Below are positions 1 through 64,000 of a stretch of 64,000 nt of DNA, piece by piece (the stretch's first letter is position 1; each line of letters begins with the position of its first letter). The notes beneath the pieces were generated by a model. It was given only the letters and a program-made list of their open reading frames with translations. It was not told the origin of the DNA and did no database searches. The position numbers and the translations under genes are program-made. The stretch lies in contig JAIBAG010000010.1 of assembly GCA_019695305.1 (NCBI GenBank), forward strand, positions 1-64,000, read 5' to 3'. Origin of the DNA: a bacterium (GTDB taxonomy: Bacteria; UBA10199; JAIBAG01).

Positions 1-137
1 TTACGCCCCGCATTATGGGCAAGGAAGTTTACGTTTCTCCGGCTGACATTTCGAGCTCTACCAATAACGCTGTAGAAAAAGAAATTATTAACACATCTAC
101 TACCAACAAAAAAGCCTCCCACAAATACGATAGGTAA
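1..137 (+). CDS. C-terminal end of an unknown protein (partial)
   Basis: An open frame enters from the left edge and ends at TAA 135-137 (codons starting at position 3). The visible tail is about 44 residues, polar and rich in Ser, Thr, Asn and Lys, and ends ...NKKASHKYDR. No domain can be recognised from this stub. It converges on the lipoprotein gene that ends at 140, leaving two bases between them. The frame has no stop across the visible stretch, but so short a stretch is weak evidence. Identity unknown. Confidence 0.5.
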   Translation, partial: TPRIMGKEVYVSPADISSSTNNAVEKEIINTSTTNKKASHKYDR

Positions 138-139
138 TT

Positions 140-2041
140 TTAATAGTTGGTAACAGTCATGTTAATCATGCTTTTGGTTGAATAAACAACCGTATCATCA
201 TCCAAAGTAAACTTGGCCCTAAAAGCCGTTGGGCCATGGTCACTATCTACAAAAGTAGGATCAACACAATCGCTGTAGAAATTATTAGCTTCTAAAAAAA
301 CGTCGTTATTCAGTGTAATTTCGTTATCGGTGGCATCTACGCAACCCACTTCGTGAGGCGATGCAAAATCGCCATCAATAAAGTGCACACATTCCAAACA
401 TATTTGCACGGTGTTTTCTGGAAAATGACGGAACGTTCCCACAATATTGGCATCATTACTTAAATCCATACTTACCGCGCCAAAGGGAATTTGATTATAA
501 ATCTCGGTGTAAAAAATTGAACTGTTGTTATAAACAAGATCACCAAAAGAAGGCAGTAAATAGTCGTCTACATTGATATATCCCAGCTGATTGTAGCCAT
601 TAACCGGGAGCACGTAATAAAAAGCATCTTCTTCTTCCGAAAATTCGGGTTTACTACCCGGTCCAAAATAAATAATTTCGTTTTGATAGCTTGAATCTAG
701 CGGGATTAAACCTATTAAATGCTCGGCACCATCACCAGGATCTAGTTCTACCACAATATAGGTTTCGGCCGTGTTAATATCAAAACTCACTACGTTAAAA
801 TTACCGGCCAGTATTTCAATGTCGTCATAAAAGCCAATATAGTCGCTATCGAGATGAATAGCGCATAAGCCCGTATTACCAGAAGAGGCAATGGTACATT
901 CGTAAAACCACGAGTAACTCGAAAAAACATATTCAAACTCCGCATCTTCCTGGATATCGTGCTCGGCATAGTTGGTAAAAACATCGTTTACACTTTCGCT
1001 AACCGTAAGATCGGTAATATCGCCTGGGGTATTTAAGCTAATAATACCAAACACATGATCGCCGTTTTCTTTTTCGGCGGAGTAATAAAGAGCGCCATCT
1101 ACTAACCACGAAAGTTCGATATTCGTTATATTATCTCCACTAAGTGTAAACGAGTAATCCTCGAGGGTTGCTACGTTAACAAGAATTACTTTTAAATTAA
1201 CCGGATTGTTTTCATCGGCATAAATAATCGATGCCAGATAATCACCATCGGGACTTGCTTCTAAAATACGGTTATCAGGGAAAATGGTGCCGGTACTAAG
1301 CGTTTGAGTGGTTCCATCTTCGGCTACTAAAACAATTTCCTGGGTTACACTATCGAGCCCCACTAAAAAGCCATCGATAGTCGAAAGATGAGTAAGTTGA
1401 TTTTCTAAACTAATAACATCTTCATTAAACGATCCATCGTTATTCACCGAAACTAATACCGGGTTATTATCGCTATCCACACCCGACATATAAACCTTGT
1501 TATTAAAGCGCGTTATTTTCCCGGATGAGATGGTGTAAGCGCGTGTAGTATCCGATGTAGAGGCATTGCTATTGGTGATAAAAACAGAAAACGGGCGCTC
1601 ACCCATAATGGGATCATACGCACCTACCACAAAATAAACAGGTTCGGTTACAACACTACAAGAGCTATTGGTACAAGTAGTAACCGCAACAGGTACATCT
1701 TCCAATTCCTCAGGCACGGTAAAATTAAAAGTGCCCGTCACCGTTTGCGTGCTTTGCAGTTCGCCGTTATAAATAAAGGCTACCTTTTCGGTGGCCGTAG
1801 TATCGATAAAACTGCCGGTAACAGTTCCAATATTGCCGCCACTTTCTTCTTCTTCAAATTCAAACGAGTCTTTATCAACAACCACTTCACCCTTGGCAAT
1901 GGGGATAGGAATATCCACGGGTGCCCCTTCAATTAAACTGCCCGTCCCCACCCCAGAACCAGTAGCCCCTCCACAGGATATCTGCAAACCCAGAATAAGT
2001 AATATTGCCGCACAAGCTTTTATAGCGCCCTTTTTCATCAT
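140..2041 (-). CDS. Large lipoprotein, CGGATG...EGAP.DIP family, copy 1
   Basis: A 633-aa exported protein. The N-terminus has basic residues, a hydrophobic stretch and Cys at about residue 23 (LQISC then GGATG), read as a lipoprotein signal although -3 is Gln rather than Leu. The start is one of two tandem ATGs (2041 or 2038). The region just after the Cys (SLIEGAPVDIPIPIAKG) is almost repeated in the protein at 20050-21900, and the two align along their length, including the NSNAS.SDTTRA segment, so they are paralogues. The middle has repeated short beta-type segments of the sort found in propellers, but no Pfam-type family is recognised. Function unknown; a cell-envelope role is inferred. 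The upstream region carries the TTATAA/TTATCCA box. Confidence 0.85.
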   Translation of the reverse strand: MMKKGAIKACAAILLILGLQISCGGATGSGVGTGSLIEGAPVDIPIPIAKGEVVVDKDSFEFEEEESGGNIGTVTGSFIDTTATEKVAFIYNGELQSTQTVTGTFNFTVPEELEDVPVAVTTCTNSSCSVVTEPVYFVVGAYDPIMGERPFSVFITNSNASTSDTTRAYTISSGKITRFNNKVYMSGVDSDNNPVLVSVNNDGSFNEDVISLENQLTHLSTIDGFLVGLDSVTQEIVLVAEDGTTQTLSTGTIFPDNRILEASPDGDYLASIIYADENNPVNLKVILVNVATLEDYSFTLSGDNITNIELSWLVDGALYYSAEKENGDHVFGIISLNTPGDITDLTVSESVNDVFTNYAEHDIQEDAEFEYVFSSYSWFYECTIASSGNTGLCAIHLDSDYIGFYDDIEILAGNFNVVSFDINTAETYIVVELDPGDGAEHLIGLIPLDSSYQNEIIYFGPGSKPEFSEEEDAFYYVLPVNGYNQLGYINVDDYLLPSFGDLVYNNSSIFYTEIYNQIPFGAVSMDLSNDANIVGTFRHFPENTVQICLECVHFIDGDFASPHEVGCVDATDNEITLNNDVFLEANNFYSDCVDPTFVDSDHGPTAFRAKFTLDDDTVVYSTKSMINMTVTNY

Positions 2042-2084
2042 TAGAGATATATTTAAGCAAGAGACATGCCAATATTTGACGCGC

Positions 2085-2106
2085 TGGATAACTTATAAGT
2101 AATTGA
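2085..2106 (-). promoter_or_regulatory. Upstream palindromic box, lipoprotein copy 1
   Basis: Read on the minus strand, this 22-base stretch holds the perfect palindrome ACTTATAAGT followed by TATCCA, about 45 bases before the start codon. It closely matches 9118-9139 (same strand sense relative to its gene) and more loosely 27504-27525. It may be an operator or an alternative promoter element; which one cannot be told by eye. Confidence 0.45.
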
Positions 2107-2207
2107 ATTTAAACACTTTTATTTAATATAAACGGGGATGGGTGCCAAAACAAATATATCAAATTAAGAATCGCGCATTTTTTGCCTAGCAAGACAAAGA
2201 ATCAAAT

Positions 2208-2228
2208 AATAAATTATCCAAGCAACTT
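2208..2228 (+). promoter_or_regulatory. Upstream TTATCCA box, exact 21-base repeat
   Basis: This stretch, containing TAAATTATCCAAGCAACTT, is identical over 21 bases to 14893-14913, upstream of the RCC1-repeat gene. It lies about 58 bases before the start of the 2287 gene. A second shared element (TGAT, six bases, CGATAA or similar) follows in both places. It is likely a shared regulator site or promoter. Confidence 0.5.
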
Positions 2229-2286
2229 TTTTATGATAAACCCGATAATACTCTTAGTAGCTTAACTTTCTTAAAGAGGAGTGTTT

Positions 2287-2850
2287 ATGAAATTACCATC
2301 CATAACTGCAAATTTTGTTCGGGCCGACAACAGATACATCGTTTACCAAGCCGACATTGATGGCGACGGCAAACAAGATGAAATGCGGGCGCATGTAGAC
2401 AAATGGGATGAAAACGGAAAACCTGTTATTTCAAAACTTCAAATTGATTTAAACATTACAATGCCCATTGTAGCAAATCCTTATACCGACTACGAAGTAA
2501 CGGCAGATAACGTTACTAACATTTTCATTCCAGATCGTATCACAATCGATAATACCGCTTCCAGTTTAGATACCCAATCAACGTACTCCTGCAGAGAAAA
2601 TTTAGGACAGCCTCTAAAAGAAGGCACATTGAGCAATCCCAAATGGCGCGGAACGTTTGGCACACAAAATAATTGGACCCAACAAGTAACTATTGATGGC
2701 GAGTCACGCTTCATCCCCTCCAATTTTAAAATATTTCTATCCAGAGCCAAATTATTGGATGGCACGATGCGAACAAATGTTGAAGGAAATCAAGTAGAGG
2801 TAGGTCCGGTACTCAATAGCGACCAATTAGGCACTTGTAACAATAAATGA
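2287..2850 (+). CDS. Unknown protein with an EF-hand-like loop; reading frame breaks at its stop
   Basis: The start is ATG 2287, preceded by AAAGAGGA with six bases of spacing; an in-frame stop at 2272 rules out a longer form. The 187-aa product begins MKLPSITANFV and has no signal peptide. Residues near 25-32 (DIDGDGKQD) look like a calcium-binding loop. It ends at TGA 2848, but a coding-like reading continues without a break in the +1 frame from 2849 (DPYKLSWIGFIDKTL...), so the stop may come from a one-base displacement. No family recognised. It lies upstream of the subtilase-like gene, probably in the same transcript. Confidence 0.6.
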   Translation: MKLPSITANFVRADNRYIVYQADIDGDGKQDEMRAHVDKWDENGKPVISKLQIDLNITMPIVANPYTDYEVTADNVTNIFIPDRITIDNTASSLDTQSTYSCRENLGQPLKEGTLSNPKWRGTFGTQNNWTQQVTIDGESRFIPSNFKIFLSRAKLLDGTMRTNVEGNQVEVGPVLNSDQLGTCNNK

Positions 2851-3224
2851 TCCCTATAAGCTATCATGGATTGGCTTTATAGATAAAACTCTCACTCGTT
2901 CTTGCGGAATACGGGAGGAATATGGCTGTGACGCTATGAGTGATGCCATAAACAATAATGATGATTTAAGAACGTATTGCGAATTATCGGCCAGCTGGTA
3001 TTCGGGTTGGGAAATTTCATTGCATCACGGCTATGATGTTTGGAGCATACGGGAAGCGAATTATAAACGCTACATGGATGCATACAATTCTCTTTATGGT
3101 ATGTGCGAATGTCCTACCGAAGAAACTGGCGAGTACGACACAAGTAGATAATTTTGAAACTGCGGTTCAAAGATTGGTAGATTCGTATCAGATTTATTGT
3201 GGGGATTTGGAGAGTGTTGAATAG
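2849..3224 (+). pseudogene. Frame-displaced continuation of the 2287 gene
   Basis: Two further open stretches follow the 2287 gene. Frame +1 runs 2849-3151 (in-frame ATG only at 2936, no good ribosome site) and reads like real protein, with paired Cys and aromatic-rich segments (SWYSGWEISLHHGYDVW). A second one-base displacement near 3143 moves the reading into the frame ending at TAG 3222 (DNFETAVQRLVDSYQIYCG). Joined, the three segments give one polypeptide of about 310 residues. Either the gene is mutationally broken, the assembly carries two indels, or decoding shifts. The frames and stops are seen; the joining is inferred from composition and continuity. Confidence 0.45.
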
Positions 3225-4463
3225 CAGGGGGCCACTATTTTTGGTTTATTATTACAAGTAGCCAGCTGTGTATCGTCATTGTGGAATAATAACGATAACA
3301 ATACACCTGCGCACACTCCGCCCCCATCATCACCTCAGCTGACTGTAAGAAAGCAAGAATCAGCCGAAGATAAACTCGAAGGAAAACTGACCGTTTATAA
3401 TGATAAATTAGACAAAAAAAAATTAAAAGAGGAACTCACCGATAATAACGATGTTTATTTACCCGCAGCTTTTAAAACCAGCCGAGACTATTTGGTAAGC
3501 CATGTTGGTAAAGCAACGCAATCGTTTAAGAATCTTTTAACATGGGCTCAAGGCAACAGTACGGCAGCAACTATTAGAGATAAAATTTCTGAAACCGGCA
3601 AAGGGGTAAATATTGTATTAATTGAGACGGATGATAATCATGCAAGCCACGTACAAAACATCATCAATGGCCCTGACGGCTTGGCTCCAGACGCAAATGT
3701 TACAAAAGAATATATTCATTATGAAGCGGAAGAAAATGTAACCGACACTGTTACTCAATTATTGCAAGCTATTAAATCTTCACTTGAGCGACAACTTGAA
3801 TCACAAAATCATATTATCAATATATCGCTCAACCCTGCACCCGGCATGTTTCTTTCCAAAAAACTTAATGATAAAAATGATAATTACAGAGAAGAGTTTA
3901 CTTCTTTGTGCCAACAAGAAACAAATGAACTTGAGCATGATAAAAACTATCAGACAGCTTTAACCGAATATCAACTTATCACGAAAAAACTTGCCCAAAC
4001 AAATAAAAATATAGTGATTGCTTATGGAAATAACAAAACAGTTTATCGTGATTTAGATTATTGTTTTTATAACCCGCTAACGCAAAGCCGGCATGTCATC
4101 TCTGTTACAGCTTCTGGGAATAACAATACACCGCTTAATTATACTGATGATGGCATTTGGCCATTGGCATTGAATGGAAATGAAGCGTGGCCACCAACAG
4201 TAGCAGCACACGGGCATCAGGTACCCCTTTACGATAATAACAGAACCGTGTTTGATGCCGATTCAGGCACATCCTACAGCGCCCCTTTTGTAAGTGCTGC
4301 CTTGGCATTGGCGCTTGAAAAGAACCCTCACTTAAGCTCACAACAACTACGAACCATTATAGCAACTACAGCACATCCAATTAAAAAATATCCCAATACA
4401 CTACAAGGCGCGGGTGTTGTTGATATTATAGCAGTAGCTCAAAATCATAAAGCAGGGCCGTAG
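3217..4463 (+). CDS. Divergent subtilisin-family (S8) protease, probable lipoprotein with a frame break in the signal peptide
   Basis: The long frame (from about 3225) contains subtilase signatures: NHASHV then GPDGLAPDA (His region), IVIAYGNN (oxyanion Asn region) and DSGTSYSAPFVSAALAL (catalytic Ser). The usual Asp motif reads LIETDD, so the Asp position appears to be Glu and the Asp-His spacing is unusually short. The plausible N-terminus lies in another frame: TTG 3217 after GGAG reads LNSRGPLF, and one extra T in the run 3238-3242 would join it to FGLLLQVASC, a good lipobox. Without that base the protein lacks a start with a ribosome site. Secreted lipoprotein protease or inactive relative; activity uncertain. 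Confidence 0.6.
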
Positions 4464-4474
4464 CCCCGCTTTAT
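4449..4474. terminator. Hairpin between convergent genes
   Basis: AAAGCAGGG, a short loop and CCCCGCTTT form an inverted repeat that overlaps the stop codon of the subtilase-like gene. It is followed by a second small palindrome (ATGATA...TATCAT). It sits between two convergent genes, so it may terminate both; the T-tract is weak. Confidence 0.4.
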
Positions 4475-4496
4475 GATAGAATTATCATGTATGTAT

Positions 4497-6629
4497 TTAA
4501 TGTAGTTCTTGGGTTGTATTTTGCGCAGGGGCTATATTCCCGCCTGTGGTTACAAATCCAATATCACTATCTTCCCCATTTGAGCGGCACTGATCACTGT
4601 ATGCTTTTGCCAACCCTTCATCACCGCTAAATTTAGCACCGCCTGGTTTATTACCGCCACCAGTATTAGCCGAATCAGGAGAACTTTGAAGATGACCCGT
4701 TTCACTATTACGATACCCATCTTTACGAGTTTGGGTCTTGCCAGAGTCAGAAAACTCATTATTTATGTCGGTAACAAAAGTAGTGTAACCAGCATCATTC
4801 CAAGTGCCAGGTATATAATTATATCCTTCTGGTAAAAATGAATTAACCTCAGCAGGTGACGAAGCAGAACTGGGCAACAAATTATAGGTTACACGGGCCT
4901 GCTCAAACTCTTCTCCGTACGCATTGATATAACTAGAACTTCCACCTGAAACCACAGTTAGCTCTCCATTAGAGCTCGCAACTACATCACCAGCAACTTG
5001 ACCACCTATGACTGCACCTCCTGAGCTCCCCCCTGTAAAGGTAGCTTGAATGGTAAATTGCACCACATTTCCCTGTCCATCCTTGGCATCAACACGCACG
5101 GCGGCTTCAGTCCTTACGGCAACTCTTTCGGGTCTGACTTCAATTCTGGCTTGTTCTTCGGCCCGTGGATTTGATGAGAAATATTTGTACATCTCATAGG
5201 CACCGTCAAGTGCCCCTCCTGTTAGAATATTCCCTACAGTCCAAGCTGTGCCACCCTCAGCATTAGTGGCCATTCCTAATTGCATGGCCATTTCCAAACA
5301 ACTGGCCTCGGCATCTTCTTCATTTATACCTTCTCCCATATCCTTATTATCAACCATTTGAGAAATCGGCCCACAAGGTTGGTTTATCTCACCAACAATT
5401 GTTTCGGCAGAACATTCACCATCAATACAAACAACATCCGTACAAACAGTGCCTGGCACCTCATAACCTGATACATTGGATCTTCTGTCTTGCGCATTAC
5501 TATCGTCGGCATTTTTAAATAATTCTGCTAAATCTGGATTGTTTCTGTATTCTTCCACAAGTCCTATATCCCGTGCGAAATAAAGTTTGAATTTTTCGGT
5601 TGTTGTTGTTTTAGAATATTTGTCACCCGATACGCCAACATTTGCCTTTGCTACCTTCGGCACCCATCGTGTTTCGATTGTCTTCAAAAAATGTACCGGG
5701 GCAAAAATCTGCACCAAGTTACCTTGTTCATTTTCAGCTTTGCCGTTATAAACAGCTTTTTGCGCATTTTCGGTAACGTACTTTTCTAACACTTCATAAC
5801 CTTCCTTAACTGGTTTTGTGGAACTTACATTCTTTCCCACAGGCTTTGTTATATCCAAAGTATAAGTTTTTTTGTTAGTATGAATCAGTCCATTACCATC
5901 TGTAACAGGCTCAAGGTTTTCTTCCGCAACGGTTATTGCTTTAACCACCCACTTATAACTCGAAGGAATACTGACATTTTTTCCAACAATACCATTGCGA
6001 TTTACGCCCGCGCTATTAGAAGTAACTCCTGCAACAGTTTCTACAGCATATTCTGTAACAACAGTTTTAGTATCCGATTCCTTTTGCGGCTTATAACCCC
6101 AAACAGATTCCGTTTTACTAAGTACTTTATACCCATTTTTTTGAGGCCAGCTACCATCGTTTGCCGCCTGTTTTGTTTTAGAAATAGTCCAGTAAGTTAG
6201 CTTTTTTTCCAGCTTATACCCTGCATCGTCAGTACGATTGATACTTTCACTTTCTTCAATTACAACAGTATCATCATTCGCTAACTGATTAATATTACCA
6301 ACCGCTCTACTTTTTTTACCTTGAGTCATGAGCGTCTGAAAAAAAGCGCTATCACGGCAAGCGCCATCAAAATAAAGCTCATTAAACAAACAAAGGTTTT
6401 CCTGATCTTTGGGAACCAAATATATTATGGTACCACCATCTTTTTCCTCTGTTCTTACCGTCACCATATCAGAATTCATTTTTTCAAGCGCCTGCTGCGT
6501 ATTTTGAACGGCAGCATCGATCTGAGCTTTATTTTCTTCTAAAACACCTGTACTCCCCTTCCCCGCATAACTCACCGGTGAAATTAACATCATGCTAATA
6601 GCCAACACATTGGCAACGTGCTTTATCAT
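4497..6629 (-). CDS. Large exported protein of unknown function
   Basis: The start is set at ATG 6629 because GAAGGAG lies seven bases before it; an earlier in-frame TTG is unlikely. The 710-aa product begins MIKHVANVLAISMMLISPVSYA, a clear Sec signal peptide with AYA-type cleavage. The N-terminal half holds at least three similar short units (GYKVLSKTES, GYEVLEKYVT, GYKLEKKLTY), suggesting a repeated domain. A Cys-rich segment (CTDVVCIDGECS...CGP) lies in the middle and the C-terminal part is rich in Gly, Ser and Asn. No catalytic motif or membrane anchor was seen. Likely a periplasmic or surface protein; not recognised. Confidence 0.75.
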   Translation of the reverse strand: MIKHVANVLAISMMLISPVSYAGKGSTGVLEENKAQIDAAVQNTQQALEKMNSDMVTVRTEEKDGGTIIYLVPKDQENLCLFNELYFDGACRDSAFFQTLMTQGKKSRAVGNINQLANDDTVVIEESESINRTDDAGYKLEKKLTYWTISKTKQAANDGSWPQKNGYKVLSKTESVWGYKPQKESDTKTVVTEYAVETVAGVTSNSAGVNRNGIVGKNVSIPSSYKWVVKAITVAEENLEPVTDGNGLIHTNKKTYTLDITKPVGKNVSSTKPVKEGYEVLEKYVTENAQKAVYNGKAENEQGNLVQIFAPVHFLKTIETRWVPKVAKANVGVSGDKYSKTTTTEKFKLYFARDIGLVEEYRNNPDLAELFKNADDSNAQDRRSNVSGYEVPGTVCTDVVCIDGECSAETIVGEINQPCGPISQMVDNKDMGEGINEEDAEASCLEMAMQLGMATNAEGGTAWTVGNILTGGALDGAYEMYKYFSSNPRAEEQARIEVRPERVAVRTEAAVRVDAKDGQGNVVQFTIQATFTGGSSGGAVIGGQVAGDVVASSNGELTVVSGGSSSYINAYGEEFEQARVTYNLLPSSASSPAEVNSFLPEGYNYIPGTWNDAGYTTFVTDINNEFSDSGKTQTRKDGYRNSETGHLQSSPDSANTGGGNKPGGAKFSGDEGLAKAYSDQCRSNGEDSDIGFVTTGGNIAPAQNTTQELH

Positions 6630-6946
6630 ATAAATCTCCTTCAATTGTTAATGCGGGACCTTTCCCGTAAAAAATGCCTTTTATGCAATCGCCCCTCATG
6701 CCCAAAAAGTTTTGAACATAATGCAATTTATTTACCCCCAATGTTGCGTAACAGAGTTGAGTTAAAGCAATAAATATGCCAACGGGGCAATTTTATAAGC
6801 ACTTCTAATGATTAGCTTTTATGATAATACGAGGGGGGGGCTGGGTGTATACATACCCCTTGTTGGGTAGAAAGTTCTTTTTAAAGTGAGAGGAGTTGTG
6901 AATAAATGTGTGTTGCTAATAGGCATACAATGTACTAAATTTAGAC
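6630..6946. promoter_or_regulatory. Divergent intergenic region with a G8 tract and palindrome
   Basis: No gene was seen in these 317 bases between two divergent genes. The region holds a small hairpin (CGGGA/TCCCG, 6653-6667), a run of eight G at 6833-6840 and, directly after it, GGGTGTATACATACCC (6843-6858) with the perfect core TGTATACA. The palindrome lies about 90 bases before brnT and is a candidate operator for an autoregulated toxin-antitoxin pair. The purine-rich GAGAGGAG at about 6887-6896 is too far from the brnT start to be its ribosome site. Confidence 0.4.
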
Positions 6947-7240
6947 ATGCAAGAAGCGCTTGAATTTGAATTTGATCCTGAAAAGAATGCTTTTCTCAAG
7001 GAGGAACGCGGGATCAGTTTTGAGGAAATTATTTTATTGATATCGGAAGGCCATTTAATGGATGTGCTGGAGCATCACAATCAAACTCAATATCCTGGCC
7101 AGAAAATATATGTGGTGGATGTTAATGGCTATGTTTGCCTGGTTCCCTTTGTAAGAACAGAACACAAGATTTTTTTAAAAACCATTTATCCCAGTCGCAA
7201 GGCCACAAAAGAGTATTTAAAACCCGGGAGGAAATCATGA
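6947..7240 (+). CDS. brnT: BrnT-like toxin (DUF497 family)
   Basis: A 97-aa protein beginning MQEALEFEFDPEKNAFLKEE, followed by RGISFEE. This is the BrnT pattern (F.FDP.K....-..-GISFEEA), and it ends with ..KTIYPSRKATKEYL, like the family's I.SAR.A...E..-Y tail. BrnT proteins are RelE-fold ribonucleases that halt translation under stress. The length is typical. Its stop overlaps the next gene's ATG (ATGA), as expected for a toxin-antitoxin operon in which the toxin comes first. No strong ribosome site precedes this start. Family assignment is by eye; activity untested. Confidence 0.75.
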   Translation: MQEALEFEFDPEKNAFLKEERGISFEEIILLISEGHLMDVLEHHNQTQYPGQKIYVVDVNGYVCLVPFVRTEHKIFLKTIYPSRKATKEYLKPGRKS

Positions 7241-7512
7241 ATACAAAAAATAATGATGATGAAAAAAATGTTTTAGATGCCTTTTACAAGGGTAAACTCA
7301 AAAAAACAAAAAACGCATCCAAAGAAATGGATATGGCTGTTAAAGCAGCAGATAACTATCTTACCAAAGATACGCGTATCAACATCCGCCTCTCCGCCCC
7401 CGATTTAAAACTACTAAAACGCAGAGCCGCCGAAGAAGGCTTGCCCTACCAAACCCTCATTGCCAGTGTTTTGCATAAATTTGTAACCGGCCGACTGAGA
7501 AATACCATATAA
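7237..7512 (+). CDS. brnA: BrnA-like / CopG-type antitoxin
   Basis: A 91-aa protein starting at ATG 7237, preceded by CGGGAGGAAATC (a strong ribosome site) and overlapping the toxin stop by four bases. The N-terminal half is charged and probably disordered. The C-terminal half (INIRLSAPDLKLLKRRAAEE then GLPYQTLIASVLHKF) is a ribbon-helix-helix of the BrnA/CopG type. BrnA neutralises BrnT by direct binding and represses the shared promoter through the ribbon-helix-helix domain. Both gene order and overlap fit. The stop is TAA 7510. Confidence 0.75.
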   Translation: MNTKNNDDEKNVLDAFYKGKLKKTKNASKEMDMAVKAADNYLTKDTRINIRLSAPDLKLLKRRAAEEGLPYQTLIASVLHKFVTGRLRNTI

Positions 7513-7621
7513 AAAGATATTTTCTTCTCCGCCCTTTTCAATACCAGGACTATACTCCTAAATATCGTCGAAAATAAGGATTATGTTCCATAGACTCATG
7601 AACATGCCAAAATTTAACAGC

Positions 7622-8356
7622 TCATTTTTGCAACACCTTCACCAATTCGCTTTCAAATTTTATCGCCAAATCGGCCATCACTTGCCGTTGCATTTTCACT
7701 GTATCGGTTCCTTTGTAATCTTGGTTGTAACCCCCAAAATTGTATTTCATCTCGTCGTTGCTGGATATATTAAATTGAAAACTGGCCACCCACTTACCGG
7801 CCTTAATATCGTAAACCGAAACCTGTGAGCTGATGCTGCCTTTTGTATATTCTTTTTCGCTGATTACTTGTGGACGTATTGTTGCAGAAACATCCACCAA
7901 CACAGCATATTGCAAAGTAGCCAGAGCATTTAAGTCGTCATGCTTATCCAAAATATCCACTTGCGACGATTGAGCATTTAATGGCTTGGCCAAACTAGTG
8001 GCACCAGCAGAAATCAACCAATCCGATACATTTCTTTCACTTAAAGCATCAGCCAGCGGCAACAATTTGCCATTTAATGTAGACACCACAATGGCATTCG
8101 CTGTGTTTCCTCTCCAGCGGCCGGCAGTTAACGAAAAGCTATCATACGTCTGCATTCCAGTTGGAATAGTACTGGTTAACCCCGATGAAACAGGCGGCAA
8201 TTTTTCGATAGCGGCAATCGTTTGAGTTGCTTGCGAGGTATAGCTTTCAATTTCTAATAATAATTTTTGTCTATATTGTTCTTCTTCATTAGGGCCACAA
8301 GCTACAGCTAGCAACACTACAATAGGAAAAATAATTTTTTTAAAGTTAACGTTCAT
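7622..8356 (-). CDS. Lipoprotein of unknown function (CsgG/FlgO-like assembly type possible)
   Basis: A 244-aa lipoprotein: MNVNFKKIIFPIVVLLAVACGPNEEE has a textbook lipobox (LAVAC, then G). The mature part has a helical start, a Ser/Thr-rich segment and a beta-rich C-terminal domain (QVSVYDIKAGKWVASFQFNIS). Lipoproteins with a nucleotide-independent alpha/beta fold and DVSATIRPQV-like beta strands occur in outer-membrane assembly factors, but the match here is too weak to name. It follows the 8358 gene by one base on the same strand, so the two are probably cotranscribed. Confidence 0.8.
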   Translation of the reverse strand: MNVNFKKIIFPIVVLLAVACGPNEEEQYRQKLLLEIESYTSQATQTIAAIEKLPPVSSGLTSTIPTGMQTYDSFSLTAGRWRGNTANAIVVSTLNGKLLPLADALSERNVSDWLISAGATSLAKPLNAQSSQVDILDKHDDLNALATLQYAVLVDVSATIRPQVISEKEYTKGSISSQVSVYDIKAGKWVASFQFNISSNDEMKYNFGGYNQDYKGTDTVKMQRQVMADLAIKFESELVKVLQK

Positions 8357-8357
8357 T

Positions 8358-9053
8358 TCACACCTCTATCCTTTCAAATCTAAAATTACAGGGCTTTTGA
8401 TTAATGGCCAATGTTTGCGTGCGTGTATATTTTATACCCAACTCTTTAAAATATTCGGGAAAAGCCAAATCATCCGAATAACAATTGGGGATACAACCCT
8501 CGGGAATTTCAAAAACACGCGCAAGCTCAAGCCACGCACACCAGTTTACATGAAACTCAATTGCGTTATCTGTCTTCTCTGCAAAATGCATTTTAAAACA
8601 GCCCGCTTTTATGTTGGCGTTGGCTCCTACCTCAAAATACTCGCTAAAAACTTTTAACGGATCCTCAAATTTTTTGACAGTTTCTATTTCTGGAAAACAT
8701 AACAACAGCGCTTCGCGCGCGGTTTCATCCATAATTTTTTTACAAATAACAATCGCTCGCTCGGTTCCTACCGTGCGGCTTAAAGCTCTAAACAGGGTAA
8801 GATACTCGGTTTGAGTTTTTAAAAAAGTGGGATTGTTTAAACCGTTTTTTAACGCCGGTGATAAATCTATTTTTTTAGCAAAACGAGTAGCCCGAATAAG
8901 CTCAATAACAAACTTGAATTTCTCAAACCCTTTAAGCCCCTGCATCACAATGGCCTTGCCTTTGGAGCGCATCTTCTTTTTTAGCTCTTTGGGCCAATAG
9001 CTTTCCGCATCACTCATAGCCACACCATAATGTTTTAAGTCGGATATTTTCAT
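8358..9053 (-). CDS. L-2-amino-thiazoline-4-carboxylate hydrolase-like protein
   Basis: A 231-aa cytoplasmic protein of the ATC hydrolase family (PF14196 type). The characteristic C-terminal half is visible: FHVNWCAWLELARVF, then CIPNCYSDDLAFPEYF, then GIKYTRTQTLA....CNFRF, with the conserved Cys and Asp/Glu residues in order. The named enzyme opens the thiazoline ring of ATC on the way to cysteine, but many members have no known substrate. It lies one base upstream of a lipoprotein gene and starts at ATG 9053. Family assignment is fairly secure; the actual substrate is not. Confidence 0.75.
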   Translation of the reverse strand: MKISDLKHYGVAMSDAESYWPKELKKKMRSKGKAIVMQGLKGFEKFKFVIELIRATRFAKKIDLSPALKNGLNNPTFLKTQTEYLTLFRALSRTVGTERAIVICKKIMDETAREALLLCFPEIETVKKFEDPLKVFSEYFEVGANANIKAGCFKMHFAEKTDNAIEFHVNWCAWLELARVFEIPEGCIPNCYSDDLAFPEYFKELGIKYTRTQTLAINQKPCNFRFERIEV

Positions 9054-9117
9054 TTTGAGAACATATATATTTATTTTGACGTTTGTGACAAGCGATACCT
9101 TAAAATGTAATTATAAA

Positions 9118-9139
9118 TCAATTGCTTATAAATTATCCA
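9118..9139 (+). promoter_or_regulatory. Upstream palindromic box, C25 peptidase gene
   Basis: GCTTATAAATTATCCA within this stretch matches the minus-strand box at 2085-2106 at all but two of 22 positions. The following leader (GGCATGT...TCTCT...ATGATG) is also alike in the two genes, which suggests that the ATG at 9147 belongs to the leader and that translation begins at the ATGATG 9171-9176. Confidence 0.45.
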
Positions 9140-9170
9140 ACTGGGCATGTTATTTGCATCTCTCTCCAGA

Positions 9171-12100
9171 ATGATGCGGATAAAGATAACATTGGTCCTT
9201 ATAGCTCTACTCATTTCGTCACAATCTATTGCAGCCCCTGTATTAAACACAAACACCAGTTTTTTAATTATCTCCCATCCTCAATTTTTGGACGCAGCCC
9301 AAAAACTGGCTTTGTGGAAAAATCAAAAAGGAATTAACACACAAGTTTTTTCACTCAATCAAACAGGTTCAAGCACCAGCGATATCAAATCGTTTATACA
9401 ATCAAGCGCTCAGTCTAGCAGTATTAAGTATGTTTTACTGATGGGCGATTCGGAATTTATTCCAACTTTCTTTTTAGATAACCCCTGCAATCCGAATATT
9501 CCTGGAGACTGCGAAGAAGAATCGGTTGAAACCGAAGTCTCTGATAGTGTTGTTCAAAAGAAGATTGCTACCGATCACCCCTATTCACGATTAGATAGCG
9601 ATAACACACAAGCTCCACAATTAGCCGTAGGACGAATATCGGTAGACACCTTGGATGAAGCCAACACCGTCGTCGATAAAATTATTGATTACGAAAAAAC
9701 TCCATCATCCGTTACCACTTATTACCAAAACACAACCCTGGCTGGTTACTTTGAAGACAATAATACCAATGGGATCGATTCAAAACCCTACATTAAAATT
9801 TTGGAACAAATTTATACCCTCTTTACCCAAAATAATTATGACGTTACACGCCTCTACACTTATAGCAAAACCCTACACCCCGGCATTATTCTTAAATACG
9901 AAAACGGAACTCCATTGCCCGATTACTTACAGCCCGTATGGGAAAACAATCAAAACATAGGCTTTAACTGGGAGGCTGATAGACAAGACGTAGCCAGTGA
10001 AATAAACGCGGGGCTCTTTTTATACGTATATCGCGATCACGGAGGAGGCTCGGTTTGGAGCGCACAAGATTTTTACAACGTAGACGCCAATAAACTATTA
10101 AACGGCAATGTTGATTCTAACGACAAAGAAGAGGACATGCTGCCTGTTATTTTCAGCTTAGCATGCCTAACCGGACGTTTTGATAACGAATCAAGCTATT
10201 ACAACTTACCCGATAAAGAAAGTTTAGCTGAAACACTTCTACTGAATCCTAAAGGTGGTGCAGCGAGTATTATTGCCAGCAGTCGCTCTAACGCTTCCAG
10301 TATTAACAACTCACTTTTAAACGGGCTTATTGATTATTATTGGGATGACATGAACACATCGATATCTGCCGGCAAAAAGAAATATTTGGGTGATGCCTTG
10401 CTATATGCCAAGCAGAATCTGATCGGGTCGAATAGCGTAAAACTGCGTTCCACGTTTACCTATTATCTGTTGGGAGATCCCACACTAGACATGCTCACAA
10501 GCCGCCCCAGACTTTTTAGAGTCAGTGCATCCATCAATAATAATATACTTACCATTACTCCGGGAGTTGTGGCGCAGAATACTTTTTTAAGCATTACTCA
10601 AAACAGCAAGGTTTTAGCTACAAGCGGCCCGGTTAATATTAATAACAGAGCCCCCTCACTTAGCGTAAGCCTGTCCGACATTGAGACCTCCAAAAATTGG
10701 TCGTTTACATTAACAGCTCCCAATTTTAGACCCTACATTGTAAACGTTAAGGCAGGTGGTCAATATCCCACCGAAAACGAAATTGCTTATTGTCACGATA
10801 ACGGACCTTTTTATACTGATGCAGACGGCGATGGTTTTTATTCAACTGATGGGATAACAACATGTAACCAACCACATGGTAGCGTAAAAAAAACGCCGAC
10901 ACTTCAAACAGGTGATTGTAATGATCAAAACAATCAACTGAATCCCAATCAGCCAGAAATTTGTAACGATCAATTGGATAACAACTGCAACGGCGGCATT
11001 GATGAAGGATGCAATAAGTTTGAAATAACTTATGGCGTACTTAATACTGTATTAGATCAAACTAACGTTATTGGCGCTCGGCACACAATTTCTACCGACA
11101 TTGAGGAGAACGGTACAAACGATTATCTTTCTGGCACAAACTGGGGAATCTCACATCACAACAATAGTGGACTGGACTGGGATTCATTACAATTAGTCGA
11201 TTCCTATTTTAACGGGCTTGACTATGGAAACAATCGTCTTGCCATAACCGACTTAGACAACGATAAATTGCTCGATTTATTTGTAGGCCTCAATCGTTTT
11301 AAGCAAAGCTCATTGGGCACAACAATTTTTGATTACCAAGAAATCCTTAACATAACTGAATTAGAGGGCACTAATGCAGCCATCACCTTTGCTGATATCG
11401 ACAATAATAAATTAATCGATATGATCGTTGGCACAAATGATGGAACCATATATTTTTACGAGCAATCAAACGACGATCCCTTTTATTTTTCTGCAAAAGC
11501 GCCACCTGTAACATACAACTTTAGTGGAGACATTACTCCTGTTATTACCGATGTCGATAACGATGGCTTACTCGATTTATTGTTAGGCTCTGGCCAGGGT
11601 ATATCCCAATATGAGCAAGCATCTCCAAAAAGTTATGAGTGGATTTACATGGGAGAAAATTTTGCAAACTATAAAGCAAATATTAAAACAACACTCAGCA
11701 AAGCCGATTTAAATGATGATGGATCACCTGAGTACCTTGCTGGCTCAGCAGGGCTTATGGGTTTTGAAGTTATTACCTTTTGCGATAAAGCCGACGCCAA
11801 TGCCTGCGGATTATGCGGCGATGTCCCTATCGAAACATGCAATGGCATTGATGATGACTGCGATGGAAATATAGACGACGGTATTACCTGCCCGTATTGT
11901 GGCGATGGAAGTGTGAATCAGGATTTTGAAGAATGTGATGGTACAAGCGGACTTACAAATTCAAACTATACGTGCACAACGAGTTGTACCGAAACCTGTG
12001 CTCCAGGAAAAATTCAAACATCAGCATACCCTCTCGCTTGTGCTACTCCTACATGTGGTGATCGTATTGTAACAGCTCCCGAACAGTGTGAAACAACAAT

Positions 12101-13118
12101 CACACGCTTAGGCTCTAATCAGCTTTGCACATCCTGCCAAATAACCTGCGCCAGCAATTATCATATGGAAGGCAGCACTTGTGTGCGCAATCCCTATTGT
12201 GGCGACAGCGTTATCAATCAAACCAGCGAACAATGCGATGGCACAGCAGGATTAGGACCCAATATGCAATGTAATAATTGCATTAAAAGCTGTGTAAGCG
12301 GCACTAATTTTGTAAATGGAGAGTGCGTAGCACCAACACCAGAACCTACTCCAACTCCCGAACCAACACCGGTAATAACACCAGAACCTACACCGCAACC
12401 AGAGCCAGAGCCTACTCCAACGCCAGAACCGACACCAACGCCCGAGGCTACTCCAACACCGGATCCGGTTCCGTCAGACAACTCAAACCCATCTGACTCG
12501 TCTGACGTGTCCGACTCGTCAGAAGCCCCCACACCCTGCGAAGAGCTAAACATCCAAGCCCAAAATGAGCCCGATAATTTTTACCCCATGCCCTATACAC
12601 CACAAAATTTATCGACTGAAAGTACCTTTGTAATTTACACTTGCGAACTGACAAGTGGCAGCTACTGGACTCTTTTAAGCTCTGTTTTAAATTGTGACAC
12701 TTGTCAAAGTCTCACCATAACATTGCCGTTGCCAGTAGAAGAGCCAAATGAAACACCAATACCTGTAATAGATGAAATTCCAGCACCAGAACAAAATACC
12801 CCCACAGCTGCCCCGGAATCAACAATAGAAGAAACTAACAATCCAACAACAGAAATGAATCCTGACCCAACGCCACTCAGCGAACCATCAGAATTTCATA
12901 ACGAGAAAACCGAAATAGCCATTGAACAACCCATTGAAATAGAACAAACTGGGGTTACCGAAGAAGGTGCAGATAGCACAACCGAATCGCATGACAACAC
13001 ACAACCTCAAACTCCTAACAACACAGATAATCAGGAAGGATCGGATACCGGCAACAACGAAACCACAGACCCCGCCTCTTCCGGCTCTGTTGGGGGGTGT
13101 TCGTTAAGAACGCGCTAA
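9171..13118 (+). CDS. Gingipain-like C25 cysteine peptidase with MopE, cysteine-rich and GGCSL modules
   Basis: An exported protein of about 1315 aa; start chosen at 9171 by comparison with the 2041 leader (ATG 9147 is possible). Signal peptide MMRIKITLVLIALLISSQSIA. The C25 domain (about residues 25-480) shows YVLLMGDSEF, the catalytic His in YRDHGGGS (near 290) and the catalytic Cys in SLACLTGRF (near 332). Then come a MopE-like motif (GDCND...EICND..DNNCNG), FG-GAP-like repeats, a second MopE-like pair and three CGD..EQCD cysteine-rich repeats. A Pro/Thr/Glu linker and a Ser/Thr/Asn-rich tail ending SVGGCSLRTR follow. The GGCSL motif is present but the usual hydrophobic helix after it is absent. 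Secreted protease, probably Arg- or Lys-active by family; specificity not assignable. Confidence 0.85.
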   Translation: MMRIKITLVLIALLISSQSIAAPVLNTNTSFLIISHPQFLDAAQKLALWKNQKGINTQVFSLNQTGSSTSDIKSFIQSSAQSSSIKYVLLMGDSEFIPTFFLDNPCNPNIPGDCEEESVETEVSDSVVQKKIATDHPYSRLDSDNTQAPQLAVGRISVDTLDEANTVVDKIIDYEKTPSSVTTYYQNTTLAGYFEDNNTNGIDSKPYIKILEQIYTLFTQNNYDVTRLYTYSKTLHPGIILKYENGTPLPDYLQPVWENNQNIGFNWEADRQDVASEINAGLFLYVYRDHGGGSVWSAQDFYNVDANKLLNGNVDSNDKEEDMLPVIFSLACLTGRFDNESSYYNLPDKESLAETLLLNPKGGAASIIASSRSNASSINNSLLNGLIDYYWDDMNTSISAGKKKYLGDALLYAKQNLIGSNSVKLRSTFTYYLLGDPTLDMLTSRPRLFRVSASINNNILTITPGVVAQNTFLSITQNSKVLATSGPVNINNRAPSLSVSLSDIETSKNWSFTLTAPNFRPYIVNVKAGGQYPTENEIAYCHDNGPFYTDADGDGFYSTDGITTCNQPHGSVKKTPTLQTGDCNDQNNQLNPNQPEICNDQLDNNCNGGIDEGCNKFEITYGVLNTVLDQTNVIGARHTISTDIEENGTNDYLSGTNWGISHHNNSGLDWDSLQLVDSYFNGLDYGNNRLAITDLDNDKLLDLFVGLNRFKQSSLGTTIFDYQEILNITELEGTNAAITFADIDNNKLIDMIVGTNDGTIYFYEQSNDDPFYFSAKAPPVTYNFSGDITPVITDVDNDGLLDLLLGSGQGISQYEQASPKSYEWIYMGENFANYKANIKTTLSKADLNDDGSPEYLAGSAGLMGFEVITFCDKADANACGLCGDVPIETCNGIDDDCDGNIDDGITCPYCGDGSVNQDFEECDGTSGLTNSNYTCTTSCTETCAPGKIQTSAYPLACATPTCGDRIVTAPEQCETTITRLGSNQLCTSCQITCASNYHMEGSTCVRNPYCGDSVINQTSEQCDGTAGLGPNMQCNNCIKSCVSGTNFVNGECVAPTPEPTPTPEPTPVITPEPTPQPEPEPTPTPEPTPTPEATPTPDPVPSDNSNPSDSSDVSDSSEAPTPCEELNIQAQNEPDNFYPMPYTPQNLSTESTFVIYTCELTSGSYWTLLSSVLNCDTCQSLTITLPLPVEEPNETPIPVIDEIPAPEQNTPTAAPESTIEETNNPTTEMNPDPTPLSEPSEFHNEKTEIAIEQPIEIEQTGVTEEGADSTTESHDNTQPQTPNNTDNQEGSDTGNNETTDPASSGSVGGCSLRTR
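12340..12480 (+). repeat. Pro-Thr-Glu low-complexity linker in the C25 peptidase
   Basis: The DNA repeats variants of ccaacaccagaacct, encoding (PTPEPTPTPEP)n. This is a flexible, wall- or surface-spanning linker between the cysteine-rich repeats and the C-terminal tail. Such tracts expand and contract easily by slipped-strand events. Confidence 0.8.
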
Positions 13119-13120
13119 GT

Positions 13121-13606
13121 ATGAATTATTACCACATAACAATGGGCAGCATTTCTCTTTTGTCTTTTATTGGCGTACTCTATTTTTCGATATTTTCAAA
13201 AAATAGAGATCCTCATCAGGCAACAGATGAGAAAATTTTTTTATTAAGAGACGAAAACTTTGGCCCCAGACGTTCAAAAATAGTTTACTTTAAAGGTAAA
13301 AATATAGGCTTTACACAAAACTGGTCATCAGACCCTGTGGCGTTGGCATATTATACTCTTAAAGGCCATCCCACTGCCAAAAACAGAACCTGGCAATTTA
13401 TTTGTGGCCTTACTTGCGGATTCAGCTTGATTGAATTTCTTAATAAAGATTCTGCAGCCTTAACTCTTTTTATTTATTTCTGCCTCGTGTTTTTTGTTTT
13501 TATTTTTAGTAAAAGCTATTTTAAAGCCTGGAAGCACATCAAGAACGGCACCCTGCCTCCCATGGATGAGAGAGATAAAAATAGTTATATATCTGATGAA
13601 TCATGA
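13121..13606 (+). CDS. Small membrane protein of unknown function
   Basis: 161 aa from ATG 13121, two bases after the TAA of the C25 peptidase (TAAGTATG), so probably translationally coupled. An N-terminal helix (SISLLSFIGVLYFSIF then SKNR) is followed by a soluble basic segment and two further hydrophobic helices (FICGLTCGFSLIEFL and LFIYFCLVFFVFIF). The open frame runs back over the peptidase's end, so a one-base shift near 13106-13118 would fuse GGCSL to this first helix. The long extra domain makes separate genes the simpler reading. No family recognised. Confidence 0.65.
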   Translation: MNYYHITMGSISLLSFIGVLYFSIFSKNRDPHQATDEKIFLLRDENFGPRRSKIVYFKGKNIGFTQNWSSDPVALAYYTLKGHPTAKNRTWQFICGLTCGFSLIEFLNKDSAALTLFIYFCLVFFVFIFSKSYFKAWKHIKNGTLPPMDERDKNSYISDES

Positions 13607-13639
13607 TATTTAAAACCGGATACACCCAATGACATTTTT

Positions 13640-14173
13640 ATGAAAACAACCGATGCAAAAATTAAATTCCGCTATTTTATTTTGTTTATGCTCAACCTTT
13701 TATTTTTAACATTGCCATCAGGTTGCAGTGGTATATCCACTGGCTTTCCTCTTATTTTTTCAACAAACACTTCATTAATACTCGTAGACTTTCTTTTTTG
13801 CTCAGGATTTTTGGCAGCCCTCTATTTTTATTTTAAAAGGCAAAATTTTTTAATGGATCGCTTGAAGTATCAAGCTTTGCTCTTAGTATTTTTCTTATTC
13901 ATCATTCAAAATATTTACACCATTATCCGTTACAATATAGCAGGGCTGGATATCATATCTGTTGATTGTTTTATTATTTACATGCCCGCTCTTTTTTTAA
14001 TGATGGGACTACAATCACTAATTCACTCAAAATGGCTCGATTCTTTTATAAATAATCACAATGATATAGTTTCAACATGCAGCGTTGTTATCCAACTTGT
14101 TCTTTATTATTATGCTTTTTACGGAATTATTGTTTTATATCGACATATTAAGAATAAGAAACTTGCTTCTTAA
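13640..14173 (+). CDS. Polytopic membrane protein of unknown function
   Basis: 177 aa, starting MKTTDAKIKFRYFILFML. Four or five hydrophobic segments follow (LNLLFLTLPSGC, LVDFLFCSGFLAALYFYF, ALLLVFFLFIIQNIYTII, CFIIYMPALFLMMGL, VVIQLVLYYYAFYGIIVLY) and the C-terminus is basic (RHIKNKK). No motif identifies a family. It lies 33 bases after the preceding small membrane gene and was probably co-transcribed with it and the C25 peptidase, so it may help export or anchor that protein; this is guilt by position only. Confidence 0.65.
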   Translation: MKTTDAKIKFRYFILFMLNLLFLTLPSGCSGISTGFPLIFSTNTSLILVDFLFCSGFLAALYFYFKRQNFLMDRLKYQALLLVFFLFIIQNIYTIIRYNIAGLDIISVDCFIIYMPALFLMMGLQSLIHSKWLDSFINNHNDIVSTCSVVIQLVLYYYAFYGIIVLYRHIKNKKLAS

Positions 14174-14182
14174 TTGCTACTA

Positions 14183-14794
14183 CTAGGCAGTTAAATACTT
14201 TTGAAAATGCTTAAAGAAAAAGCCCAGAAGCTGCGACCTAATACCATCCACATCAAGTTTAGGATCGAGCGAAATGCGCAAACTAATGCCATCCATCAAA
14301 CAATAAAGTATCATCGGTAAAATTTCGAGATCTTCTTTATCAAGCTTGATAGAAGCCCCTTCTTTTTCCACAAACTTTTTACACACATCGCCATATTCAG
14401 CGTAGTTATCGATAAGGTTTTGGGAGTTATCGGGATTATTTTTATTGTACGACCATACTTCCATTAAAAACATGGTAAGGTTTTCAATTTCTTTGCGAGA
14501 AGGCAGCGCCACATTAAACACTTCCAAAATTTTTTGCGGCGGCGGGATATCTTTATTCATCAAGTTTAAAAACTTGGCCTTTTCACGGTCCATCACAAAC
14601 TTCATGGTTTCTTTAATGAGGCGGTCTTTACTTTTAAAATAGTAATTGAGAAGCCCCTTACTAAGCTTAGCTTCCACCGATATCTTTTCTAGGGTTAATT
14701 CTGATACTGGCCTATGGCTTAAAAAGCGGTAAACCGCCTCCATAATGCTCTTTTTACGCTCTGCTTCAAGTTTTGGATTTTTTGTTTTAGCCAT
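14183..14794 (-). CDS. TetR-family transcriptional regulator
   Basis: 203 aa. The N-terminal 60 residues form the TetR DNA-binding domain: ERKKSIMEAVYRFLSHRP, then ELTLEKISVEAKLSKGLLNYYFKSKDRLI, the classic helix-turn-helix followed by YYFKSK. The C-terminal part is helical ligand-binding sequence ending FFFKHFQKYLTA and resembles BetI-type regulators. It is convergent with the membrane gene to its left and divergent from the RCC1-repeat gene, sharing a 239-base region that carries the TTATCCA box and AT-rich dyads, so it may repress itself and that gene. The ligand is unknown. Confidence 0.9.
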   Translation of the reverse strand: MAKTKNPKLEAERKKSIMEAVYRFLSHRPVSELTLEKISVEAKLSKGLLNYYFKSKDRLIKETMKFVMDREKAKFLNLMNKDIPPPQKILEVFNVALPSRKEIENLTMFLMEVWSYNKNNPDNSQNLIDNYAEYGDVCKKFVEKEGASIKLDKEDLEILPMILYCLMDGISLRISLDPKLDVDGIRSQLLGFFFKHFQKYLTA

Positions 14795-14892
14795 ACAGTT
14801 TATTGATATATTTCTATGATTTTACTTTGTTTTCCATAAATCTCAATAAAAAAAACAAGAAATATCATATATTTATCATTTAAACTTCAATA

Positions 14893-14913
14893 AATAAATT
14901 ATCCAAGCAACTT
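14893..14913 (+). promoter_or_regulatory. Upstream TTATCCA box, exact 21-base repeat
   Basis: Identical over 21 bases to 2208-2228. It lies about 120 bases before the RCC1-repeat gene and 100 bases before the divergent TetR gene. TTGACG follows about 17 bases later and could be a -35 element. A shared binding site or promoter is likely. Confidence 0.5.
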
Positions 14914-15033
14914 ATTTTTGATCTTGACGATAAGTAATTAATTGGTTAATGCGACAATACCGTCTCATAATTAAGTTATTTGGACGATTTTTATATAAGT
15001 CGTTAATTTACTTAAGAAAATTGTATATAAGCT

Positions 15034-16425
15034 ATGCAACATAAATTTGTCCTTTTTCTTGCCTTCTTCTCTTTAGTGAGTACAACAGGCGCTTATGCTG
15101 ATGATACTGGCTTTTTTACGGCTCAAAATTTAAGCGACCAATTTCAAAACCGGATTAGCGTTGGAAATGCTCATAGCTGTTTTATTAAAGATGATGGTGT
15201 TGCCAGTTGCTGGGGCAAAAATGATTTTATGTCTTTAGGCGACTCTTCCTATACACAAAGTTATTCTGCACGCCCCCGCCTTGTTCCACTTTACGACAAT
15301 AGCGAATCTTATGTTTCAATAACAGCCGGTTTTTCTCACACGTGCGCAGTCACTTCTAACGGCCACGGACGCTGCTGGGGATATGATGCCTATGGCAATA
15401 ACGGCAATGGTTTTAAAAACACTCTCTATAACGGCAAAAAATTTATTAACGCCGATACCGCCAAACCAGTTGTTTATTCATTTGAAAATAATGGCATCAC
15501 ACAAAACATAGAATTAACCGATATTTTACAACTTGGAGCAGGTAAAAATCACAACTGCGCAGTATTACACAATGGCGCTGTAGAATGTTGGGGCAATGCC
15601 AGCAATTGGGAACTTGGCAACAATGATAGTGGTACTAATAAAAATTATGCTGTTGCCGTTTTAGGTTATCATGGTCCCGGTGTTAATCTGCCCAATCCCG
15701 AATGTGCCAATACATGTAATCAAAGCTGCGTTATGCCCAATTATATGGGGCTCATGGTTGCCGGGACCAACATGAATACCTGCCTTGTTCGTTTGGATAA
15801 TAAAATAGAATGTTGGGGAACAGAATCAAGCGATGCTCCTGTGAATGGCAACGATACCTATAGTGACGCTGTTCATTATCCTCAATCCCGTTTTGTACTT
15901 GATAGCATAACAAAAACACCCCTTGAAAAAGCTTTTTACGTAGCCGCCAGCAGTTTTCACGTATGTTCCGTAGTAGACGATGATATCCCTGGCGATAATG
16001 TTGGTTCTGTTTATTGCTGGGGCACTAACGACAATAGCCAGCTAGGAGACAACACAAAAACCGATCAAATCATGGCCGTAAAAGTAGCCGGCATCAGTAA
16101 TGCCACCATGGTGGATTGCGGAGAAAAATTTAGCTGTGCTGTTACCACCGATGGAGAAGTTAAATGTTGGGGCTCGCAAATTGTTGGCCGTATGGGAAAT
16201 GGCGTTTCAAGCGAAGCCGTGCAGTTTGTACCCTCCGCAGTAAAAACAGATGCTCAAACAAATTTATCAAATGCAGTTGAGGTTTCATTGGGTTTTGCCC
16301 ATGCCTGCGCCTACACCAATAATAATGGCGTAAGTGATGTTTATTGCTGGGGCCAAAATACCAGCGGTCAATTAGGTAACGGCTCAACGGCTAATTCGTT
16401 GTACGCCAAGAAAGTAGCTTTTTAA
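15034..16425 (+). CDS. Exported seven-repeat RCC1-type beta-propeller protein
   Basis: 463 aa with signal peptide MQHKFVLFLAFFSLVSTTGAYA. Seven repeats each carry a Cys and a CWG: HSCFIKDDGVASCWG, HTCAVTSNGHGRCWG, HNCAVLHNGAVECWG, NTCLVRLDNKIECWG, HVCSVV...VYCWG, FSCAVTTDGEVKCWG and HACAYT...VYCWG. RCC1 repeats form a seven-bladed propeller, and the paired Cys in each blade fit disulfides in an exported protein. There is no anchor or GGCSL tail, so it is probably released or periplasmic. Bacterial members are mostly of unknown role, presumably protein or glycan binding. A strong terminator follows. Confidence 0.88.
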   Translation: MQHKFVLFLAFFSLVSTTGAYADDTGFFTAQNLSDQFQNRISVGNAHSCFIKDDGVASCWGKNDFMSLGDSSYTQSYSARPRLVPLYDNSESYVSITAGFSHTCAVTSNGHGRCWGYDAYGNNGNGFKNTLYNGKKFINADTAKPVVYSFENNGITQNIELTDILQLGAGKNHNCAVLHNGAVECWGNASNWELGNNDSGTNKNYAVAVLGYHGPGVNLPNPECANTCNQSCVMPNYMGLMVAGTNMNTCLVRLDNKIECWGTESSDAPVNGNDTYSDAVHYPQSRFVLDSITKTPLEKAFYVAASSFHVCSVVDDDIPGDNVGSVYCWGTNDNSQLGDNTKTDQIMAVKVAGISNATMVDCGEKFSCAVTTDGEVKCWGSQIVGRMGNGVSSEAVQFVPSAVKTDAQTNLSNAVEVSLGFAHACAYTNNNGVSDVYCWGQNTSGQLGNGSTANSLYAKKVAF

Positions 16426-16446
16426 AAGCTTCGCAGTACCCCTTCC

Positions 16447-16477
16447 ATGGATCTGTCATGCCCAGACACAGATCCAT
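16447..16477. repeat. Perfect 10-base inverted repeat
   Basis: ATGGATCTGT (16447-16456) and ACAGATCCAT (16468-16477) pair perfectly around an 11-base loop. The hairpin stands directly before the terminator at 16486 and may stabilise the 3' end of the RCC1 transcript or act as a regulatory stem. Confidence 0.6.
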
Positions 16478-16485
16478 TAATACCC

Positions 16486-16524
16486 GCGATGGGGAAGTTG
16501 CCCCTTCCCCATCGCAATTTTTTT
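16486..16524 (+). terminator. Strong intrinsic terminator after the RCC1 gene
   Basis: GCGATGGGGAAG (16486-16497) pairs perfectly with CTTCCCCATCGC (16504-16515) around TTGCCC and is followed by AATTTTTTT. This is a textbook Rho-independent terminator. It ends ten bases before the proposed start of the next gene, so that gene's expression must come from read-through or from a promoter inside the hairpins. Confidence 0.9.
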
Positions 16525-16533
16525 GTGAATATT

Positions 16534-18000
16534 ATGGAAAGTAATTTAGTAAATTTATATTTAAATGAAACCAGCTGGCCCGATACCACTAACATGGAGG
16601 ATGTTTGTGATACACCTCCACTTTCTGATGCTCCCGCATATCCCAAACCATTAAGTGCTTTTGCACCGTCTCCTGTACCACCTGTTGTTGTTCCTGCTGC
16701 CAGAGAACTAGCAAAAGACGTCATTGCTATCCCTCCTGTTCGAACTGCAGTAAGCGCTTTAGGATTAAGTGTGCTTGTGGCCAATGGCCTGCGTTGTGAA
16801 ACAAATCCTTCAGAATGTTATAATTTATATCGTAAACCTTCCTGGTCTTTTCAAATAAGCGGTGGCTTTAAACCCATACCACGCACCACCACTTATAACC
16901 ATGATACCGATGAAATATTTGATTTAGGCACATGCCCTGAAGAAAAAACTGCAGACGATGATTTTACCACAACAACCGAACTTGGTTTTTCGCCATACGA
17001 AGAACAATACTTAGAAAGTCGCCCTACCCCTACTGTGGTAGACCCGGCCGAACCAAGTGCAGACCCCAACAAAAAACTGAGCCCTATAGTTATTCCTAAA
17101 ACTCCAAGCCAAGAAAATGACGATGACAGTGATGCAGGCATTTCCATGAGTGCTGGCGATGATGATAATACGGCAGAAAATACGGATGTCACAGACCCCG
17201 ATAAAAAAGTCGATGCTGTAGAATTACGTGAAGTCTTTAGCACAAAAATTTATTCAAAAAAGGGTTATTCTAAAGAAGAAATTATGGCCATGCCTGAGGC
17301 AGAACGCGCTATTTTCTACGCATGGTTTTTAGATTTATTAACCGAACCCGAGGAAGGTGCTACAAGTTTTGTTGTACCGTTTGCAGTAGATCAACATAAA
17401 ACGCTTCCTCAACCCGCAGAAGACCCAAGCCATGAAGAGATCTTAAACAATCTCCATCATGCTGCACTGGGGCTATTAACCAGCACCGAACACCAAGGCT
17501 TACTTGATTCTTTAGATCAATTAACATTTTCCCCAAACATCATAAAAGAAACGGTTGACGATATTTTTCCTTTTAAAACAACAATAGTGGTAGATGGTGA
17601 AAAATTAGAAGTATTCACGCAATATAACCCCAACACCTCGTATGCCGTTTTAAAACCTAAATATCATTTGGCGCGAGTTATATTGAGAGATAACACATCG
17701 GTACTCCGTTTATATATTATTAACCCAGATGGGAGAAATAACCAACACGCCATAGCGCCATCACATTTTTTTCGCGAAGCAGGACGCAAAGCAACATTTC
17801 AAGGCATAGCTGCGGGTTATTTTGTTGAACCTGCAGGAACACTTATTTTGGATGGAGGAAGTGAATTTTTTCCTACAGAAAAGCGAGGCTATACCCCAAA
17901 TCGGCAGTACGCTTTGCTCTCACAACCTCATGAACCTTGCGGTTTAGAATATGCCTTAGCAATTTTAGAAAAATTCTTTAAACAGGTTTCTATAAATTAA
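16534..18000 (+). CDS. Unknown protein with a central acidic region
   Basis: The frame is open from 16447, but its first 29 codons cover the two hairpins, so ATG 16534 (or GTG 16525) is preferred; no clear ribosome site is visible. The product is 488 aa: an N-terminal region rich in Pro, one hydrophobic stretch (VRTAVSALGLSVLVANGL) that may span the membrane, a long acidic linker (DDDSDAGISMSAGDDDNTAEN), and a mixed alpha/beta C-terminal domain. No family recognised. It precedes the propeller gene at 18023 by 22 bases in the same direction, so the two may be co-expressed. Confidence 0.65.
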   Translation: MESNLVNLYLNETSWPDTTNMEDVCDTPPLSDAPAYPKPLSAFAPSPVPPVVVPAARELAKDVIAIPPVRTAVSALGLSVLVANGLRCETNPSECYNLYRKPSWSFQISGGFKPIPRTTTYNHDTDEIFDLGTCPEEKTADDDFTTTTELGFSPYEEQYLESRPTPTVVDPAEPSADPNKKLSPIVIPKTPSQENDDDSDAGISMSAGDDDNTAENTDVTDPDKKVDAVELREVFSTKIYSKKGYSKEEIMAMPEAERAIFYAWFLDLLTEPEEGATSFVVPFAVDQHKTLPQPAEDPSHEEILNNLHHAALGLLTSTEHQGLLDSLDQLTFSPNIIKETVDDIFPFKTTIVVDGEKLEVFTQYNPNTSYAVLKPKYHLARVILRDNTSVLRLYIINPDGRNNQHAIAPSHFFREAGRKATFQGIAAGYFVEPAGTLILDGGSEFFPTEKRGYTPNRQYALLSQPHEPCGLEYALAILEKFFKQVSIN

Positions 18001-18022
18001 AAAAATTACAACAGGAGCCCCA

Positions 18023-20044
18023 ATGAAATTATGTACTCGTTTATGTACCCTCTTCCTTTTATCCTTTACATTTGTGACCACAGCTTTTGCGGATGAGGTG
18101 GGAACCAACGATTTTCGCATCAGCGATATGGGCACAAATGGTGTTGCTGGCATTACAGCCATGGCCCCCTCTATTGCTTATAATTCTACAGACAATGAAT
18201 ACATTGTCATTTGGGTAGGCGATGATAACACAGCCCCTTTAGTTGTAGGTGAGCATGAAGTATTTGGCCAACGCTTAGACGGTAACGGAAACGAAATTGG
18301 AAGTGATTTTCGTATTAGCGATATGGGGCCAAATGGTGATGTTGATTATGATGTACAAGGCGGGACACAAAAAAATCAACCCACAATAGTCTATAATTCA
18401 ACCGATAACGAATACTTAGTTGTATGGAATGGCGAGGACAATACCGGAAGCCTTATTGATGGAGAACCAGAAATTTTTGGACAACGCTTAGATGCGGACG
18501 GCAATGAAATTGGCACTAACGATTTTAAAATAAGTACTATGGGTCCCGATGGTGATGGCAACTATTTTGCTTCTAGTGGGGCACATGCAAGCTATAATTC
18601 AACCAATAACGAATATTTAGTTGTATGGACCGGTGAAGATGATACGGCCCCTCTTGTGAATAACGAAGTTGAAGTATTTGGACAGCGCCTAGACACCGAT
18701 GGTAATGAAATTGGCACCAACGATTTTCGCATTAGCGACATGGGTACAAACGGAACCACAAATCACGCCCCATTTGGAGATCCTCGCGTGACTTATAATA
18801 ACACCGATAATGAGTACCTGGTTGTATGGTCAGGAGACGACAATACCGGAGCATTGGTCCAGGAAGCCTATGAAATATTTGGCCAACGCTTAGATACCGA
18901 TGGCAATGAGATTGGCACCAATGATTTTCGGATTAGTGATATGGGCGAGCTGGATACAGATACAGCCTTTCAGGCTTTTTATCCTAATGTTACCTACAAT
19001 CAAACGGATAATGAATATCTCGTTGTATGGTATGGAGATGACGAGCGCGACGACGTAACTGATGACGAGTATGAAATTTACGGTCAACTGCTAGATGCCG
19101 ATGGTAATGAAATTGGTGATAATGACTTTAAAATTAGTGATGTAGGTCCCGATAGCTCTAATAACTATTTAGCACTTAGTCCCAATGCTTACTTTAACAG
19201 TTTAGATGATGAATATCTTGTTACCTGGGCAGCCGAAGATAATAACGGCGGCATGGTTGATGAGGAATATGAAATATTTGGCCAACGTTTAAATACCAAC
19301 GGTGACGAAATAGGAGATAATGATTTCCGTATAAGTGATATGGGTCCCGACGGAGATGCTAATTATGATGCAACATATACACAATCTATTGCATTCAATA
19401 TTACGCTCAATCAATACTTAGTAGTATGGAGCGGAGACGATAATACGGGAACATTAGTTGACGGTGAAATTGAAATATTTGGCCAAAGTCTTAATTTCCC
19501 TAATTGTGGCAATGGCGTTTTAGAAACTGATGAAAGCTGCGATGACGGCAATGATGACAATACCGATACTTGTTTAAACACTTGTGAAACAGCAAGCTGC
19601 GGTGACGGCTTTACACAAACAGGGGCTGAAGAGTGCGATGACGGCAATGACGACAATACCGATACTTGTTTGAACACTTGTGTAGCAGCAAGCTGCGGTG
19701 ATGGGTTTATACAAACAGGCGTTGAAGAATGCGACAATGCGGGGGCTAATAGCGACACTATGGCAAACGCTTGCCGTACCACTTGTATAGAGGCATCCTG
19801 CGGCGACGATATCATCGACACCGGAGAAGAATGCGATGATGGCAATGCAACTAATGATGATGGCTGCGATAGTGTTTGCGCTACCGAAGATGCAGATAGT
19901 GGAGATGATAGTACCGGCAGTTCTTCAGCAGGCGGGTGTTCGCTAGAACAAAACTCATCACCCCCTTCATTAAATACTATCATGTTGGTGATACTAGTTA
20001 TGGGAGCACTGCACCTTGCTACAAAACGCAAAGCTTTTAAATAG
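18023..20044 (+). CDS. Surface beta-propeller protein with cysteine-rich repeats and GGCSL tail
   Basis: 673 aa; ATG 18023 follows AGGAGCCCCA. Signal peptide MKLCTRLCTLFLLSFTFVTTAFA. Seven repeats of about 70 residues follow, each with NEIG.NDF.ISDMG, YN.TDNEYLVVW and E(I/V)FGQRL, as in a seven-bladed propeller. After them come four Myxococcus-type cysteine-rich repeats (CGNG...CDDGN and CGDG...ECDDGN). The end is SSSAGGCSL, a spacer, the hydrophobic helix NTIMLVILVMGALHLA and TKRKAFK, a MYXO-CTERM-like sorting and anchoring tail. Probably a surface-displayed binding protein. It is a paralogue of the 52082-54078 gene; the ligand is unknown. Confidence 0.9.
   Translation: MKLCTRLCTLFLLSFTFVTTAFADEVGTNDFRISDMGTNGVAGITAMAPSIAYNSTDNEYIVIWVGDDNTAPLVVGEHEVFGQRLDGNGNEIGSDFRISDMGPNGDVDYDVQGGTQKNQPTIVYNSTDNEYLVVWNGEDNTGSLIDGEPEIFGQRLDADGNEIGTNDFKISTMGPDGDGNYFASSGAHASYNSTNNEYLVVWTGEDDTAPLVNNEVEVFGQRLDTDGNEIGTNDFRISDMGTNGTTNHAPFGDPRVTYNNTDNEYLVVWSGDDNTGALVQEAYEIFGQRLDTDGNEIGTNDFRISDMGELDTDTAFQAFYPNVTYNQTDNEYLVVWYGDDERDDVTDDEYEIYGQLLDADGNEIGDNDFKISDVGPDSSNNYLALSPNAYFNSLDDEYLVTWAAEDNNGGMVDEEYEIFGQRLNTNGDEIGDNDFRISDMGPDGDANYDATYTQSIAFNITLNQYLVVWSGDDNTGTLVDGEIEIFGQSLNFPNCGNGVLETDESCDDGNDDNTDTCLNTCETASCGDGFTQTGAEECDDGNDDNTDTCLNTCVAASCGDGFIQTGVEECDNAGANSDTMANACRTTCIEASCGDDIIDTGEECDDGNATNDDGCDSVCATEDADSGDDSTGSSSAGGCSLEQNSSPPSLNTIMLVILVMGALHLATKRKAFK
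19538..19729 (+). repeat. Two tandem 96-base repeats encoding cysteine-rich modules
   Basis: Units 19538-19633 and 19634-19729 are nearly identical, each encoding CDDGNDDNTDTCLNTC, then .ASCGDGF.QTG.EE. The third copy has diverged. High DNA identity points to recent duplication by unequal exchange. Confidence 0.85.
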
Positions 20045-20049
20045 AGTGA

Positions 20050-21900
20050 TTAAGGATTAGCTACAGTTGTTGTAATATAAAACGTAGAACTATACGCGGT
20101 ATTTCCACCCGCTGTAATTTTACCACGGAATAAAACCGTATCGGACGCTAAACAATTGGCACTAAACGTATTCGCATCCGAAAACACATCGTTACTCAGC
20201 ACAATTGTATTCCCATCAGGAGTACCGCAACCCATTTCGTGCGGGGTATCAAAATCCAAATTATTATCGTCGGCCGAACATTCGATGCAAATTTCGGTCA
20301 CGTTATCGGGCAAGTTTTCAAAGCTAACTGAAAAGTTGGCATCCACGGCCACATCTACATCCAAACCCTCCCATGCATCGTAACTGGCCTCGGCCTGACG
20401 ATCGAGCTCGAAACCTTCGTATTCAACATTTTCGGCTCGGGGCAATAAATAATTAGCTACCGATGTAAACGCCACCTGATAAGTATCGGATACAGGATAC
20501 AAAGAATAAAAACCGGCATCATCAGGACTAAAAACATTATTGGTACCCAGCGATAAATAATTAACATCGTAGCTATCATCAGACGGGATAGGAATAAAAC
20601 CCAGCACGTTATCTTCGGCCGAACTATCGCCTAAATCTACCTCGGCTATAATATGCGTTTCTTCGTCGTCGATAGTAAAATCTACAACATCGTATTCACC
20701 GGTAATAAGAACGTGATCTTCAAAGGGCGCCTGGCCTTCTATGGAACACAGCCCCACAAAACTTGAACCGCTGGGAATACACTGGTAAAAATATTCACCG
20801 TGGCTGGCCACATAAATCATTTTAGCGTTATCGGCTAAATCGTTTGTACTTAAACCCAAAAATGCCGCCATGGTGTTTGAAATAACACTATTAGGGTCGG
20901 AAATATCCACCTGAAACGCTTCAGTATTGCCGTTAGAAAGCTGAGCCACTACAAACAAAACTGTGTTATTAAGCCAATCAATTTTTACACTCTCTACATT
21001 GGCCGAAGCCCCTAAATCGGCTTCAAATTGATCTTCGGTTTCAAGATCAACAATCAACAAATTTTGATTAACAGGATTAAAAGGATCTTCAAAAACGGAA
21101 GTAGCTAAAAGACTGCTATCCGGGCTGATGGCCATGGAACGGTTACTGGGCAAAACAGTGCCTGTATCAATTATGGCCACGTTGCCATCCCCATCTACCA
21201 ACACAATTTCATTTTCATCCTCATCAAAACCACTAATAAAATTTTGCCCCGGAACCGAAGTAAGATCGTAAAGGAGACTATCCAGTTCTATGGGCGACTC
21301 ACTAAAAAGCCCGTTGGAATTAATAGACGTAATAACAGGATTTCCATCGGCATTTGTTGCCGATAAATAAATGCCGTCCGCCCCTTCTACCAAACCATTA
21401 GGCTGTATGGAAAAAGCGCGGGTCGTATCCGTCATGCTGGCACTTGAATTTGTTAAAAACACCGCAAAAGTGCGACGCCCCAGCAAAGGGTTAACAGGAC
21501 CCACTTTAAAATAAACAGGTTCGGCAATCACATCGCAGCCCGAAACGCATACGCTCACCGCTACAGGTTTGCTTTCAATTTCCTGAGGCAAGGTGATGGT
21601 AAAATTACCCGTAACACTAAACTGCTGTTTTACTTCGCCATCATAAATAACAACTAACTCTTGCGTTGTGGTTTCATCAACCGCTGTGCCGCTTACCTCA
21701 CCAATATTATCGACTGTTTCGGTATCGGTACCGGCAAAAGCCAGCGACGTAGGATCGACACTGGATACTCCTTTAGCAATAGGAAGCGGGATATCAATGG
21801 GAGCGCCTTCAAGTGAGGTAAGGCCTGACGATGTACCGGTAGCCCCGCCACAGGCACCTAAGGAAAGAAAGATGGCAACTAAATATATTTTGCGAATCAT
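20050..21900 (-). CDS. Large lipoprotein, CGGATG...EGAP.DIP family, copy 2
   Basis: 616 aa, MIRKIYLVAIFLSLGACGG with a clean lipobox (LGAC). After the Cys it reads GGATGTSSGLTSLEGAPID, then IPLPIAKG, the same pattern as the 140-2041 lipoprotein, and both share the long body with matching segments (NSSASMTDTTRAF). Its ATG overlaps the stop of the giant GGCSL gene by four bases (ATGA), so it is translationally coupled and probably a partner of that surface protein. Function unknown. It converges on the 18023 gene with five bases between them. Confidence 0.88.
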   Translation of the reverse strand: MIRKIYLVAIFLSLGACGGATGTSSGLTSLEGAPIDIPLPIAKGVSSVDPTSLAFAGTDTETVDNIGEVSGTAVDETTTQELVVIYDGEVKQQFSVTGNFTITLPQEIESKPVAVSVCVSGCDVIAEPVYFKVGPVNPLLGRRTFAVFLTNSSASMTDTTRAFSIQPNGLVEGADGIYLSATNADGNPVITSINSNGLFSESPIELDSLLYDLTSVPGQNFISGFDEDENEIVLVDGDGNVAIIDTGTVLPSNRSMAISPDSSLLATSVFEDPFNPVNQNLLIVDLETEDQFEADLGASANVESVKIDWLNNTVLFVVAQLSNGNTEAFQVDISDPNSVISNTMAAFLGLSTNDLADNAKMIYVASHGEYFYQCIPSGSSFVGLCSIEGQAPFEDHVLITGEYDVVDFTIDDEETHIIAEVDLGDSSAEDNVLGFIPIPSDDSYDVNYLSLGTNNVFSPDDAGFYSLYPVSDTYQVAFTSVANYLLPRAENVEYEGFELDRQAEASYDAWEGLDVDVAVDANFSVSFENLPDNVTEICIECSADDNNLDFDTPHEMGCGTPDGNTIVLSNDVFSDANTFSANCLASDTVLFRGKITAGGNTAYSSTFYITTTVANP

Positions 21901-24900
21901 GCGTATTTTCTTTTAAAAAAGACTACAAACAATAATATTAAATACCATGATCCCCAAGAGAAGGAAACTTGTGAATTAAGCGAACATCCGCCACCGCCCT
22001 GAACATTATTATACAAGCTATTACCACCACCACTCTCTATTTGCCCCTGGCCATTAGCCGCACGAGAGATACTAAATACTAAAGTAGAAGTCTGCCCACC
22101 CTCTTCATCCGTCATTAAAATATCCAAAATACCATCGCCATCCACATCGGCCAGAGATAAACCACTAGCTCCTAACAGGCTCGACGAAGATGCCGCGTTA
22201 ATACTGGTAAAACTTCCTGAAGAGGGATCGCTAATATCAATAACTGCCGACACATTGGGACCCCCAAAAATAATATAAATGGCACCACCATTGTTACTGC
22301 CGCCCATCGGGATAGCAATTACAACATCTTCGTAACCATCACCATTCACATCCCCCACACGGGTATGATAGGCAAAAAGACCATCGCAAAATACTCCATC
22401 TACCCGCACATCAGCATCATCGGCTGTTTTATCTTCTAAACTTTCGGCACCATAAAACACATACACATGGCAACCATCCATGCTGGATACCACTAAATCG
22501 TTTAAGTGATCGCCGTTAAAATCGCCAATATCACTCGAAAAATATTGGATGGAATTCGTAATGTTTGCATCGGCATTATCATCTAAATCAATATTGTCAT
22601 CCCAATCATCAGCACCCTCAATGGCACGCACTTCTGCTTGCGATGGAATATCAACATCCAGCACAAGCCCTCTCATAATACTGGCACCAAGGCTCGCTTC
22701 CAATTCATTGGAATAATCTTCGGTATATTTACCACCCACATAAAACTCGGAATCGGTATCGCCGTTGGTATCTTCGGCTTCCATGAAAATATTTTCGGTT
22801 AACGGAACATTCTCACCTTCGGTTACAAGAGACACAAAACTTGCCAGGTCTTGAGTGTAAACCGAAATAATACGCATGCCAGGCGCATGAATGGCTATTT
22901 TATCGTCAAATAAAAGTATATGAGTACCAAAATAACTATTCTCACTTTGCCCTTCAAGAGTGGTAACACCACTCGGTAAATTCCAAGCATAAACCTTACC
23001 ACTTAAAGTGCCATTGGGAATTCTATACACAATACCCTTGTTGTTATTGGCTGTAGGATCGGCAATAAAAACGGCATCGTCCGAAGTCTGATAAACAAGA
23101 GTTTCGCTTGTTAAGCCATAAAAAACGAAGTCATCAAAATCGATAGTATAAACACTGCCGCGCCCTGATACAGTTTTTACTTGTTCGGCAATTAAACTGC
23201 CACTGGATGTTACCTGGCCTGCTTTAATATTGCTATAGCGAGTAACACTATCATCACTTGTTGAAACACTCGATTTAACAACATCTACCACGTACGAATC
23301 GTTAGCACTCCTTGTAGTGCTCGATACCGTTAAATGAACAACAACCTGCCCGTTTGAATCGTTAAAACTAACAGTAGCTGTAGAAGCTGACGGGCTAGAC
23401 AGAAGTGTACCTTGCCCTCTTACACTCCATTCATATGTAGAAGCATTGAGAACGCTCGCCGTATACGATTGAGTTGTACCACCTGCAGCAATTGCGGGGC
23501 CTGTAATACTGACTTCGGGGCGGCCCGTCTCTTCATCATCACCTTCATCGCCCTCATCGGCATCATCTCCCTCGTCATCATTATCACTTATAGCGGCAAC
23601 CACGGTAGGAGCAGCCAAACCATTGTAACTTAAATCGAGGCTTGTTACTAAATGCGATAACGTCACATGATGATCACCTTCGTAAACAGAATCATCCACA
23701 GCCTCTACCGTTACTGTTTGAGGCGTACTCCAATTATTGCGTGTAAAACTTAAGGTAGTAGGCGAAACACAGGCCTGGGCATCATCCACCAAAACCGTTA
23801 CATTCACGGTTGCCGAGGGACGCGCTGTGAGAACCACCAAATAAGTATCAGTCGTTCCATCTTCATCGATAACAGTTTCGGCATCCGATTCAAAAATACT
23901 TACAGATTTGGTTTCGTTATCGGAGATATTCACTATAAGACTACCAACACTAATTCCATTGTAATTGGTATCGGAGCTTGAAGCTGTATGGGTAATTGTG
24001 GATGATGCCGACCCTTCGGTAACCTCATCATCAACAGCTGTTACCGTCACACTTTGCGGGGTATCCCAGTTTCCGGAAGTAAAAGTGAGAGCTGAATCCG
24101 AAAGTGTTACTTGTGCATCATGCGTAAGAGTAACAGTAACGTTGTTTGTTGGCTCGGTAGAAAGTACAACCGTGTACGTATCGGTAGCACCACCTTCGGC
24201 CACAACCGTATTGCCGCTTGTATGAGCCACCGTCACACCCGCGGTATCGTTATCTACAATAGGATTTACAGTAATATTGGAAATAGTAATCCCATCATAA
24301 GTTCCATCACCGCTCGTAGCCGTATGTGTAATAGTTCCTGAGTGAGATCCTTCCATCACATCGTCATCAATAGCCGTAATGGTAACCGTTTGCGGTGTAC
24401 TGTAATTAGCAGATGTAAAGATGAGGGACGAAGGCGAAGGCGTTAATTGCGATCCTCCCGACAGGTTAATTGTCACATCACTGGTGGGCTCGGTATTAAG
24501 AGCAATAGTATACGTATCGGTAACACCACCTTCGGTAACACTGCTCGATCCACCTGATTGGGTTAAGGTAACTCCCGCCGTATCATTATCGGTATTGCTC
24601 ACGGTTAAATCGGCCACACTTAAATTATTGTAAAAGCTATCGGCCGATGAAGCATTGGCATTGTTTACATAATAAGTGATATTTCCATCTGCAATAGCAT
24701 CATTCACACCCGTGATGGTTACCGTTTGTGGTACGTTCCAGTTTCCGGATGTAAACGTAAGAGACGATGGAGATACGGTTCCTTCGGTTGTATCACTAGA
24801 AGACACCCCTATTGTCACATCGGCTGTGGGTTCCGAATTAAGTACTACGGTATAAGTATCGGTACCACCGGCTTCGGTAGTGGTAGCCGTATTTTTACTT

Positions 24901-27449
24901 ACTGTTGTGCCTGCTGTGTCATTATCATTGATGGTAGTGGTTTGCTGTTGCGTACCCGATTCGGTAGCATTATTCACAGTAGTAATATCTACAATCAAAG
25001 TTTCATCGTTTTCATCAATAGAATCGTTGATGGCTGTTGCCGTAAAAGATCCGGTAGTAGAACCCGCCGTAATGGTAACAATAAGACCCGACACAGTGTA
25101 ATCGGTACCAACACCCCCTGTAGTTCCACTATAAGAAAAGTTAACCGTCACATCTTTTCCGGATGCAGCCGATAATGTTGCCGTAAAGGTGGCAGCGCCT
25201 CCCGCTTCTGAAATGCTGGAATTATCAAGGCCAAGAGTGACAGTAGGAGCGGCATCATCATCCGTAATGGTTACCGTTTGCTGCTGCGTACCACTCTCCG
25301 TACCATAGGTAACGCTAGCAATATCAACAATAACTGTTTCATTTTCTTCATCGGTAGTATCACCAGCGGCAGATATTGTAGCCGTGCCTGTTGTATCACC
25401 AGCAGGAATCGTAATGGTTGTAGAAGAAAGAGTATAATCGGTTCCCGATCCAGTGGCTGTACCACTCACACTTAAAGTTACAACCACATCCAAATTATTG
25501 GTGCCTGAGAGAGTTGCTGTAATATCCTGAGTACCACCAGTTTCGGAAATGCTGGCACCACCCGATAACGTTACCGAAGGGTTGGTATTATGACAGGTGG
25601 TAGTAAGGGTATAAGCGCTGCTGAATTGTGATGTGCCATTGGTGGCATCGGTAGCGGTAGCAACCAGTTTATTGCCAGCTAATTTATAACTGTTGTCTGT
25701 AATGGTATATGTCCATGCGCCGCCACCATCTGTTGTGGTTTCACCAATATAGGTTTGCCCTTCCTGATTATCGCTATCGGCATCAAAAACTTGCACCGTT
25801 GAATTAGCTGTAGCCGTACCAGTAAGAACCGTATCGGTTCCCGAACAAGAGTCGCCCGAAAAAACAGGAACCGGATTAAGAGCTTGTAAATCGGTATACA
25901 ATGAAAGAGCAAGGCCGCTTGTGCTTCCGTTATTATAAATAGAATTTCTTAATACTTTTGTTCCGGTACTATTGGCATCTTCAACGGTAATACCGCTGTA
26001 AAACGAGCCCCCGTTATTGGCAATAATATTGGCTTTACCGGATGTTGTTCCACCAATGGTTGTTCCTGTTGCTGTGTTCCAAATATAAATACCTTCACGG
26101 GAATTTCCGCATGAACCTCCACCAGCTTTAATACCAATTCTGTTTCCCGCAATAGTTGTATTATCGCCGCCCCAGATATTAATACCAATAGACGACATGT
26201 TACAGATGACGTTTGCTTCTAGGACATCGCCGTCATCAGTACCAATACGTGTGCCCGAACCCACAACACCAACACCGTAGTTACCAGTTAATACGCTTGT
26301 ACCATCAGCACCTATACCAATAGAGTTACCCGCAATAACGGCATTGTTGGCACCCGCATAAATCATGTCGTAGCTTACCGAGCCAGCGATGATATTTTTT
26401 TCATTGGCATCAGCCGTTCCATTGCCATCGGTACCAATACGCACGCCATTTCCGCCCGATGCAATATAAATGGCAAACATATCATTTTGCAAAACAGCGT
26501 TACCGGTAAGCGTTGTACCAATATAGTTACCGGCAATAACCGAGTTATCGCCGTTGGAACCTACAGAGATACCCTCTTGAGCACTTCCTGAAATAAGGTT
26601 TCCTTCATAAGCATCATAAGTTCCATCGCCATCGGTACCAATCATGGCACTTGGTGCCGCAACATTAATATTTTCGTAAGTATTGCCAAGATCGGTATCG
26701 CCATCTTTATCGGTTCCAAAAAAATTTCCGGCCACAGTTACAGCAGTACTCGACTCAATATGCAAACCCGCAACACTATTCCCCGCAATAATATTTCTTT
26801 CTCCGGCATCATTCGAGCCATCACCATCGGTACCAATAACACTGTTGGCACCCGACGATGGCATATAAATACCGGTTCCACTATTACCCAAAGCCGTATC
26901 GCCATCGGTATCAACACCAATATAGTTACCTTGAATTTTAACATTTGCAGCTGTTCCACTAATTTCAATACCATCGCTTCCAAAACGTACAATGCTTAAA
27001 CCCATGACAGTAACATTACTGCCAGAAATGGTAAGACCGTTAGCACCAGCCCCGCTACCAGCACTGATACCATCTAACTTAATTAAAATTGTTGAATTGA
27101 TAGCATTGGGAAAATCGTTTGTGCCAGCACTAGCACCCGATTGCGAATAACCATTAATGGTAATTGTACTTCCCGAAATGGTAGGCAGTGCCGAAGTGGG
27201 GGTAATGGTACACACACCACCGCATCCCGAGATATTAAAATCAATGGTATCGTTACCATCACCATTAGCAGCCGTAATAGCTTCTCTGAGCGAACAGTCG
27301 GCATCGCAAGTACCATCGTTGGTATCGGCGGTTTTGCTAACAGTGTAGGTGGTGGCAAACGATACAAGCGGAAATAATAGGAAAAGAAAAAAAAGCCCCC
27401 CTTTTAAGGCCTTTATGCCAGCTCTTCTATATGCTTTGTGCTGCATCAT
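21897..27449 (-). CDS. Giant CSLREA / beta-helix / Calx-beta / FG-GAP surface protein with GGCSL tail
   Basis: About 1850 aa; start at tandem ATG 27449/27446 rather than the upstream TTG 27488. Order: signal peptide (GGLFFLFLLFPLVSFA); CSLREA domain (CDADCSLREAITAAN); right-handed beta-helix with repeated IGTDGDG..DA.E.NIIAG units; a Big-like domain; two Calx-beta domains and four related repeats (GG.TDTYTVVL...PTTDVT type); an acidic linker (DDEGDDADEGDEGDD); a PKD-like domain; FG-GAP repeats (DFNGD..NDLV, DVNGDGYEDVV, DVDGDGILD); finally GGGCSL, NSQVSFSWGSWYLILLFVVFF and KRKYA. The make-up is that of a large adhesin that binds calcium and glycans. Its stop overlaps the coupled lipoprotein start. 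Confidence 0.88.
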   Translation of the reverse strand: MMQHKAYRRAGIKALKGGLFFLFLLFPLVSFATTYTVSKTADTNDGTCDADCSLREAITAANGDGNDTIDFNISGCGGVCTITPTSALPTISGSTITINGYSQSGASAGTNDFPNAINSTILIKLDGISAGSGAGANGLTISGSNVTVMGLSIVRFGSDGIEISGTAANVKIQGNYIGVDTDGDTALGNSGTGIYMPSSGANSVIGTDGDGSNDAGERNIIAGNSVAGLHIESSTAVTVAGNFFGTDKDGDTDLGNTYENINVAAPSAMIGTDGDGTYDAYEGNLISGSAQEGISVGSNGDNSVIAGNYIGTTLTGNAVLQNDMFAIYIASGGNGVRIGTDGNGTADANEKNIIAGSVSYDMIYAGANNAVIAGNSIGIGADGTSVLTGNYGVGVVGSGTRIGTDDGDVLEANVICNMSSIGINIWGGDNTTIAGNRIGIKAGGGSCGNSREGIYIWNTATGTTIGGTTSGKANIIANNGGSFYSGITVEDANSTGTKVLRNSIYNNGSTSGLALSLYTDLQALNPVPVFSGDSCSGTDTVLTGTATANSTVQVFDADSDNQEGQTYIGETTTDGGGAWTYTITDNSYKLAGNKLVATATDATNGTSQFSSAYTLTTTCHNTNPSVTLSGGASISETGGTQDITATLSGTNNLDVVVTLSVSGTATGSGTDYTLSSTTITIPAGDTTGTATISAAGDTTDEENETVIVDIASVTYGTESGTQQQTVTITDDDAAPTVTLGLDNSSISEAGGAATFTATLSAASGKDVTVNFSYSGTTGGVGTDYTVSGLIVTITAGSTTGSFTATAINDSIDENDETLIVDITTVNNATESGTQQQTTTINDNDTAGTTVSKNTATTTEAGGTDTYTVVLNSEPTADVTIGVSSSDTTEGTVSPSSLTFTSGNWNVPQTVTITGVNDAIADGNITYYVNNANASSADSFYNNLSVADLTVSNTDNDTAGVTLTQSGGSSSVTEGGVTDTYTIALNTEPTSDVTINLSGGSQLTPSPSSLIFTSANYSTPQTVTITAIDDDVMEGSHSGTITHTATSGDGTYDGITISNITVNPIVDNDTAGVTVAHTSGNTVVAEGGATDTYTVVLSTEPTNNVTVTLTHDAQVTLSDSALTFTSGNWDTPQSVTVTAVDDEVTEGSASSTITHTASSSDTNYNGISVGSLIVNISDNETKSVSIFESDAETVIDEDGTTDTYLVVLTARPSATVNVTVLVDDAQACVSPTTLSFTRNNWSTPQTVTVEAVDDSVYEGDHHVTLSHLVTSLDLSYNGLAAPTVVAAISDNDDEGDDADEGDEGDDEETGRPEVSITGPAIAAGGTTQSYTASVLNASTYEWSVRGQGTLLSSPSASTATVSFNDSNGQVVVHLTVSSTTRSANDSYVVDVVKSSVSTSDDSVTRYSNIKAGQVTSSGSLIAEQVKTVSGRGSVYTIDFDDFVFYGLTSETLVYQTSDDAVFIADPTANNNKGIVYRIPNGTLSGKVYAWNLPSGVTTLEGQSENSYFGTHILLFDDKIAIHAPGMRIISVYTQDLASFVSLVTEGENVPLTENIFMEAEDTNGDTDSEFYVGGKYTEDYSNELEASLGASIMRGLVLDVDIPSQAEVRAIEGADDWDDNIDLDDNADANITNSIQYFSSDIGDFNGDHLNDLVVSSMDGCHVYVFYGAESLEDKTADDADVRVDGVFCDGLFAYHTRVGDVNGDGYEDVVIAIPMGGSNNGGAIYIIFGGPNVSAVIDISDPSSGSFTSINAASSSSLLGASGLSLADVDGDGILDILMTDEEGGQTSTLVFSISRAANGQGQIESGGGNSLYNNVQGGGGCSLNSQVSFSWGSWYLILLFVVFFKRKYA

Positions 27450-27503
27450 ATATATGATACAGGAGCAAAAGTGGAGCCATACCGACAAAAAAACTGTCTA
27501 CTT

Positions 27504-27525
27504 AAATTAATTTATAAATAATTGA
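27504..27525 (-). promoter_or_regulatory. Upstream palindromic box, giant surface gene
   Basis: On the minus strand this reads TCAATT, then the palindrome ATTTATAAAT, then TAATTT, about 55 bases before ATG 27449. It matches the 2085-2106 and 9118-9139 boxes in the TCAATT and TTATAA parts but lacks TATCCA. The third member is weaker and could be chance in AT-rich DNA. Confidence 0.25.
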
Positions 27526-27639
27526 ATTTTAAATAAATTTTTAAACACTACTTAATAAAAACAACATGAGTGAGGTAAAAAAACACCCCTAAAGCGGCAA
27601 TATTTATCCAATTATTTTATTTATTTGAGAAATGATCAA

Positions 27640-28347
27640 TCAAATCATCTTTTCAAATGATTTAGCTAGGGCTTGGCATAAAAAATTGAGACGCCCTATA
27701 TAAGTAGGGATGTTAGATAAAATATTTTTAGAATCAATCTGCGGCAAACAGGATAACTCTTCCTTATTCCCATTTTCATCTAGCCATTCGGCCACCATGG
27801 CAGCACTTACTTCCACATGAAACTGAAGGCCGTAAATATTTTTACCCAATCTAAAAGCCTGGTTTTGACACAAAGGTGACGACGCCAGCAACACAGCACC
27901 GTGTGGCAAATTAAAAGTATCGCCGTGCCACTGAAAAACAGTTTCAGTTTTTGAAAAAGAAGAAAACACAGCATCGGTTTCCCCCGCGGGGGTCAGATTT
28001 AGCGGGTACCAACCAATTTCTTTTTCTGTATTTTTTACCACCTTGGCCTCAAACGCCTTGGCAATCATTTGTGCGCCTAAACAAATACCCAAAACAGGTT
28101 TTCCCGCAGTATACGCCATACGAATCACTTGAGCTGCCTTGATAAGATGCGGAAACTCGGTGGTATCATACACACTCATAGGCCCACCCATCATAATGAG
28201 GGCATCGTAGTTAAAAGCACTATCATTATAACGAATGAGTTCTTGAGGATTAAAATACCGGAGCGTAAAACCTTGTGACAAAAAAGAGTTTTCCAAAACA
28301 CCCAAATTTTCGTGCGGCACATTTTGAATAATGAATATCTTTTTCAT
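27640..28347 (-). CDS. Class I glutamine amidotransferase-like protein
   Basis: 235 aa from ATG 28347, which follows GGGGGTG; earlier in-frame GTG 28368 gives an unlikely extension. It has the GATase1 triad: nucleophile Cys89 in GKPVLGICLGAQ, His in YGLQFHVEVS with Glu two residues on, plus the oxyanion region MMGGPMSVYD. The fold type is that of stand-alone GMP-synthase-like amidotransferases, which hydrolyse glutamine or related gamma-glutamyl compounds; the acceptor is unknown. There is no signal peptide. It is downstream of the FAD oxidase on the same strand with 185 bases between. Confidence 0.85.
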   Translation of the reverse strand: MKKIFIIQNVPHENLGVLENSFLSQGFTLRYFNPQELIRYNDSAFNYDALIMMGGPMSVYDTTEFPHLIKAAQVIRMAYTAGKPVLGICLGAQMIAKAFEAKVVKNTEKEIGWYPLNLTPAGETDAVFSSFSKTETVFQWHGDTFNLPHGAVLLASSPLCQNQAFRLGKNIYGLQFHVEVSAAMVAEWLDENGNKEELSCLPQIDSKNILSNIPTYIGRLNFLCQALAKSFEKMI

Positions 28348-28532
28348 CAACACCCCCATTTCCATCACATTCTTTCCTGGGGCTAAATTTTATTTTTTTC
28401 ACTTTTTTTGTTCTTTGGCCTGTCCTGCCTTCATCAAGCACATCTCCTAAACAACGATAAAAGGCCGTCGAGGCGCATCAAGCATACCCAAAATAAAAAG
28501 CAGGCCTTTCAAAAAATGTGAAAAAAATAAAA

Positions 28533-29954
28533 TTAAGCCCCAGGGAAAATATTCCCCCGACCGAGTAAAAAACTAGGATCCCATTTCTTTTTAAGAGCGA
28601 GCATTTTTTGCACCACAGACGCATTATGTTGAATCTCCAAATAATTATGATGAATTTTTCCAACACCATGTTCACCTGCAACCCCACCACCCAAGCCAAC
28701 CGCCCGCCTGCACACATCTTCCACAAATTTTTCAATACGGGCTTTTTCAATATTATCGCGTGTTAAATAATTCCAGTGAGGATGGCCATTACCAATGTGA
28801 GCAAAAACTAAAAAAGGTATTTTTTGTTTTATACTCTCATCATAAATAGTGAGCATAAAATTTTTCATTTTATTTGGAGGAACCCACCAATCGGTAGAAA
28901 TCTTTCCACCTCCCGTATCCAAAAACTTTCTATTCCGCTCATTCACCATCTGGGGAATATAGTGACGAAAAGCCCTAAGAGCTTCTTTTTCTTTGTCACT
29001 TTTGGCTACAAACAAATATTCTTCCCAACCCTTACAACCGTGCTCCTCATAAAAATTTTGAAGCACTTCAAGCCATAACGATAGTTTTTTATCGTAATCG
29101 GCTTCACTGATATATTCCTGCTTTACATATAAAAGAGATGTTGTCTTATCGGGGAATTGCGGGATTTCTTTCTGTTCACAAAAAATTTCAAATGCTCCGG
29201 GGCCAATCAGCTCAATAGCCCGCGGGTTTAACTGGTCACCCACACTTAGTTTTTCCACAGCGTTTAAAGTATCGTCAAAAGTTTTAAAGGGTATAAGAAG
29301 CGCAAAAAAACCAAAGGGGGGCTTGATGAGATCCACGGTAATTTGCGTGATAATTCCCAAAGTTCCCTCGGAACCAATAAGATAATCAATCTCCTCGCCA
29401 TCCAAAAAATAACCTGCCTTATTTTTGGTGGTCATAGCAGGCATGGTTTTTCGCTTAAGCGTTTGAGTCTGTCCATCCGCCGTTACAATCTGTAACTCGC
29501 GGATGTAGCGACGTGTAGGCCCGTATAAAAAGCTATCTTCACCGGTGGCATTGGTAGCAACCGTTCCTCCTAATTGAGCTTCCTTATAACTGGTAGGATC
29601 GGGGGGATAAAAAAAACCGGCTTCTTCTACTTTCCTTTTAAGATCACCCAGTAAGATACCGGGCTCACAAATGGCAATAGGCGTTTTAGTAACGGGATCG
29701 GTAGCAATATCCAGCAAACAATCCATCTTTTCAAAAGCGAGTAAATATCCACTATCGGCCTGAGAAGCTCCCGTCATAGCCGTACGCGATCCGCAGGGAG
29801 TAATGGGAATTTTATGATGAAAACAATACCCTACAAAATCGGAAAGCCCTTTTACATCTTTAGCAAAATAAAGCCCATCCGGATTGCCCTTATAAACCGT
29901 ACTGTCTTTATAGGTTAAGAGACGAGAATCGTCCTTGGACACTAAATTAAACAT
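28533..29954 (-). CDS. FAD-linked oxidase, GlcD / D-lactate dehydrogenase type
   Basis: 473 aa. The FAD-binding PCMH domain spans about residues 30-210: ITPCGSRTAMTGASQ, then CEPGILLGDLKRKVEE, FYPPDPTS, and LGGTVATNATGEDSFLYGPTRRYI. The C-terminal FAD-oxidase domain ends HIGNGHPHWNYL, GGGVAGEHGVGK and FLLGRGNIFPGA, all typical of the glycolate/lactate oxidase family. It oxidises a 2-hydroxyacid and passes electrons to a quinone or cytochrome; the substrate is not assignable. It lies 30 bases after spoVR and probably belongs to the prkA operon. Confidence 0.85.
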   Translation of the reverse strand: MFNLVSKDDSRLLTYKDSTVYKGNPDGLYFAKDVKGLSDFVGYCFHHKIPITPCGSRTAMTGASQADSGYLLAFEKMDCLLDIATDPVTKTPIAICEPGILLGDLKRKVEEAGFFYPPDPTSYKEAQLGGTVATNATGEDSFLYGPTRRYIRELQIVTADGQTQTLKRKTMPAMTTKNKAGYFLDGEEIDYLIGSEGTLGIITQITVDLIKPPFGFFALLIPFKTFDDTLNAVEKLSVGDQLNPRAIELIGPGAFEIFCEQKEIPQFPDKTTSLLYVKQEYISEADYDKKLSLWLEVLQNFYEEHGCKGWEEYLFVAKSDKEKEALRAFRHYIPQMVNERNRKFLDTGGGKISTDWWVPPNKMKNFMLTIYDESIKQKIPFLVFAHIGNGHPHWNYLTRDNIEKARIEKFVEDVCRRAVGLGGGVAGEHGVGKIHHNYLEIQHNASVVQKMLALKKKWDPSFLLGRGNIFPGA

Positions 29955-29984
29955 GGATTCTATCTACAAGATTGAGCTGTAAGG

Positions 29985-31484
29985 TCAAATACCATCTTTA
30001 GAATCACTTTCTGTGTGTTCCTTGCCATCAAAACGGAACAAACGGTGGCGATCGCCGGTTTGGGTATCAATAAGAACAGGACGTTTCCATACTACATACA
30101 AATTTTGCAATACTTCCTTTATGTAATCGGTGCGCAAACCAGCGCCATCGTAACGATGCTTTAATAAAAGCTCGGAACGGTTACTATGATTGGCATCTAC
30201 CACCTCAATAACAGGCTGTCCAAAGTTAGTAAGCTGTTGCAATAATTTTTGTTTAATCACGCCAAATTCACGCGAAGCAATTTCATAAGTTTTTTTAGAA
30301 AGATTGTAGTCGAATGAAAACATTTTGTGCTGAGCACAAAATTCTGGAGTTAAAAACGTATCTATAAATGTGACATCATTATAAATTTTACGCACTTCAA
30401 AAATTTTTTCTCTGCCCAACCCCAAATTTTTATCCCACTTCTTTTTTTCCACCATATTATCGCACATATCGTATTCCAAACCAAAACGACCTTTATTCCA
30501 ACGCTCTTCAATATCGCGGTAAATCTCAATGCCTATTTTATACGGGTTAAGTCTGCCTCCGCTCATAGCCACCGTACCCGAATGATGATCGGCAAAATCA
30601 ATTACTTCAGAATCGTCCATAATTTTGTTTGTCATCATTTTGCTATGCCAATAACTGGCCCAACCTTCATTCATAATTTTGGTTTGGCCCTGAGGCGCAA
30701 AATAATATGCCTCGTCACGAATAATAGTTAAAACATCTCTTTGCCATTCTTCAATAGGGGCATAGTTAATAAGAAAGGCCATCACGTCACGCCAGGGCTC
30801 TAAGGGAAAAGTTAGTTTTTGATTTTCGTTCTTCTTAGAGGCCTTCTCACGTTGCTCATCTAAAAAATCTTTGGGATTAATAAAGTGCGTTAGATACGAA
30901 CGATCTGTTTTAAGGCGCGCCACGTCATCATCGGGAGCCTCCTTGGCAATACTACCCGTGTCGTGTCGTTTAATGAGAGGCCCGTAAATATCAATTAAAT
31001 TATCCAACGACAAACATACATCTATAAAGGCTTCCACCGGCTCATACCCGTATTTATCAATATAACGCATCACACGCGTTTTATGATTAGCCATGCCATC
31101 CATCATCTGGCGGTTGGTATGAGCAAAAAAGATATTATTTTTAAAAAAATCGCAATGACCATAAACATGCGCCATCACCAGTTTTTGATCCATGAGCGAA
31201 TTACTATGCAGTAAATAGGCGTAACAAGGATCGTTATTAATCACCATTTCGTAAATTTTGGAAAGACCGTAGGCATAGCTTTTTGAAAGCTGCTCGTATT
31301 CCATACCAAAGCGCCAATGGGGATAACGATTGGGAAAACCACCGTAAGAGGCTACTTCGTTAATCTCTTTCCAATCAAGAATTTCAAAAATAACGGTATA
31401 AAAATCGAGCCCGTAATCGGAAGCAATTTTTTCAATACGATCACGCCAATGCTTTAATTCATCTGGAAGCTGTGTATTCCTCAT
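29985..31484 (-). CDS. spoVR: SpoVR family protein (YcgB-like)
   Basis: 499 aa, typical length. Start ATG 31484 overlaps the yeaH stop (ATGA). Family landmarks seen: [67 protein letters not shown] and [20 protein letters not shown]. SpoVR proteins are cytosolic and of unclear biochemistry. They are needed for spore cortex formation in Bacillus and, in Gram-negatives, act with PrkA and YeaH in the starvation and stress response. Identity is secure; mechanism is not known. Confidence 0.93.
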
Positions 31485-32587
31485 TTGCCCTTTCCTAAAA
31501 AGGTTTTGATGGATTCCACAATTTTGTCGCGGCTTTCAATTTTAGAAGTGAGCATTTGCTCATTTTTTTCACCAAAGCGCGCATGTAAATCTTTTAAAAA
31601 CTGCCCACTGCCGTATTCACTTTCTACTTGGCCGTAGCAAAATACGTTAACCAAAGGAAAAAACTCTTTTTCCATTAAATCCATACATTCCTGCGTGTCG
31701 CTAGCCGACCAGTTATCGCCGTCGGAAAAATGAAAAGGATAAATATTCCATTCGCTGGGGTCGTAATCGTCGTGAATCATCTTAAGTGCCAGCTTGTAAG
31801 CCGATGAAATAATGGTACCGCCTGATTCGCGCGTATGATAAAAGGTATTTTCATCCACCTCGCGCGCTACTGCATCGTGAATAATATAACGAGTTTCAAT
31901 ACCTTTGTATTGTGAGCGCAGCCAGGTATCGAGCCAAAACGATTCAATACGTACAATTTCTTTTTGTTCCTGCCCCATAGAACCCGACACATCCATCATA
32001 TAAATAATCACAGCCTTGTTTTGTGGTTCCTTCACCACCTTAAAACTGCGGTAACGGCGATCTTCTCCGTAAGGAACAATCACAGGCTTTTGAAAATTAT
32101 ATTGCCCCGACACAATTTGACGTTTTAAAGCTTGCTTATAGGTACGTTTAAAATGGCGGAGTGATTCAGGCCCAGACGGGCGAATGCCACGGTATACATT
32201 TTTTTGAGAAACAATTTTATCGGAGTGTTTGGGTTTAATGCGCGGCAGTTCCAGTTCTTCGCCCAGCATTTGGGCAATTTCTTCGATGGAAACATCCACC
32301 TCTAAAATATGCTGACCGGCTTCACTACCCGCCTGCCCCTGCCCATCTTCCTCATCCCCTTGGATGGGAGTTCCCTCATCTCCGTCTCCCTGACCAATAC
32401 CGCCCATTTCTTTATCGGAAAATTTAAAATGTGGGATATCAATATGCGGAACAGGAATGCTGATGAATTTTTTACCCTGCTTGCCAATCAGCTCACCATG
32501 CGAGATATATTTTCGCAAATCCCGCTTGATTTTGCCGCGGACAATTTCCTTAAAACGGTTATGGTCTTGTTCAATTTTTAAAACCAT
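31481..32587 (-). CDS. yeaH: YeaH / YhbH family protein (DUF444)
   Basis: 368 aa. N-terminal helical region ([20 protein letters not shown]), a Gly/Glu/Asp-rich loop ([14 protein letters not shown]), then a von Willebrand A-like fold with [14 protein letters not shown] (MIDAS-like D.SGS) and [13 protein letters not shown], then [13 protein letters not shown]. This is the standard YeaH/YhbH arrangement. The family always travels with prkA and spoVR. It starts 36 bases after the prkA stop and overlaps spoVR. Its function is unknown; the vWA fold suggests a scaffold or metal-dependent binding role. Confidence 0.93.
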
Positions 32588-32623
32588 TCTTTTGCTCTAC
32601 CTCTCCTCTTTATTTCTGCGTTG

Positions 32624-34699
32624 TTATTCTTTATTCCGAATATCTCCTCTCGCAAAAATAGAAGCCACGTAGTTTAACACGTCGGTGGCGCAGATATCGC
32701 AATAGCCATGGTTTTTAATAAGACGCGATTTCACCACGTCTATTTTTTCCTGGGTATCTTTATCCACCACACTCGACACAAGGCTGGTGAGTTTAATGGT
32801 GTCTTTTTGATCTTCAAAAAGTTTGAGTTCCAGAGCTTTATGTAAACGCTCGTTGGTTTTATAATCAAACTTCTTGCCCTCAAGCGAGAGAGCGCCAATA
32901 TAGTTCATGATTTCACGTCTAAAATCATCTTTGCGCGTATCAGGAATATCAATTTTATCCTCAATGGATCGCATTAAACGTTCATCCGGCTCCTCATCTT
33001 GGCCGGTGTATTTGTTGCGCACTTTTTCTTTTTGCGTGTATGCCTTTACGTTATCTACGTAGTTAGCACACAAACGTGTAATCGCATCTTCATCGGCCGC
33101 AATAGCACGCTGAACCTCGTTTTTCACCATATCTTCGTATTCCGATTTTACAACGGATAAAAGATCGATATAGCGTTTTTTCTGATCTTCATCCGCAATA
33201 AGTGAATGGTGTTTTAAACCCGATTCCAGCTCGTTCATCACCATAAAGGGATTGACGCAGCCTTCTCCCAAATCGGATACCAAGGCATTGGAAATTTTAT
33301 CCTGCACATAACGAGGCGATACACCCTCCATACCTTCACGCTTACTATCCTTGCGCAGTTCCTTCACGTTGTCTTCTGTATAACCCGGAAGCGTTTTGCC
33401 GTTATACAACTTCAATTTTTGCATAAGCGACAAATTGGCTTTTTTAGGTTCTTCTAAACGCGTGAGAATAGCCCACATAGAGGCCACTTCTAGCGTATGA
33501 GGAGCAATATGTTTGCCACGAATTTTCCCGGGCACATAATCTTTACTGTAAATCTTGCTTTCTTCAGATAACTTGGTGATGTACGGCACATCAATTTTAA
33601 CCGTACGGTCACGCAGCGCTTCCATATACTCGTTATTTTGCAAGCGACGATACTCGGGCTCGTTCGTGTGCCCAATAATCACTTCGTCAATATCGGTTTG
33701 CGCAAACTTTTTGGGTTTTACCTTGTGCTCTTGGCTGGCGCCCAACAAATCATACAAAAAGGCTACATCAAGCTTGAGCACTTCTACAAATTCGATGATA
33801 CCACGGTTAGCCACGTTAAATTCACCATCAAAGTTAAACGCACGCGGATCTGATTCGGAACCATACTCGGCAATTTTTCGATAATTTATATCACCGGTAA
33901 GCTCGGTAGAATCTTGGTTCTTTTCATCTTTAGGCTGAAAAGTACCAATACCAATGCGGTCTTGCTCGGAAAGAATTAATCGGTTTACTTCAATATGCTC
34001 CATCACTTTTTCCCAATTTCCCTCATAGGCACTAAAAAGAGAATTGTAATAAAAGCGACACATAGGGCACAAATCGCCCTCCACCACCAAACGTTCGTCG
34101 GACGACAATTTGTCGTTGGCGGTTTCCATAAATTTTTTGCGGGCTTTAATAGGAATTAAACGTAAAGGCTCTTCATGCATGGGGCATTTTACGCGGTCAA
34201 CATTACCAAAAATAGCATTTACGGCATCGTTACCTTCACCCTTAACCCACGAATAAGTATACACGGCTCCTTCAGGAGTACGCGAATAACGCTCCAGACC
34301 TTTTTTAAGCAGACGGGCAATGGTAGATTTAGAACTGCCCACCGGACCGTGCAATAAAATAACGCGTTTTTCGGGGCCGTAATGCCTAGAGGCTGCCTTA
34401 AACACATTCACCAATTTCATAAGATGTAAATCGAGGCCGTAGATAGCGTCTTTACCCCCATCGATAGGATCTTCAAAAAAGTTATAATGAACAATCTTCT
34501 TTTTATGTTCTTTAAATTCAGATGAGCCGTACGAAATAATCATGTCGTATACGCGTTGAAACGACGTACGGGCTACTTTTGGATTTTTAGCAAAAATTTC
34601 TAGATAATCGTGTAACGTCCCCTTCCAGTGTAAATCTTTAAAATCGCGAATATCCTCAGACTGCTTAATAATTTCAATCAACCCCTTGGAATCGAGCAT
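32624..34699 (-). CDS. prkA: PrkA serine protein kinase / AAA+ protein
   Basis: 691 aa, start ATG 34699 with AAAGGGGG five bases upstream. The AAA domain holds the P-loop GPVGSSKST (Walker A) and the family's zinc-like Cys pair in CPMHEEP...CPMCRFYY. The C-terminal portion is the PrkA kinase-like domain. PrkA is reported as a serine kinase in Bacillus and as a protein with ATPase/AAA activity; in Gram-negatives it works with YeaH and SpoVR in nutrient stress. The gene leads the prkA-yeaH-spoVR-oxidase operon. A promoter is expected between 34700 and 34931. Confidence 0.94.
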
Positions 34700-34931
34700 G
34701 AATGCCCCCTTTGGTTAAAATGGTCTTTCGCATTGAGACTCAGATATTGGTCCCACTCGAAAAACACGTTGTCCGAGATTATTTAAAAGAGCCGTTGGTG
34801 ATGTTAAGGTAAGCCTTCGTAATGTTTATATTAAAATTGTAGCAGAGGTTTGGGAAACATGGCAACTTTTTACTTTATTTTTTTTGACGCGGTCCATCAT
34901 GTGGAAAACTACAATTTACAAGGGTTTACGG

Positions 34932-35765
34932 TTAATTGCCTTTTTGAGGGGTATTTTTGGTCTCTAAAAGCTCCTCATCACGGGTGCGCATGGTCTCCCG
35001 GATAACCGCACGGATCAATTTATTGCGGTTGGCTTTGCCCAAGAGGGTTTTAATATCGTTAAACAAGCTAGCGTCATTTACAATAGCCCCAAGGGTTCCT
35101 TGGCCTTCATTAATTTTTTGAGTAATATCCCCCACATTTTGGGTGGTATCTTTCAAATTGGCGGCCACTTCCGTAATTTGCTTCATCATCTCCTTACCCT
35201 GAGTTCCATAGATAAGCTCGTTGGCAAAACCTTTTCCATCCTTAATTTCAAGGATCATCTCATTCAGGTTTTTAGTCAGGTTATTCACATTATCTACTAT
35301 AGAAGCCATGGAATCACCTTTTTCCATCAAGGCATCCAAACCGGCCGACTTGCGCACCAACAACTCTTCTCCATCCTCTAAAGTAGGCTTGTCGGAACTA
35401 CCCACACTAATCCATACCATTTTATCGCCCAAAAGCCCCTGGGTTTGGATAGAGGCCACCGAGTCTTGACGAATACGATCTTTATAATTGCTTAACACCT
35501 GCAAAACCAGCTTCACCTTTTTTTGAGATAAATTATCTTCAAAAATAATTTTTTTGACAGTCCCTACATGAATACCCGCCAACTGAACACCTGCACCCAC
35601 ACGCAAGCCGCTGATATTTTCAAAATGAGCATTAAGCGTATAGTTTGTTTCAAACATTCTATTTTCACTACCGAGCATAAACAACACCAGCATCAGCAAA
35701 ATAACACCCACGCCTACAAACGCCCCTACCTGAAGTTCCATATTTTGCTGTTGCTTTTGAGACAT
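34932..35765 (-). CDS. mlaD: MlaD family phospholipid-transport substrate-binding protein
   Basis: 277 aa. One N-terminal membrane helix (LQVGAFVGVGVILLMLVLFML) followed by an MCE domain: LRVGAGVQLAGIHVGTVKKI, then VQSIQTQGLLGDKMVWISVG-like strands. The long C-terminal helical region (VNNLTKNLNEMI, QITEVAANLKDTTQNVGD) is coiled-coil. MlaD is the periplasmic MCE ring of the Mla ABC system that moves phospholipids between inner and outer membranes. It is last in the mlaE-mlaF-mlaD order, with no mlaB or mlaC here. Confidence 0.9.
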   Translation of the reverse strand: MSQKQQQNMELQVGAFVGVGVILLMLVLFMLGSENRMFETNYTLNAHFENISGLRVGAGVQLAGIHVGTVKKIIFEDNLSQKKVKLVLQVLSNYKDRIRQDSVASIQTQGLLGDKMVWISVGSSDKPTLEDGEELLVRKSAGLDALMEKGDSMASIVDNVNNLTKNLNEMILEIKDGKGFANELIYGTQGKEMMKQITEVAANLKDTTQNVGDITQKINEGQGTLGAIVNDASLFNDIKTLLGKANRNKLIRAVIRETMRTRDEELLETKNTPQKGN

Positions 35766-35813
35766 AACTTTTTAGTACTGCGTTTATTAATTATTGGATG
35801 CTGTACAAGTACA

Positions 35814-36572
35814 CTAGGCCTTACCTGCTTCCTCAATAATTCCAATATTACCTTCAATAAAATTTTTCACAATGGGATTTGTAGATTTTTTTACGTCATC
35901 AACAGTACCTACAAACTCAATTCGCTTGTTATGCAATAAAGCCATACGGTCCGAAATACGAAAAGCCGAGGCCATATCGTGCGTTACAGCAACTGACGTT
36001 ACCTTTAAAACACTTTGCAGACTTCTAATAAGCTCGTCAATACGATTGGTGTTGGCCGGGTCTAAGCCAGTAGTGGGCTCATCGTATAAAATTACTTCCG
36101 GATTGGTAGCAATAGCCCTGGCCAAACCTACGCGCTTTTTCATCCCTCCCGACAAATCGGCAGGGAACATATCCTCAATACCCGGAAGGCCTACCAATTT
36201 TAATTTTTCTTTTACAAGCTCGGCTAATTTAGAATCGGGGTAATGAAAATGTTCTCGCAAGGGATAGGCCACGTTTTCAAAAACAGTAAGCGAATCAAAC
36301 AGCGCAGCCCCCTGAAAAAGCATTCCAATTTGGGAACGCATTTTCATTAATTCGGGCTCTTCCATAGTCATAATATCTTTACCTTTAAAAAATACCTGAC
36401 CTTCGTCGGGCTCCAACAAGCGTAACAACAGCTTTAAGGTAACACTTTTACCCGAACCGCTACCACCAATAATAGTAAGCGTTTCGCCGGCTTTAATAGA
36501 TAAAGACAGGTCCTTTACAACCTCTTTATCGCCAAACGATTTACTAACATTTTTAAATTCGATAATGGACAT
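35814..36572 (-). CDS. mlaF: MlaF family ABC transporter ATPase
   Basis: 252 aa from ATG 36572; the earlier TTG 36602 adds an unlikely ten residues. All ABC motifs are present: Walker A GGSGSGKS, Q-loop GMLFQGAALF, signature LSGGMKKRVGLARAIA, Walker B VILYDEPTTGLDP and the H-loop VTHDM. GGSGSGKSVTLKLLLRLLEP, EDMFPADLSGGMKKRV and IEFVGTVDDVKKS are typical of the MlaF subgroup. It drives phospholipid transport with MlaE and MlaD. It sits between mlaE and mlaD on the same strand. Confidence 0.93.
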   Translation of the reverse strand: MSIIEFKNVSKSFGDKEVVKDLSLSIKAGETLTIIGGSGSGKSVTLKLLLRLLEPDEGQVFFKGKDIMTMEEPELMKMRSQIGMLFQGAALFDSLTVFENVAYPLREHFHYPDSKLAELVKEKLKLVGLPGIEDMFPADLSGGMKKRVGLARAIATNPEVILYDEPTTGLDPANTNRIDELIRSLQSVLKVTSVAVTHDMASAFRISDRMALLHNKRIEFVGTVDDVKKSTNPIVKNFIEGNIGIIEEAGKA

Positions 36573-36647
36573 TAACGCTGTAGCATAAGTGCCTGTAAAC
36601 AATTTAATGTTTATCTTTTTTTGATAGAAATTAAATTATACATGCAA

Positions 36648-37445
36648 CTAAAAAATTAAAAACATTTTGGTTAAAAAATAATCGGCTACAAATACCGCAA
36701 CCGATGAGGCCACCACCGAGGCCGTGGTAGCATTACCTACCCCTTGCGTACCACGTGTTGCCTTAAGCCCGTGGTAACAAGAGAGCACCCCAATTAAAAA
36801 ACCAAAAAAGAGGGTTTTGCTAATACCACTTAAAAAATCATCCACCTCTACCGTGCGAATAATTTGATCAATATAAAATTTTGGGCCCACTCCGGTTTCA
36901 AAAATAGTAATTATCATTCCTCCAAAAATGCCAACCACATCGGCCATAATGGTGAGTATGGGTGTCATGAGCGTTACCACCAATACTCGAGGAACCACTA
37001 GTTTAGAAACAGGATCAGCCCCCATAGCCTCTAATGCCAGCACCTGCTCGGTAACAGTCATGCTTCCTAACTCGGCGGCAATACCGCTCCCCACACGGGC
37101 TGCCACCATCAGCGAGGTTAACACAGGCCCCAATTCACGACAGATGGCCATACCAATAATTTGCCCTACATAAAGTTCTAGACCAAAACGCTTAAGCCCC
37201 ACAATAAACTGGAGTGCCAGCACCATGCCGGTAAATATAGCAATAAGATTAGTGAGCGATAACGATTTAACCCCCACAAAATAAATCTGCTGCACCACCA
37301 AATTCCACTGCGTTTTTTTGGTAAAAAGGGTTTTAAGGGTATCAAAAGCCAAAAAAGTAACCCCGCCCATAAACAAAATTTGCGTAATAATACGACCACC
37401 CAACTGGGTGAGCATGTGTTCGGTTTTTTGTTTGAATGCTGCCAT
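36648..37445 (-). CDS. mlaE: MlaE family ABC transporter permease
   Basis: 265 aa. Five or six membrane helices. The family core is visible: NLIAIFTGMVLALQFIVGLKRFG, VGQIIGMAICRELGPVLTSLMVAARVGSGIAAELGSM, VTEQVLALEAMGADPV and FFGFLIGVLSCYHGLKATRGTQGVG. This is the Mla permease that forms the transmembrane channel for phospholipids with MlaF and MlaD. Its ATG overlaps the stop of the upstream lipoprotein gene (TAATG), so the two are translationally coupled. Confidence 0.93.
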   Translation of the reverse strand: MAAFKQKTEHMLTQLGGRIITQILFMGGVTFLAFDTLKTLFTKKTQWNLVVQQIYFVGVKSLSLTNLIAIFTGMVLALQFIVGLKRFGLELYVGQIIGMAICRELGPVLTSLMVAARVGSGIAAELGSMTVTEQVLALEAMGADPVSKLVVPRVLVVTLMTPILTIMADVVGIFGGMIITIFETGVGPKFYIDQIIRTVEVDDFLSGISKTLFFGFLIGVLSCYHGLKATRGTQGVGNATTASVVASSVAVFVADYFLTKMFLIF

Positions 37446-37987
37446 TAGCGAGGGCCCTGAATATAGGCAAAACCACTGTAAAAAATTTCAAAATCGTCAG
37501 TTCCTAAAGCATAACTATCGGGATCCGACACATACACAAAATCAAACACACACTGATTCATTTTTAGAGTTACCGTATCAAGCACCACCGTAAGCCCATC
37601 CACTTTACCTTGCACCACACGCCTTAGCGCATCACGGCCAGCTACGGTAATGGCATTAAGCTGACGTACTTTTTCTTCGGTCATCCCATACGATGTTTGA
37701 CGCGCTAACGTTTCCAGAGGACCATCATCAAAGCTTTGTTTACAAAACGAACTCACACTAATAGAAGCCTCGCGTTGGGTATTTTTAAATAAAATAGCAC
37801 GGTAGTTAAACGAATCTTTCTTCCAATTACTGCCCAGCTTACCAACCCTAAAGGAACCGCCCTCAGTTTGCACCAACCCATGCTTAAAACCCTTCACACT
37901 GCCGCGTTGATCCACACCGCCAAAACACGAAGTGATAAAAAGAGGGATAAGTAAAAAGACAACCTTAGACAAGTGCCGATAATCCAT
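37445..37987 (-). CDS. Lipoprotein of unknown function, first gene of the Mla operon
   Basis: 180 aa from ATG 37987 (MDYRHLSKVVFLLIPLFITSC), with the lipobox ITSC then FGG; the frame also opens upstream at 38029 but without the signal-peptide start. A soluble domain follows with no Cys clusters beyond SFCKQSF and MNQCVFDFVYV. No Mla family member is recognised (not MlaA, MlaC or YrbC in appearance). Divergent from maf. Its one-base overlap with mlaE and operon position suggest a role in the lipid-transport complex, perhaps at the membrane, but this is inference. Confidence 0.78.
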   Translation of the reverse strand: MDYRHLSKVVFLLIPLFITSCFGGVDQRGSVKGFKHGLVQTEGGSFRVGKLGSNWKKDSFNYRAILFKNTQREASISVSSFCKQSFDDGPLETLARQTSYGMTEEKVRQLNAITVAGRDALRRVVQGKVDGLTVVLDTVTLKMNQCVFDFVYVSDPDSYALGTDDFEIFYSGFAYIQGPR

Positions 37988-38029
37988 GATAATTGTGGAT
38001 AAGATAACGAAATTAGCCCATTTAAACAA

Positions 38030-38626
38030 ATGAATTTATTAAATCAAAAGCTTCCTTTAATTTTAGCCTCTGGTTCTCCTCGCAGGATAGAATTGTTAAA
38101 AAATGCAGGATTTGAGTTTACCATAGCACCGGCGGATATTGACGAAACCCCGCGCCCACGTGAGATGCCAATGGATGCAGCTTTACGATTAGCGATGGCC
38201 AAGGCACAAGCGGTAAGCGCCTCATTAACCAATCCATCTTTGGTGTTAGCCGCCGATACCCTCATTGCATTTCAGAACTCTATTATAGGCAAGCCAAATA
38301 GCCCAGAACATGCGTTTAGCCTGTTAAAACAATTACTGGGTACTTCTCATGAAGTGATTACCGGATTTTATTTGCTCAAAACCCACCCCAAACCCATACC
38401 TCTTCTTTGGGATGCCATCATTTCCAAAGTAAGTATGCGCAATGCTCAAGACGATGAAGAAATTTGGGATTATATTAAAACTGGTGAACCTATGGATAAG
38501 GCCGGTGCTTACGCTCTACAAGGTATAGGTCAAAAATTTGTGGAAAGCGTGGAAGGATCACACAATAATGTTATTGGACTTCCTATTGAAGCCATCCTAC
38601 CGGTACTTAAACAATATGCCTCTTAA
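38030..38626 (+). CDS. maf: Maf family nucleotide pyrophosphatase
   Basis: 198 aa. Maf signatures are clear: ILASGSPRRIELLKNAG at the N-terminus, then DIDETPRP and AADTLIAFQNSIIGKP, the GPKGSH-like EGSHNNVIGLPIEAILPVL end, and Glu and Asp around IWDYIKTGEPMDKAGAYALQGIG. Maf/YhdE proteins hydrolyse non-canonical nucleotides (dTTP, UTP, m5UTP) to monophosphates. No ribosome site precedes its ATG. The gene overlaps the metallophosphoesterase by 11 bases. Confidence 0.93.
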   Translation: MNLLNQKLPLILASGSPRRIELLKNAGFEFTIAPADIDETPRPREMPMDAALRLAMAKAQAVSASLTNPSLVLAADTLIAFQNSIIGKPNSPEHAFSLLKQLLGTSHEVITGFYLLKTHPKPIPLLWDAIISKVSMRNAQDDEEIWDYIKTGEPMDKAGAYALQGIGQKFVESVEGSHNNVIGLPIEAILPVLKQYAS

Positions 38627-39521
38627 ATTAAGGCTAAAAGAATTTTTTAGAACTCTACATCACCGCAAATGGGTGCGTGTTATTTTATATATTTTGATTA
38701 ACGTGGGGCTACCAATAGTAGGCACTTATGCCAATTTTATAGAAGTCCGCCGCCTGTCTGTATCGCGCATACCCTTACCCATCAAAAAAAACCTGAAGCT
38801 CAAAATTGCTCAATTAAGCGATATCCATATGGGACCAACCAATAACTCGGTATCTTTTTTACAGCGGGCCATTCGCACTCTTAATAACCAAAAACCCGAT
38901 ATCATTTTACTTACCGGCGATTTTTTACAATGGGACATGAAATATTCAAAGGCCTTGGCCAATATACTTGCAAGTCTTAAGGCCCCACTGGGCGTATATG
39001 CAAGCCTTGGTAATCATGATTACGGGGTTTGCCATCCTGGAGAAGAACCGCATGATCCGGTAGATTTTAACCAGTTTATAGCCGACCTAAAAACAAAGGG
39101 AATTAAAACACTGCACAACCATGCGGTAGTTTTTGAAAACTATTCCACACCTTTTAATTTGGTAGGGCTTGGTGATTTATGGACCTCCTCTTTTAAACCA
39201 GAAGACGGATTTAAAAACATCAACCCTCACTACCCCACTATTTTAATGTCGCACAATCCCGATAGTTTTGAAGCACTCCAAAATTATCCTTTTGATTTGA
39301 TGTTATCGGGGCATGTTCACGGCGGGCAAATTTCGTTTCCTTTTATTGGACCTTTGGTAGTCCCTGTTAAGCACCGGCACTTAAGACGGGGACTGCATGA
39401 AGTAGCAAAGGACAAATGGCTCTATACCAACAGGGGCTTGGGATACACGCTCAAGGCACGTTTTTTATCAATCCCAGAAATTGCTATTATAGATATTACA
39501 GGCTCTTTTCCATCCGCATGA
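38616..39521 (+). CDS. Membrane-anchored metallophosphoesterase
   Basis: 301 aa, starting at ATG 38616 (MPLKLRLKEFF), which overlaps the maf stop; the frame also extends upstream within maf but is not needed. One N-terminal hydrophobic helix (WVRVILYILINVGLPIVG) anchors the protein. The five metallophosphoesterase motifs are in order: IAQLSDIHMGP, LTGDF, LGNHDYG, ILMSHNPD, and GHVHGGQI. Resembles YkuE/LpxH-type phosphoesterases; substrate unknown, possibly a lipid or nucleotide phosphodiester. It ends 26 bases inside the convergent transporter. Confidence 0.88.
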   Translation: MPLKLRLKEFFRTLHHRKWVRVILYILINVGLPIVGTYANFIEVRRLSVSRIPLPIKKNLKLKIAQLSDIHMGPTNNSVSFLQRAIRTLNNQKPDIILLTGDFLQWDMKYSKALANILASLKAPLGVYASLGNHDYGVCHPGEEPHDPVDFNQFIADLKTKGIKTLHNHAVVFENYSTPFNLVGLGDLWTSSFKPEDGFKNINPHYPTILMSHNPDSFEALQNYPFDLMLSGHVHGGQISFPFIGPLVVPVKHRHLRRGLHEVAKDKWLYTNRGLGYTLKARFLSIPEIAIIDITGSFPSA

Positions 39522-40332
39522 TAACAATACAAGTAATAATAACCACAACGCTTCCAGCAATAGAGTAAACGGAGGGCTTTTCATTCCATAACAACAGGCC
39601 TGATAGATACGACATGACCACGGCACTATAAGCCATGGGGGAAATTTTTGAAATTTTACCAAGGCCATAGGCTTTGGTAATGGTTAAAATAGCCCCCGTT
39701 CCCATCACACCGGCAGCAATTAAGAAAGATAAATCGTAGGGCGATGGCATAATTGCTTGTGTAAGCATAAAGGGTGTTGCAAAAAGAAAAGCCGCTATCA
39801 CAAAAAATATGCCTACACGGAGAGGTTCTTCGCTTTTGGATAAAATATGAATGAGCACCAAATCGAGTGCTGTTAAAAAGCTGCCCAAAAGTGTTATAAA
39901 AGCCGACGGCCCAAATGTATCAAATTGCGGCGCCAAAATAATATACACCCCCGCCCATCCAATGAGTGTGAGAATTATAAGCAAAAACTTTGGTTTTTCT
40001 TTCAAAATAAAAAAATCGAGAACCACAATAAAAAGTGGGAAGGTCGTAAACAGAACCATCGATTCGCCAAGAGGTAATTTGGAAAGCGAATAAAAATTAC
40101 ACATCATGGAACCCGCTCCGGCCAGCGCTCTAATCAGCATAATTTTGGGGTTAGCAGGAATAAGCGAAACCTTGTAATACAACATGAGAAAAGCCAAACA
40201 GGAGATTGAAACCAGCGAACGAATCCACACAATTTCCATCACATGAAGAGAGGAGCTTACAAATTTAACGCACACAGCAAGAGCTGTAAAAAAGAACTCG
40301 CCTATTAAGATAAGAAGATACGGATTATTCAC
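39496..40332 (-). CDS. EamA / DMT-superfamily transporter
   Basis: 278 aa with ten hydrophobic segments and the two EamA repeats (for example YLLILIGEFFFTALAVCVKF and VWIRSLVSISCLAFLML at the start; LIAAGVMGTGAILTITKAY and PMAYSAVVMSYLSGLLLW in the second half). Typical of RhaT/YdcZ-like permeases that carry amino acids, metabolites or drugs. Substrate unknown. It converges on the metallophosphoesterase gene, overlapping it by 26 bases. Confidence 0.88.
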   Translation of the reverse strand: MNNPYLLILIGEFFFTALAVCVKFVSSSLHVMEIVWIRSLVSISCLAFLMLYYKVSLIPANPKIMLIRALAGAGSMMCNFYSLSKLPLGESMVLFTTFPLFIVVLDFFILKEKPKFLLIILTLIGWAGVYIILAPQFDTFGPSAFITLLGSFLTALDLVLIHILSKSEEPLRVGIFFVIAAFLFATPFMLTQAIMPSPYDLSFLIAAGVMGTGAILTITKAYGLGKISKISPMAYSAVVMSYLSGLLLWNEKPSVYSIAGSVVVIITCIVIMRMEKSL

Positions 40333-40374
40333 CCAAGTGAGGTACGTAAAGCGAGGGCAAAGATCAAGTTCATT

Positions 40375-40986
40375 TTACAACTGCAAATTAACACGCACAC
40401 TCACATCACATTCTTGGCTAAGTGTTGTGTTTACCCACCACCATTTTTCTGAAGAAAATACACTCACCGTCTTTGTTTGTACTTTATCCCACTGACGGGC
40501 CAAAGCTAAACGCTGACTTTCCAATTCTTCAAGCTCATCATAAACAGATTCTTGCTCTCTTTCAAACTGGTTTACATAAGCCTGGCCAAAACGATCGCGA
40601 ATATTGGTTACAAGGCGATGAGTTTGTTCTATGGCAGTGGTAATTTTTTCAAGGTCATCAGCGGCCTTTTTAAGGCTATTACAAGAATTATTCATGGGAT
40701 GGTTAGATTCAAATACGGCCAAGTCATTGCGAATACCTGTTACCGCTGTAATCAACATTTGGGATCTTTCGGCAAATTTACCAGCAACTATCGCTTGCCA
40801 CTCTTCTCTTGCCTGAGTCGCTCTTTCAAAAGTTACTGGAGCCCTGGTTGCCCTATCGTCTTGAACCACATCCTCATCATCTAAAATACCCTTAATACCG
40901 TTGTCCTTCACCACCTTATAAGAAGAAACATTATTAAATTTTTCTATGTCTGTACGGATATAAAGATAAGTAGAATTTGCGCCCAT
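40375..40986 (-). CDS. Helical, coiled-coil protein of unknown function
   Basis: The open frame begins at GTG 41064 but that lies inside the terminator at 41038-41076, so the start is probably ATG 40986 (MGANSTYLYIRTDIEKFNN), giving 203 aa; the intervening CNAARIDCPSF reading may still be coding, in which case the 5' end is damaged. Residues 55 onward are helical with long charged heptads (TTAIEQTHRLVTNIRDRFG, YDELEELESQRLALARQWD). No signal peptide with the later start. No family recognised. Confidence 0.5.
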   Translation of the reverse strand: MGANSTYLYIRTDIEKFNNVSSYKVVKDNGIKGILDDEDVVQDDRATRAPVTFERATQAREEWQAIVAGKFAERSQMLITAVTGIRNDLAVFESNHPMNNSCNSLKKAADDLEKITTAIEQTHRLVTNIRDRFGQAYVNQFEREQESVYDELEELESQRLALARQWDKVQTKTVSVFSSEKWWWVNTTLSQECDVSVRVNLQL

Positions 40987-41037
40987 GTGGCTGGTAAAAC
41001 AAATAAAACTAGGGCAGTCAATACGCGCTGCGTTACA

Positions 41038-41076
41038 ATAAAAAACCCCGGGGCTTATGGCCACCGGGGGTTTTTA
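41038..41076 (-). terminator. Intrinsic terminator after the 41103 lipoprotein
   Basis: The inverted repeat CCCCGG/CCGGGG with GGC/GCC inside is flanked by AAAAA and TTTTT, so on the minus strand a stable hairpin is followed by a T run. It lies directly downstream of the 41103-42320 gene. Its symmetry suggests that it can also act on the plus strand. Confidence 0.85.
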
Positions 41077-41102
41077 TTTTAATGCACAACAAAAAACAGG
41101 TT

Positions 41103-42320
41103 TTACGAAGGCTGAACAGCACTCCAGCAATCGATATAATTCGAATCAACACTATTAATATTGTTACATTCGGTAACCGATTCCGCTTCAAAATCGATAA
41201 TGAATTCTTCCGCACCGGTTGAATCGCAATCAAACACTTCATCACCGGTAAAAGCTGCGTTTGTAGCGGCATCTTCCTGGGTAATGGAATCGGGCAAGGT
41301 TACATCGGTAACATCAGCCAAAAAGTCGTTAGAATCAACAACAGCGGTTGTATCGCCATTCCAGCTTTCGGTGCCACTATCTTCATAGTCATCACCACCA
41401 TGAGTTCCTGACATACTGTATTTGGCAGCGCCATCACCAATGGCAATGGTGGTCATAGCATCATCGTTTAATAACTCGGCAATGGCATAGGTATGATTAG
41501 AATAGGTTTCGGTATCTTCTCCGGAACTAAAACTACCATCTTCAGATGAAGCAATGGTTGCTGTATCAGGCCCTTGATCAAAAGTAGTTTCACCAAAGCC
41601 TTCTCCATCATTATCGACGGAATTAGATACATACTGGGTTACCATCGATTTGCTGGTAAATTCCAGGCTATCGTTCAACTCACCAGTAATGGTAGCCACC
41701 TGGTTCCCAGTACCATGTTCGTCATCCCAGGCCGATTTTGTGGTGATACTTAAACTGGTACCATTATTGTAATTAATATAATCGGTTTGGTTCCCTGCCG
41801 TACACGACCACATTTTAAAATCGGTAATTACATCGCCACTTTTAGTAACCTGCATTTTAACAACAAAATCTTCGCCAGGGCCTTCACCTTCAGGGGCATT
41901 TAAAAATGTCACAGCAAACGTATGAGCGTTACCATCATACAAATCGGCCGTTACACCACTATTGGCTTCGTTCTCCATAGAAGACTGCATGTAACAAAGC
42001 ACCATGTCGGCAAACGACATATTTTTAAGAGATTGTTTAACACCTTGTGTTGTTAAACACATGGCCATGCTGCTATCAGAATCAAAAGAACTATCATCCA
42101 CTTCACTTAACACTTTTCCCGATTCGGCAAAATCAGGCTGAATGGAGCGTCCTAAACTGCCGCTAATCGCTTCGGTAACAGCACTGGTGGCACGTGGCAA
42201 ATCGCCGATATCACTAATACTGGCTCCTGTTGTACCAGAACCCGAGCCTGAGCTGCCGCAGGCAACCGAAAATAATAATCCCAAACAAGACAATGCCGAT
42301 GCTATTTTTTTAGTCTTCAT
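41103..42320 (-). CDS. Lipoprotein of unknown function, FEGDEV family copy 1
   Basis: 405 aa, MKTKKIASALSCLGLLFSVACGSS with the lipobox SVAC and a Ser/Gly spacer. Acidic and Ser/Thr-rich. A motif FTGDEVFDCDS near the C-terminus matches FEGDEVWDCES in the next lipoprotein upstream (42404-44098), so the two are diverged paralogues arranged in tandem. Several Cys suggest disulfides (MWSCTAG, FDCDS, VTECNN, IDCWSA). Function unknown. Preceded by a terminator of the upstream gene and followed by its own. Confidence 0.82.
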   Translation of the reverse strand: MKTKKIASALSCLGLLFSVACGSSGSGSGTTGASISDIGDLPRATSAVTEAISGSLGRSIQPDFAESGKVLSEVDDSSFDSDSSMAMCLTTQGVKQSLKNMSFADMVLCYMQSSMENEANSGVTADLYDGNAHTFAVTFLNAPEGEGPGEDFVVKMQVTKSGDVITDFKMWSCTAGNQTDYINYNNGTSLSITTKSAWDDEHGTGNQVATITGELNDSLEFTSKSMVTQYVSNSVDNDGEGFGETTFDQGPDTATIASSEDGSFSSGEDTETYSNHTYAIAELLNDDAMTTIAIGDGAAKYSMSGTHGGDDYEDSGTESWNGDTTAVVDSNDFLADVTDVTLPDSITQEDAATNAAFTGDEVFDCDSTGAEEFIIDFEAESVTECNNINSVDSNYIDCWSAVQPS

Positions 42321-42358
42321 GATTTTCCTTTTTAGATATGAATTGAATAAATAAAATA

Positions 42359-42386
42359 CCCCCCTAAGGCTTTAGCCCTAAGGGGG
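42359..42386 (-). terminator. Intrinsic terminator between the two lipoprotein genes
   Basis: CCCCCTAAGGC, TTTA and GCCCTAAGGGGG form a hairpin; on the minus strand it is followed by a TATTTTATTTATT tract. It lies just after the stop of the 42404 gene, so the two lipoproteins are transcribed as separate units. Confidence 0.85.
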
Positions 42387-42403
42387 ATTGAAATATTTTT
42401 TAA

Positions 42404-44098
42404 TTACCCTTCAAGAGGCTGAATGCACATATGAAGGCTCTCATCACAACGCGGCGCATTCTCATACGATCCGCAGTCATCATCGGTAGCACAGGTGTAA
42501 CCGCACACGCTAATATCCATTTCTTCAATAGCCACACAATCCACACCAGGGCCATAGGCGGTACAATCATCAACGGTGGCACACAAGCTGTTGCAGTACA
42601 TTGCATCACCACCACGAGACGTACACCCTGCGCCATCTAAATCGGCAATAGCGCCACATTCCGAAACATCACTACATTCTTTGGTGTAGTCAGAATGAAT
42701 CTGGTCAAATTCACCCATCAATTCATGACCACCGTCTTCCACTTGCTGTTCGCTACCCTGATCAAAACAAGGAACATTGGTTCTGTCAAAATCGGGCTCG
42801 GCACAATTTTCACTAACTGCTGCCATTAAGGCTGTGGCATCTTCAACGTCTGCAACTAAATCTGTAAATTCACTTTCAGATTCGCAATCCCATACTTCAT
42901 CACCTTCAAAGGCAATAGTGGGTGCAGCATATTCATCAAGCTCAGTTGCATCAACTCCATCAAAGTATTCAACATCGTCGCTAGCAGCAATAAGCGAAAT
43001 TAAATTTTCGCTATCATCTGTTGAATAGCTGAAACACTCGGTGCCACTGTTACTAAAGTTACAGTTCCCATCTTCATCTGCGGCTTCAATGAAATCGGTA
43101 GGCCAAGTTAAACTTTCAAAATCGGTGTCTTCACTAAATTCAACCCAGCAAATAGGATCTTCGCCATCAAATCCGCTGGCATCCAAATCGTCTTCAAACA
43201 ACAATTGGCCAGCAAGCATTCCAGGATAGGAGCCAGTCGATGAAAATTTGGCACAACCTTCATCGGCATTGGTTTCGCCATAAGCCTGTGTTGTCCAGGT
43301 TCCCCATTCACTATCATCACCGCCCGACTGAAAAGCCGAACCCACAATATTTTTAAGTGTACCGTCATTTAAAGCTGAAACGCTAATGCTACCACCACCC
43401 CAGGGACCATTAAAAGAACCGGTCACACTGGCTTCATCGCCCACTTCAAAATCGGCAATATCTTTATCAGGTAAGTACGATTGAATTTGCTGACCAAAAG
43501 TACCAAAATCTTGTTCATCATGAATACCTTTTGAAAACACATCAAAACGGCCATCATCGGTTACAGCATAACGTGTATAATTGGTTTGGGTATAGGTATC
43601 TCCGTCGGCACTTTCACACACAAAAAGCTCAAGTTGATCGTTATTTAAACCAATCTTGACACGAATATTCATTCCAGAAGGACCTTCTTCTTCATCCTCA
43701 AGGTCAGAAAAATCCATAGAATAGAAGCCGTAAGTGTTTTCAGGAACTGTTAAACCCTGGGTAGTTTCCAGCGTTTCAATAATACATTTATCAAATTGTT
43801 GCTGTGTAACCTGCGCTTTTACTTCTTCAAGTTGCATGCGCATTTCACAACCAGCATACGAAAAACTGCCCACTTCACCAATCGTTCGTGCAAGAGATGG
43901 CGATACACTCGCATCTGAAGCTGCCGCTACATCCAAGGCATCGATATCAAAATCAGGAACTGTCGATAACGAACGAAGGTCGGCTGTTGTAGCGCCTCCG
44001 TCTGTCGATCCTGACGACGATGACGAACCTCCGCCGCAAGCTGTTGAAAAAATTAAACTCGATGCAAAAACAAATGATAAAAGTTTCGATGGCTTCAT
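42404..44098 (-). CDS. Lipoprotein with cysteine-rich C-terminus, FEGDEV family copy 2
   Basis: 564 aa. MKPSKLLSFVFASSLIFSTACGGG has the lipobox STAC followed by a Gly/Ser spacer (GGGSSSSSGSTDGG). The long acidic body shares FEGDEVWDCES with copy 1. The last 90 residues are Cys-rich (CSDVSECGAIADLDGAGC, CNSLCATVDDCTAYG, CGYTCATDDDCGSYENAPRC), about a dozen Cys in all, with CxxDxxC spacing as in small disulfide-knot modules. It is probably an exposed outer-membrane or surface lipoprotein. No known domain. A plain promoter-type region lies to the right. Confidence 0.85.
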   Translation of the reverse strand: MKPSKLLSFVFASSLIFSTACGGGSSSSSGSTDGGATTADLRSLSTVPDFDIDALDVAAASDASVSPSLARTIGEVGSFSYAGCEMRMQLEEVKAQVTQQQFDKCIIETLETTQGLTVPENTYGFYSMDFSDLEDEEEGPSGMNIRVKIGLNNDQLELFVCESADGDTYTQTNYTRYAVTDDGRFDVFSKGIHDEQDFGTFGQQIQSYLPDKDIADFEVGDEASVTGSFNGPWGGGSISVSALNDGTLKNIVGSAFQSGGDDSEWGTWTTQAYGETNADEGCAKFSSTGSYPGMLAGQLLFEDDLDASGFDGEDPICWVEFSEDTDFESLTWPTDFIEAADEDGNCNFSNSGTECFSYSTDDSENLISLIAASDDVEYFDGVDATELDEYAAPTIAFEGDEVWDCESESEFTDLVADVEDATALMAAVSENCAEPDFDRTNVPCFDQGSEQQVEDGGHELMGEFDQIHSDYTKECSDVSECGAIADLDGAGCTSRGGDAMYCNSLCATVDDCTAYGPGVDCVAIEEMDISVCGYTCATDDDCGSYENAPRCDESLHMCIQPLEG

Positions 44099-44341
44099 AT
44101 GAATAGATCCCCCCTTAAAAAGGCCTTGTTAAACATGTAAAGCCTGGGAATAGAGCAAATGATATGCCACTTAGGTTTTATTTTTTTATTTTGATTATCA
44201 ATATGTTACAGACGTAGAGGGATGGTTCCAGAGGTAGGTTTTCACCCCCTCTATTTGGCTATTTCTTGTAAAACGTATTATTTTTTAAAGACTTATCTAA
44301 GATGTCAAAAATTGCCGGAGGGCGTCAAAATTTTCCACTTT

Positions 44342-44479
44342 TTAGCAAGGTTTGCATTCGCCATCTTCATCTTCACCGCACTTGCAGTTTTCTTCGTGAA
44401 TGCTGGAACTTGCCTGAGATAAAACAGGTTGGGCTACCGAAGCGAGTAAAACTAACAGAATTAAAATTAGATTTTTCAT
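44342..44479 (-). CDS. Small exported cysteine-rich peptide (45 aa)
   Basis: A short gene found by reading this gap directly: ATG 44479 to TAA 44342-44344. It encodes MKNLILILLVLLASVAQPVL then SQASSSIHEENCKCGEDEDGECKPC. The first 20 residues form a Sec-type signal peptide with AxA-like ASVAQP; the mature part is about 20 residues with four Cys (CKCGEDEDGECKPC) and four acidic residues between. The upstream GCAAAGAAAGT is a weak ribosome site. The coding-like signal peptide and the dense Cys make it more than a random frame. Function unknown: metal binding, or a toxin or pheromone-like peptide. Confidence 0.55.
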   Translation of the reverse strand: MKNLILILLVLLASVAQPVLSQASSSIHEENCKCGEDEDGECKPC

Positions 44480-44639
44480 ACTTTCTTTGCTTACTGTAAA
44501 AAAAATCAATTCGTTTTGCCACCTCTAATTTCATTATTTTTTGATAACAAACCAAAGTGTGGAAGTAACAATTTTTTAATGTAATGCCAGTTGCAAAGAA
44601 GGCTTCTTTTTGGAACAGTGGGTATTGAAAGGACAACAA

Positions 44640-45320
44640 ATGAAAATTATAGCCGTTGAAGACGAAGCCAAAGTTTTAAATTTTATTCAAAAATCTCTCT
44701 CACAAGGAGATATCACTGTAGACCCAGCTAAAAACATAGATGAACTCTACGGGTCTCTCCTCTCCGCAAAATATGATGTAATCATTCTAGACCGCCTTTT
44801 AAATGGTGTTGATTCACTCACTCACATTGCTGAAATCCGCAAAAAAGCGCCTGAATCAAAAATTTTAATTTTAAGCGCATTATCGGATGTAGACGAAAAA
44901 GTTAAAGGCCTCTCCGGTGGTGCCGATGATTATTTGGCCAAACCCTTTCATGTACAGGAACTATTAGCCCGCATCCGCGCCTTAACCCGCCGCGCTGGCG
45001 ATACCCCCCAAAACAACAGCCTTACTTTTGAAGATATTAATGTACAGCTCGATACTCAGCGCGTAAGCCGCAGCGGTAAAAAAGTGGATTTAACCGCCAA
45101 AGAATACAAACTCCTTACGTTTTTGATGAAAAAGCCAAATCGGATTTTTTCTAAAGCCGAACTGATAAACCAAGTGTGGGAGCTTAATTTTTACCCCGAG
45201 AGCAATATCGTAGAGGTCGTTGTAAACCACCTTCGCAATAAAATTGATAAAGGTTTTGAAAAAACTCTCCTCCATAGCCGCAGAGGTACCGGTTACTGGA
45301 TAGGCGAAAAAGATTTGTGA
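44640..45320 (+). CDS. OmpR-family response regulator
   Basis: 226 aa from ATG 44640, preceded by GAAAGGACAACAA; the earlier TTG 44610 is not needed. Receiver domain: acidic pocket VEDEAK, phospho-acceptor Asp51 (VIILDRLLNG), Thr/Ser switch and LAKPFH Lys. The C-terminal winged helix (LTAKEYKLLTFLMKKP, FSKAELINQVWE, YPESNIVEVVVNHLRNKID, LHSRRGTGYWIGE) is OmpR/PhoB type. It starts the operon that includes its histidine kinase (45352) and RNA and nucleotide enzymes. Signal unknown. Confidence 0.92.
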   Translation: MKIIAVEDEAKVLNFIQKSLSQGDITVDPAKNIDELYGSLLSAKYDVIILDRLLNGVDSLTHIAEIRKKAPESKILILSALSDVDEKVKGLSGGADDYLAKPFHVQELLARIRALTRRAGDTPQNNSLTFEDINVQLDTQRVSRSGKKVDLTAKEYKLLTFLMKKPNRIFSKAELINQVWELNFYPESNIVEVVVNHLRNKIDKGFEKTLLHSRRGTGYWIGEKDL

Positions 45321-45351
45321 CTTTTTTGCCAATTTGAGACAGTAGCAGTCC

Positions 45352-46698
45352 ATGAAACTTTCTCTCCATTGGAAAATTACGCTGAACATGTGGATTGTAG
45401 CAGCCCTGTGCATACTCTTGGCTCAGAGCTTATCCACGTTCATCTATTATAAAAATCAGGAAATCAATATCGAGAATGAATTAGCGGGCACAACATCAAC
45501 ACTCATTGCTTTGGGAATATCTAATTATCACGGTTTGGAACGTTTTCAGGAGTTAGATGCCTTTGTGGACGAAATTTTAAAACTGGAAAAAGTACAAAAG
45601 GTGATTCAGGTTTATACCGGGCGCGGCAAAATGATGTTTTCGTCTCGCATGATGGGCAACGAAAAATTTAAAGAAGCCTTTCATACTCCCGCCAAACCAT
45701 CTTTTAAAACCAATACTATTGAAGGTAAAAATTATAAGGTACTCGTTACTCCCTACATTGCACAATCTGGGAAACAATATTTCCTACTTGCAGCCATGAG
45801 ACTCCCCTCTTTTAAGGGAATTTTTATTTCCACCCTGGACGAAAGCTTGATGCTGTTTATTCTTTTATCCGTTTTCGTTCTTTTTATCTCGCGCTACCTA
45901 GCAAGCCGCATGATTGAGCCCGTTAAAACTATCGCCCATCATTTAACCTTAATGGACCCGGCCAGCATGAAAGATTGGGAACCACTCATTGTCCCTAAAG
46001 CTGGTGATTATTTAAAAGATATCGTCAGTGGGGTTAATCACCTGTCGCGTCGCGTAAAAACAGCACTTTATACGGTAAGCCGCACCAATCGTTACCTGGC
46101 CCATGAACTACGAAACCCACTCGCTATCATTTTGGGCGAAGCCGAAATGGCCCTCATGCGCGACAAAATGACAGATGACGAATATAAAGCTGTGTTAAAG
46201 AGCTCGCTTGAAGAAATTGAGCGTATGAAAAATGTGATTGAAACGGTTTCTCGCCTCTCACTCAAACAACGCAACAGTTACAAACCTTCGCCGTGTGAAT
46301 TAGTCAATTGGCTTAAAACAAATAAGCCCGCCTGGGATAAAATTTTGGGTGATGAATTGGTTACTCATTTCGAAACCGATCAGGCAGTCGTTGTTCTGGA
46401 TCAAGATCTTCTATACCGCCTGGTGGACAATTTAATACGTAACATTAAAGTACATGGTCAAAGTAAAGCCAGTTTAACGTTAAATAAAACCGATAGCAAA
46501 GTAGAGCTTGTTGTTGAAGACGATGGACTAGGGATGTCAGACGAGCTTTTAAACGAGCTTAATACCGGACAATCGACAAATAGCAAAATTGGCATTGGTC
46601 TTTCTCTATGCTTGGAAATAGCCTCTATTTGCGGTTTTAAACTTATATTTAAAAATAAAACGACTGGTGGCCTTAAAACAACTATTGTGCTCGAGTAA
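45352..46698 (+). CDS. Sensor histidine kinase
   Basis: 448 aa. Two membrane helices (MWIVAALCILLAQSLSTF and LMLFILLSVFVLFISRYL) flank a periplasmic sensing domain of about 130 residues. HAMP-like linker, then HisKA with His near 253 (YLAHELRNPLAIILG). The ATPase has N-box DNLIRNIKVHG, G1 VEDDGLGMSDELL, and G2 GIGLSLCLEIA. It partners the response regulator encoded 31 bases upstream and probably controls the following RNase/phosphorylase genes or others; the stimulus is unknown. Confidence 0.92.
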   Translation: MKLSLHWKITLNMWIVAALCILLAQSLSTFIYYKNQEINIENELAGTTSTLIALGISNYHGLERFQELDAFVDEILKLEKVQKVIQVYTGRGKMMFSSRMMGNEKFKEAFHTPAKPSFKTNTIEGKNYKVLVTPYIAQSGKQYFLLAAMRLPSFKGIFISTLDESLMLFILLSVFVLFISRYLASRMIEPVKTIAHHLTLMDPASMKDWEPLIVPKAGDYLKDIVSGVNHLSRRVKTALYTVSRTNRYLAHELRNPLAIILGEAEMALMRDKMTDDEYKAVLKSSLEEIERMKNVIETVSRLSLKQRNSYKPSPCELVNWLKTNKPAWDKILGDELVTHFETDQAVVVLDQDLLYRLVDNLIRNIKVHGQSKASLTLNKTDSKVELVVEDDGLGMSDELLNELNTGQSTNSKIGIGLSLCLEIASICGFKLIFKNKTTGGLKTTIVLE

Positions 46699-46719
46699 GC
46701 TTGATAATATACCTCCATC

Positions 46720-48078
46720 ATGAACCTTACTTTTTTGGGTGCCACCGGAACCGTTACCGGGTCCAGATATCTTATAAGTACAGGACGCAAAAATATTCTT
46801 GTCGATAGCGGTTTATTTCAAGGCTACAAACATTTGCGCCTGCGCAACTGGGATAAACCTCCTTTTAGTCCGCGCGATATTCATGCTCTTCTTTTAACCC
46901 ATGCCCATATCGATCATTCGGGATACATTCCCGTTTTGGTTAAAAACGGCTTTAAGGGACCTATTTATTCCTCCATAGCAACACGCGATTTATGCAAAAT
47001 TCTTTTGCCCGATTCGGGTTATTTACAGGAAGAAGAAGCTCACTACATTAACAAGCGCGGTTACTCCAAACACAAACCAGCTCTTGCACTTTACAACCGA
47101 GAAGACGCTGAAAAATGCCTGCATTTTTTTAAACCTGTTCCTGTAAATAAAAAAATCTCTCTTGGGGCCGATATGTCGTTTACTCTGAAGCCTGCAGGAC
47201 ATATTTTGGGCGCCAGCACCATCACGCTATCATCAAAAAATAAAACGATCGTTTTTTCTGGCGATTTAGGCAGACCACACGATCCTGTTACCAAACCGCC
47301 ACTTCCTATTCACAAAACCGATTATTTAGTCATTGAATCGACCTATGGAAACCGTGTCCATGTTAAAACAGATATTTTAAACGAGCTGGGGCAACTGTTA
47401 AACAAAACACTCTCTCAAGGCGGAACAGTTATTATTCCTGCTTTTGCGGTAGGACGTACTCAACTTATTTTGTACTATCTGGCGCTTCTTAAAAAACACG
47501 GGCTACTACAAAATGTCCCCATTTACCTCAATAGCCCCATGGCCACAAACGTAACCGAAATTTTTTGCAAACATCACCGCGAGCACCGCTTAACTCTAGA
47601 AGATTGCGAAAACATGTGTCGTCATGTCACCTTAATTAATAATCCGGAGCAATCCAAAGCCATCAATTTTAAAACTGGCCCCATGATCATCATATCAGCC
47701 TCTGGAATGGCTACAGGGGGCCGAGTTGTTCACCACATTAAAGCCTTTGCTCCTAACCCTAAAAATCTTTTACTCTTTACCGGCTTTCAGGCTGGAGGCA
47801 CCCGCGGGGCCTTAATTGTAAATGGGGCCAAAACAGTAAAAATTCACGGTGAAGTTGTCGATATCAATGCCCAGGTGGCTAATTTGGATAGTTTATCGGC
47901 ACATGCCGATAGCGATGACATTATCTCGTGGCTAAAAAATTTTAAAAAGCCCCCCATTAAAACATTTATTACTCATGGCGAACCGGATGCTGCCGAGGCT
48001 TTGCGCCGGCGCATTTCCGACGAGCTAGGCTGGGAAGCCTGCGTGCCGCAATATGGAGACAAGGTAAAACTGGTATGA
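46720..48078 (+). CDS. Beta-CASP metallo-beta-lactamase RNase (CPSF73/YSH1-like)
   Basis: 452 aa. Metallo-beta-lactamase metal motifs: THAHIDHSGYIP (HxHxDH), GDLGRPHD and later HADSDDI; the beta-CASP part reads GHILGASTI, VESTYGNR-like IESTYGNR, VIIPAFAVGRTQLILYYL and SASGMATGGRVVHHI. The C-terminal RMMBL-type end includes FITHGEPDAAEALR. Such enzymes are exo- or endoribonucleases of RNA 3'-end maturation or decay. It overlaps the next gene by four bases (ATGA), so RNA breakdown is coupled to the phosphorylase. Confidence 0.9.
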   Translation: MNLTFLGATGTVTGSRYLISTGRKNILVDSGLFQGYKHLRLRNWDKPPFSPRDIHALLLTHAHIDHSGYIPVLVKNGFKGPIYSSIATRDLCKILLPDSGYLQEEEAHYINKRGYSKHKPALALYNREDAEKCLHFFKPVPVNKKISLGADMSFTLKPAGHILGASTITLSSKNKTIVFSGDLGRPHDPVTKPPLPIHKTDYLVIESTYGNRVHVKTDILNELGQLLNKTLSQGGTVIIPAFAVGRTQLILYYLALLKKHGLLQNVPIYLNSPMATNVTEIFCKHHREHRLTLEDCENMCRHVTLINNPEQSKAINFKTGPMIIISASGMATGGRVVHHIKAFAPNPKNLLLFTGFQAGGTRGALIVNGAKTVKIHGEVVDINAQVANLDSLSAHADSDDIISWLKNFKKPPIKTFITHGEPDAAEALRRRISDELGWEACVPQYGDKVKLV

Positions 48079-49577
48079 ACAATACAAACTGCCTGCATAT
48101 TAAACGACTTGGAATCGATACTTATCAGGATTCGGTCGTCTATATTCGCGCGTCCTCCGGCGTTTGCAGGTCCGAAGGTTTTGAAGCACACACACAGGTA
48201 AAATTATCGGCCCAGGGCAAGAGTATTGTTGCTACCTTAAACGTGGTGCACGATCATCTCTTTCAGGAAGATGAAATTGGTTTTTCAGAGGCGGCCTTTA
48301 AACGGATGGGGCTTCCCGAAAACACTTTGGTGGCCATCAGTCATGCCGAACAAGCATCCTCCATGGCTTACGTACGCGGAAAAGTTTACGGCAACAAATT
48401 ATCGTCACCCGCCATGCATGCCATTGTTGCCGATATTGTCGGCGGCAAATATACCGACATTCAACTATCTTCATTTATTACAGCGTGCGCCACCGGCAAT
48501 TTGGATATTGATGAAATTACACACTTAACCCGTGCCATGATTGATACAGGCGAAACCGTATCGTGGGAATCTCCCATCGTTGTCGATAAACACAGTGTGG
48601 GTGGGCTACCCGGCAATCGCATTACCCCAATTGTAGTTTCTCTTGTTACTTGCCATGGGCTAACCATGCCTAAAACATCATCACGCGCCATCACCTCTCC
48701 TTCGGGCACGGCCGATACCATGGAAGTAATCACACCGATTAATTTAGACACCAAAAAAATGAAACAGGTGGTGCACGATACCGGCGGCTGTTTTATTTGG
48801 GGAGGGCATGTGCGTTTTAGCCCGGCCGACGACATTTTAATTAGAGTAGAACGTGTTTTAGATCTGGATAGCGAAGGCCAGATGATTGCCTCAGTACTTT
48901 CTAAAAAGAAAGCAGCAGGTTCTACACATGTGGTTATCGATATGCCACTTGGCCCCACAGCCAAGGTGCGCGACATGCAAACCGCACGGCTTTTAGAACG
49001 TTTTTTTATCGATGTCGGCTTAAAAATAGGACTAACAGTAGAAGTGATTATTACCGATGGCGTAGAACCCGTAGGATACGGCATAGGGCCCGCCCTGGAA
49101 GCACACGATATTTTAGCCGTGCTCCAAAACCACAACAACGCCCCTGCCGATTTAACTGAAAAGTCTCTTGTCTTTGCCGGAAAAATTTTGGAAATGGCAA
49201 AAGTATGCCTTAAGGGTGAAGGTATTGAAGTATGCCGTAACACTTTAAAATCGGGAAAAGCTTTTCAAAAATTTATTAAAATCTGTAATGAGCAAGGGGG
49301 CTTTTGCCCACCCGCAATTGCGCCCATACAACATCCTGTTTTAGCCACTGCCAGCGGAACCCTTACTGCATTTAATAACCGGAAACTGGCCATGATTGCC
49401 AAGCTTGCGGGTGCACCCAAAGCGCCTTTAGCGGGTGTTAAACTGCACAAAAAATTGGGAGATATTGTAGAAAAAAACGATGTTTTGTATACACTCCATT
49501 CCGAAACTCCGGGAGAATTAGCGTATGTTCTTTCTTATATCCAAACTAATGAAAGTGTTGTCACCATTACACCGTAA
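48075..49577 (+). CDS. Thymidine/AMP phosphorylase family protein
   Basis: 500 aa. The family (including archaeal AMP phosphorylase) has the same order of motifs: KVYGNKLSSPAMHAIVADI, SSFITACATGNLD, VDKHSVGGLPGNRITPI, KTSSRAITSPSGTADTMEV, the Arg/Lys-rich phosphate-binding region and IDGG-like GDIVEKNDVLYTLHS at the end. The N-terminal extension of about 90 residues and total of 500 aa fit AMP/CMP phosphorylase better than short thymidine phosphorylase (about 440). It would split NMPs to base plus ribose-1,5-bisphosphate, or nucleosides. It overlaps the RNase and lies six bases from the PRPP synthase. Confidence 0.85.
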   Translation: MNNTNCLHIKRLGIDTYQDSVVYIRASSGVCRSEGFEAHTQVKLSAQGKSIVATLNVVHDHLFQEDEIGFSEAAFKRMGLPENTLVAISHAEQASSMAYVRGKVYGNKLSSPAMHAIVADIVGGKYTDIQLSSFITACATGNLDIDEITHLTRAMIDTGETVSWESPIVVDKHSVGGLPGNRITPIVVSLVTCHGLTMPKTSSRAITSPSGTADTMEVITPINLDTKKMKQVVHDTGGCFIWGGHVRFSPADDILIRVERVLDLDSEGQMIASVLSKKKAAGSTHVVIDMPLGPTAKVRDMQTARLLERFFIDVGLKIGLTVEVIITDGVEPVGYGIGPALEAHDILAVLQNHNNAPADLTEKSLVFAGKILEMAKVCLKGEGIEVCRNTLKSGKAFQKFIKICNEQGGFCPPAIAPIQHPVLATASGTLTAFNNRKLAMIAKLAGAPKAPLAGVKLHKKLGDIVEKNDVLYTLHSETPGELAYVLSYIQTNESVVTITP

Positions 49578-49583
49578 AATTTT

Positions 49584-50438
49584 ATGATTTTATCTTATCC
49601 TCAAAATTATCCGCTCTCTCAAAATTTATCGCAGCTTACGGGCAATAACCTTGTGAACTGGAAAATTCATACTTTTCCGGACGGGGAAAATCTGGTGACC
49701 CTACCAGATAACATTCCGGAAAAAATTTATCTTGTGTGCGATTTATCGCATCCCAATAGCAAAATACTCGATCTCCTTTTTTTAAGCGATGCTCTTAAAC
49801 TAAACGGAGCCAGTCACATTACACTTGTAGCCCCCTATTTGCCCTACATGAGGCAAGATACTGTATTTCATAAGGGCGAACTGGTTACATCCAAAGCTTT
49901 TGCAAAACTCATCTCAAGCTATTTTGACAAACTCATTACAATCGACGCTCATTTGCACCGCTTTAAAAAATTGGAAGAAATATATTCTATTCCCTGCATC
50001 AATCTGGAAGCAGCAACACTCATTGGAAAGTGGATTAAAAACAATGTAAAAAACCCGCTCATCGTGGGGCCCGACGCCGAAAGTTTGCAGTGGGTTGAAA
50101 AGGCCTCAAAAGAGGCACAAGCCCCCTTTGTGGTATGCGAAAAAAACCGTTTGGGTGATAACGAAGTAAAAATTACAATTAGCGGGCTTGATGCCTATAA
50201 AAATTTAAATCCCGTTTTAGTGGATGATATTATTTCATCGGCCCACACTTTAATTGAAGCATCACGTGTGTTAAAAAATGCCGGTTTTAAAAAGGTGGGC
50301 GCCGTGGCTACTCATGCTTTATTTTCGGAAAATGCCTTTCAATTATGCATAAGTGAACAAATAACACCGCTTGTAACTGCCAATACTATTGCTCATTCTA
50401 CTAATGAAGTAAATGTGGCCTCACTGATCCCCATATGA
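49584..50438 (+). CDS. Ribose-phosphate pyrophosphokinase (PRPP synthase)
   Basis: 284 aa, shorter than the usual 310-320. The family pattern is visible: FPDGE at the start, DLSHPNSKILDLLFLSDALKLNGA, YLPYMRQD, TIDAHLHRF, and PRPP motif VLVDDIISSAHTLIEASRVLKNAG with VGAVATHALF. It makes PRPP from ribose-5-phosphate and ATP. Its position after the phosphorylase suggests salvage, either recycling ribose from RNA-derived nucleotides or feeding base salvage. The 3' end overlaps the convergent cNMP-binding gene by 46 bases. Confidence 0.85.
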   Translation: MILSYPQNYPLSQNLSQLTGNNLVNWKIHTFPDGENLVTLPDNIPEKIYLVCDLSHPNSKILDLLFLSDALKLNGASHITLVAPYLPYMRQDTVFHKGELVTSKAFAKLISSYFDKLITIDAHLHRFKKLEEIYSIPCINLEAATLIGKWIKNNVKNPLIVGPDAESLQWVEKASKEAQAPFVVCEKNRLGDNEVKITISGLDAYKNLNPVLVDDIISSAHTLIEASRVLKNAGFKKVGAVATHALFSENAFQLCISEQITPLVTANTIAHSTNEVNVASLIPI

Positions 50439-50761
50439 TTCAAAACAACCTTACGTGGAATAAAAATAGCTTCAACCTTATCTATAGCTTCTGCCGTAAC
50501 ACAATATAACGAACCATCTATTACATGCTCAAACCCCAACCAAACGGGCGCATCCATCATTTTTTGCTTTCTTCTTGGCGCTTTTTTTAATAAGACTTTC
50601 CCCGATAAAATAAAAAATGCACCGTTAGGCTCATGGCCCTCGTAAAATAAAATCTGGCCAGCGCGGAATGTTAACTTTAATCCGTTCTTAACCATTTTTT
50701 CCATGGTCGATGCTGAAGCCGCCGTGTTATAGGGGTTTATAGAACAATACGGGCAAAACAC
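50393..50761 (-). CDS. Stand-alone cyclic-nucleotide-binding domain, Crp/Fnr N-terminal half
   Basis: The frame opens at TTG 50788; GTG 50761, just after GGAGGTAAA, is preferred and keeps the FCPYCS start, giving 122 aa. FCPYCS near the N-terminus recalls TLCQNC of the full regulator at 50830. LTFRAGQILFYEG, then ..GAFFILSGKVLL and ..VTAEAIDKVEAIFI are cNMP-binding-domain beta strands. There is no helix-turn-helix: the protein stops at the end of the effector domain. It runs divergently from the full-length paralogue and overlaps prs. A possible antagonist or dimer partner of the paralogue, or a decaying copy; start uncertain. Confidence 0.65.
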   Translation of the reverse strand: MFCPYCSINPYNTAASASTMEKMVKNGLKLTFRAGQILFYEGHEPNGAFFILSGKVLLKKAPRRKQKMMDAPVWLGFEHVIDGSLYCVTAEAIDKVEAIFIPRKVVLNHMGISEATFTSLVE

Positions 50762-50829
50762 TTTACCTCCATTGTATTTTTTATACAAAGGAGTAGGCCG
50801 TTTAAAAATGATCTGTATCAGTATTTTTT

Positions 50830-51534
50830 ATGAAAACAAACACCCTTTGCCAAAACTGTAACACCCGCGAAAAGAGTATTTTTTGTGATTTATCGCATGA
50901 ACATTTAAAAGAAATGGACAGCGTTAAAACCACCAATACCTACAAAGCGCATCAGGCTATTTTTTATGAGGGCAACCGTCCTTACGGGCTCTATTGTGTA
51001 TCCAGTGGCAAGGTAAAACTTTATAAAATGGATGCTGACGGCAATCAAAAGATTGTGCGCATTGCAGGCCCTGGCGATATTTTGGGTTACCGCTGTTTAT
51101 TATCGGATGAACCCTACACCGCTACAGCCGAAACTATTGAAGAAGCTAAAATCTGTTTTGTAGATAAAACGACCTTTACCGATATTATTGAAGCCGACCC
51201 CAAAACAACCCATAATCTTTTAAAAACTCTCTCCATCGAACTGCGTCAGGCTGAGCAAGAAAGCTTTAATGTAGTACATAAGAGTGTGCGAGAACGCGTT
51301 GCAGAACTTTTACTTATTTTTAACAAACGTTTTGGCCAAAAAGTAAAAGATGGTTTTCTACTCGACATTTCATTATCGCGCCAGGAATTAGCCGATTGTG
51401 TGGGTACCACTCAAGAATCTGTGATCCGTACCTTAAGCGACTTTAAAAAAGAAGAACTGATAAGCGAAAGTGGCAAACAAATTATCATTACCGATGTAGA
51501 AAATTTAATCGACGCAGCCAACCTTCCCGAATAA
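50830..51534 (+). CDS. Crp/Fnr-family transcriptional regulator
   Basis: 234 aa. Start ATG 50830. Cys at the N-terminus (CQNCNTREKSIFC, CxxC..C) may bind a metal or cluster as in Fnr-like proteins. Effector domain: IFYEGNRPYGLYCVSSGKVKLYKM and the middle GPGDILGYRCLLSDEPYTATAETIEEA. Helix-turn-helix near residues 180-205: ISLSRQELADCVGTTQESVIRTLSDFK. Binds DNA in response to a small molecule, oxygen or redox signal. Gene order: divergent from the half-protein and four bases before greB. Confidence 0.88.
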   Translation: MKTNTLCQNCNTREKSIFCDLSHEHLKEMDSVKTTNTYKAHQAIFYEGNRPYGLYCVSSGKVKLYKMDADGNQKIVRIAGPGDILGYRCLLSDEPYTATAETIEEAKICFVDKTTFTDIIEADPKTTHNLLKTLSIELRQAEQESFNVVHKSVRERVAELLLIFNKRFGQKVKDGFLLDISLSRQELADCVGTTQESVIRTLSDFKKEELISESGKQIIITDVENLIDAANLPE

Positions 51535-51538
51535 TTTT

Positions 51539-52096
51539 ATGTCGAAAGCTTTTACCAAAGAAGACGACAAGCAAGATGATGATAGCGGCGACATCAATGC
51601 GCCTCCTATCCCTAAAGGCTCAAAGAATTACATCACACCTCAAGGTTTTAAAAAATTAAAGGATGAATTGCACGACCTCTTAACAGTGAAGCGCCCCGAA
51701 TTAACGGCCATCATAAACTGGGCCGCTAGTAATGGCGATAGAAGTGAAAATGCCGATTATATTTACGGCAAAAGACGCTTAAGAGAAGTGGATAAAAGAA
51801 TTCGTTTTTTGGAAAAACGGATTGAAGCGGCGGAAGTGACAGATCCCACACAGAATAAATCAACCAAAGTATTTTTTGGAGCCACCGTGACAATTGAAGA
51901 CGAAAACGGTGAACAAAAAACTTATTCCATTGTAGGTATTGACGAAACGGATTTTAAAAAAAACAGGATCAGCTGGATATCCCCCATGGCCACTTCCCTA
52001 TTAACCAGGGAAGTGGGCCATTTAGTGAGTGTTAAAACTCCGGGAGGAATAAAAGAGTACGAAATTATCTCGATAACCTACCTACCCCTTGATTGA
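51539..52096 (+). CDS. greB: GreB transcription elongation factor
   Basis: 185 aa. Gre coiled-coil: YITPQGFKKLKDELHDLL, WAASNGDRSENADYIYGKRRLREVDKRIRFLEKRI with the acidic tip GDRSENAD, then the globular domain (FFGATVTIEDENGEQKTYSIVGIDETD, GHLVSVKTPGGIKEYEII). The YIYGKRRLR-type tip motif points to GreB rather than GreA. The factor cleaves backtracked transcripts in RNA polymerase. It follows the regulator by four bases and its last codons overlap the convergent 52082 gene by 15 bases. Confidence 0.93.
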   Translation: MSKAFTKEDDKQDDDSGDINAPPIPKGSKNYITPQGFKKLKDELHDLLTVKRPELTAIINWAASNGDRSENADYIYGKRRLREVDKRIRFLEKRIEAAEVTDPTQNKSTKVFFGATVTIEDENGEQKTYSIVGIDETDFKKNRISWISPMATSLLTREVGHLVSVKTPGGIKEYEIISITYLPLD

Positions 52097-54078
52097 TTTC
52101 CTTGCTGCCACCAGAATTCCGGCCAAAACAAACACCATCATCAGTGATGACATCAAATTCGTTTGGGACGCATTTAAGCTGCAACCACCTCCACCACTAC
52201 CAGCATTACCGATGGTCCCCGAATCAGCCTCTAAAGTGCAAGTACTGCTGCAATCATCACCGTCGGTGGTATTACCATCATCACATTCCTCGCTATCGGC
52301 TTTGGTACCATCACCACAAACAACGGCAGGGGCTACTTCTTCAATACACAACGCACTACAACCATCACCATCGCTAGTATTACCATCATCACATTCCTCG
52401 CTATCGGCTTTGGTACCATCACCACAAACAGCGGCAGGGGCTACTTCTTCAATACACAACGCACTACAACCATCACCATTGGTAGCATTGCTATCATCAC
52501 ATTCTTCGGTGCCGGCAAGCACACCATCTCCGCAAATAGGTTCATCCACTGCGCACACGCTACTACAACCATCGTTATTGATGAGATTACCATCATCACA
52601 AACTTCGGTGCTGGATTGATCGATCACACCGTTGCCGCAAACAGGAAAGTTTAAAAGCTGGCCGAAGATTTCAAACTCGTTATTAGCAAGAGGAGCTACA
52701 TCATCATCACCACGCCAAACCGTCACGTACGTATTATTTTCCGGTAAATATCCAGCTACAGGCCAATTCCCCATATACAATGCAGAACCATACCCACCCA
52801 TATCCGATACGGCAAAGTTGTTATCAATTTTGGTTCCGTTGGCCGCCATTCTTTGGGCAAATATTTCTATTTCGTCTGCTGTCGTGCTATAGGGCGCTTG
52901 CCGTGTAGCTCCATACCAAACCACCAGATATTCATTGGCAATAGAATTATAAACAATCGAGGGATGATGTGCCGAAGCATCGGTGTTGTCATCCCTACCA
53001 CTGTTACTGATTCTCACATCATCCATCATGGTTCTATTTCCATTCACATCCAAGATTTGTCCAAAGACTTCAAGTTTACCATTTCCAACATCGTCATCTT
53101 CTCCGTACCAAACTACAAAAAATTGTTGATTGACGGGATTAAAAGCAACAACCGGGTATTTCGCACCATAAGCTCGATTATTACCCGGACCCATTTGGCT
53201 AATTTGAAAATCGTTATTGCCGGTTTGCACACCGCTTGCCGTTAAAAACTGACCATAGGCTTGATAGTCGATTTGATTAGCTGGAATGCCGTCGGCATGA
53301 GCCGCATCATCCGCCCAAACAACCAGGTACCGATTATTAATGGAATCATATTCAATAGAAGGACCAAAAGCGTTATTCCCACGGACATTACTAATCTGAA
53401 AATCATTATCGCCAATTTCTCCAGCTACGGCATTTAAACGCTGAGCAAAAATATGTGTTTGAGCATTTGCCGTCAGTCTTGCTGTCCACACAACCAAAAA
53501 TTCATTTTCGACAGAATTATAAGCTACAGATATCGTCGACTCATATAATTCAACATTTCGCCCCACTTCTTTCATGCTACTTATTTTTAAACGTGACCCT
53601 ACCAAAGAACCGTCAATTCCAACAAGTTGGGCATAAACCTCGAATTCTTCATCAACTAAAGAGCCTGTGTTATCATCCGAAACCCACACCACCAAAAATT
53701 GCTTGGTAGTGGTATTATAGGATACGGCCACTGCCTCTGGTCTGTAAGGTGAAGAAGCATTGGGCCCCATGCTGCTGATACGAAAATCGCTCACTACTGT
53801 GGCCCCGGTACCATCCAAAATATGTCCAAACACTTCATGTTCGTCATTGATACCAGTACCTTCCCCCACCCATGCAACCAAACATTTCGTTTCATAAGGT
53901 GCACATACAACCTCAGGCTGCGGAGTTGAAACAGTTAAATTTATATTTCCTTCCCCCCCCCCATCTGGCTAATCCTAAAATCATTAGCCCCAATCTCACC
54001 CGCAACGGCTTGGGTTAAAAAGATAAGATTCATTAAAACCGACAAAAAAACCGATAAAAACTGAATTCCCTTTTTCAT
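52082..54078 (-). CDS. Surface beta-propeller protein with GGCSL tail, out of frame at a 10-G tract
   Basis: Two open stretches read as one gene: 54078-53941 (MKKGIQFLSVFLSVLMNLIFL then TQAVAGEIGANDFRISQMGGG, starting after TTGGAGTGATTTT) and 53880-52082 in another frame. They are separated at a run of ten G (10 C on the plus strand, 53953-53962). Eleven or eight G would join them into one ~665-aa protein whose first blade (QMGGG...LVAWVGEGTGINDEHEVF) fits the paralogue at 18023. It then has seven EVFG-type repeats, four or more cysteine-rich repeats (CGDG.EE CDDGN) and GGGGCSLNASQTN, hydrophobic helix and RKSIKG. As sequenced it would make only a short peptide. A phase-variable surface protein or a sequencing error at the tract. 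Confidence 0.85.
52271..52486 (-). repeat. Two tandem 108-base repeats encoding cysteine-rich modules
   Basis: Units 52271-52378 and 52379-52486 are almost identical and encode CDDGNTSDGDGCSALCIEE and VCGDGTKADSEE. A third more diverged unit follows. Recent duplication by unequal exchange, matching the 96-base repeats in the paralogue at 19538. Confidence 0.85.
53953..53962 (-). repeat. Homopolymeric tract of ten G (minus strand)
   Basis: Ten consecutive C on the plus strand sit inside the coding region of the GGCSL propeller gene, at the exact point where the reading frame breaks. Such tracts change length by slipped-strand pairing and are the usual on/off switches of phase-variable surface genes. 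A read error at this homopolymer is the main alternative. Confidence 0.9.
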
Positions 54079-54308
54079 AAAATCACTCCAATTATTAATA
54101 GTTCCTTTAAAAACGCCCGAGATTACTCTCAAGTGCACTATGTTAATTATCGCAAATTTATGAAGTAAGGTTGTTTAGAAAAATATACGAATGTGCAAAA
54201 ACTGATAACAAACTGTCATCAGTTTTTGGCGGTAAATCAGCAACTTTTCCTTAAACATAACGATAATGACACAGTTTTTTATTCAAAGTTTTATCAGGAG
54301 CAGTCTGC

Positions 54309-56807
54309 ATGAAAAAAACATTCCTATTTTTAATTATTTTTACTTTCTTATCTTTCATCAAAATTGATCATGTTTATGCACTCAATTGTCAGGTGGGTCA
54401 GGCTCCTTATACGAACATCCAATCCGCTATCAACGATACCAATTGTACTCATGTGGGTATTCCGATTGGAACTTATAATGAAACTCTCTCTATTAACCGG
54501 AGTGTAACTTTAATCGGAGAAAATCGTCAGCAGACAATTTTAACAGGAAGCAACGCTCATCGTATTATCCAGATTGCCTCTCAAACGCCGCCCCAAAGTA
54601 TCATTACGATCAAAAACCTGACAATAACTGATGGCTACTCTGACTCAATGGGAGCAGGTGTTAGCTGCAGACCTTCGTTTCTCAATCCAGGCGATACGTT
54701 GTTGTTAAACCTGGAACGGGTGAATGTGATCAACAACAGAGGAGAATATGGTACCGGTGGACTTCATGCCGTTTCTTGCAATATTGACATCAAAAATTCT
54801 CTTTTTGAAAACAATGCTTCGGCTCAAAGTAACGGGGCCATTGATGTTGCCAATGCGGAATATACCAATATTGCAAAAAGTCGTTTTATCAATAATCAAT
54901 CGGGAATGGGCAGCAGTGTCGAATTAAGCCGTACAGATAATATTACAATTCGTCGCTCACATTTTATTGACAACAATACAAATGAGTTTTTGGGTGCTAG
55001 TGGAGCCCTTTCCGTAGAAAGTTTTGAAAATGCCGAAATACAAAATAGCAATTTTATCAATAACGGTTCCAACCTTTCACAAGGTGGGGCCTTGTCTGTA
55101 AGAGCACTGGAAAACAGCCAAATCAGCATTAATAGAAGCGTTTTTGAAAACAACCATTCCGCCATTGGTGCTGCTATTTATACCTGGCCAAGCAGCCAAC
55201 CTGTTTTTCCGGTTTTTAATATCAATAACAGCCGTTTTACCCGTAACCATTCCGAAGATTCGGGTGGTGCCCTGTATGTTTTTACAAACCAACTTGAAAT
55301 TTCCAACAGCATCTTTGAAGCCAACAGGGGGTTTGGAGCATCAATCTGGACCGAATCTTATCCGCAAAGAACACAAAATATCAATATCAGCAACACCCGT
55401 TTTTTGGGTAATATCAGTACTGGTTCATACACATTTAGCGGCACCATATTTATCGGCGTAAAATCAAGCGGCTCACAGGTCAATCTTTCTCAAGTTGAAA
55501 TGGATGCAAACCAAACAGAACAATGTGGCACACTTTGCATGAATATCAGTACCGGTGGCCTTCTTGATTTAACCGTGGAAGATAGCCATATAACCAATAA
55601 TCAGGGCGGCTTGTCGGGCTTTTTCTTCATGAGCAATATTCTGGGAACCCCCACAGATGAAAGAGTGACAATACGTAATTCCGAATTTATCAATAATAGG
55701 GGACATGATTCAGGCGTGTTCGCAGTTCATGAAAAGATAAATCTCAATATCGAAGATTCAATATTTTTGCAGAATCATTCGGATACATACGGTAGCGTAA
55801 TCCATTCCTGGCAAAGCAACAGTGTTTTTAATCTTAATCGTGTTACACTTTCCGATAACACACAAGCCGATGATGGCGCCATCTTCATCCTTGATAACGA
55901 TTTGTCTCGTCTTCATACTTTTAATGCAGTGGAAGCCAATCACAATGTTTCATTGGTGAGCGGTGTTGGATTATTCAGTTTTTCAAACTTGTCGGCAAAT
56001 ATTACAAATTCTAACATTATAAACAATCAGGGCTTTATGGCCGGTGGGATCGATGCCACTAATGCCAATGTTAACATCATACAAACCAAACTGGATGACA
56101 ACCAGGCCAGCCAAGGGTCGGGGGCGGTTAATGCTTACAACGCCAACATTACCCTGGACAAGGTAAGCATTAATAATCATACCAGTCAAAATAGTGCCTC
56201 CATCTCATTAAATGGTGGTAATCACCTCGTAAAAAAATCATCGATAACTAACAATAGCTCTTCCAGCCAAAATAGTTCGGGTGGTATTCATGTAACGAAC
56301 GGGATACTGAATCTGCAAAATTCAACACTTTCTAATAATCAGGGGCCTCAAGGCGGGGCCCTTTTGTTGACAGCATCCAGCGCCACCATTGATCATGCCA
56401 CTATTTTTAATAACACAAGTTCTCAGGGCGGAGCCGGGATTTTAAGCAACAACTCAAACGCTCTTGTTCGTAATTCGGTTATTGCCAACAATACGGGAGG
56501 CTCGTGTCTTGGCAATATCACGCAAGAACCTGATTTTAGCAGCGTCAATGATGATATGACCTGTACTAATTTTGCCTGGAATGACATGCCATTAAATCTC
56601 ATTAATTTGTTGCCGTTAGCCCTTATGCCCAATGGAACAATGGCCCATATACCGGTGCCAACAAGCATCCTGATTGATAATGCCCAGGAGCTGTTAATTG
56701 AGGATCAGCTAGAATCCTTGCGTCCCCAGGATTTTCGTTGTGATCAAGACATAAACCCGGATATTGGCGCTATTGAGGTGCCTAGTAACTGTCCTGCTGC
56801 TCCCTAA
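54309..56807 (+). CDS. Exported right-handed parallel beta-helix protein
   Basis: 832 aa; ATG 54309 follows CAGGAGCAGTCTGC. Signal peptide MKKTFLFLIIFTFLSFIKIDHVYA. The body is a series of short repeats (NSNFINN, SNGAIDV, GGALSV, NSRFTRNHSE, SGGIHVTNG, GGALLLTASSA and others), as in pectate-lyase-fold proteins with N and G ladders. N-terminus resembles CSLREA-type beta-helices (IQSAINDTNCTHVGIPIGTYNETLSINRSV). The end, DINPDIGAIEVPSNCP, is the usual closing motif of this family, with no GGCSL tail. Likely a secreted or surface glycan-binding protein; ligand unknown. Confidence 0.85.
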   Translation: MKKTFLFLIIFTFLSFIKIDHVYALNCQVGQAPYTNIQSAINDTNCTHVGIPIGTYNETLSINRSVTLIGENRQQTILTGSNAHRIIQIASQTPPQSIITIKNLTITDGYSDSMGAGVSCRPSFLNPGDTLLLNLERVNVINNRGEYGTGGLHAVSCNIDIKNSLFENNASAQSNGAIDVANAEYTNIAKSRFINNQSGMGSSVELSRTDNITIRRSHFIDNNTNEFLGASGALSVESFENAEIQNSNFINNGSNLSQGGALSVRALENSQISINRSVFENNHSAIGAAIYTWPSSQPVFPVFNINNSRFTRNHSEDSGGALYVFTNQLEISNSIFEANRGFGASIWTESYPQRTQNINISNTRFLGNISTGSYTFSGTIFIGVKSSGSQVNLSQVEMDANQTEQCGTLCMNISTGGLLDLTVEDSHITNNQGGLSGFFFMSNILGTPTDERVTIRNSEFINNRGHDSGVFAVHEKINLNIEDSIFLQNHSDTYGSVIHSWQSNSVFNLNRVTLSDNTQADDGAIFILDNDLSRLHTFNAVEANHNVSLVSGVGLFSFSNLSANITNSNIINNQGFMAGGIDATNANVNIIQTKLDDNQASQGSGAVNAYNANITLDKVSINNHTSQNSASISLNGGNHLVKKSSITNNSSSSQNSSGGIHVTNGILNLQNSTLSNNQGPQGGALLLTASSATIDHATIFNNTSSQGGAGILSNNSNALVRNSVIANNTGGSCLGNITQEPDFSSVNDDMTCTNFAWNDMPLNLINLLPLALMPNGTMAHIPVPTSILIDNAQELLIEDQLESLRPQDFRCDQDINPDIGAIEVPSNCPAAP

Positions 56808-57000
56808 GGATATTTACAAAAACCACCGCACCAGCTCTCAATTCGCATCTAATTTTCGCCATTTTTTTTGACTCTTTTAATTTCATTTTTCTCATTCTGA
56901 TAAAAATATATTCATATTCTACAAAACCACTGGAAATAGTGGATAAAACCCTTGTGATCTTTGGATAAAAATTGGTCCAAGTTTTGCATTATTTCTAAGA

Positions 57001-60000
57001 GTGATCCTCAAGTCTAAAAAAACGATCTTCCTGATTTTAAGCTCTTTGGTCATTTTCTGGCAGCATCCAGCAACAGCCCAAACAAACACGGCTGTTGGCA
57101 TTAAAAAAAGTGAAGAGTTTTATATTGAAGTACCCACGCATGACATTGAGGATATAAAAAATGACCGGGCCTTTAAAACGCTTGTACAGCAGTTTGGAAA
57201 ACCAACAATTACCAAAATTTTACCCGATATAAAGAATGGCGAGGAATACAAAAACTATCTGGATAAACTCCGCCACAAATTTCCCATACGGGCCCAACGG
57301 ATGACGCCTCAAGAATCGACTCCCCTTTCCAAGATTTACAACTACTATCACCTGACATTTTCAAAACCTATAGATACCGCCCAGGCCGATTATATTTTAA
57401 GCATCTTGAAGCATCTTTCAAAAATATCTTTTGTGGAACTGGTACCTCATGAAAATTTGGATCTCGCTATCAATCCCGGCCTGCCAGGCCAACCCCAAAT
57501 TCCATCTCAGCCCATAACTCCCATCCCAGTGCCTGGCAGCCCTCAAACACCCAACGATCCATTTTTTTCAAGCCAGGGAACATGGAACCAACCCTACACC
57601 GACATGTGGGGATTAAATAAAATAAACATGCCTCTGGCATGGTCGTACTCGCGTGGGCATCCTGATTTAAAAATTGCCGTGATTGATGGCGGTATCGATT
57701 ATAATCACCCCGATATCAGCAATTATATCTGGAAAAACAATATTGAAGAAAATGGAATAACGGGCGTAGACGATGACAACAACGGCTATATCGATGATGT
57801 TGTAGGATACGATTTTGAAAGCGAAGACAACGACCCCATGGATCACTATGGTCACGGTACCCACGTGGCCGGTACCATTATGGCTGCAAGCAACAACAGC
57901 ATGGGGATATCGGGAATAATCTGGCAGGGCAAAATAATGCCACTTAAAGTCTGTAGCGATTCTTCTGGTTCCTGCAACTCTTCGGCCAAGATAGATGCCT
58001 TGCATTATGCCATTAATATGGGAGCCGATGTGGCTAACCTGAGTTTGGGTGGCTATAATTATTCGCAAACCGAAAAAGAAAATTTTTTATTCGCACGGGA
58101 TGCAGGACTTGTGGTTGTAGCGGCCACGGGAAACGACAATAGCGATGCCTCCTATCATTTCCCCAGCGGATACCCCACTGTAATAGCGGTAGGAGCCATC
58201 ACACCAACTTTTCAAATTGCCAATTTCTCCAATTATGGTTGGAAAACCGATATTCTGGCTCCCGGCTCTTCTATTCTGTCACTTAATGCCAATCAGTCGG
58301 TCTATGGATCAACTCATACAGATAAAATCATCCCCACACTTTTGGAACCTTCCAATTATCTTCTTATGTCGGGTACCAGCATGGCATCACCTCATGTGGC
58401 AGGTGTGGTGGGCTTGTTACTGGCCTCAAACAACAGGCTGGATGTCGATGAAGTTTTACAAAAAATAAAGCAGACAACATCCTCGCATACAGGAACGGAA
58501 TCTCCCGAAGCCACAAGTGTTTACGGAATTTTAAATGCTGCAAAAGCGCTTGAAAATACCGATACCTGTGCAGCACAAATTCTATCTCCGTTTGGAGAAA
58601 CCATCACTAGCGCTCCCATCACCATCACAGGTATTGCGAGAGGAAAAAGTTTTCATCATTACAAACTAGAATGGGGATCGGCACCTATTGGAAACTATCA
58701 AACCATTAAAAAATCCACGAATAAAATTTTTAATGGGGTGCTGGGAACAATCAATGTTTCTCAAAGTTCAAAAGTATATTTACGACTCTCGGTTTACAAC
58801 AAACATAACGAAATCTGCGGCGAAAGTATTACCCAGGTTGTATTGAGCAATACAGCTCCTGCCATGAGTGTAGAAATACCCAACGGAAGCATTCACCATG
58901 TCGCAACCGGCCATTTTGATAACGATGATATTGCCGACTACCTGGTAAGTGCCCGTCACCATGATGATGCCGGCTATCCACAAGGTACTTTATCGGTCCA
59001 CCTGGTTTTGGGATCTAGCTTAATAGCCGCCTCAACACCAGCAAATCTGGATACTATCACCAATAAAAAATGGACAATCCCCTATCTATACGAACAAAAC
59101 AGTTACGGGCTACCCACACTCATGCATGACATGGATGGTGATGGACTAGATGACATTTTGATTGCCAATATAAATTACACCGGATCAACTTCGCTGTCGG
59201 GAGAAGTCTGCATTTATCTGGCATCAAGCCAATCAACATGGCCCGATACCCTGGATACTTCGGCTGCCAATTATTGCATCCACGAAAATTTCGCCAATGC
59301 GCATGTTGGTTTTTTTCTAAAAAGCCTTCCCGATCTGGATAACGATGACATTGGGGAGTTGGTATTGGGTTCGTGCTTGGCTCCGTCTCCCGGTTCCACG
59401 TCGGGTTATCAGGCACTCAACCTGCTTTATACGGGCACCCGCTCTCAATGGAGCCAAAATAATATTTTATCGCAAATGCCCATTTCCACGCTTTCCACTA
59501 GTGAATCAACTTCCTACTGTGACTCGTCATTTTTTTCTACAAAGTATTTAACACTGGGGACACAAACACTAGGGGATGTTAATGGTGATACCGTGGAAGA
59601 TTTTTTAGTCATCAACCCTGTAAACGACAGCCAGTATACACTCTTGTCTCCCCTACAGCCCGGAAGCGATATTTTACTGGATACTTCACTACCAACAATC
59701 AATTATTCGTCGTGCGACAAACCTATTTCATTTGGCGAGGGGTCGAATACGCCATACTTTACGGTATTAAGAACACCCACCGTGGGCTGCACAGATGAAA
59801 AGCGATTGCTTTTATTACCACCTATCGATTTAACGCAAGATCAATCGGTGGCCATGTTAGTTAACACCATTTATTTAAAATCAAACAAACTTAATTTAGG
59901 CACACCCGAAAACCGTTTAAAAGAAACAGCAACTGGCGATTTGAATGGTGATGGAGAAACAGATTACGTAGTATCCGATGCCATTCAAAACGGAACGGGA

Positions 60001-60741
60001 ATCTTTCATATTTTTTCTGGATCCTCACAGCTTGCTTCCACAGGTTTTTGGCAGGCGAATACCGGTTTTATCACCAGCAATAAAATGCGTTCGTCGGTAA
60101 TTGTTGATAACCTGATAGCAGGTGCCTCCGATGATTTACTAATTTATGATGATGATGGCACCAGCCTTAACATATACACTTTCGACAATGGTTTTCCTGA
60201 TTTGTACGATAACGACGAAGATGGAGTTACAGTGTCTGGAGGCGATTGCAATGACAGCAATCCCTTTATCAACCCACACATTCAGGAAATTTGCGACCAA
60301 ATAGATAATAATTGCGATGGGCAGGTGGATGATGTTGTTACAACCTATTATCTGGATGCCGATGCCGACAATTATGGTATTACAACACAAACGGTGCAAG
60401 CTAACTGCACATTACCTGCTGGCTATGCCACTTTTCCAGATGATTGCGATGATACGCGTTCCAACGTAAACCCCGGATATCATGAATTTTGTGATGGCCG
60501 CGACAATGATTGCAATGGGTTAATTGATGACAGAGAGCTACGCACTTATTACAGGGATGATGACAACGACAATTATGGAAATCCAAATGGGAGCATACAA
60601 GCTAGCTGTCCACCTACCGGTTATAAAAGCAATGACGATGATTGCATAGACACCAATGCCGCCATCAACCCGGGAGCAAGCGAAATTTGCGATGATACCG
60701 ATAATAATTGTGATGGTAGTGTAGATGAGGGCTGCACTTAA
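57001..60741 (+). CDS. Secreted subtilisin-family protease with FG-GAP and MopE modules
   Basis: 1246 aa. GTG 57001 is taken as the start; AAGAG lies very close, so it is not certain. Signal peptide ends TAQ. A prodomain (about 35-150) and a Pro-rich linker precede the S8 domain: Asp in IAVIDGGID (near 229), His in GHGTHVAGT (near 284), oxyanion Asn in AATGNDNS, Ser in SGTSMASPHVAG (near 459). Then a short beta domain, FG-GAP-like repeats (DMDGDGLDDI, DLDNDDIGELVL, DVNGDTVEDFLV, DLNGDGETDYVV) and three MopE motifs (DCND...EICDQIDNNCDG, EFCDGRDNDCNG, EICDDTDNNCDG). Ends ..DEGCT with no anchor, so released. Substrate unknown. Stop overlaps convergent ALDH by four bases. Confidence 0.9.
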   Translation: MILKSKKTIFLILSSLVIFWQHPATAQTNTAVGIKKSEEFYIEVPTHDIEDIKNDRAFKTLVQQFGKPTITKILPDIKNGEEYKNYLDKLRHKFPIRAQRMTPQESTPLSKIYNYYHLTFSKPIDTAQADYILSILKHLSKISFVELVPHENLDLAINPGLPGQPQIPSQPITPIPVPGSPQTPNDPFFSSQGTWNQPYTDMWGLNKINMPLAWSYSRGHPDLKIAVIDGGIDYNHPDISNYIWKNNIEENGITGVDDDNNGYIDDVVGYDFESEDNDPMDHYGHGTHVAGTIMAASNNSMGISGIIWQGKIMPLKVCSDSSGSCNSSAKIDALHYAINMGADVANLSLGGYNYSQTEKENFLFARDAGLVVVAATGNDNSDASYHFPSGYPTVIAVGAITPTFQIANFSNYGWKTDILAPGSSILSLNANQSVYGSTHTDKIIPTLLEPSNYLLMSGTSMASPHVAGVVGLLLASNNRLDVDEVLQKIKQTTSSHTGTESPEATSVYGILNAAKALENTDTCAAQILSPFGETITSAPITITGIARGKSFHHYKLEWGSAPIGNYQTIKKSTNKIFNGVLGTINVSQSSKVYLRLSVYNKHNEICGESITQVVLSNTAPAMSVEIPNGSIHHVATGHFDNDDIADYLVSARHHDDAGYPQGTLSVHLVLGSSLIAASTPANLDTITNKKWTIPYLYEQNSYGLPTLMHDMDGDGLDDILIANINYTGSTSLSGEVCIYLASSQSTWPDTLDTSAANYCIHENFANAHVGFFLKSLPDLDNDDIGELVLGSCLAPSPGSTSGYQALNLLYTGTRSQWSQNNILSQMPISTLSTSESTSYCDSSFFSTKYLTLGTQTLGDVNGDTVEDFLVINPVNDSQYTLLSPLQPGSDILLDTSLPTINYSSCDKPISFGEGSNTPYFTVLRTPTVGCTDEKRLLLLPPIDLTQDQSVAMLVNTIYLKSNKLNLGTPENRLKETATGDLNGDGETDYVVSDAIQNGTGIFHIFSGSSQLASTGFWQANTGFITSNKMRSSVIVDNLIAGASDDLLIYDDDGTSLNIYTFDNGFPDLYDNDEDGVTVSGGDCNDSNPFINPHIQEICDQIDNNCDGQVDDVVTTYYLDADADNYGITTQTVQANCTLPAGYATFPDDCDDTRSNVNPGYHEFCDGRDNDCNGLIDDRELRTYYRDDDNDNYGNPNGSIQASCPPTGYKSNDDDCIDTNAAINPGASEICDDTDNNCDGSVDEGCT

Positions 60742-62105
60742 TATAGATTAAGTACCGTCTTGATATTGGCAAATTCCATAATACCAAAGCTCCCAAGCTC
60801 GCGGCCATAGCCCGATTCTTTAATACCACCAAAGGGTAAACGCGGGTCGCTGCGTACTTGTGAATTAACAGCCACAACACCGGCCTCGATTTTTTTTACA
60901 AATTGCGATGCTCTTTTTTCATCCCGAGTAAACACAGCCGCCCCCAAACCAAATGAGGGATGATTGGCCAGTTGAATGGCCTCGTCATCGGTTTTAAACG
61001 GGATCATCACCGCCACTGGGCCAAAAACTTCTTCATCAAAAGCTGGCATACCGGGTTTTACTTCGGTTAAGAGTGTGGGCGGATAATAAAAACCCTGTTT
61101 GGGAACATTTAAATTCTGGCACACAATAAAAGCGCCCCGCTCTACCGAACGTCCCACCTGCTTTTTAAGCATGTCACGCAAATCATCACGCGCCATGGGG
61201 CCCATTTTGGTGTCGGGGTTTTCGGGATTACCCACAACAAGTTTTTGCATGCTCTCAACCAAGCCCTCTTTAAACTTTTTATAAAGAGATTCATGCACAA
61301 TAAATTTTTTGGCGGCAATGCATACCTGCCCCGCATTATTAAAACGAGATTCCATACACGTATTCAGCGCCAAATTAAAATCGGCATCGTCGCATACAAT
61401 ATACGGGTCACTCCCACCCAGTTCTAAAACAGATTTTTTAAGATATTTTCCAGCAAGTGCAGCTACCTGCTTTCCGGCACGCTGGCTTCCAGTTAAACTG
61501 ACTCCCTGCACATAAGGATGACTAAGAACACTTTCTACTTTAGGCACATCCATCCATAAATTTGTTAAAAGCCCGTCTGGCACTCCCGCTTTTTTAAAAA
61601 CATCCTCGATGGCTGCTGCACAGCCCCATACATTGGGAGCGTGTTTCAGCAAAATTCCATTTCCCGCCATTAACGTGGGCGCTGCAAAACGCATCACCTG
61701 CCAAAACGGAAAATTCCAGGGCATGATGCCTAAAACAAGACCCAAGGGTTCAAAAGAAATATGATTGGGTTTCCCGTCGGTTTCAATTTTTTGTGGAGCA
61801 AGAAGAGATGCCGCATGATCAGCATAATAATTGAGCCCCAAAGCGCTCTTTTCAACTTCGGCCACAGCCTGTGTGATGGGTTTTCCCATCTCGCGCGTCA
61901 TGAGAAGAGCATGTTCTTGTTTGTGAAGAAGAAAAAGTTCCGCCGCTTTTTTAAGAATTTTTGATCTTTCCTCAAACGAATAGTTTCTCCAAACCCGAAA
62001 AGCACCATATGCCTTTTCTATCTTGGATAAAATCGTGGCATCACCGTCTAAAGCATAGTCGGCCAATACTTTGCCTGTTGCGGGGTTGATTGTTTTGATC
62101 GTCAT
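60738..62105 (-). CDS. NAD(P)-dependent aldehyde dehydrogenase (succinate-semialdehyde type)
   Basis: 455 aa from ATG 62105, which follows GAAAGAATACAT; the GTG 62150 would add an unlikely extension. Motifs: NPATGKVLADY at the start, MPWNFPFWQV, LELGGSDPYIVCDDAD, catalytic Cys in FNNAGQVCIAAKKF, KKQVGRSVERGA, and the end LPFGGIKESGYGRELG. The closest style is succinate-semialdehyde or betaine-type dehydrogenase. It oxidises an aldehyde to acid with NAD(P). Substrate not assignable. A REP-like element lies upstream, between it and yjbQ. Confidence 0.88.
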   Translation of the reverse strand: MTIKTINPATGKVLADYALDGDATILSKIEKAYGAFRVWRNYSFEERSKILKKAAELFLLHKQEHALLMTREMGKPITQAVAEVEKSALGLNYYADHAASLLAPQKIETDGKPNHISFEPLGLVLGIMPWNFPFWQVMRFAAPTLMAGNGILLKHAPNVWGCAAAIEDVFKKAGVPDGLLTNLWMDVPKVESVLSHPYVQGVSLTGSQRAGKQVAALAGKYLKKSVLELGGSDPYIVCDDADFNLALNTCMESRFNNAGQVCIAAKKFIVHESLYKKFKEGLVESMQKLVVGNPENPDTKMGPMARDDLRDMLKKQVGRSVERGAFIVCQNLNVPKQGFYYPPTLLTEVKPGMPAFDEEVFGPVAVMIPFKTDDEAIQLANHPSFGLGAAVFTRDEKRASQFVKKIEAGVVAVNSQVRSDPRLPFGGIKESGYGRELGSFGIMEFANIKTVLNLY

Positions 62106-62120
62106 ATGTATTCTTTCTTC

Positions 62121-62209
62121 GTCATACCGGCGTACACCACGAGGGTGCAACTTCGTGGGCTGGTATCCAGGCCCATCTTAACCTGGACCCCGGCCTCCGC
62201 CGGGGTGAC
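62121..62209. repeat. REP-like palindromic element
   Basis: GC-rich compared with its surroundings. Ends GTCATACCGGCG and CGCCGGGGTGAC are inverted repeats with two mismatches; inside, CCCCGGC, CTCC, GCCGGGG form a perfect stem (62188-62205) and CCAGG...CCTGG a second. This kind of intergenic palindrome, in which a diverged GTCA..CCGGC hairpin flanks CCTGGA-type inner stems, is widespread in proteobacteria. It could be a small mobile element or a transcript-stabilising hairpin; here it also stands between two same-strand genes. Confidence 0.75.
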
Positions 62210-62218
62210 TGTGGGTAG

Positions 62219-62638
62219 TTACTCTCCAATAATCTTTACCAACACCCTTTTACGCCTCTTGCCATCAAACTCACCATAAAAAATCTGCTCCCAGGGGCCA
62301 AAATCGAGTTTTCCTTTAGTAATAGCCACCACACTCTCACGCCCCATAATCTGGCGTTTAATATGAGCATCGGCATTATCTTCGCCGGTATCATTGTGAC
62401 GATATTGATCGATAGGGGCATGAGGCACTAATTTCTCTAAAAACACCTCAAAATCGTGATGAAGCCCGCGTTCATCGTCATTTATAAACACCGATGCCGA
62501 AATATGCATGGCATTCACTAAACAAAGCCCCTCTTTTATGCCACTTTTAGCCAAAATAGCCTCAACTTGTGGGGTAATATTGATAAAAGCCCGCCGTGTT
62601 TTAGTTTCAAACCATAATTCGTCACGATATGATTTCAT
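62219..62638 (-). CDS. yjbQ: YjbQ family protein (secondary thiamine-phosphate synthase type)
   Basis: 139 aa, the usual length. The UPF0047 pattern is clear: [71 protein letters not shown], then [24 protein letters not shown]. The family binds a metal with its His/Asp/Glu and has weak thiamine-phosphate synthase activity. Cytosolic. Same strand as the aldehyde dehydrogenase with the REP-like element between. Confidence 0.93.
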
Positions 62639-62737
62639 AAAATGAATCCTCTCCTAAAATAGCCTTGGAAAACATCAATGATTTCGCTACACTTATAGAT
62701 CAAAATTTAAACCAAGTTAGACCAAGGAGCGCTTTCC

Positions 62738-64000
62738 ATGAACTATCAGTTTTTAACCTCTGATGCTGCTAAACAAAAAACCGATCTCTTAGTCGTTCTT
62801 TTACACGATACCAAAATTGGTTCTCATCCTTTAGCCAATGCTCTCAACAAAAAATTACACTTCGATAAACTTTTAACAACCGAAAAATTTGAAGCAACTC
62901 CCTTAGCCGCCAAACTCATCCCCACACATGGCTTAGCTAACGCTGGCTACGTGCTACTGGTTGGTTTGGGCGATAGCAAAAAAGCAGATTTAGAAACCTT
63001 AAGACGTGTAGGTGCCCGTGTATATCAAGTGGGCATGCAAGTACGGGCCAAGACAATTATTACCCAATTAATGCCTTCTCCCCTCGAAAAAGTATCCGCT
63101 ACAGACGCTTGTCAGGCCTTGGTAGAAGGCGTGGAACTCGCCGGGTACTCATTCAACCGTTACTTTAAACCTAAAAAAGATGTACATGTGATTAAATCAC
63201 TTTCTATTGCCGTTCCTGCAAAAGCAAAAGCGGCTGATCTTAAAAAAGCAGCCAGCAAAGCCGTTATCTTATCAGAAGGCACCAAGCTAGCCCGTGATTT
63301 AGTTAATACTCCAGCTAACGATATGACACCCTTGGCTCTAGCCGCTGTTGCCAAAAAAGCCAAAGGCGTACGTGTTAAAGTTTTTAATAAAGCGCAAATC
63401 CGACGACTAGGCATGGAATTATTTTTAAGCGTTAATTACGGATCTTCAAATCCTCCCGCGTTTATTGAAATGCATTACAAACCTAAAGGAAAAGCGAAAA
63501 AGAGAGTTTGCATTATCGGCAAAGGTATTACGTTTGATTCGGGTGGCCTCTCCATCAAACCCGCTAAAGGTATGGAAACTATGAAGGACGATATGGCGGG
63601 TGCCGCTGGCGTTATTGGCTATATGTCCGTCATTGCCCGTTTAAATCCTAAGGTAGAAGTGTATGGGTTTGTGGCCGCTACCGATAATTTGGTGGATGCA
63701 CATTCTACAAAACCGGGTGATGTGATTAAATCGATGAATGGCAAAACGGTTGAAATTTTAAACACCGATGCCGAAGGCCGTTTAACACTGGCTGATGCCT
63801 TGTGTTATGCCGGAAAAAAGAAACCCGATTATATGGTGAACACCGCTACCTTAACCGGCGCCTGTTTAGTGGCGTTGGGAGATCGTTATTCGGCCGTTCT
63901 CAGTAATGATAGCGAGCTCACCAAAAAACTTATCGATAGCGGCGCTTACACGTGTGAAAAAATGTGGGAGCTCCCTTTGGCCGATGAATATAAAGCTGAA
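62738..64000 (+). CDS. pepA: Leucyl aminopeptidase (PepA), cut by the window edge
   Basis: ATG 62738 follows AAGGAGCGCTTTCC. The frame stays open to the right edge, giving at least 421 codons. The M17 family pattern is visible: metal and catalytic residues in VCIIGKGITFDSGGLSIKP, MKDDMAGAAGVIGYM, NTDAEGRLTLADAL and YMVNTATLTGACLVALG. PepA removes N-terminal amino acids from peptides in the cytoplasm with two zinc or manganese ions; in E. coli it also binds DNA at cer. Only the last part of the catalytic domain is missing here. Confidence 0.95.
   Translation, partial: MNYQFLTSDAAKQKTDLLVVLLHDTKIGSHPLANALNKKLHFDKLLTTEKFEATPLAAKLIPTHGLANAGYVLLVGLGDSKKADLETLRRVGARVYQVGMQVRAKTIITQLMPSPLEKVSATDACQALVEGVELAGYSFNRYFKPKKDVHVIKSLSIAVPAKAKAADLKKAASKAVILSEGTKLARDLVNTPANDMTPLALAAVAKKAKGVRVKVFNKAQIRRLGMELFLSVNYGSSNPPAFIEMHYKPKGKAKKRVCIIGKGITFDSGGLSIKPAKGMETMKDDMAGAAGVIGYMSVIARLNPKVEVYGFVAATDNLVDAHSTKPGDVIKSMNGKTVEILNTDAEGRLTLADALCYAGKKKPDYMVNTATLTGACLVALGDRYSAVLSNDSELTKKLIDSGAYTCEKMWELPLADEYKAE

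Follow-up and report, generated by a model that had tools for sequence, protein, structure and literature searches.

A C25 peptidase gene ending in a short, helix-less Gly-Gly-Cys tail, and the recurrence of such ends in its order and class

The stretch of DNA analysed here, referred to below as the window, comprises 64,000 nucleotides of contig JAIBAG010000010.1. Its features that bear upon this work are as follows.

Positions 9147 to 13118, forward strand: C25 (gingipain-type) peptidase of 1323 aa, based upon profile search and translation.
Positions 13092 to 13118, forward strand: short helix-less tail of this peptidase, GGCSLRTR (13092-13115), and its stop codon TAA (13116-13118).
Positions 13121 to 13606, forward strand: separate open reading frame (ORF) of 161 aa, which in translation starts MNYYHITMGSISLLSFIGVLYFSIFSKNR and contains an N-terminal hydrophobic stretch and two more.
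Positions 13640 to 14173, forward strand: second small hydrophobic ORF, of 177 aa, with no family above the cut-off in a Pfam/NCBIfam search.
Positions 18023 to 20044, forward strand: DUF4215/myxo_disulf_rpt protein with the long tail GGCSLEQNSSPPSLNTIMLVILVMGALHLATKRKAFK, based upon a profile match and reading of the tail.
Positions 21897 to 27488, reverse strand: ORF of 1863 aa with the long tail GGCSLNSQVSFSWGSWYLILLFVVFFKRKYA, from its translation.
Positions 52082 to 53881, reverse strand: ORF of 599 aa with the long tail GGCSLNASQTNLMSSLMMVFVLAGILVAARKSIKG, from its translation.

The gene at 9147–13118 encodes a member of the C25 family, its match to PF01364 scoring 215.3 bits against a cut-off of 23. 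The protein is made up of a putative signal peptide, the C25 domain, a MopE copper-binding motif, FG-GAP, a linker that is rich in Cys and in P/E/T, and the short GGC tail. The MopE-like and FG-GAP matches, both C-terminal to the catalytic domain, were obtained by profile search, and the N-terminus, MLFASLSRMMRIKITLVLIALLISSQSIAA, resembles a signal peptide when examined by eye; no strict lipobox was found within the first 45 residues. The protein terminates in ...DPASSGSVGGCSLRTR, with GGC encoded at 13092–13100, and an invariant-Cys motif near the C-terminus is therefore present. This Cys is followed by only five residues and the stop codon, and the transmembrane helix of a MYXO-CTERM-type signal is absent. 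No hydrophobic stretch was found at the end of the peptidase, and the terminal RTR, with its two Arg, is too short to be called a basic cluster. The NCBIfam CTERM models yielded no family up to an E value of 10 for this tail, nor did they for two further short tails that were tried. The TAA codon is separated by two bases from the ATG at 13121, and the two reading frames differ. The coordinates and translations thus bear out an earlier note on this DNA, according to which the peptidase ends SVGGCSLRTR with no membrane helix and the next gene, hydrophobic at its start, begins two bases later in another frame.

No other C25 gene was found in the same genome (G000) or in 8 genomes of the order, and a GTDB scan revealed no close relative of the whole protein. 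The matches of this protein in 60 relatives were mainly to its MopE-like, Cys-rich or low-complexity parts; the C25 domain was matched weakly in a few cases, in genomes that are less closely related. As C25 orthologues are lacking in the order, the endings of other GGC tails were examined instead. In the peptidase's own genome, the DNA pattern for GGC[S..]L is present at 39 places, as compared with 16 for a reversed control pattern. By reading, 12 of these places were assigned to the terminus of a long ORF, nine of them with a helix and three, viz. GGCSLRTR, GGCSLNANN and GGCSLRPER, without one. The full tail, consisting of GGCSL, a polar spacer, a helix and a basic end, is carried by three proteins in the window. 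The 150 nt that follow the GGCSLNANN and GGCSLRPER ends showed no helix in any of the frames; an ORF that looks kinase-like by eye lies directly after the first, and stop-rich sequence after the second. Two other proteins were noted. One (L067; G000:C33:1570-1725, minus strand) has a long GGCSL tail with about 40 extra residues beyond the basic end, and the other, at 15034–16425 of the window, is an exported-looking protein with repeated CWGxNxxGxLG-like units and no NCBIfam match, which we take to be RCC1-like.

Neither Pfam nor NCBIfam has a family that matches the ORF at 13121–13606, and a search of 60 genomes revealed no relative of it besides itself. It was earlier suggested that a one-base shift would provide the peptidase with a full tail. 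Such a shift does yield GGCSL followed by a helix and basic residues, but the product then has some 130 residues more, including two additional hydrophobic stretches; as the sampled long tails have 28–58 residues after the Cys, this is not a full tail, and the doubt that the same note expressed about a simple error, based upon the extra domain of the second protein, was sound. The possibility that an indel, real or introduced in assembly, severed the tail, the helix of 13121–13606 having formerly been part of the peptidase, could draw upon this one-base linkage and upon the run of six G at 13092–13097. However, alteration of this run would lose the Cys, the joined product is overlong as noted above, and there are further helix-less ends that no helix follows. 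Further, a hydrophobic 15-mer starting within 150 nt downstream, in any frame, is found for nine of 36 short tails and also for 40 of 89 control ORF ends. An indel is thus not supported as the origin of this end and is highly improbable. Because hydrophobic stretches are common after any ORF, the presence of a helix beside the peptidase is a coincidence, and it needs only a small membrane-protein gene next door as its explanation. For a programmed frameshift or stop read-through leading to a longer, helix-bearing form, which the note had also considered as a shift in decoding, only the closeness of the two frames can be cited; a downstream hydrophobic stretch in frame is present in just 3 of the 36 short tails, all three stop codons are used among these tails and most of them lack a downstream helix in any frame, so that this option is the least credible of all and can practically be discounted.

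A helix supplied in trans by the next gene was also considered and rejected, since the kinase-like gene after GGCSLNANN has no helix at its start and no open frame follows GGCSLRPER. Within the order, a next gene with an N-terminal hydrophobic stretch follows three short tails (L052, L078 and L253), which is not above the control. In two cases (L253, 2890-2960, and L174, after 2871), the gene directly after the short-tailed gene starts like a lipoprotein signal peptide; such starts are no commoner than the control for hydrophobic stretches.

Helix-less GGC ends were identified for 11 proteins of the order, distributed in five of its 8 genomes (three each in G000 and G002, two each in G003 and G006, and one in G004), this set being based upon two profile searches, reading of their loci and a search for the choice-of-anchor-Q family. 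The exact end GCSLVR, followed by the stop codon, is shared by three different proteins from genomes of two families, and six of the 11 proteins are choice-of-anchor-Q members (NF041518). This family, whose members are found without use of the tail, was employed to sample C-termini in the class. A search of 46 class genomes with NF041518 gave matches in at least 36, and 153 places, 26 in the order and 127 elsewhere in the class (among the matches listed), were traced to the C-terminus; of these 9 ran off the stretch, G003:C41 ends in masked bases, and two second stretches of already traced ORFs were left out of the class places. Among the matches listed there were 137 distinct C-termini, consisting of 33 short GGC tails, about 80 long tails and 19 that were neither; a script had called 38 ends short, from which five (four of the form C-D-I/L-G-A-x-E... 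and one CAANCLSD) were removed by eye. Short choice-of-anchor-Q tails occurred in 17 of the 31 genomes traced, again among the matches listed. Examples from the class include GGCSLIR, GGCSLVR, GGCTLLVR, GAGCSLIIRK, GGCSLIVR, GGCSLMVR, GGCQLILR and SGSCTLIR. A strict N-terminal lipobox was present in none of the nine short-tailed proteins checked, and hence no other lipid anchor is evident in them. A tail of a different kind was seen in G006 (L154; G006:C1, around 6592, minus strand), where GGCSL with helix and basic residues is internal to an ORF and about 500 residues follow; in this it is like MXAN_5598, for which the accessible part of PMC11980579 describes an internal MYXO-CTERM.

To compare the two kinds of ends, a set of 115 tails was used, comprising 37 short, 75 long and 3 other tails; it retains one doubtful row among the short tails (L350) and one chance opposite-strand row among the long (L052), and its counts ignore kinship. 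The Cys is followed by 4–10 residues in all 37 short tails and by 28–58 in the long, and by 20 and 36 in two of the three others. An aliphatic residue at +3 is present in 26 of 37 short tails, as compared with 7 of 75 long tails, in which this residue is mostly polar (Fisher p = 7e-11, kinship ignored), and an Arg or Lys at +3 to +6 in 30 of 37 as against 15 of 75 (p = 6e-10, kinship ignored). The short class has no helix and usually terminates in C-S-L-[IVLM]-R. An accidentally shortened tail would not show these properties. The 37 short tails terminate in TAA (21), TGA (12) or TAG (4) and their codons vary synonymously, which indicates that the peptide has been kept and that these are not copies of one DNA end. 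The tail of the C25 peptidase has Arg at +3 instead of Ile or Val, a feature that it shares with GGCSLRRF, GGCSLRP, GGCSLRPER and GGCTLRSL; other off-consensus short tails in its order are NANN, HPS, QNVYLRD and QIYGPKRM. Judged by its sequence, it is a member of the short class that lies outside the core consensus. The remaining option of the earlier note, that the gene truly ends at GGCSL, is in this manner supported by two further such ends in the genome, by their recurrence in the order and class and by a consensus of their own. The peptidase gene almost certainly ends at GGCSLRTR; the downstream helix is part of another gene, and the end is one of the recurring helix-less Gly-Gly-Cys tails.

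The best explanation overall is probably that this true, helix-less gene end belongs to a recurring class and may act as a compact lipid-anchor signal. The chief rival to a lipid anchor is that the short-tailed proteins are not anchored and are exported to the medium by the type II system, GGCSL being the remnant of a long tail whose helix has been lost, or having a minor role. For this one may cite the off-consensus nature of several short tails in the peptidase's own order and the plausibility of a peptidase as a free enzyme, and also TraA of Myxococcus xanthus, which when expressed without its whole MYXO-CTERM is secreted and released to the medium (PMC11980579, accessible part). However, remnants should keep a polar residue at +3 and end anywhere, yet the aliphatic +3 residue (26/37) and the length of 4–10 residues (37/37) depart from both expectations, and the short-tail pattern spans many genomes with synonymous codon change. 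Release is thus rather unlikely, but of the alternatives for the function of the tail it deserves most attention.

With regard to enzymes that could act upon a lipid-anchor signal, the peptidase's own genome encodes two Rce1-like proteins, one of which (G000:C2:64647-64952) is of the myxosortase family. It scores 117.9 bits with NF040914 (Mrt_core; cut-off 100) and has the EExxxR, His and Asn motifs of the family, in the conserved forms PEEFFFR, SHS and CN(V/L)F, but it is below the cut-off of every named equivalog (MrtP, 149.5 vs 250). Its gene is adjoined by those for an Lgt paralogue and LspA. The paralogue matches PF01790 with 163.8 bits (cut-off 24.9), and it retains the Arg of RxGC and the R-x3-E pair, as do the housekeeping copies and Escherichia coli Lgt. 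Of the 8 genomes of the order, seven have a myxosortase over the cut-off, and an Lgt is located within about 1 kb of it in all seven. A separate Lgt is found elsewhere in each of these seven genomes and scores higher in six of them (in G006 it is only partly matched, where a contig ends), whereas G001, without an over-cut-off myxosortase, has a single Lgt. Six of the seven have the gene order ileS-lspA-lgt-mrt, and in G005 it is lspA-lgt-mrt. On the minus strand of G000:C2 the cluster was seen as ileS-lspA-lgt2-myxosortase (L133, 5630-10451), and it is kept in the order. Additionally, a third, divergent Lgt-like protein (L132; G000:C18:14226-14888; 82.8 bits) was noted, which is in no other genome of the order. 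GspE and GspF are both over the cut-off in the peptidase's own genome.

The GTDB scan revealed 55 loci with a relative of the protease. The cluster is present in 8 of these, four of them outside the order, including JACPFF010000006.1, which is identical to G027 over 10,543 bases. As the other 47, mostly from other phyla, have no Lgt in the stretch examined, the adjacency is a feature of this lineage. However, ileS and lspA lie side by side in many bacteria, with lgt close to them, and this weakens what can be inferred from the adjacency. Nine class genomes outside the order show short choice-of-anchor-Q tails only (among the matches listed), and the one of these that was checked, G027, has a myxosortase; all three of its sampled choice-of-anchor-Q tails are helix-less (among the matches listed), and the cluster is present. 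For the acyl-transferase step of the myxosortase pathway, the Lgt paralogue of the cluster is a candidate. These results also bear upon the suggestion that the short-tail Cys serves some other machine, such as a different acyl- or prenyl-transferase, a disulfide or thioester linkage to an envelope component, or recognition by a secretion system. The short tails have a clear consensus, and the difference at +3 between the two classes could mean a different enzyme, but the GGC[STQ]L core that is common to both suggests the same one, and the short-only genome checked has the myxosortase cluster; this suggestion is therefore unlikely.

In the model for M. xanthus, the Cys is lipidated, a CPBP protease cleaves and the type II system exports the protein; the acyl-transferase of this pathway has not yet been named, and Lgt is the leading candidate (PMC11980579, accessible part). 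By analogy, it is a fair conjecture, held with less than even confidence, that the short-tail Cys is lipidated and trimmed by the Lgt paralogue and the myxosortase. In such a pathway, the C25 protein would be exported by Sec by means of its N-terminal signal peptide, its C-terminal Cys would be diacylated by the Lgt paralogue encoded beside the myxosortase, and the latter, a CPBP family protein related to Rce1, would then cut off the residues after the Cys, as Rce1 does on a CaaX box. Transport to the cell surface would be by the type II system, and there the lipid would retain the protein. The same two enzymes may act upon both forms of the tail, removing a helix from the long and a few residues from the short. 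The helix of the long tail would then be a dispensable means of presenting the Cys, for which a terminal C-S-L-[IV]-R could be a compact substitute, the aliphatic-plus-Arg end perhaps bringing the helix-less C-terminus to the membrane enzyme. Against such a compact anchor, the Cys in known CPBP sorting substrates is held at the membrane by a helix. We tentatively propose, as a bolder and somewhat less secure step, that this class may possess an extracytoplasmic CaaX-like box, GGC[ST]L[IV]R, consisting of a 4–10 residue tail with no helix; a dedicated Lgt paralogue would diacylate its Cys, and trimming of the tail by the adjacent myxosortase would give rise to C-terminal lipoproteins, of which the C25 peptidase would be one.

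Among known systems, the MYXO-CTERM/myxosortase pair (MrtX of M. xanthus; TIGR03901, NF040593 and NF040914) is similar in that an invariant Cys follows a Gly/Ser-rich linker in exported proteins, and also in that a CPBP protease and type II secretion genes are present in the genome, whose own long tails are tripartite. In contrast, the short tail has no helix, exhibits the consensus C-S-L-[IVLM]-R at the very end and gives no match to TIGR03901; since the helix is absent, it is not a MYXO-CTERM. Further, the protease here adjoins an Lgt paralogue and LspA, whereas the accessible part of PMC11980579 reports no such neighbour for the M. xanthus myxosortase. The model closest to the long tails of the peptidase's own genome is JDVT-CTERM/MrtJ (NF033191, NF033192), but the best score with NF033191 among five tails tried, 23.4 bits, is below its cut-off of 27, the short tails give no match, and there is no two-gene pair of target and protease here. 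The CaaX box with Rce1, of eukaryotes and archaea, shows likeness in having a Cys near the very C-terminus, small or aliphatic residues after it and an Rce1-like protease. However, it has exactly three residues after the Cys, compared with 4–10 in the 37 short tails, and it undergoes cytosolic prenylation, whereas the proteins here are exported and no prenyltransferase is implicated. The GlyGly-CTERM/rhombosortase system resembles the present one in its C-terminal Gly-rich signal and in surface retention after type II secretion (PMC11980579, accessible part), but differs from it since here the Cys is invariant, the protease is of the CPBP and not the rhomboid type, and the short form is helix-less. 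A membrane helix is present in every C-terminal sorting signal of this kind on which the accessible part of PMC11980579 reports, and a literature search, mostly at the level of listings, found no description of a helix-less C-terminal Cys sorting signal.

If a helix-less form is conserved, such proteins would have to be detected in another way, as models based upon the helix miss helix-less tails, and the view of which part of the signal is read by the enzyme would also change. Because a second Lgt is conserved alongside the myxosortase, the question of which enzyme lipidates the Cys becomes directly testable.
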